From: a virus
Virus record (IMG/VR): IMGVR_UViG_3300020193_001056
Location: 1-21,091 of that record
Reading direction: 5' to 3' (one strand)
Length of the DNA stretch: 21,091 nt
The notes under the pieces are model-generated. The model saw only the letters and a list, made by a program, of their open reading frames with translations, was not told where the DNA came from and made no database searches. The position numbers and the translations under genes are program-made. Below are positions 1 to 21,091 of the stretch, in pieces; position 1 is the first letter of the stretch, and each line of letters opens with the position of its first letter.

Positions 1-91
1 CAACACTGATAATATGTTCTACAAAAGAGCAGTTGAAATTGTAAAGACACGCAGAGATCCTCTCGCAAAGTTTCTTGGAGACGAGAAATGA
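1..91 (+). CDS. C-terminal end of an unknown protein (cut by window edge)
   Basis: Reading from base 2, an open frame of 29 codons runs to a TGA at 89-91 and ends in ..RRDPLAKFLGDEK. The start lies outside the window. The tail is charged and rich in Lys, Arg and Asp, with no recognisable motif in so short a piece. Its stop overlaps the ATG of the next gene (ATGA at 88-91), the usual coupling in this genome, which supports it being a real gene end rather than a chance frame. I do not recognise the family. Confidence 0.6.
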   Translation, partial: NTDNMFYKRAVEIVKTRRDPLAKFLGDEK

Positions 92-291
92 TGTACGAAC
101 AAGAAGAGTTTATTACACGTTCTGAAGTTCAGGAGATGATCGATGCAGCAATACGACGACACAACCGTAATGCTTCTATCATTAGTATGTGCGTCGGTTG
201 GGTGGTTCTTGCTTTATTTGCTGAGGGACTTTTGAGATTGGTTGGAGTTATTCCTCCTTTACTGCCATGGCTCAAAATTACTCTGAACTAA
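88..291 (+). CDS. Small single-pass membrane protein, unknown function
   Basis: This is a 67-aa protein with an acidic N-terminal part (about residues 1-22), a short basic patch (RRHNR) and one hydrophobic helix at about residues 31-56. That order suggests an inner-membrane anchor with a cytoplasmic N-terminus. Translation starts at the ATG at 88, overlapping the previous stop; a second ATG follows directly at 91 and cannot be excluded. Its 3' end overlaps the start of the next gene by 25 bases. It has no catalytic motif. Small membrane proteins of this kind are common fillers in cyanophage genomes, but I cannot assign a role. Confidence 0.6.
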   Translation: MMYEQEEFITRSEVQEMIDAAIRRHNRNASIISMCVGWVVLALFAEGLLRLVGVIPPLLPWLKITLN

Positions 292-557
292 TCTATTTGG
301 TTCCGTGGTTTGTTCTTTTAGTTATTTCTATATCAATGTTTGTACAGGGATGGATGATTATGAATGCTCATTACGGGTATTCAAAAAGTCCAAAAGTCAA
401 ACACCCAGAATTAAACGACGTTAAGGCAGGAGATCCTTTACTGGTGATTAGATTTACAGAAGAAGATTTACAAGAACTACATCAAAGAATTCTTCAGCAA
501 AAAATGGATGAACTCTTTGAGGAACCATCTACTTACGAGGATGAGGAAGATGACTAA
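267..557 (+). CDS. Small membrane-anchored protein with acidic tail, conserved-type cyanophage hypothetical
   Basis: This is a 96-aa protein. Residues about 8-32 form a hydrophobic transmembrane segment, followed by a short Tyr/Lys-rich linker (HYGYSKSPKVKHP) and a soluble part ending in a strongly acidic tail (EEPSTYEDEEDD). The linker resembles a cyanophage hypothetical family I recall from T4-like cyanophages, but I can name no function. The start overlaps the upstream gene in another frame and the end overlaps the next tiny gene, so these three small membrane genes look translationally coupled. The acidic tail could bind a basic partner; that is inference. Confidence 0.65.
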   Translation: MAQNYSELIYLVPWFVLLVISISMFVQGWMIMNAHYGYSKSPKVKHPELNDVKAGDPLLVIRFTEEDLQELHQRILQQKMDELFEEPSTYEDEEDD

Positions 558-639
558 ACTCATATATACAACGATGGCTGTTTTTGGGGTCATTGGAATT
601 TTTGTGATCTGGGGATTAAATCACGCTTATCCGCAATAG
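550..639 (+). CDS. 29-aa single-helix membrane peptide
   Basis: A short open frame starts at ATG 550 (another in-frame ATG is at 541) and ends at TAG 637-639. It encodes almost nothing but one transmembrane helix (about residues 5-22) and a short polar tail ending HAYPQ. It overlaps the upstream gene's stop by 8 bases and is followed within 11 bases by talC. Its position in a tightly packed coupled run and the clean hydrophobic helix argue that it is real. Its small size keeps confidence moderate, and no function can be given. Confidence 0.5.
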   Translation: MTKLIYTTMAVFGVIGIFVIWGLNHAYPQ

Positions 640-649
640 GAGTTAATGG

Positions 650-1315
650 ATGAAGATTTTTCTAGATACTGCTGATGTTTCACTAATTAAACCAGCATAT
701 GAGACAGGAATACTAGATGGTGTCACTACAAATCCATCACTTATTCTCAAAAGTGGTAGACAACTTTTACAAGTTATTCAAGAGATCGCAACAGACTTTC
801 CAAACTTGAATAGTATTTCTGCAGAAGTTGTTGCAGATACTTCAGAGGAAATGCTTTCTGAAGCACAAAAGTATTATTCAATTGCACCTGCAGTTACGAT
901 TAAAGTTCCTTGCACAGTGGAGGGACTTAAAGCTTGCAAGTTCCTTTCTGATAGAGGAATTCAAACTAACGTAACATTGGTATTTTCAGTTGCTCAAGCA
1001 ATTCTTGCATCCAAAGCAGGAGCAACATTCATCTCACCTTTCGTAGGTCGTTGGATGGATAACTCAATTGATGGGATCGAGTTGATCAAAAATATCCGTA
1101 AGGCATTTGATTACTCTGGAACAAAAACACAAATCCTTGCTGCATCTCTTCGTGATGTTAGACAAGTGGAACAATCTGCATTGAATGGTGCTGATGTAGT
1201 TACTATTCCACCAATTGTATTTTGGGGAATGTATAAGAACATTATGACTGATAAGGGTTTAGAACTTTTCCAGAAGGATTGGGAAGAAGTTATTAAAAAT
1301 CAAGAAAATAAATGA
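650..1315 (+). CDS. talC: Transaldolase, TalC/fructose-6-phosphate aldolase-like
   Basis: This is a 221-aa protein, the usual length of the short TalC class. It starts MKIFLDTAD, has the GVTTNPSL motif at about residues 24-31, and the Schiff-base lysine K85 in the TIKVP context. Enzymes of this family move a dihydroxyacetone unit between sugar phosphates in the pentose phosphate pathway. Cyanophage talC is a well-known auxiliary gene thought to pull host carbon away from the Calvin cycle toward ribose and NADPH. Start: ATG 650, preceded by TAGGAG at 637-642; the nearby ATG at 645 runs into a stop after nine codons. The stop overlaps the next gene (ATGA). The presence of gnd one gene downstream supports this role. 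Confidence 0.95.
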   Translation: MKIFLDTADVSLIKPAYETGILDGVTTNPSLILKSGRQLLQVIQEIATDFPNLNSISAEVVADTSEEMLSEAQKYYSIAPAVTIKVPCTVEGLKACKFLSDRGIQTNVTLVFSVAQAILASKAGATFISPFVGRWMDNSIDGIELIKNIRKAFDYSGTKTQILAASLRDVRQVEQSALNGADVVTIPPIVFWGMYKNIMTDKGLELFQKDWEEVIKNQENK

Positions 1316-1518
1316 AACCTGAACACCAGTGTTGGAACTTTGTAATGTCTTCTTTTGCTAGAATTTATGGAGTTCCTCGTATGAAAAGTGACGAAAGAAT
1401 TCATACATTCGCATTAGAATGGTGTGATGAAAACAATTATACTTGTGATATTCATTTGGATGATCTAAGAAAAGTTGATGCTTATTTTAAACAACAATAC
1501 GAAACTTGGGAGGGTTAA
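1312..1518 (+). CDS. 68-aa hypothetical protein between talC and gnd
   Basis: This small soluble protein is rich in aromatic and charged residues, with three Cys and no membrane segment. It begins on an ATG overlapping the talC stop and ends directly before the gnd ATG, so it is embedded in the talC-gnd unit without any gap. The sequence (for example WCDENN and AYFKQQYETW) suggests a compact helical domain. I do not recognise the family. Its place between two pentose-phosphate genes may be accidental, since phage genes of unrelated function are often packed together. Confidence 0.65.
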   Translation: MKPEHQCWNFVMSSFARIYGVPRMKSDERIHTFALEWCDENNYTCDIHLDDLRKVDAYFKQQYETWEG

Positions 1519-2553
1519 ATGAAAGTAGGACTGATCGGATTGGGACGTATGGGCGAAGGTATGTCTCGCCGCATGATGAAAGCAGGAATAGAAGTTTGGG
1601 GTTATCGGAGGAATTATGAAAAAGCAAACGAAGCCTTTGAAAAGGGATTTGTGGATGGAATTACAACTACTATTGAAAATCTTGTTAAAGTAGTTAAACA
1701 AAATAAAAACGGCAAATATCAACCAGGTATATTCCAAATGGTTGTTCCTGCCGAAACAGTAGAGGAGACGATCAATGAGTTACTACGATATTGTAGTGAA
1801 GGAGATATTATTATTGATCATGGCAATAGCAATTTTAAAGACAGTAGGAAAAGAGCAGAACGTCTGGCAAAACTTGGTATCCAATATATTGATTGTGGTA
1901 CTAGCGGCGGTGTTTATGGTTTGGATCGTGGATACTGTCTTATGGTTGGCGGCGGAAATACTGCGGTCTCCACTTGTTCGCGCATTTTTAATGCCCTTGC
2001 CCCAGGAATCAATGCTGCCCCAAGGACTCAATTTGACTCACCTATAACTTCTGCCGAGTATGGTTGGTTACATTGTGGTGGTCCTGGAGCAGGTCACTTT
2101 GTAAAAATGGTGCATAATGGTATTGAGTATGGTATTATGCAGGCATATGCTGAGGGATTTAATATTATTAAGAACGCCAATGCTGGTGTAAAATATGTTA
2201 AAGAAGGAGATGCGGAGGTCGCCCCAATGGTGGATCCAGAAAGCTACTGTTATGATATTGATGTTGCTGAGGTGGCTGAGTTATGGCGTCGCGGTAGCGT
2301 TGTTGGTTCTTGGTTACTCGATCTTACTGCTGATGTGCTTCGCCGCGATCCAGAGCTTAAACAGTTCTCTGGAGGTGTATCCGACAGTGGTGAGGGTCGC
2401 TGGACAGTTACTGCCGCTGTGGATCTGGGGATTCCCGCTCCTGTTATCACCACTGCGCTCTATGAAAGATTTAATTCACGCGGTCTTGGTGCTTTCGCGT
2501 CCAAGGTTCTGAATGGTATGCGTTATATGTTTGGGGGTCATCATGTTAGGTAA
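1519..2553 (+). CDS. gnd: 6-phosphogluconate dehydrogenase (decarboxylating), short type
   Basis: This 344-aa protein oxidises and decarboxylates 6-phosphogluconate to ribulose-5-phosphate, making NAD(P)H. Visible features are an N-terminal Rossmann dinucleotide loop GLGRMG (residues 7-12); Arg residues after the second strand (GYRRN), which favour NADP; the substrate-binding segment around GTSGGVYGL; and the catalytic block at about residues 185-203 (HCGGPGAGHFVKMVHNGIEYG, with K196, N200 and E203). The C-terminal motif DSGEGRWT is also typical. The length matches the short bacterial type rather than the roughly 470-aa type. It follows the previous stop without a gap. Together with talC it forms the phage pentose-phosphate pair known from cyanophages. 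Local G+C is clearly higher than in the later glycan genes. Confidence 0.95.
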   Translation: MKVGLIGLGRMGEGMSRRMMKAGIEVWGYRRNYEKANEAFEKGFVDGITTTIENLVKVVKQNKNGKYQPGIFQMVVPAETVEETINELLRYCSEGDIIIDHGNSNFKDSRKRAERLAKLGIQYIDCGTSGGVYGLDRGYCLMVGGGNTAVSTCSRIFNALAPGINAAPRTQFDSPITSAEYGWLHCGGPGAGHFVKMVHNGIEYGIMQAYAEGFNIIKNANAGVKYVKEGDAEVAPMVDPESYCYDIDVAEVAELWRRGSVVGSWLLDLTADVLRRDPELKQFSGGVSDSGEGRWTVTAAVDLGIPAPVITTALYERFNSRGLGAFASKVLNGMRYMFGGHHVR

Positions 2554-2662
2554 AGCACTTATTTTTATTGCAATTCCTTTTGTATTATCTACTCTTTATT
2601 TTGGAACTAGAGGTGGATACTATGATTCTAAAGACTACAAGGGGAACGGTACAGCACATTAG
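2543..2662 (+). CDS. 39-aa membrane peptide
   Basis: A short frame starts at ATG 2543 inside the end of gnd and stops at TAG 2660-2662. A run of five G at 2532-2536 gives a plausible ribosome site 6 bases upstream. The peptide has a Lys near the start, one hydrophobic helix at about residues 5-20 and a polar Gly/Tyr/Lys tail (TRGGYYDSKDYKGNG). It looks like a small peptide I recall from other T4-like cyanophages, but this is memory of a pattern, not a search. It is the last gene before a strong promoter at 2665, so it probably ends the talC-gnd unit. Confidence 0.55.
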   Translation: MLGKALIFIAIPFVLSTLYFGTRGGYYDSKDYKGNGTAH

Positions 2663-2664
2663 TC

Positions 2665-2693
2665 TTGACAAACCGCATACATAGTCTTATGAT
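2665..2693 (+). promoter_or_regulatory. Host-type promoter (TTGACA - 17 bp - TATGAT)
   Basis: A consensus -35 box is at 2665-2670 and a near-consensus -10 at 2688-2693 with the ideal 17-bp spacer. It lies in the short gap right after the talC-gnd unit. Expected start of transcription is about 2700, 18 bases before the ATG of the 37-aa peptide and upstream of tRNA-Pro. This is the pattern expected of early cyanophage promoters read by host sigma-70. Confidence 0.8.
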
Positions 2694-2717
2694 ACTTTTG
2701 TCGGTTGGGGAACGAAA

Positions 2718-2831
2718 ATGTTTCATCTAGTAGAAACACTAGCCGCAAGTAAATTCTTTCTTTTTCTTTGTGGATTTGGATTGACAATCGTTCCCTTTGC
2801 TGGTATTATGTTTATACACAGAGACAAATAA
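2718..2831 (+). CDS. 37-aa membrane peptide
   Basis: A short open frame (ATG 2718, TAA 2829-2831) sits directly downstream of a strong promoter, with GGGGAACGA just before the start as a possible ribosome site. It encodes one hydrophobic helix (about residues 12-33) followed by a short basic end (HRDK). A second complete promoter (2781-2809) lies inside it, and tRNA-Pro starts at the next base after its stop. The good promoter and ribosome site support expression; the small size and the double use of its DNA lower confidence. Confidence 0.5.
   Translation: MFHLVETLAASKFFLFLCGFGLTIVPFAGIMFIHRDK
2781..2809 (+). promoter_or_regulatory. Host-type promoter inside a small gene, for tRNA-Pro (TTGACA - 17 bp - TATTAT)
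   Basis: A perfect -35 at 2781-2786 and TATTAT at 2804-2809 are separated by 17 bp. The predicted start near 2816 is about 16 bases before the 5' end of tRNA-Pro. The box pair has the same sequence as the promoter in front of tRNA-Ile (3150-3178), which argues for a shared class of tRNA promoters. Confidence 0.7.
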
Positions 2832-2905
2832 CGGGGTGTAGCGCAGCTTGGTAGCGCGGTTGCTTTGGGAGCAATAGGTCGCAGGTTCGAATCCTGTCAC
2901 CCCGA
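2832..2905 (+). tRNA. tRNA-Pro (anticodon UGG)
   Basis: A full cloverleaf can be drawn: a 7-bp acceptor stem CGGGGTG/CACCCCG, a D arm with GCGC/GCGC, an anticodon stem GTTGC/GCAAT around loop TTTGGGA (anticodon TGG at 2866-2868), and a T arm GCAGG/CCTGT with loop TTCGAAT. The discriminator is A2905 and no CCA is encoded. UGG can read all four proline codons by wobble. Confidence 0.95.
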
Positions 2906-2922
2906 CTCATAAACTTCACTTT

Positions 2923-3153
2923 ATGAAAATGAATTCAGAACTTTCAGATCTCCAAAAATTTACAGTCGAAGAGTTTCAAGCAGATTTTGATAATTTAATG
3001 AATAGAGTAGAACAAGGCGAATCTTTTATCATAACTAGCGAGCACGGTAACGCAGTTATGGTTCCATATAAAGAAGTCATACAGATACTGAATGATTCTG
3101 ATGTAGATGAAGATGTGATACGAATACACACAGACCACGAAGAAGCATCTTGA
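2923..3153 (+). CDS. Phd/YefM-like antitoxin domain protein (no toxin seen nearby)
   Basis: This 76-aa protein has a central part (residues about 13-50) that fits the Phd/YefM antitoxin fold: a helix with FTVEEFQADFDNLMNRVEQG, then the strand ESFIIT, a turn and a second strand AVMVPYKEV. In known systems this N-terminal half binds DNA and the C-terminal tail neutralises a toxin. Here the tail (about 20 residues, very acidic: DSDVDEDV..) is short. No toxin-like gene is adjacent; the neighbours are tRNAs. The start is ATG 2923, with Met3 (2929) as an alternative, and no clear ribosome site. Its stop codon (3151-3153) lies inside the -35 box of the next promoter. It may be an orphan antitoxin that acts on a host toxin or as a small repressor; both are inference. 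Confidence 0.65.
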   Translation: MKMNSELSDLQKFTVEEFQADFDNLMNRVEQGESFIITSEHGNAVMVPYKEVIQILNDSDVDEDVIRIHTDHEEAS

Positions 3154-3178
3154 CAAAGCGTTCCAGATCCGCTATTAT
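3150..3178 (+). promoter_or_regulatory. Host-type promoter for the tRNA-Ile/tRNA-Met pair (TTGACA - 17 bp - TATTAT)
   Basis: A consensus -35 at 3150-3155 overlaps the stop codon of the antitoxin-like gene; TATTAT lies at 3173-3178 with 17-bp spacing. The predicted start near 3185 is about 8 bases before tRNA-Ile. The boxes are identical to those of the tRNA-Pro promoter. Confidence 0.8.
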
Positions 3179-3192
3179 AGATCTGGATTCAC

Positions 3193-3264
3193 GGGAGTAT
3201 AGCTTAATGGTTAGAGCGGGCTCCTTATAAGGGCTTAGTCTGGGTTCAACTCCCAGTATTCCCA
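3193..3264 (+). tRNA. tRNA-Ile (anticodon UAU)
   Basis: The cloverleaf is: acceptor GGGAGTA/TATTCCC (one G-U pair), D arm GCTT/GAGC, anticodon stem GGCTC/GGGCT with two G-U pairs around loop CTTATAA (anticodon TAT at 3226-3228), and T arm CTGGG/CCCAG with loop TTCAACT. The discriminator is A3264. The anticodon reads AUA. Most bacteria read AUA with a modified CAU tRNA instead, so a plain UAU species is unusual. Confidence 0.85.
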
Positions 3265-3268
3265 CCTC

Positions 3269-3341
3269 GCTCCTTTAGCAATCTGGTGAATGCAGCGAAC
3301 TCATAATTCGCCTGAGGCGTGTTCGATCCACGCAAGGAGCA
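3269..3341 (+). tRNA. tRNA-Met-type (anticodon CAU)
   Basis: The cloverleaf has a perfect 7-bp acceptor GCTCCTT/AAGGAGC, anticodon stem GCGAA/TTCGC around CTCATAA (anticodon CAT at 3302-3304), and T arm GCGTG/CACGC with loop TTCGATC. The G1-C72 pair excludes a bacterial initiator tRNA. It is therefore elongator Met, or an Ile tRNA whose C34 is changed to lysidine; the sequence alone does not decide. It follows tRNA-Ile by 4 bases, so they are probably co-transcribed. Confidence 0.93.
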
Positions 3342-3342
3342 T

Positions 3343-3362
3343 GGACAGTTTCAAAACTGTCC
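3343..3362 (+). other. Perfect 8-bp hairpin after the tRNAs
   Basis: GGACAGTT and AACTGTCC form a perfect 8-bp stem around TCAA, starting 2 bases after tRNA-Met. There is no T-run after it, so it is not a classic intrinsic terminator. It could mark the 3' processing end of the tRNA transcript. The next promoter begins 3 bases later. Confidence 0.5.
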
Positions 3363-3365
3363 TAC

Positions 3366-3394
3366 TTGACTTCCAACAAGTTCTTTAATATAAT
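3366..3394 (+). promoter_or_regulatory. Host-type promoter (TTGACT - 17 bp - TATAAT)
   Basis: The -35 is TTGACT at 3366-3371 and the -10 is a consensus TATAAT at 3389-3394, with a 17-bp spacer. The predicted start near 3401 leaves a leader of only about 16 bases before the ATG at 3417. The TTG inside the -35 is in frame with the downstream gene and could be mistaken for its start. Confidence 0.8.
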
Positions 3395-3416
3395 AACAAA
3401 GTCAATAATCGAAACA

Positions 3417-3632
3417 ATGACTCTCACAGCAAAATTCAAGAAAGATGTCCAAACCCTTCGTGGTGCAGCAAATGGCGATTTCTACCTTGATGTAAAGAAT
3501 CCGAAACTCTACAAAAAGGTTCGTCGGTACTATGAGAACGAAGGTGTAGTGTTCTCTGGTGATCCTCTGGATGATTATGAAATGCTAATGGAATACGTTC
3601 TTGCTGATCTTGAATCTATTGAAGTCGCATAA
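3417..3632 (+). CDS. 71-aa basic hypothetical protein of cyanophage type
   Basis: A soluble 71-aa protein with a basic N-terminal half (TAKFKKDVQTL, then PKLYKKVRRYYENEG) and an acidic C-terminal end (DDYEMLMEYVLADLE). I chose ATG 3417 because the longer in-frame start at 3366 lies within the promoter's -35 box and would precede the predicted transcript start. No clear ribosome site is visible in the 16-base leader. I recall close relatives as hypothetical proteins in T4-like cyanophages, without known function. The split between basic and acidic halves suggests a small binding protein. Confidence 0.75.
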   Translation: MTLTAKFKKDVQTLRGAANGDFYLDVKNPKLYKKVRRYYENEGVVFSGDPLDDYEMLMEYVLADLESIEVA

Positions 3633-3644
3633 AATTTAATACCT

Positions 3645-4580
3645 TTGAAACCTTTTATCTTTTCTTATCATTGGAATGGTCGTTTTGGAAACAGAATGCA
3701 TCAATATGCATATGGAATGACATATGCAAAAAAATACAATATAGATTTCATTCTTCCTTCTAAATGGGAAGGCACTAAACTATTTAAAACTGAAAATAAA
3801 ATTTTATCTGAAGATATTCAAAATGAATTGTATATTGCAGATAAACAAAAAAATTCAAATGATTCAAGAAAAGAAGTAATTAAAACTCATTTTCCTAACG
3901 CAACATTCATAGATCCAGAAAATCCTTTTGAAAATTATAAGTTTTCAAAAAGACCAGTAGGATTTGATAATGTTTGTGCATACGACCAGTCAATTTTTTC
4001 AAAAATGTCTAAAAAATATCTTTTAGAAATTTTTGAATTTTCAGATGAGGTAAAAAATACCGAATCCTACAAATATTGGGAAAATAAATCGGGTACTTAT
4101 AATATAGTTCATCTTAGAAGAGATGATATTTCTAATCCAGAATATAATAAAAATAATGTTCAAGGATATTCAGTAATTTCAAAATCTTCTTATGAGAATG
4201 CTATTTTAGAAAATGGATTCGATTTATCTAAATTTGAATGGACATCGGATGATTATAAAAGAAAATGGCATACCGATAGAGTAATTGATGAGAAATTTGG
4301 ATGGAAATATCCAGAAGGATCTCAATACAGACCTGGAAAAATTTTTGATTGGTTAGAAGATTTTTTAAGACTTTATTTTGCTAGAACTATCTTTAGAGCA
4401 AATAGTAGTTTTAGTTGGTGGGCAGCTTTTCTATCTCCTACTGCTACTGTTTATAGTCCAGTTCTAGATAAAAGTTTGATTTATGGTGTAGATGGATTAG
4501 AAGAAATTGATGTTAACTTTGTAGAAGGAAATCATCCACATTGGATGTATGGTGTAGAAGACATTTTTATTAATGATTAA
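3645..4580 (+). CDS. GT11-family glycosyltransferase (alpha-1,2-fucosyltransferase-like)
   Basis: This 311-aa protein matches the bacterial GT11 plan in length and motif order. The N-terminal GRFGNRMHQYAYG (residues 12-24) resembles the family's GGLGNQMFQYA; VHLRRDD (about 155-161) resembles the HxRRxD acceptor/donor motif; and ANSSFSWWAAFL (about 252-263) resembles the C-terminal SxFSWW motif. Known members move L-fucose from GDP-fucose. Here no fucose-making gene is present, but a GDP-mannose 3,5-epimerase is, so the donor might be GDP-L-galactose (inference). The start is TTG 3645, because an in-frame stop lies 15 bases upstream and the protein motif begins almost at once. Base composition is very AT-rich compared with the genes before it. 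Confidence 0.85.
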   Translation: MKPFIFSYHWNGRFGNRMHQYAYGMTYAKKYNIDFILPSKWEGTKLFKTENKILSEDIQNELYIADKQKNSNDSRKEVIKTHFPNATFIDPENPFENYKFSKRPVGFDNVCAYDQSIFSKMSKKYLLEIFEFSDEVKNTESYKYWENKSGTYNIVHLRRDDISNPEYNKNNVQGYSVISKSSYENAILENGFDLSKFEWTSDDYKRKWHTDRVIDEKFGWKYPEGSQYRPGKIFDWLEDFLRLYFARTIFRANSSFSWWAAFLSPTATVYSPVLDKSLIYGVDGLEEIDVNFVEGNHPHWMYGVEDIFIND

Positions 4581-4608
4581 ATAGTCTCGGAGTAGACTAT
4601 AAACTCTG
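4581..4608 (+). ncRNA. Possible RNA pseudoknot in the leader of the next gene
   Basis: ATAGTCT (4581-4587) pairs perfectly with AGACTAT (4594-4600). The 6-base loop between them, CGGAGT, is complementary to ACTCTG at 4603-4608 with one G-U pair, so a compact H-type pseudoknot can be drawn. Because the connecting loops are very short, probably only about 4 of those 6 pairs could form together with the full stem. It lies right after the GT11 stop and 24 bases before the next ATG. It may be a regulatory leader, or simply a 3' hairpin. Confidence 0.35.
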
Positions 4609-4632
4609 CCCTGGTCGGGAGCAAACCCCTTT

Positions 4633-4860
4633 ATGTCAAACACTAGTATCTTAAGATACATTGGAAACCTTCTTCTCATTATTGGTTATCAAATCATGTT
4701 ATGGGGAGATTTTAAATATGGACTAGTGGTAAAGTTTATTGGTGGCGCTTTAACAATACCATTTGCAATAAAATTAAAACTCTATGATGTTTTAGTTTTA
4801 TGCGTATTCTTCTCCGTGAATGAATTAGCAAAATTAACCCAACTTTTCTTAGTTTCGTAA
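4633..4860 (+). CDS. Small polytopic membrane protein
   Basis: This 75-aa protein is dominated by hydrophobic stretches at about residues 8-24, 30-46 and 50-66, giving two to three transmembrane helices with short Lys-containing turns. GGGAG at 4617-4621 gives a somewhat distant ribosome site (11 bases). It sits between the GT11 gene and the GDP-mannose 3,5-epimerase, with structured RNA on both sides. The sequence has the look of small cyanobacterial membrane proteins, but I cannot name the family. A role in moving or anchoring glycan intermediates would fit the context and is only a guess. Confidence 0.65.
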   Translation: MSNTSILRYIGNLLLIIGYQIMLWGDFKYGLVVKFIGGALTIPFAIKLKLYDVLVLCVFFSVNELAKLTQLFLVS

Positions 4861-4992
4861 AACTAAGTGGTGGAGTCAAAATGACCCCTATGAGTTTCTT
4901 GCTTCTCTCAAGAGCAAGTGGTGCGGATGGGACTCTCTCCCGCCTGGTTTCCAATTTCCAGATAAAAAATTGGTGGCGAGCCTGAGTTACAT
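4861..4992 (+). ncRNA. Structured non-coding region upstream of the GDP-mannose 3,5-epimerase gene
   Basis: There is no convincing gene in this stretch. It can form several hairpins: GGAGTCA/TGACCCC (about 4872-4888, one mismatch), CTTGCTT/GAGCAAG (4898-4918), and CGCC..CCAATTT with AAATTGG..GGCG (about 4941-4978). G+C is higher than in the flanking genes. It is followed at once by a terminator hairpin, an arrangement like a leader RNA with an expression platform. The published wcaG RNA motif is described from cyanophages upstream of exopolysaccharide (wcaG-type epimerase) or high-light genes, which fits this position. I cannot confirm the match to its consensus. Confidence 0.35.
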
Positions 4993-5022
4993 AAGATGGG
5001 TTGCATAAACCCATCTTTTTTT
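4993..5022 (+). terminator. Intrinsic terminator carrying the next promoter's -35 box
   Basis: AAGATGGGTT (4993-5002) pairs perfectly with AACCCATCTT (5008-5017) around loop GCATA and runs into an unbroken T-run to 5022. This is a classic intrinsic terminator. The -35 box TTGCAT of the following promoter lies in its loop and upper stem. Confidence 0.85.
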
Positions 5023-5029
5023 GTATAAT
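5001..5029 (+). promoter_or_regulatory. Promoter embedded in the terminator (TTGCAT - 17 bp - TATAAT)
   Basis: The -35 TTGCAT is at 5001-5006, inside the terminator hairpin; a consensus TATAAT is at 5024-5029 directly after the T-run; the spacer is 17 bp. It would restart transcription for the long glycan operon from about 5036, giving a leader of about 20 bases. Confidence 0.65.
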
Positions 5030-5056
5030 ACATATTAAAGGATTTTTTTGTTGTTT

Positions 5057-6139
5057 ATGGGACAATATGTAAAAAAAGCACTTGTTTTGGGTGCTGGTGG
5101 TTTCATTGGAAGCCACATGGTAAAAAGACTTCGATCTGAAGGTTATTGGGTTCGTGGTGTAGACCTTAAGTATCCAGAGTTTTCTATTTCTCAAGCGGAT
5201 GAATTCATCCAAGGCGATCTTCGAGATATGAGTTTTGTTCGTCGTGTTCTTGAATTTAAAGGAGAGCAGGGAAACTTCTATAACTCAGTGCCTTATCGTT
5301 ACATTCTTCCTTTTCATGAAATCTATCAGTTTGCTGCTGATATGGGTGGTGCTGGATTTGTTTTCACTGGAGAAAACGATGCAGACATTATGCACAACTC
5401 TGCAACAATCAATTTGAACGTTCTTGAGGCTCAACGTCAATTGAATGAAACTTTTGATGGTGTTGATAATGGTACAGCATGTGTTCGCCCAGTATTAGAC
5501 TACCAAACTAAAATTTTCTATTCTAGTTCTGCTTGCATGTATCCAGAACATAATCAACTCGATCCCGATAATCCAGATTGCCGTGAAGAATCAGCATACC
5601 CAGCAGCACCCGATTCTGAATATGGTTGGGAGAAGTTGTTCTCAGAGCGATTGTTTTTCGCTTATTCTCGTAATTATGGGATCCCTGTTCGGGTTGCTAG
5701 GTATCATAATATCTTTGGACCAGAAGGAACTTGGGAAGGTGGACGTGAGAAAGCACCCGCAGCAATCTGTCGCAAAGTAGCTTATCTTCCACAGGAAGGT
5801 GGAACCATCGATGTGTGGGGAGACGGGTTACAAACTCGTTCCTTCCTGTATATTGATGAATGTATCGAAGCAACCCGCAGACTAATGGATAGTAATTTCA
5901 TCGGACCCATTAATATTGGTTCTGAAGAAATGGTTACTATCAATCAACTTGTTGATATTGCTGCTAAAGTTGCAGATAAGGTTGTAGAAAAGAATCATAT
6001 TGATGGACCTCTTGGAGTTCGTGGTCGCAATTCCAACAATGGTCTTATCCGTCAAAAACTTGGTTGGGATTACAGTATGACTTTAGAAGAAGGTATTGAA
6101 AAAACATATAATTGGATCAACTCCCAATTAAAAAAATAA
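5057..6139 (+). CDS. GDP-mannose 3,5-epimerase
   Basis: This extended short-chain dehydrogenase-type epimerase (360 aa) converts GDP-D-mannose to GDP-L-galactose (and GDP-L-gulose) with bound NAD. It has the Rossmann loop GAGGFIGSH (12-20), SSSACMYP with C160, YGWEK with Y189 and K193, and GGREKAPAA with K232. In the plant enzyme, as I recall the numbering, the matching catalytic residues are C145, Y174, K178 and K217; all four are shifted by exactly 15 here. The long motifs WGDGLQTRSF and GVRGRNS are also plant-GME-like. This sets it apart from GDP-fucose synthase (WcaG). Start: ATG 5057 was taken, but AAAGGA at 5037-5042 is better spaced for the in-frame TTG codons at 5048 or 5051, which would add 2-3 residues. 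It opens the glycan operon. Confidence 0.9.
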   Translation: MGQYVKKALVLGAGGFIGSHMVKRLRSEGYWVRGVDLKYPEFSISQADEFIQGDLRDMSFVRRVLEFKGEQGNFYNSVPYRYILPFHEIYQFAADMGGAGFVFTGENDADIMHNSATINLNVLEAQRQLNETFDGVDNGTACVRPVLDYQTKIFYSSSACMYPEHNQLDPDNPDCREESAYPAAPDSEYGWEKLFSERLFFAYSRNYGIPVRVARYHNIFGPEGTWEGGREKAPAAICRKVAYLPQEGGTIDVWGDGLQTRSFLYIDECIEATRRLMDSNFIGPINIGSEEMVTINQLVDIAAKVADKVVEKNHIDGPLGVRGRNSNNGLIRQKLGWDYSMTLEEGIEKTYNWINSQLKK

Positions 6140-6142
6140 ATA
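6135..6142 (+). promoter_or_regulatory. Possible T4-type late promoter (AATAAATA)
   Basis: The octamer fits the NATAAATA late consensus used by T4-like phages and lies 21 bases before the ATG of the double nucleotidyltransferase, straddling the stop of the epimerase gene. In AT-rich DNA such a match can arise by chance, so support is modest. Confidence 0.35.
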
Positions 6143-6163
6143 TAATTCAATACGAAAGAATAT

Positions 6164-7726
6164 ATGAAAATTATAATTCCAATGTCTGGTATGAGCAGCA
6201 GATTTTCTGCTGCTGGATACACTGAACCCAAATACTTAATTGAAGTAGATGGAAAAACGGTAATAGAACATATCGTAGATCTTTTTCCGAAAGATTCCGA
6301 ATTTGTTTTTATAGTAAATGATATTCATTCTAAGACTACAAATATTCAAGAAGTTTTAAATGATTTAGTTGAAAATAAAACTATTCTAAGCATACCATCT
6401 CACAAATTGGGTCCAGTTTATACGGTATCAAAAATTTTTGATATTATTGAAGATGATGAGCAAGTCATAATAAATTATTGTGATTTCTCAATGTACTGGA
6501 ATTACAATGAATTTGAGCAGTTTGTAAACGATACTCAATGTGATGGAGCAGTAGTTTGTTATACTGGATTCCATCCACATATGCTGGGTAGTGATAATTA
6601 TGCATTTTGTAAAGTAGAGGATAATAATAGAATAGTAGAAATTAGAGAAAAGCAACCATTTACAGACGATAAAATGTCTGAATTTGCATCTACTGGAACC
6701 TACTATTTTAAAAAAGGTTCTTATGTAAAAAAATATTTCCAGCAATTAATGGATGAAGATGACAATATTAATGGGGAGTATTATGTAAGTTTAATTTATA
6801 ATTTGCTTAATAACGATCAATTAAACTCTTTTGTTTTTGAAGTTCCTCACATGTTGCAGTGGGGAACTCCTTCGGACTTAGATTTTTATAGAAAGTGGTC
6901 TTCTTATAATATTAAAACTTTATTTCAAAGACCAAATGCAGTTTTAGTTGATGCTGTTACAATACTTTCTATGGCAGGTGCTGGAAGTAGATTTAAATCC
7001 GAAGGATATGATTTACCAAAACCATTCATTTCAATTAATGGAAAAAGAATGGTAGATCAAGCGGTAAGGTGTTTACCAAGAACAGATGAAGTAATATATG
7101 GATGTTTAAAGGATCATAAAGACTTAACTGATTTGGATGGAGAAATAGTTTGGATTGATGAAATTCTTCAAGGTCAGGCTTGCACTTGTGAGAAAATATT
7201 AGAAAATATTGATTCAAAATTGGCAGTTTTAATTTCTGCTTGTGATAATGGGGTTTTCTATGATCCGTTTGAATTTACTGATTTAGTAAATGATGAATCT
7301 AATGATATTATAGTCTGGAGTTATACTAAAAATTATGCCAGTAAATATAATCCAAATATGTATTCTTGGTTAGATATTGATTCTAATGGTAATATTACAA
7401 AAGTAAATGTTAAAGAATTTAAAGGAGATGATCCATTAAAGGGGAATGCTATTGTTGGAACTATGTTCTTTAGAAATAAAGAAAAGTTTATTGAACCACT
7501 AAAGAATCTTTACTCTACTAATACTACAACAAATGGAGAATATTATGTAGATAATCTAATTAATTCTGCTATTGAAATGGGATATAAAGTTAAAAACTTT
7601 ACCGTTGATGAATATATTTGTTGGGGAACTCCCAATGATTTAAAAACTTACGAATATTGGCAAAGATTTTTTGATAAAGCTGATTGGCATCCTTATGAGT
7701 ATTCAAAAGACTATTTTACCAATTGA
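6164..7726 (+). CDS. Tandem (two-domain) sugar-phosphate nucleotidyltransferase
   Basis: This 520-aa protein holds two complete NTP-transferase (GT-A-like) domains in a row. Domain 1 (about 1-245) has MSGMSSRF (7-14) and EPKY; domain 2 (about 265-515) has MAGAGSRF (270-277) and LPKPF. Both match the nucleotide-binding signature GxGxRF..PKP. Both also keep a presumed metal-binding Asp (NYCDF; SACDN), a GEYYV motif and a late WGTPxDL motif, which shows internal duplication. Members of this superfamily join NTP and a sugar-1-phosphate to make an activated sugar. The substrate is not readable from sequence. Having two diverged domains suggests two activities, or one active and one regulatory half. 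It lies between the GME and GT61 genes; the next ORF starts inside its end. Confidence 0.85.
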   Translation: MKIIIPMSGMSSRFSAAGYTEPKYLIEVDGKTVIEHIVDLFPKDSEFVFIVNDIHSKTTNIQEVLNDLVENKTILSIPSHKLGPVYTVSKIFDIIEDDEQVIINYCDFSMYWNYNEFEQFVNDTQCDGAVVCYTGFHPHMLGSDNYAFCKVEDNNRIVEIREKQPFTDDKMSEFASTGTYYFKKGSYVKKYFQQLMDEDDNINGEYYVSLIYNLLNNDQLNSFVFEVPHMLQWGTPSDLDFYRKWSSYNIKTLFQRPNAVLVDAVTILSMAGAGSRFKSEGYDLPKPFISINGKRMVDQAVRCLPRTDEVIYGCLKDHKDLTDLDGEIVWIDEILQGQACTCEKILENIDSKLAVLISACDNGVFYDPFEFTDLVNDESNDIIVWSYTKNYASKYNPNMYSWLDIDSNGNITKVNVKEFKGDDPLKGNAIVGTMFFRNKEKFIEPLKNLYSTNTTTNGEYYVDNLINSAIEMGYKVKNFTVDEYICWGTPNDLKTYEYWQRFFDKADWHPYEYSKDYFTN

Positions 7727-8798
7727 ATATTGGAATTCTGGAAGAACTAGACTGATCAAAGAAAAAGATGAAAATGGTAGGAATATTGAAGTTGCATACT
7801 TCTTTGGTTGCCAATTTACTGGATTATCAAAGCATTATCCGCAACCACTAATCTATTCTCATCAAACACATAGACTTATTCTTCCGACAAAAGAGATGTT
7901 TATGTCTCTTGGTCGTGGTACAGTTTATGAAGAAACGATGGCGTATGAAGTAGATCATCCATTTTACTTTAAGAACTTTTGTTCTCTTCCAGTATTTTAT
8001 TTTGTTTATAATACTGCAAATTATTATCACTTCATATATGATACGTTACCTTATCTTTACTCTTATTTTAACGAGAAGGAAATTCATCCAGAATTGAAAC
8101 TTCTTATGAGTCCTCCAGAAGGTAAGGATGATTTATATCCCTTTGTTTGGGAATGCTTAGAACTTTTGGGAATAAGAAAAAAAGATGTAGTATTTCTTAA
8201 TCCAGATACTTTATACAATACGGTTGTAGTTGGTTCTTCCTTGACTCATAATGGTCTTTCAAATACTCCACCACATTCAGGAGTATTTGATATTATTAAC
8301 CGTATGAAGGGCGACTATCAAGGACCAGAAAAGATTTATGTTTCTCGTAGAACTTGGTTGCATAATAACTTTGATAATATTGGCACCAACTACACAGAGC
8401 GTCGTCGTTGCGTAAATGAAGATGAAGTCGCAGAACTCTTCAAGTCTCAAGGATATGAAGAAGTATTCTGCGAAAATATGACGATGAAAGAAAAGATTGG
8501 ACTATTTAATTCTGCAAAATATGTTGCTGGTCCTATTGGGGGAGGTATGTGTAACGTAATCTTTTCTCCACCAGAAACTAAAGTCATTTCAATCAACAGT
8601 CCTTTATTCTTTGATGTCAATACTCGATTTGAGTATTCGATGATGAACACGCAACTTTATCACTTTAATGATACTAAGTTTGTTGAAAAAGTAGAAGAAA
8701 GTGTTGAAAGTGATAGTGCCCTTTCAATTTCTGGTGGTCTAAACTCACCTTGGAGAGTAAATCTAAATACCCTAGAAACTTTTATTAAATATGTCTGA
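7695..8798 (+). CDS. GT61-family (DUF563) glycosyltransferase
   Basis: This 367-aa protein has the GT61/DUF563 pattern: NYYHFIYDTLPYL (H at about 112), KIYVSRR, NEDEVAELFKSQGYEEV (N at about 241), then AKYVAGPIGGGMCNVIFSPP near residue 283, equivalent to the family's GPHGAGxxN motif, here with GG instead of the usual H-G. GT61 enzymes take part in capsule and O-chain synthesis in bacteria. I chose ATG 7695, which overlaps the upstream gene by 32 bases; the longer frame from a TTG at 7671 adds residues that do not look like part of the family. It overlaps the next gene by 8 bases. Confidence 0.8.
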   Translation: MSIQKTILPIEYWNSGRTRLIKEKDENGRNIEVAYFFGCQFTGLSKHYPQPLIYSHQTHRLILPTKEMFMSLGRGTVYEETMAYEVDHPFYFKNFCSLPVFYFVYNTANYYHFIYDTLPYLYSYFNEKEIHPELKLLMSPPEGKDDLYPFVWECLELLGIRKKDVVFLNPDTLYNTVVVGSSLTHNGLSNTPPHSGVFDIINRMKGDYQGPEKIYVSRRTWLHNNFDNIGTNYTERRRCVNEDEVAELFKSQGYEEVFCENMTMKEKIGLFNSAKYVAGPIGGGMCNVIFSPPETKVISINSPLFFDVNTRFEYSMMNTQLYHFNDTKFVEKVEESVESDSALSISGGLNSPWRVNLNTLETFIKYV

Positions 8799-9456
8799 AA
8801 TACTAGATTTAGCACACGAAATTAGTGATTATACTATTTGTGGTGAAGGAAATGTTTCCATGCGTAAAAGCGAAAATACATTTGTGATTAAAGCAAGTGG
8901 AACAAGTCTTCATACATTATCCGAAGAAGATTTGACTTTATGTAATGTCAGAGGAGTTCAAATTGGACTCTTACAAAAGAAATCAAGTATCGAAACTTCC
9001 TTTCACGCTTGGATTATGAAAACCTTTCCAGAAATAAATTTTATTGCTCATACTCATCCACCTAATACAACGAAAATTCTTTGTTCTAATCAAATATACC
9101 AGTTTGCAAATCGTAGATGGTTTCCTGATCAAATAGTTAGAAATGGAACTAAGTCTTGTGTAGTTCCTTATGCACCTCCTGGGGAAGCAATTTTAAAATT
9201 AGTTGAGGAATATGTGTCTAGGTTTGTTGATCGTGAAGGATTCTTTCCAAAGTTGATTCTACTTCAAAATCATGGTATAATCACAGCATCTGCATCTAAA
9301 AAAGATTGTGCCGCTGCAACTTTAATGTGTGAAAAATCTGCCGATATTTTTGTCGGAGCAAAACTTCTAGGCGGGGTTAAGTTTCTTACTAGACAGGAAG
9401 TTGCTGATGTTGATACTTGCCCAAATGAAAATTATAGGAGAAATATGTATCAATGA
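8791..9456 (+). CDS. Class II aldolase/adducin-family protein (fuculose-phosphate aldolase-like)
   Basis: This 221-aa protein shows the zinc-aldolase signature of the FucA/AraD family: CGEGNVSMR near residue 17 and ASGTSL (phosphate and substrate loops), E68 in the ETSFHAW segment (the proton donor position), HTHPP with zinc ligands H87 and H89, and a third ligand H161 in QNHGI. The length fits FucA (about 215 aa). Known members split or epimerise sugar phosphates such as L-fuculose-1-phosphate or L-ribulose-5-phosphate. The substrate here is unknown. Within a glycan cluster it could shape a rare sugar precursor rather than break sugars down. It is coupled to both neighbours by short overlaps. 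Confidence 0.8.
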   Translation: MSEILDLAHEISDYTICGEGNVSMRKSENTFVIKASGTSLHTLSEEDLTLCNVRGVQIGLLQKKSSIETSFHAWIMKTFPEINFIAHTHPPNTTKILCSNQIYQFANRRWFPDQIVRNGTKSCVVPYAPPGEAILKLVEEYVSRFVDREGFFPKLILLQNHGIITASASKKDCAAATLMCEKSADIFVGAKLLGGVKFLTRQEVADVDTCPNENYRRNMYQ

Positions 9457-9764
9457 AAGTCATTTATGTTGATATTGACGAAACCATTTGTCATCGGGAA
9501 ACTTCTGTTGATTTTGGTACGACTCACGATTACACTAAAGCTAAACCCATAATAGATAATATTAAAAAGATCAATAAACTGTATGATGAAGGTCATACAA
9601 TAGTTTATTGGACTGCTCGTGGATCCAGAAAGCAAATTAATTGGGAAGAACTAACAAAAAATCAACTTGCTGAATGGGGAGCGAAGTATCACGAATTAAG
9701 AGTAGATAAACCATTTTACGATCTATTCATAGAAGATAAAGCATTGAGGATTGAGGAACTGTGA
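9453..9764 (+). CDS. Small HAD-superfamily phosphatase, capsule-biosynthesis (EcbF/BcbF) type
   Basis: This 103-aa protein begins MKVIYVDIDETI, giving the HAD catalytic pair D7 (nucleophile) and D9 (acid/base). A second motif WTARGSRK (about residue 52 on) and the late FIEDKA (motif IV acidic pair) are present, so it looks complete though short. It resembles the capsule biosynthesis phosphatase group named after EcbF/BcbF. Such enzymes remove phosphate from a sugar or polyol phosphate. Its ATG overlaps the aldolase stop (ATGA) and its stop overlaps the GTG of the next gene, so aldolase, phosphatase and GDPD-like protein form a tight trio that may make one precursor. Confidence 0.75.
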   Translation: MKVIYVDIDETICHRETSVDFGTTHDYTKAKPIIDNIKKINKLYDEGHTIVYWTARGSRKQINWEELTKNQLAEWGAKYHELRVDKPFYDLFIEDKALRIEEL

Positions 9765-10207
9765 AAATTATTTCTCATAGAGGGAACATTCGTGGTCCAG
9801 TTCCCGATAAAGAAAATAGACCCAGTTACATTGATTGTGCAATTGGAAATGGATATGATGTAGAGATTGATGTCCGATCAATTAACGGAGAATTGTGGTT
9901 GGGACACGATGAACCACAATATAAAATTGATCATAATTGGATTGATAAACGTAGACACTATCTTTGGATTCATTGTAAAAATTCAGAAGCAGCAGTTGAA
10001 TGTTGGGCATATCATTCATTTTGTCATACTAACGATCCTTTTACTTATACTACAACTGGAAAAATTTGGTTACACGATCTCTCTATGAAGATTGATAATA
10101 ATGTTATTATACCTCTGATTGATAGGGATGATATTGTTGGATTGACTGATACCACTTGTTTTGATAATGCTTTTGCTGTTTGCACAGATTACCCTTCTTT
10201 TGTATGA
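9761..10207 (+). CDS. Short GDPD-like (glycerophosphodiester phosphodiesterase-type) protein
   Basis: This 148-aa protein has an N-terminal half matching GDPD enzymes: ISHRGN (HRG motif), KENRPSY in place of PENT, GYDVEIDVR and LWLGHDEP (metal and catalytic residues E, D, H, D). Full GDPDs are about 240-300 aa and form a TIM barrel; this one lacks the C-terminal strands, so it is a short version or has taken another role. GDPDs cleave glycerol-phospho-X diesters; in a glycan context it could act on glycerol-phosphate decorations (inference). The start is GTG 9761, overlapping the previous stop (GTGA); the next gene starts inside its last codons. Confidence 0.7.
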   Translation: MKIISHRGNIRGPVPDKENRPSYIDCAIGNGYDVEIDVRSINGELWLGHDEPQYKIDHNWIDKRRHYLWIHCKNSEAAVECWAYHSFCHTNDPFTYTTTGKIWLHDLSMKIDNNVIIPLIDRDDIVGLTDTTCFDNAFAVCTDYPSFV

Positions 10208-11007
10208 AAGATATATTTTTTATTGGTTATGATGCTATTGGAGATTATATTTCCAATAATGGAATGATTAGATTTCTTTTAGAAAAGTATAATAAAGTAT
10301 ATGTTGTAACTGATATCTGCGGTTCTTTTGTTCAATCTTTATTTCACGATAATAAAAATATAATTCCTGTCGGATTTATAGAATATCATGATAGATGTTT
10401 AAGTAAAGATTCTTTTGATATCATTGATACTAGAGTTGGAGAACTTTATTATCACGAGGGAAATTATGATGGAAATTATTACAATAAACTTAGAAAGATT
10501 GGAACAGCACTAAACATAGATATTGACGATCAAGAAATACCAGATAATGCATCGCAATTTTATGTTCATATGGGACTTCCTCGCTCAATGAGAATCGATA
10601 ATTTTTATTTTGATCGATTAATTGAAGATGAGAATAACTTGTTTGAATCATTGAAACTTCAATCGGATTATGCTGCTATTTGTGATTATGACCCGTTTTA
10701 TATAAACAAAAAATATGTCAATAGCAAATCGGTTGTGAATTTGCATAGACTATCTTCAAATTTTGTAGATACAATAAAAGTTATTGAAAATGCAAATGAA
10801 GTTCATTTAATTGAAAATTCTGTTGCTCTTTTTGTTTATCATTTGCAGTCAAAAAATCTAATGAAAAATGTTGAAGTCAATCTTCACGCATATTCTAGAA
10901 CTGAATGGCACAGAAAATGTGATGGTCCAGACTGTAACAATGCATATCTAAATATGTTGTTAAAACCAAAACTGGATAACTGGAATGTTATTTGGTATGA
11001 AAATTAG
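10204..11007 (+). CDS. Putative GT-B glycosyltransferase, GT9/heptosyltransferase-like
   Basis: This 267-aa protein has an N-terminal segment (DIFFIGYDAIGDYISNNGMI) with the GD at the place used by heptosyltransferases (GT9). A later block, VIENANEVHLIENSVALFVYHL, resembles the C-terminal sugar-nucleotide-binding part of GT-B enzymes (I..A..vHliDS). Full GT9 enzymes are longer (about 320-350 aa), so this is a tentative fold-level call. ATG 10204 overlaps the previous stop (ATGA); a longer reading from a TTG at 10180 overlaps the upstream gene more and is less likely. G+C is very low. Confidence 0.45.
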   Translation: MKDIFFIGYDAIGDYISNNGMIRFLLEKYNKVYVVTDICGSFVQSLFHDNKNIIPVGFIEYHDRCLSKDSFDIIDTRVGELYYHEGNYDGNYYNKLRKIGTALNIDIDDQEIPDNASQFYVHMGLPRSMRIDNFYFDRLIEDENNLFESLKLQSDYAAICDYDPFYINKKYVNSKSVVNLHRLSSNFVDTIKVIENANEVHLIENSVALFVYHLQSKNLMKNVEVNLHAYSRTEWHRKCDGPDCNNAYLNMLLKPKLDNWNVIWYEN

Positions 11008-11021
11008 TATATTAAATTTTT

Positions 11022-11720
11022 ATGTTTGTAATTCCTTGTAAATACGATTCTCGTTCTCCAATATTAGATTCTATTAAGTCTATAACAGAAATTCACCCAA
11101 CAGAAAAAATTGTTCTGGTTGATTCTGGATCCGAAGATAAGTCTTATTATAAAGATATGGAGGGATATGATAACGTAGAAATATTGGATGTATCTAATCC
11201 ATATAGATTAATCGGAGCACTAAAACACGCATATCAAAAATATCCAAATGAAGGATATTATGTTTTAATGCACGATTCGGTATCATTAAAAAAATCAATT
11301 CAGAGTTTTATTGATTCTCTTGATAGAATTAAAGTTTTTATGCACTTCAGTTCTCCATTGAATACTTTAGATTCAAATATTAGGGGAGAATATATTCAAT
11401 GGATGAATGATATATTTGAAAAAATTGATTATGTAAATGATGTCAATGGATATTTTTCTAATGATTTTTATGGTATATTTGGAACAATGGGAATATACTC
11501 AAATAATTTTGTAAAACTTTTGGATAGCAAAAAAGTATTAGAAAATGTAAAAGCAGAAACATTTAATCACGGACAATTTTCAGAAAGAGTAATTGGGTAT
11601 ATTTGTAAATCTGAAGGAATTGATATTTCTAGTAGTATTGATGGCGATGCATTAATGAAATGGAATGACATTCAAACAGATAATTTGGAATATATGAGAA
11701 AGAGGTTTTTATCAAGATGA
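11022..11720 (+). CDS. Putative GT-A-fold glycosyltransferase
   Basis: This 232-aa protein opens with a short strand (FVIPCKYDSR), a second strand VLVDSGSED, and a central YVLMHDSVSL where the usual DxD of GT-A enzymes would sit (here HDS). This order of alternating strands and helices fits a GT2-like or hypothetical virus glycosyltransferase, but the classic motif is not conserved. It begins 14 bases after the previous stop and overlaps the next gene (ATGA). It probably transfers a sugar, given its neighbours; I cannot be sure. Confidence 0.45.
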   Translation: MFVIPCKYDSRSPILDSIKSITEIHPTEKIVLVDSGSEDKSYYKDMEGYDNVEILDVSNPYRLIGALKHAYQKYPNEGYYVLMHDSVSLKKSIQSFIDSLDRIKVFMHFSSPLNTLDSNIRGEYIQWMNDIFEKIDYVNDVNGYFSNDFYGIFGTMGIYSNNFVKLLDSKKVLENVKAETFNHGQFSERVIGYICKSEGIDISSSIDGDALMKWNDIQTDNLEYMRKRFLSR

Positions 11721-12379
11721 AAAGAATTTTAAATTTAGTATTAGCTTGTAAAGAAGGTCATTATGGTCCTATAGATACTGCCGCAAAAGAAACTTGGGCT
11801 TCTGCATCTCCAGAAAATATTAAAACAATTTTTATGTATGGTGGAGGCGAAAAAATTTTTTGGGATGAAAATGATTCATTTTATGTTAATAGAAGAGAGT
11901 CGTTAGATATTTGTCCATATAAAACTCTTTCTGCTTATGAGACATTTTTGGAATCCGATTTTGATTATATCTTTAGATGCAATTCTACAGGATACTTTGA
12001 TTTAAATCTTGTTAGTGAATTCGTAGAAGATAAACCGCTAGAAAATTTTTATTGTGGATGTCACGGAGAATTGAACGGAGTCGATTTTGCTTCTGGTAGC
12101 GGATACTTCCTCTCAAAAGATTTGGTAACAGAAATTGTTAAAAACAAAGAATTATTGTATAATTATGGAATGCCAGGTTGGTGTGATGATGTAATGATAG
12201 GAAAATTTGTAACTCAAGTTTTGGGAGTTCAAATTGATCCATCAGCAAAACGAATTGATTTAATTCCAGAAGATATATCTGACGATTTGGATATGTCTTA
12301 TTATCATTATCGAATCTTAAACAAAGGGGATGCAAATTCCATATATCGTATTCATGAATTAAAATGCAAAAACCAATAG
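11717..12379 (+). CDS. Putative GT31-like (Fringe/beta-galactosyltransferase-type) glycosyltransferase
   Basis: This 220-aa protein has late motifs reminiscent of GT31: FASGSGYFLSKDLV (compare GxGYvlS) followed by WCDDVMIGKFV (compare the EDVyvG motif). The usual central DxD seems replaced by CNS in FRCNSTGY, so metal binding may differ. The start is MKRILNLVLACKEGHYG, a typical first strand, at ATG 11717 overlapping the previous stop. The product is likely a transferase adding hexose in beta linkage, but the missing DxD makes the activity uncertain. Confidence 0.55.
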   Translation: MKRILNLVLACKEGHYGPIDTAAKETWASASPENIKTIFMYGGGEKIFWDENDSFYVNRRESLDICPYKTLSAYETFLESDFDYIFRCNSTGYFDLNLVSEFVEDKPLENFYCGCHGELNGVDFASGSGYFLSKDLVTEIVKNKELLYNYGMPGWCDDVMIGKFVTQVLGVQIDPSAKRIDLIPEDISDDLDMSYYHYRILNKGDANSIYRIHELKCKNQ

Positions 12380-13743
12380 CAATATTTTCTAGCGATAGTA
12401 ATCCAGATTACTCGGAGTTCTCTCCCTTAGTTTCTGAAATGTGGGAAACTTTGGGATTTGAACCATTTTATGCACAGATAGGAACAAAAGAGTTCCCACT
12501 TATTCCTGGAGTAGAATCATCTTTACAATCCCAAATTGTCAGATTATATGCAGCAAAACTATTCCCAGATAGAATAGTTTTAACTACAGATATTGATATG
12601 CTCCCGTTTGATCAAAATTATTATTGGTCAAAACTTCCGAAGTCTGATAATCAAGTAGTAATATATTCTTCCGATGCACACGAAGGTAAAAGATATCCAA
12701 TGTGCTATCTTTCTGCATACGGTAAAGTTCTTTCTTCTATTGCATTAGATAATGAAAATGAAACTTGGGAAGAATTTGTTTTGCGTCTCAATTCCTTAGG
12801 ATTGGGATGGAATACTGATGAATTATACATTACGGAAAGAATTGATAATTGTTCTTTTGATAAAGTAAAGTATAATAGAGAATGGGAATATGGAATGGCA
12901 AAGAATAGACTAGATAGAGTCTATTGGACAATGCGAGATATATCTTATATTGATGCACACTGCCCTAGACCATATTCAAAACACAAAGAAGAAATTGATC
13001 AACTGAAATCTCTAATTAAATTAAACTATATGAATATTCAACCTTTTATTTTTAACTGGAATAATCAATTTGATAAAACATTTGCGATTCAAGAATCTCT
13101 TTCTAAGATTTTCGATAAAGTAACAGTTATCAATAGTGATGATAATAACACTAGAGATGGTTGGATTGACTTGGGAGATGATGCATATTTCAGCGATCAA
13201 TTTAGAAAAGCACTTGAATTGTTTGATGGAGATATCCTGATGCACGTTCAGGGAGATGTTTCTTATGATAATTGGGAAAAACTTGTAGAAGATGCAAGAA
13301 CATATTTTGATTATTATGATGCTGGAATTTACGCACCAAATATTGATTATACTTGGTATTCTTCCGAAAATACTGATATTGATTCTATTCAAGCAGATCA
13401 CGAAAATATAAAAATGGTTGCTTGCACGGATGAAACTGTTTGGTTTATTCGCAAAGAAATTATTCAGGAAATGACTACAAGAAATGTGGATTTCTCAAAT
13501 AACAAAATGGGTTGGGGTTGGGATCTTGTTCTTGCTTCTATTTGTTTTGTTAATGGTCGTCCAGTGATTCGTGATTATAATCATACAATTGATCATCCTC
13601 CAGGAACAAATTACAATAAAGATATTGCAGGAAAAGAAATGCAAGAAGTCTGGAGAACTCTTGATGATGAGTTAAAAACTGCATTTGCACTTATTAAAGG
13701 TAGCAAATACGATAGAGAAAAACTAGCTGGATATTTTCAATAA
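12364..13743 (+). CDS. Two-domain GT-A-type glycosyltransferase (fusion)
   Basis: This 459-aa protein is best read as two GT-A-like halves. The first (about 1-220) has LTTDIDMLPFD with a DxD at about residues 76-80. The second starts near residue 227 (IQPFIFNWNNQF) and has HVQGDVSYDNW (H at about 294), then CTDETVWFIRK and GWGWDL, where a GWGxD pattern is common in GT-A catalytic or acceptor loops. The gene overlaps the previous one by 16 bases and touches the next in TAATG. Fusion of two transferases suggests two sequential sugar additions. I know no exact family. Confidence 0.6.
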   Translation: MQKPIAIFSSDSNPDYSEFSPLVSEMWETLGFEPFYAQIGTKEFPLIPGVESSLQSQIVRLYAAKLFPDRIVLTTDIDMLPFDQNYYWSKLPKSDNQVVIYSSDAHEGKRYPMCYLSAYGKVLSSIALDNENETWEEFVLRLNSLGLGWNTDELYITERIDNCSFDKVKYNREWEYGMAKNRLDRVYWTMRDISYIDAHCPRPYSKHKEEIDQLKSLIKLNYMNIQPFIFNWNNQFDKTFAIQESLSKIFDKVTVINSDDNNTRDGWIDLGDDAYFSDQFRKALELFDGDILMHVQGDVSYDNWEKLVEDARTYFDYYDAGIYAPNIDYTWYSSENTDIDSIQADHENIKMVACTDETVWFIRKEIIQEMTTRNVDFSNNKMGWGWDLVLASICFVNGRPVIRDYNHTIDHPPGTNYNKDIAGKEMQEVWRTLDDELKTAFALIKGSKYDREKLAGYFQ

Positions 13744-14396
13744 TGACAAAGATTATATCAATTAGTGTATGGGGTAATAATCCAGCATATTCTATTGGTG
13801 CAATTAAGAATGCTCAAATAGCAAAAGAATTATTTCCAGATTGGATCTGTAGAATTTTTGTTGATGGAACTGTCCCAACAAATTATGTTGAGGATATGCT
13901 GAAACTTCCTAATGTTGAATTAGCACAAGTGGAAGATGAATCTGTATTTGGAGCATTTTGGAGATTTTATTCTATGTTCCAAAACGATGATGATATTGTT
14001 TTATCTAGAGACAGCGATTCTAGACTGTCTGAAAGAGAAGTTAGATGCGTCAATGAGTGGTTGGAAAGTGATAAAAAGTTTTCAATTATTAGAGACCATT
14101 ATCCACATTATGATTGGCCAATGCTTGCTGGTATGTGGGGAATGAAAGGTAGGATGGATGATGGTATTCTTTCCACTATGGAAAAATATGCAAAGCACCA
14201 TTTTTATACATCGGATCAAATATTTCTAAAGGATATTGTTTGGAAAGATGCTGAAAATGATTCTATGATACACGGATTTCTGGAAGTAGATTGGATGATG
14301 GAAACTAGAGATAAAAATCATTTTATTGGTCAGGGATATAATGAAAACGATGAACCACTTTACAGTGGAGAAAAAACAGGAGAAAGAATAAGATGA
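13743..14396 (+). CDS. GT-A-fold glycosyltransferase with DxD motif
   Basis: This 217-aa protein has strands and helices ordered as in GT-A transferases: ISISVWGNNPAYSIGAI at the start, CRIFVDG, then the DxD in SRDSDSRL (D90, D92), and a later HYPHYDWPMLAGMWGMK segment that looks like an acceptor-side loop. It has no signal peptide or membrane segment, so it is likely cytoplasmic or peripheral. It starts at an ATG overlapping the previous stop by one base and ends overlapping the next start (ATGA). The family is not named, but the DxD context gives fair support for the class. Confidence 0.6.
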   Translation: MTKIISISVWGNNPAYSIGAIKNAQIAKELFPDWICRIFVDGTVPTNYVEDMLKLPNVELAQVEDESVFGAFWRFYSMFQNDDDIVLSRDSDSRLSEREVRCVNEWLESDKKFSIIRDHYPHYDWPMLAGMWGMKGRMDDGILSTMEKYAKHHFYTSDQIFLKDIVWKDAENDSMIHGFLEVDWMMETRDKNHFIGQGYNENDEPLYSGEKTGERIR

Positions 14397-15199
14397 ATGA
14401 TTTTTTAAGTGGATTTAATTTTGCTAGACAGTCTGATGTTATTTTTTCGGAAACTATTCCCGAAAACGGAACTCATAAAACTTATGTAAATGAAAATTTT
14501 GAACTGGATGATAAAAACATTCTTTTCTGTAAAATTGATTTAGTTCCTCTTCTCTTTGATACTTTGGGAGATGAGGAAGAAATTAAAGATATAAAATTGA
14601 TAACACACGAAGGTGATTATGCAGTTGATGAAGAATTGTTTTCTGCTAAACCAAAATGTATTTCTAAATGGTATGCACAAAATGTAGATTATGATCATCC
14701 AGATCTGATTGCAATTCCAATTGGACTTGCAAACGATTATTGTCCAATTACTTTGAAATATGATAGTTTAGTGAAAAGTGGATCACCAGAAAAACTTTTA
14801 TATGTAAATCATAGAATAGAAACTTATCCTAGAGATAGAAAGTGGATTTATGATCACTTTGAAACTAATGAATGGTGCTCTGTCGATCAACCAAATTTAA
14901 CTTTAGAAGAATATAAATCTCAGTTAGATAACCATAGATTTATCCTTTGTCCAAGAGGAAATGGTATTGATACTCATCGTTTGTGGGAATCAATGTATCA
15001 TGGTATAATTCCAATTGTAGAGAATAATATCTATTGTAAATGTTTGTCTGATCTTCCTGCTGTTGTAGTTGAATCGTTTAAAGAAGTAAATGAAGAATTT
15101 TTGAATAAGACACTTGAAGAATTTTCCAGTAAAACTTTCAATATGGATAAACTTAAAGTTAGTTGGTGGATTGAATCTATTAGGAACAATACTCTATGA
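14393..15199 (+). CDS. Exostosin-like (GT47-type) glycosyltransferase
   Basis: This 268-aa protein carries in its C-terminal third the block FILCPRGNGIDTHRLWESMYHGIIPIV (about residues 183-209), characteristic of exostosin/GT47-like GT-B enzymes, where R, G, E and the PIV strand form the nucleotide-sugar site. The N-terminal part is the variable acceptor domain. Coupled by short overlaps to the genes on both sides. It is likely to act in the same assembly line as its neighbours, adding one sugar; donor and acceptor are unknown. Confidence 0.65.
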   Translation: MNDFLSGFNFARQSDVIFSETIPENGTHKTYVNENFELDDKNILFCKIDLVPLLFDTLGDEEEIKDIKLITHEGDYAVDEELFSAKPKCISKWYAQNVDYDHPDLIAIPIGLANDYCPITLKYDSLVKSGSPEKLLYVNHRIETYPRDRKWIYDHFETNEWCSVDQPNLTLEEYKSQLDNHRFILCPRGNGIDTHRLWESMYHGIIPIVENNIYCKCLSDLPAVVVESFKEVNEEFLNKTLEEFSSKTFNMDKLKVSWWIESIRNNTL

Positions 15200-16092
15200 A
15201 AAGTTTAGTTACTGGTGGAGCAGGATTTATTGGATCGAATCTTGTAGATAAATTGCTCGATATAGGTCACGAGGTCATTGTCATTGATAATGAATTCTCG
15301 GAGGCCCACGATCAATTTTATTGGAACGATAAAGCAAAAAATTATAAGTGCGATATTCGTGATTATGAAAAAACACGTCCTCTTTATACTGGAGTAGATT
15401 ATGTTTTTCATCTTGCTGCAGAATCTCGTATTCAACCTGCAATTCTTAATCCAATTGAAGCGGTAAGCATTAATTCTGTTGGCACTGCAACTGTATTGCA
15501 GTGCTCAAGAGAATCTAATGTTGGGAAAGTTTTATACTCTTCTACTTCTTCTGCATATGGAATGAATTCATCTCCAAATGTAGAAACTCAACCAGATGAT
15601 TGTTTGAATCCATATTCTGTTTCTAAAGTTAGTGGAGAAAAATTATGCAAAATGTATAATAATTTGTATGGATTAAAAACTATTAGTTTTAGATATTTTA
15701 ATGTTTATGGAGAACGCCAACCTTTAAGAGGACAGTATGCTCCAGTTGTGGGTATTTTCTTAAGGCAAAAGAAAAATGGGCAAGCATTAACTATTATTGG
15801 TGATGGTGAGCAGAGGAGAGATTTTACTCACGTCAGTGATGTTGTAAATGCTAATATTATGGCTGCAATTTCAAACACTGAAGATGTGTATTATGGTCAA
15901 GTTTATAATGTAGGAACTGGAAAAAATTATTCAATTAATGAGGTTGCTGCACTTATTTCTGATGATGTAGAATATATTTCTCCCAGAATTGGAGAAACTA
16001 GAATTACTCTTGCAGATAATTCTAAAATCAAAAAAGTATTTGGATGGGAACCAAAAGTAAATTTAAAGGATTGGATTGATGGACAAGAATAA
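15196..16092 (+). CDS. NAD-dependent nucleotide-sugar epimerase/dehydratase (GalE/WbpP-like)
   Basis: This extended SDR protein of 298 aa has the Rossmann loop GGAGFIGSN (about 7-15), the acidic residue after strand 2 (VIDNEF) favouring NAD, FHLAAES, SSTSSAYG with the catalytic Ser/Thr region, and YSVSK with the Tyr/Lys pair. Late motifs RYFNVYGERQ and GDGEQRRDFTHVSDV are typical of UDP-hexose 4-epimerases and related enzymes. It is somewhat shorter than GalE (about 330 aa), with a trimmed C-terminus ending DWIDGQE. It provides a second activated sugar besides the GME product; the exact substrate cannot be read. Confidence 0.88.
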   Translation: MKSLVTGGAGFIGSNLVDKLLDIGHEVIVIDNEFSEAHDQFYWNDKAKNYKCDIRDYEKTRPLYTGVDYVFHLAAESRIQPAILNPIEAVSINSVGTATVLQCSRESNVGKVLYSSTSSAYGMNSSPNVETQPDDCLNPYSVSKVSGEKLCKMYNNLYGLKTISFRYFNVYGERQPLRGQYAPVVGIFLRQKKNGQALTIIGDGEQRRDFTHVSDVVNANIMAAISNTEDVYYGQVYNVGTGKNYSINEVAALISDDVEYISPRIGETRITLADNSKIKKVFGWEPKVNLKDWIDGQE

Positions 16093-16861
16093 ATCAGCAT
16101 ACAAATTGAAAAATTTCGGTCCAATATACTACTTGAATCTTGATGGGCAACCTGAAAGAAAGTTGTATATGGAAAAACAATTTGAGTATTGGGAAATTGA
16201 AAATTACACAAGAATCTCTGCTTACGATGGTAGAGAAGATGATTTAAGTGATATTATTAAAGGAAAGTATCCTGATATGGTTACTTCTGGTGAAGTTGGG
16301 TGTGTAACATCTCATTTGAAAGCAATTAAACATTGGTATGATACTTCCGATAGTCCTTATGCAATCATTATGGAAGATGATTGTAATCTGGATATTGCTA
16401 AGTATTGGGATTTTACTTGGGAAGATTTCATTTCTAGAGCACCATATGCTTGGGATGTGATTCAACTTGCTATTATTTGCACTGGTGATATTGTTGTTCC
16501 GATTCATAATAGATTTGTGAATGATTTTTCCACGGCTTGTTATGTAATAACGAGACATCATGCCGAAAAACTAATCAAAGCACACGTTCGTGGAGACAAG
16601 TATAAACTCGATAATGGTGTTAAACCACGTCCTGTTGCTGATGATTTAATTTATAATTCTGGTGTAACATATGCAACTCCTATGTTACTTTACAAAATTG
16701 AATTGGGATCTACGATTCATCCCGACCATATTGATGTATTCCATAGAAATAGTCACGATGGTATTCTTAATTTCTGGCAACAGAGAGGATCGGAACTTAG
16801 TTTGGAGCATATGACTAATTACGATCCTTATCTGGGTAGAATTACGGAACCATCTTCTTAA
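16079..16861 (+). CDS. GT25-family (LPS-type) glycosyltransferase
   Basis: This 260-aa protein has the GT25 pattern: IYYLNLDGQPERK near the start (compare iyviNLdrs.eR), GEVGCVTSHLKAIKHW (about 71-86) and YAIIMEDDC with the acidic cluster at about 98-101. GT25 enzymes add galactose or glucose in LPS outer cores and O-chains. I chose ATG 16079, which overlaps the upstream epimerase gene by 14 bases, over a TTG one codon upstream. It is the last gene of the glycan operon; no terminator is visible after it, and a new promoter starts 5 bases beyond its stop. Confidence 0.85.
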   Translation: MDKNKSAYKLKNFGPIYYLNLDGQPERKLYMEKQFEYWEIENYTRISAYDGREDDLSDIIKGKYPDMVTSGEVGCVTSHLKAIKHWYDTSDSPYAIIMEDDCNLDIAKYWDFTWEDFISRAPYAWDVIQLAIICTGDIVVPIHNRFVNDFSTACYVITRHHAEKLIKAHVRGDKYKLDNGVKPRPVADDLIYNSGVTYATPMLLYKIELGSTIHPDHIDVFHRNSHDGILNFWQQRGSELSLEHMTNYDPYLGRITEPSS

Positions 16862-16866
16862 ACTTC

Positions 16867-16896
16867 TTGACATAATCCTAAAGACAATGTTAAAAT
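16867..16896 (+). promoter_or_regulatory. Host-type promoter for the barrel-like protein (TTGACA - 18 bp - TAAAAT)
   Basis: A consensus -35 at 16867-16872 is followed after 18 bp by TAAAAT (one mismatch to TATAAT) at 16891-16896. Predicted start is about 16903, leaving a leader of about 47 bases that begins with a hairpin. It separates the next gene from the glycan operon. Confidence 0.65.
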
Positions 16897-16902
16897 GAAC
16901 AC

Positions 16903-16919
16903 AGTCTCAAACAGAGACT
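16903..16919 (+). other. 5' leader hairpin
   Basis: AGTCTC and GAGACT form a perfect 6-bp stem around AAACA. It coincides with the predicted first bases of the transcript from the promoter at 16867-16896, a place where hairpins often protect mRNA from 5' decay. That role is inferred. Confidence 0.4.
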
Positions 16920-16949
16920 AGTAAACTTAAATATGGGTTGAACAAACTT

Positions 16950-17399
16950 ATGAAATCGATTATTCTTGCTACAACTGCTGCCGTTTTTGCTGGAAGTTCC
17001 GCATTTGCTGCTGGACTTGAAGGTTCTTATGTGGGTCCTGGAATTGCTGTAGGGACTACTCCTGATGCTTCTGCTGCAGCATCTATTGTAGGTCGTGTAG
17101 AGGCAGGCAATCTTCCTCTTTCTATTCGTCCTCAAGTGACTGTAAATACTCAGGTTGAAGGTGCTATTGGTGCTACCTATGATCTGGCTGTTGCAGAAAA
17201 CACCAATGTTTATCTGGGCGGCGGTGCTGCTTTCGGTGATGCAGGTATTCTTACCGTTGATAATGACACCGTTGGATATATTCAAGTTGGTGCCGAAACT
17301 CAACTGGCAGAACATTCCGTTATTTTTGCTGATGTGAAGGTTGCTCTAACTGATGGAACTTCTGTCGTTCCTACTGTTGGTCTTGCCTGGAAGTTCTGA
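16950..17399 (+). CDS. Secreted small outer-membrane beta-barrel-like protein
   Basis: This 149-aa protein has a clear Sec signal peptide: MK, a hydrophobic core and an AFA|A-type cleavage site after about residue 20. The mature part (about 129 aa) is made of alternating polar and non-polar strands (for example IRPQVTVNTQV, AIGATYDLAV, NVYLGGGAAFG, IFADVKVAL) broken by Gly/Asp/Asn turns. It ends in VGLAWKF, matching the terminal aromatic signature read by the outer-membrane assembly machinery. This suggests a small 6-8-strand barrel in the outer membrane of the host. ATG 16950 was chosen; an in-frame TTG at 16938 would add four residues. It has its own promoter and terminator. A function in surface change or exclusion of other phages is inference. 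Confidence 0.7.
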   Translation: MKSIILATTAAVFAGSSAFAAGLEGSYVGPGIAVGTTPDASAAASIVGRVEAGNLPLSIRPQVTVNTQVEGAIGATYDLAVAENTNVYLGGGAAFGDAGILTVDNDTVGYIQVGAETQLAEHSVIFADVKVALTDGTSVVPTVGLAWKF

Positions 17400-17415
17400 T
17401 CTTCTAACAAACTAA

Positions 17416-17429
17416 GTATCATATGATAC
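17416..17429. repeat. 14-bp perfect palindrome
   Basis: GTATCATATGATAC reads the same on both strands. It lies between the stop of the barrel-like gene and its terminator stem, and about 11 bases before the -35 of the hli promoter. It could be a dimeric regulator site or just extend the terminator structure. Confidence 0.4.
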
Positions 17430-17430
17430 A

Positions 17431-17458
17431 GAGAGGGGCTTGACCCCTCTTTCTTTTT
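17431..17458 (+). terminator. Intrinsic terminator overlapping the hli promoter
   Basis: AGAGGGG (17432-17438) pairs with CCCCTCT (17444-17450) around CTTGA and is followed by TTCTTTTT. Strong G-C stem plus T-rich tail. The loop and descending arm carry the TTGACC -35 box of the next promoter. Confidence 0.85.
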
Positions 17459-17468
17459 GCTATATACT
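17440..17468 (+). promoter_or_regulatory. Promoter embedded in the terminator (TTGACC - 17 bp - TATACT), for hli
   Basis: The -35 TTGACC at 17440-17445 lies within the terminator loop/stem; the -10 TATACT is at 17463-17468 just after the T-run; spacer 17 bp. Predicted start is about 17475, about 22 bases before the hli ATG. Confidence 0.7.
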
Positions 17469-17496
17469 ATGTAAAGATTTACAACAAAGTGTAACA

Positions 17497-17706
17497 ATGA
17501 CTGTAACTAAAAACGAGTTCGGGCAAATGAATATGTTTGCTAAAGAACCTGCGATGTATATGACTAAAGAAGACCTTGAACGTTATGGTATTGAACCTTA
17601 TGCTGAGAAAGCGGAGAAAATGAATGGACGTTGGGCAATGCTCGGTTTTGTTGCTGGTATTATTTCTTATACTATCACTGGCAACTTCTTCTTCGGCATC
17701 TTCTGA
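17497..17706 (+). CDS. hli: High-light-inducible protein (Hli), longer N-terminal form
   Basis: This 69-aa single-helix chlorophyll-binding-type protein has the conserved motif AEKMNGRWAMLGF (E40, N43, R45, A47, M48, G50) in one transmembrane helix (about 44-66). Hli proteins bind chlorophyll and carotenoid and protect photosystem assembly under high light; cyanophages often carry them to keep photosynthesis running during infection. The N-terminal 35 residues are a polar extension. ATG 17497 was chosen; the longer reading from 17440 would begin inside the terminator and promoter. It is the first gene of the light/redox cassette. Confidence 0.92.
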   Translation: MTVTKNEFGQMNMFAKEPAMYMTKEDLERYGIEPYAEKAEKMNGRWAMLGFVAGIISYTITGNFFFGIF

Positions 17707-17713
17707 CAATTGA

Positions 17714-17742
17714 TTGACAATGCCTTCAATTATCTTTACAAT
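17714..17742 (+). promoter_or_regulatory. Host-type promoter before ferredoxin (TTGACA - 17 bp - TACAAT)
   Basis: A perfect -35 at 17714-17719 and TACAAT at 17737-17742 with 17-bp spacing, directly after the hli stop. The predicted start near 17749 falls inside the tiny ORF at 17720-17806 and about 57 bases before petF, so it would drive petF but not the intact small ORF. Confidence 0.6.
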
Positions 17743-17806
17743 TACTTCAGTTGCCTTTTTTGTTTTACTGGCAGCATCCGTTGAAAAAATTTGCGAGACT
17801 TACTAA
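17720..17806 (+). CDS. 28-aa single-helix membrane peptide
   Basis: ATG 17720 to TAA 17804-17806 encodes a short peptide of one hydrophobic helix (about residues 4-19) and a polar end VEKICETY. Its TAA overlaps the ferredoxin ATG (TAATG), which suggests translational coupling. A promoter's spacer and -10 lie within its first codons, so it could only be made from transcripts starting at the hli promoter. No function can be given. Confidence 0.45.
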
Positions 17807-18099
17807 TGGCCACTTTTAATGTTACTCTCCAATCCCCTGATGGCACTGAAACTACTATTCAATGTGCCAGTGATCAATATATTCTTGAAGCAGCAGAAGA
17901 AGCGGGAGTAGATCTTCCCTCTTCCTGTAAAGCAGGTGCTTGTAGTGCTTGTGCTGGCAAACTCATTAGCGGCACCGTAGATAATGAGGAACAATCGTTC
18001 CTTGATGATGACCAGATTGCTGAGGGTTGGGTGCTCACCTGTGTAGCATATCCCACCAGCGACTGTGTAATTCTCACCGAACAAGAGGAAAATCTGTGA
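17806..18099 (+). CDS. petF: Plant-type [2Fe-2S] ferredoxin
   Basis: This 97-aa protein has the four cluster cysteines at C41, C46, C49 and C79 (CKAGACSAC and TCV contexts), the same positions as classical photosynthetic ferredoxins. It carries electrons from photosystem I to reductases in the cytoplasm. Cyanophage petF is a known auxiliary gene, thought to feed phage bilin reductases or reductive synthesis. ATG 17806 is chosen because it gives the standard N-terminus (ATFNVTL); an upstream in-frame TTG at 17791 is not needed. The next gene starts at its stop. Confidence 0.95.
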
Positions 18100-18377
18100 T
18101 GAGTGAAGGTGCATGGTTAGGACAACTTGCTATTGCCCTCCAACAACTAAATTGGGATCGTGATGATGAACTCTCTGTTGAAATTGGTGGTGTAGCAGTC
18201 ACAGGAACTGATACTAGTCCAAATGCAAATCCAAAATGGGCAAAACCATTTGGAACTGTATCTTATCAAAATGATGCTTTCATCGTAATTAAAAATAAAT
18301 CAAGGAACCCAATTGTTCCTTCACAACCAAATCCCGAACTACAACAAAAACATTCTTATCAAGGAGAAAAACAATGA
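18099..18377 (+). CDS. 92-aa hypothetical protein in the light/redox cassette
   Basis: This soluble protein starts on an ATG overlapping the last base of the ferredoxin stop and ends overlapping the next hli gene. Residues 1-20 could form an amphipathic helix (AWLGQLAIALQQLNW), followed by a short beta-type stretch (ELSVEIGGVAVTG), and the C-terminal 25 residues are rich in Pro, Gln and Lys and look disordered. No Cys or catalytic motif is visible. I do not recognise the family; its place between petF and hli hints at the same expression timing only. Confidence 0.65.
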   Translation: MSEGAWLGQLAIALQQLNWDRDDELSVEIGGVAVTGTDTSPNANPKWAKPFGTVSYQNDAFIVIKNKSRNPIVPSQPNPELQQKHSYQGEKQ

Positions 18378-18493
18378 ACAAAATTTTTACTGAAAAAGCA
18401 GAACGTATTAATGGTTGGGCAGCAATGATTGGATTTGTTGCTGCTACAGGTTCTTACCTTGCAACTGGGCAAATTATTCCTGGTGTATTCTGA
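18374..18493 (+). CDS. hli: High-light-inducible protein, short cyanophage/Prochlorococcus type
   Basis: This 39-aa protein is almost only the Hli helix: AERINGWAAMIGF (E10, N13, A17, M18, G20), ending in TGQIIPGVF, the C-terminal signature of the multi-copy hli group of Prochlorococcus and its phages. The Arg normally two residues after the Asn is Trp15 here. Start ATG 18374 with a strong AAGGAG at 18361-18366 (7-base spacing). The function is chlorophyll binding and photoprotection, as for the first hli gene; the two differ in type and are not recent copies. Confidence 0.92.
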   Translation: MNKIFTEKAERINGWAAMIGFVAATGSYLATGQIIPGVF

Positions 18494-18545
18494 TATGATT
18501 AATATCTTTAATATTTTAGGAAAGGAAAAATCTATGGAGGTTAAA

Positions 18546-19073
18546 ATGCGTAAAGAAAAATATCTTATTCCTCAAGTGGGATTTGTATTTCGTGAATCTG
18601 GAGAATTTGTTACTCGTTCTTCTTCCGAATTGTTTGATGGTAAGCGAGTAGTAGTGTTCTCACTCCCTGGTGCATTTACTCCTACTTGTAGTGCATATCA
18701 ACTTCCTGGATTTGAAGAAAAGTATGAAGAATTCAAAGCACTAGGAATTGATGAAATTTATTGTATTTCTGTGAATGATAGTTTTGTAATGAATGCCTGG
18801 GCAAAAGATCAAAACATTCAAAATGTAAAACTTATTCCGGACGGAAATGCATATTTCACACGTTCTATGGGTATGCTCGTCACTAAGTCTAACCTTGGTT
18901 TCGGTGATCGCTCTTGGCGTTATGCTATGGTCGTGGATAACGGAGTCATCGAAAAACTATTCGTTGAGGATGGGCAACGGGATAACTCCGACACCGACCC
19001 TTACGAAACGACTACCCCAGAAAACATTTTTGAATATGTAAAATCTACAGTCCGAGAAACTGTTACTGCCTGA
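18546..19073 (+). CDS. Peroxiredoxin, Prx5-type
   Basis: This 175-aa thiol peroxidase reduces hydrogen peroxide and organic peroxides. The core motif FSLPGAFTPTCSAYQLPGF carries the peroxidatic C48 (PxxxTxxC); a second C73 lies in IYCISVND; the later SMGMLV, GFGDRSWRYAMVVDNG segment is typical of Prx5/AhpC-like redoxins. ATG 18546 is preceded by GGAGG at the ideal spacing; ATG 18534 (after AGGAAAGGA) or 18495 could add residues. It needs a thiol reductant from the host. It closes the light/redox cassette, just before a strong terminator, and would guard against photosynthetic oxidants during infection. Confidence 0.88.
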   Translation: MRKEKYLIPQVGFVFRESGEFVTRSSSELFDGKRVVVFSLPGAFTPTCSAYQLPGFEEKYEEFKALGIDEIYCISVNDSFVMNAWAKDQNIQNVKLIPDGNAYFTRSMGMLVTKSNLGFGDRSWRYAMVVDNGVIEKLFVEDGQRDNSDTDPYETTTPENIFEYVKSTVRETVTA

Positions 19074-19081
19074 AAATAATC

Positions 19082-19107
19082 AAAGCGCCTAAAAAGGCGC
19101 TTTTTTT
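19082..19107 (+). terminator. Strong intrinsic terminator ending the light/redox cassette
   Basis: AAAGCGCCT (19082-19090) and AGGCGCTTT (19095-19103) form a perfect 9-bp stem with AAAA loop, followed by T to 19107. The last T is also the first base of the TATAAATA late promoter. Confidence 0.92.
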
Positions 19108-19114
19108 ATAAATA
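19107..19114 (+). promoter_or_regulatory. T4-type late promoter (TATAAATA)
   Basis: An exact late-promoter octamer directly abuts the terminator T-run and lies 25 bases before the ATG at 19140. Position and sequence fit the T4-like late class, recognised by the phage late sigma factor and clamp. Confidence 0.8.
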
Positions 19115-19139
19115 TCTTCAGTGTTTATATAGATAATCC

Positions 19140-19765
19140 ATGACCCTAGCTCTTCATAACTTTTTTAAGTATTATGATGATAGCAATTCGAATCATGTTG
19201 CAGCGGTCCAATGGTTAGAAGACAATCTTCCCGCTCAATTCCTTGATGATTCTGAGACTGATTGGATTGAGATTTTTAGAACTAAACCCCCTACACCAGC
19301 AGTTCTAGCAGTTCCATATTTCAATCAAGTAGATAACTACAGAGATGCACATAGAACTTGCAACTCTTCATCGTGCGCTATGTGTCTTGCGTTCCTCAAG
19401 CCAGGAAGCATTAAAGGTGATGACGAATACGTTAAGAAAGTATTTGCGATTGGCGATACTACTGACCATGCGGTACAGACGAAGGTTCTTGCAGGTTATG
19501 GAGTTAAGTCACACTTTAGTTACAATCTTTCTTTTAATGATATTGATAAAAGTCTTGACGCTGGGAAACCTGTTGTTATTGGTATCCTTCACAGGGGTTC
19601 TCTCCAGATGGTAAAGGATACTTTATTAATGATCCATATGGTTCTCTCAATGATAACTATACTGGTCCTGTGACAAACGGTAAGAAGACCGTTTACACTA
19701 AAGCAGTTCTTAAGCACCGCTGGTGCCCAGGTGGCAACGATGGTTGGGGCAGAATTTTCGATTGA
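19140..19765 (+). pseudogene. C39-peptidase-like cell-wall hydrolase, broken by an internal deletion/frameshift
   Basis: The first frame (19140 to about 19600) encodes an N-terminal module (residues about 4-48, LHNFFKYYDD..) shared with the lysozyme downstream. It is followed by a C39_2-type peptidase domain with VPYFNQVDN (Q63) and the presumed catalytic C74 in RTCNSSSC, up to VVIGILHRGS. The frame then shifts: the expected continuation DGKGYFINDPYGSLND..WGRIFD is encoded in another frame from about 19601 to the TGA at 19763-19765. The part in between that should hold the catalytic His (a GGHW-like motif) is missing, so about 15-20 codons seem to have been lost together with frame. Read straight, the first frame ends at 19673 after a nonsense hydrophobic tail. 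Either a decayed gene or an assembly error. Confidence 0.75.
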
Positions 19766-19779
19766 TAGGAGAACAAACA

Positions 19780-20451
19780 ATGGCACGTATCGATTTACAC
19801 AACTTCTTCAAATTCTATGATGAGAAGAATCCTAATCACGTTAAGGCAGTTCAGTGGTTAGAAGATAATTTACCAGTCAAATATTTGGAAGATAATATTG
19901 ATTGGGCGGAGATTTACAGAGGAAAAAAGACTAGTGCTGCACCAGCATCCACACCCGCTGCTGCAGCTCCTGTAACTGGTGGTGATGATGTTCCTCAGAT
20001 GGGTATCAAACTTATCAAAGAGTTTGAAGGATGCCATTTAAAAGCATACCCTGATCCTCTCACAGGTGGTCTCCCAATCACCATTGGTTGGGGGTCTACT
20101 CGTAAGAAAGATGGGTCACACTTTAAGATGGGTGATACCTTAACACAGGCAGAAGCGGATGCACTTCTCATTGAGCAGTGCAAGAATGAGTTTCTTCCTG
20201 CACTTCGTAAAGTACCACACTGGAATGAGATGTCAGATGGAAAAAGAGGAGCTCTGCTCAGCTTTGCTTATAATCTTGGTGCCGGTTTTTACGGTGGCGA
20301 TAACTTTAATACTATTACTAAACGCTTGAAGAATAAAGAATGGGATTTAGTTCCCGATGCGCTATTCCTCTACAGAAATCCTGGTTCAAATGTGGAAGCA
20401 GGACTTGCTCGTAGAAGAAAAGCAGAAGGTGAAGCTTGGAAAAAAGGTTAA
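19780..20451 (+). CDS. GH24 phage lysozyme with N-terminal targeting-type module
   Basis: This 223-aa protein has three parts: the shared N-terminal module (about 5-48, LHNFFKFYDE..WAEIYRGK), an Ala/Pro/Thr-rich linker (about 51-68), and a GH24 muramidase domain (about 74-223). Catalytic residues by comparison with T4 lysozyme are E83 (EFEG), D92 and T101 (TIGWG). The E-D spacing equals that of T4 lysozyme; the D-T spacing has three extra residues (LTGG loop). It cleaves peptidoglycan between MurNAc and GlcNAc. ATG 19780 follows AGGAG at 19767-19771. No signal peptide, so it needs a holin or is part of the particle. It shares a late promoter region with the broken C39 gene. Confidence 0.9.
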   Translation: MARIDLHNFFKFYDEKNPNHVKAVQWLEDNLPVKYLEDNIDWAEIYRGKKTSAAPASTPAAAAPVTGGDDVPQMGIKLIKEFEGCHLKAYPDPLTGGLPITIGWGSTRKKDGSHFKMGDTLTQAEADALLIEQCKNEFLPALRKVPHWNEMSDGKRGALLSFAYNLGAGFYGGDNFNTITKRLKNKEWDLVPDALFLYRNPGSNVEAGLARRRKAEGEAWKKG

Positions 20452-20455
20452 CCTC

Positions 20456-20463
20456 TATAAATA
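20456..20463 (+). promoter_or_regulatory. T4-type late promoter (TATAAATA)
   Basis: An exact late octamer in the 33-base gap after the lysozyme gene, 21 bases before the next ATG and followed by an AGGAG ribosome site. Same octamer as at 19107-19114. Confidence 0.8.
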
Positions 20464-20484
20464 AAAACAGTGCACAGGAGCGTA

Positions 20485-20601
20485 ATGGCCAAGTCCGCAA
20501 ATAAGGGCAAAAAAGGTTCAACAGGAGGTCAAAAGAACTCCAAACAAAATCAGGGTAACGCTACTGCTAACAAAGCAAAGAATGGCGGAAAGAAAAAATG
20601 A
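20485..20601 (+). CDS. 38-aa highly basic, low-complexity late peptide
   Basis: A short gene starts at ATG 20485 with AGGAG at 20476-20480 behind an exact late promoter. Its product is made mostly of Lys, Gly, Asn, Gln, Ala and Ser, with about 12 Lys and only one acidic-free composition throughout (no Asp or Glu, no aromatic residue). It ends in GGKKK. Such a chain is likely disordered and able to bind nucleic acid; by timing it could accompany packaged DNA. The stop overlaps the next start (ATGA). No known family is recognised; promoter and ribosome site are the main support. Confidence 0.6.
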   Translation: MAKSANKGKKGSTGGQKNSKQNQGNATANKAKNGGKKK

Positions 20602-20810
20602 TTCCTCTAATTTTGGCATCACTTTTTACAGCAACTCCAATGGGTCCAGGACAAGTGCCACACTTTATGAGATCCTGTGATAGAATTCGTATTCATGATC
20701 CTAAGACAGAAACTAATTGGATTCTTTGTATCAATGGGGTTTATCAATTTCCTAAAAATGGTAGACCACAAGATAGAAGTTTGCCACAGCATAAACAACA
20801 ACTGATTTAA
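20598..20810 (+). CDS. 70-aa small secreted-type hypothetical protein
   Basis: ATG 20598 overlaps the previous stop. The N-terminus (IPLILASLFTATP) is a short hydrophobic segment that could be a weak signal peptide or membrane anchor. The body has two Cys (RSCDRIRI.. and WILCING) that could form a disulfide outside the cytoplasm, and the tail is basic and Gln-rich. Probably expressed from the late promoter at 20456. The next small gene has a similar design. Function unknown. Confidence 0.55.
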   Translation: MIPLILASLFTATPMGPGQVPHFMRSCDRIRIHDPKTETNWILCINGVYQFPKNGRPQDRSLPQHKQQLI

Positions 20811-20814
20811 TCTT

Positions 20815-20991
20815 ATGGAATTTATTGCGTTTCTAATTGTTGGTTACGTGGAAATAAGTCCAGGTCAATGCCAACTTGAATACTTAAGATATAACGATAT
20901 ACACTCGCTAGTAGTCCCGTGCCACGAGAATGGAACACTCCAGAGAGGGAGTGTTGGAATGCTCCAATCCATAAAATACTTAAAGCCATAG
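20815..20991 (+). CDS. 58-aa small secreted-type hypothetical protein
   Basis: ATG 20815 to TAG 20989-20991, four bases after the previous stop. It opens with a hydrophobic stretch (EFIAFLIVGYV), then ISPGQC (compare MGPGQV in the gene before) and two Cys (C19, C36). This layout resembles its upstream neighbour, so they may be distant copies. The last codons are doubtful because a protein-like frame continues past the stop in the neighbouring frame. Confidence 0.45.
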   Translation: MEFIAFLIVGYVEISPGQCQLEYLRYNDIHSLVVPCHENGTLQRGSVGMLQSIKYLKP

Positions 20992-21091
20992 ATCATCACA
21001 CTCGTCTTTACTTAGAGACGGGTGATTTTTGGCATGAGGAACAGGCACAAATATTACGAAAGTATGTCAAAGATTTAAAAGTTTGGATACA
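20988..21091 (+). CDS. Partial reading frame running off the right edge, start unclear
   Basis: The third frame is open from within the previous gene to the window end and reads like real protein from about 20985 on (AIDHHTRLYLETGDF, then an amphipathic helix HEEQAQILRKYVKDLKVW). No ATG or TTG lies in frame near its beginning; the only standard start is GTG 20919. It is either a gene with an unusual start, or the continuation of the previous gene after a one-base frameshift near 20979-20986. The end is cut off. Confidence 0.4.
   Translation, partial: MDHHTRLYLETGDFWHEEQAQILRKYVKDLKVWI

Follow-up and report, generated by a model that had tools for sequence, protein, structure and literature searches.

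A predicted eight-stranded outer-membrane barrel protein in the Phage_OMP slot of a T4-like cyanophage

The DNA analyzed here, an IMG/VR virus record of 21,091 nucleotides referred to as the window, derives from a T4-like cyanophage. Among annotated matches, Synechococcus phage DSL-LC02 is the best by covered length, and DSL-LC03 shares the part running from hli to lysozyme. The window encodes a talC transaldolase, gnd, three tRNAs and a long glycan operon whose last gene encodes a GT25 glycosyltransferase. As the sequence-only reading had noted, the gene for a putative outer-membrane protein (OMP) follows this operon, with the GT25 gene directly preceding it; hli, ferredoxin, peroxiredoxin and lysozyme genes lie on its 3′ side. 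Elsewhere in the window, a single open reading frame at 6164-7726 apparently contains two tandem nucleotidyltransferase-like halves, with MSGMSSRF... and MAGAGSRF... motifs.

The OMP gene appears to form a monocistronic unit (16867-17458, + strand, as are its parts and the hli promoter described below) composed of promoter, 5′ hairpin, coding sequence and terminator. The putative sigma-70-type promoter TTGACA-18-TAAAAT (16867-16896) agrees with the consensus at 11 of 12 bases and carries a TG before the −10 hexamer. Promoter-like matches are not rarer than chance in the region (6 found versus 4.9 expected), so the better evidence is conservation in L003, an IMG/VR relative encoding an 88%-identical protein, where both hexamers are kept as TTGACA-17-TAAAAT. 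A 5′-terminal leader hairpin, AGTCTC-loop-GAGACT (16903-16919), lies at the predicted +1; its stem is kept and its loop changed in L003, with folding z values of about −2.3 for the window and −2.0 for L003. Just 5′ of the start codon, the leader contains a two-codon mini-ORF, ATG GGT TGA (ATGGGTTGA, 16933-16941), which is likewise conserved in L003. Downstream of the gene, a predicted intrinsic terminator with a 9 bp stem (17430-17452) is followed by a U-rich tract to about 17458 and folds with a z of −3.3 in the window; the stem sequence differs in L003 and DSL-LC02, but the terminator is kept in both. The host-type promoter, leader hairpin and terminator originally proposed for this gene are all present and kept in L003.

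Comparison with L003 also set the start of the coding sequence, which spans 16950-17399 with its stop codon and encodes 149 amino acids. An upstream TTG at 16938 was rejected because its frame meets a stop in L003, leaving ATG 16950 as the start. The first 20 residues (16950-17009) constitute a predicted signal peptide, MKSIILATTAAVFAGSSAFA|A, with cleavage at AFA|A, which aligns in two homologues. The mature protein of 129 residues (17010-17396) ends in PTVGLAWKF, giving a C-terminal V-x-L-x-W-x-F pattern with a final W-K-F. A terminal F was otherwise seen in the hli product alone among the 26 genes of the window that were checked. An amphipathic eight-strand parse as good as the best one was reached by 6/500 shuffles of the window protein, 2/500 of the L003 protein and 0/500 of the homologue from phage S-CBWM1, and cytoplasmic control proteins showed no excess over shuffles in the same score. 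The signal peptide, strand pattern and terminal Phe from which a barrel was first proposed are therefore all present, the strand parse exceeding that of shuffled sequences.

Close relatives are few. At 88% identity the gene is present in six contigs of IMG/VR, and in L003, which we checked in detail, the slot is identical to that of the window (GT25, OMP, hli, ferredoxin). Next in similarity comes gp38 of S-CBWM1 (ATW62722.1, A0A3G1L3F6), a complete 139-kb phage, with 47-49% identity over the whole protein. S-CBWM1 gp38 shares the predicted fold of the window protein but differs in its neighborhood, having neither glycan genes nor hli beside it. Searches of phage records, viral contigs and bacterial genomes yielded no further members of this family, and a search seeded with S-CBWM1 gp38 added none. 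A search for host homologues, as recommended by the sequence-only reading, gave none in a scan of the genome collection. Four matches at E ≤ 0.01 among 400 Cyanobiaceae genomes are regarded as chance, the loci that were opened encoding other, conserved genes and no OMP frame with a signal peptide, and a match in RCC307 was rejected on the same grounds. In L002, one of the related contigs, a different hli allele stands behind the same OMP gene, unlike in L001 and L003, as though recombination had taken place at the OMP/hli junction. We also observed a predicted tmRNA in S-CBWM1 (L007:6015-6332, tag ANKIVAFHRQAVSCA) that is unannotated in the record.

The earlier proposal of a small barrel, for which a closed form of 6-8 strands was named as the thing to look for, agrees with structure prediction. 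Using an alignment of 14 mature sequences (three family members and eleven Phage_OMP proteins, discussed below), AlphaFold2 returned eight strands with a pLDDT of 88.3 and a pTM of 0.81, and confidence was likewise high in the stretch covered by the three family members only (84, 86 and 93 in successive blocks). Foldseek matched this model to OmpA, designed transmembrane barrels, Ail, NspA, OprF and OmpX; the OmpA match had an E value of 2e-5 and a probability of 1.0, for a model whose alignment included Phage_OMP sequences. The best viral match was S-CBWM1 gp38 (E 1.4e-11, TM 0.87), in a model made independently for BFVD. By Foldseek, the OmpA transmembrane domain, OmpX, Ail and the OprF N-terminal barrel have the same eight-stranded fold, whereas their sequences are only 9-16% identical to the window protein with no family-level match. 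Searches at the sequence level gave nothing informative: solved structures returned only a spurious acyl-carrier synthase match, and the Ail/Lom and OMP_b-brl Pfam families did not match the window protein at E ≤ 1.

The distribution of residues in the model points the same way. Nine charged strand residues face inward and none outward, a split that is partly built in, as sides were assigned by hydrophobicity; conservation was not used in the assignment, and invariant residues make up 30 of 45 lumen-facing versus 17 of 47 lipid-facing positions (p = 0.003, from three sequences only). In the model, a conserved polar interior and a variable hydrophobic exterior fit a membrane barrel and not a soluble sandwich. 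A periplasmic beta-sandwich that merely resembles a barrel would be in keeping with the uninformative model obtained from the three family sequences alone (pLDDT 33), but a soluble core would show the opposite of this polar lumen and hydrophobic outside, and both the C-terminal V-x-L-x-W-x-F signature and the independent prediction of S-CBWM1 gp38 as a barrel make such a fold very improbable. The window protein is thus predicted to be an eight-stranded barrel of the OmpA/OmpX type.

The Phage_OMP family, Pfam PF24653 ('Cyanophage outer membrane protein like beta barrel domain'), is identical to phrog_417, DUF680, PhCOG173 and T4-GC 241. Its relatives occur in at least 451 IMG/VR places and in 452 phage records, which are named Synechococcus, Prochlorococcus or cyanophage except for four marine or uncultured entries. 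Small outer-membrane barrels, present in about 450 records of the searched collection, are among the commonest uncharacterized accessory genes of cyanophages. The window and L003 proteins score 13.9 and 15.8 bits against the PF24653 profile, below the curated cut-off of 27 bits; a score of 12.2 bits is attained by 1 of 5000 shuffles. Pairwise or small-profile comparison of the window protein with Phage_OMP gave no significant match, and hhalign of the window family against Phage_OMP gave 3.7% with 12 sequences and 47% (global) with 55. Both proteins come from cyanophage genomes, have a signal peptide, end in F (55/55 Phage_OMP members examined) and are all-beta. They differ in mature length, 129 residues for the window protein versus about 100 for Phage_OMP, a difference that MAFFT places as one extra hairpin in the former. 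Taken at the sequence level, homology between the two is no more than suggestive.

Phage_OMP and the window gene also share a genomic position, the slot between GT25 and hli, and a fused terminator/promoter on the 3′ side of the gene. In DSL-LC02, exactly the slot of the window gene is occupied by a true PF24653 member (2.4e-26). No PF24653 match at E ≤ 1 turned up in the complete genome of S-CBWM1, and three large contigs (G001-G003) match PF24653 weakly, at their window-type OMP gene and nowhere else; the simplest reading is therefore that the window gene replaces Phage_OMP in that slot, or represents its extreme divergence. The window protein belongs, as a divergent version, to a class of cyanophage proteins that is common and already carries a name. 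That barrels so different in sequence occupy one slot argues for selection of an outer-membrane barrel in general at this position, and not of one particular sequence. In DSL-LC02, a tRNA-Ala gene replaces the leader hairpin between promoter and Phage_OMP gene (L017:415-487).

Matches to PF24653 above the cut-off were also found in 32 of 400 Cyanobiaceae genomes, some being phage contigs in bins and others proteins of about 320 amino acids. One picocyanobacterium genome bin holds an apparent cyanophage contig (L205) with a capsid-like protein, psbA and Phage_OMP. Picocyanobacterial proteins of about 260-360 amino acids (L211-L214 and others) contain PF24653-like segments, some with two matches per frame, and are possible host relatives of Phage_OMP.

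The second shared feature is an unusual junction. A candidate hli promoter, TTGACC-17-TATACT (17440-17468), has its −35 element inside the OMP terminator hairpin, so that the fused element as a whole covers 17430-17468, with TTGAC in the hairpin and the −10 element 17 nt later. At such an element, one transcript would stop and the following one start within about 40 bases. The arrangement recurs in L001, L002, L017, L021, L023, L040, L041, L053, L059, L086 and L110. Of 55 distinct Phage_OMP genes, 9 are followed by a fusion of this kind, versus 0 of 1100 dinucleotide shuffles, and a wider scan gave 31 versus 0, for loci that overlap. Stems vary among these elements while TTGAC and the −10 are constant, and the gene that follows is usually hli. 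A scan of 100 kb from elsewhere in DSL-LC02 gave one further example. The fusion is a recurrent, non-random arrangement. A search for literature on terminator/promoter overlap in cyanophages found nothing relevant, which is weak evidence of absence.

Proximity of OMP and glycan genes is recurrent but not obligatory. Among 98 Phage_OMP loci in IMG/VR, 20 place the gene between GT25 on the upstream side and hli on the downstream side, within 1.2 kb, and in 15 it lies directly upstream of pstS; nrdC is another frequent neighbor and psbA a further alternative. Phage_OMP lies directly upstream of pstS in P-SSM2, S-SSM5, S-SCSM1 and S-8S55. These alternative neighbors, together with the S-CBWM1 gene, show that the glycan link can be dispensed with, and they weaken the earlier suggestion that the barrel acts jointly with the glycan operon.

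We favor, at a probability of roughly 0.6, an explanation in which the window gene is an accessory gene for an exported outer-membrane barrel that remodels the envelope of the infected cell, filling the slot and role of Phage_OMP. Host-type RNA polymerase would transcribe the gene, and the 5′-terminal hairpin may stabilize the message. We infer that Sec would export the protein with removal of the 20-aa signal peptide, and that the host Omp85 machinery would insert it into the host's outer membrane during infection, where the closed barrel would alter the outer surface or stability of the infected cell. A conserved network of charged residues (R49, R60, E70, D78, E116, D128 and K130) is predicted to fill its lumen, so the barrel is probably not an open pore. 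That it fills the role of Phage_OMP, which would be envelope remodeling, is the most likely reading. In S-TIM4, Phage_OMP collected disabling mutations during passage on Synechococcus WH8102 (PMC6224464), so it is dispensable there, in a host-dependent manner.

As to the specific function, general remodeling or stabilization of the envelope during infection ranks first, although only tentatively. Lambda Lom and the phage PA-2 porin Lc are outer-membrane barrels of phage origin that modify the host surface, and enteric prophages encode outer-membrane proteins with a superinfection-exclusion effect. Lom and Lc come from enteric prophages and have no sequence match to the window protein, and the window phage belongs to a lytic T4-like group. 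By analogy, the window barrel, alone or with the new glycan, might mask or replace receptors against other phages, as the sequence-only reading proposed. The predicted fold and the recurrent position behind surface-glycan genes (the 20 of 98 loci above) favor such exclusion; the family's occurrence beside pstS, nrdC and psbA, like the S-CBWM1 copy without adjoining glycan genes, speaks against it. We consider exclusion a fair but unlikely hypothesis, second in rank.

A role in uptake of phosphate or another solute by the infected cell would suit the pstS adjacency described above and the co-enrichment of Phage_OMP with pstS at BATS (PMC3686209); a phosphate-limitation function has also been suggested for DUF680/PhCOG173, as cited in PMC6224464. 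The window copy, however, is not near pstS, its leader has no clear Pho box on inspection by eye, and a barrel of eight strands whose interior is charged and filled is not likely to form a pore, so we rate a nutrient role as rather improbable. Carriage of the protein into the particle appears improbable to a similar or slightly greater degree. The sequence-only reading placed the mature protein in the host outer membrane and counted its presence in virions as contrary evidence, and for the window family itself there is no report of virion presence; yet S-SZBM1_90 (L019), a Phage_OMP relative, was detected in S-SZBM1 particles by LC-MS with 2 peptides (PMC9146016). Membrane vesicles in lysates could account for that detection, and a virion component would sit poorly with a signal peptide, an outer-membrane fold and a host-type rather than late promoter, or with a homologue called nonstructural in PMC6224464. 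A function other than remodeling, exclusion, nutrient uptake or virion structure seems less likely still.

Beyond the envelope-remodeling reading, lytic cyanophages might carry an exchangeable OMP cassette, consisting of host-type promoter, OMP gene and a terminator joined to the promoter of the following gene, at a constant position bounded by the surface-glycan operon and photosynthesis genes, with different barrels swapped so as to re-coat the cell in step with the new glycan. We regard this as a speculative and doubtful extension; if true, cassette swapping would provide something like superinfection immunity types for lytic phages.

Farther downstream in the window, a C39-peptidase-like open reading frame (19140-19673) encodes 177 amino acids versus 223 in L003, and its C-terminal sequence departs abruptly near 19600, the pattern that a frameshift or an assembly error would leave.
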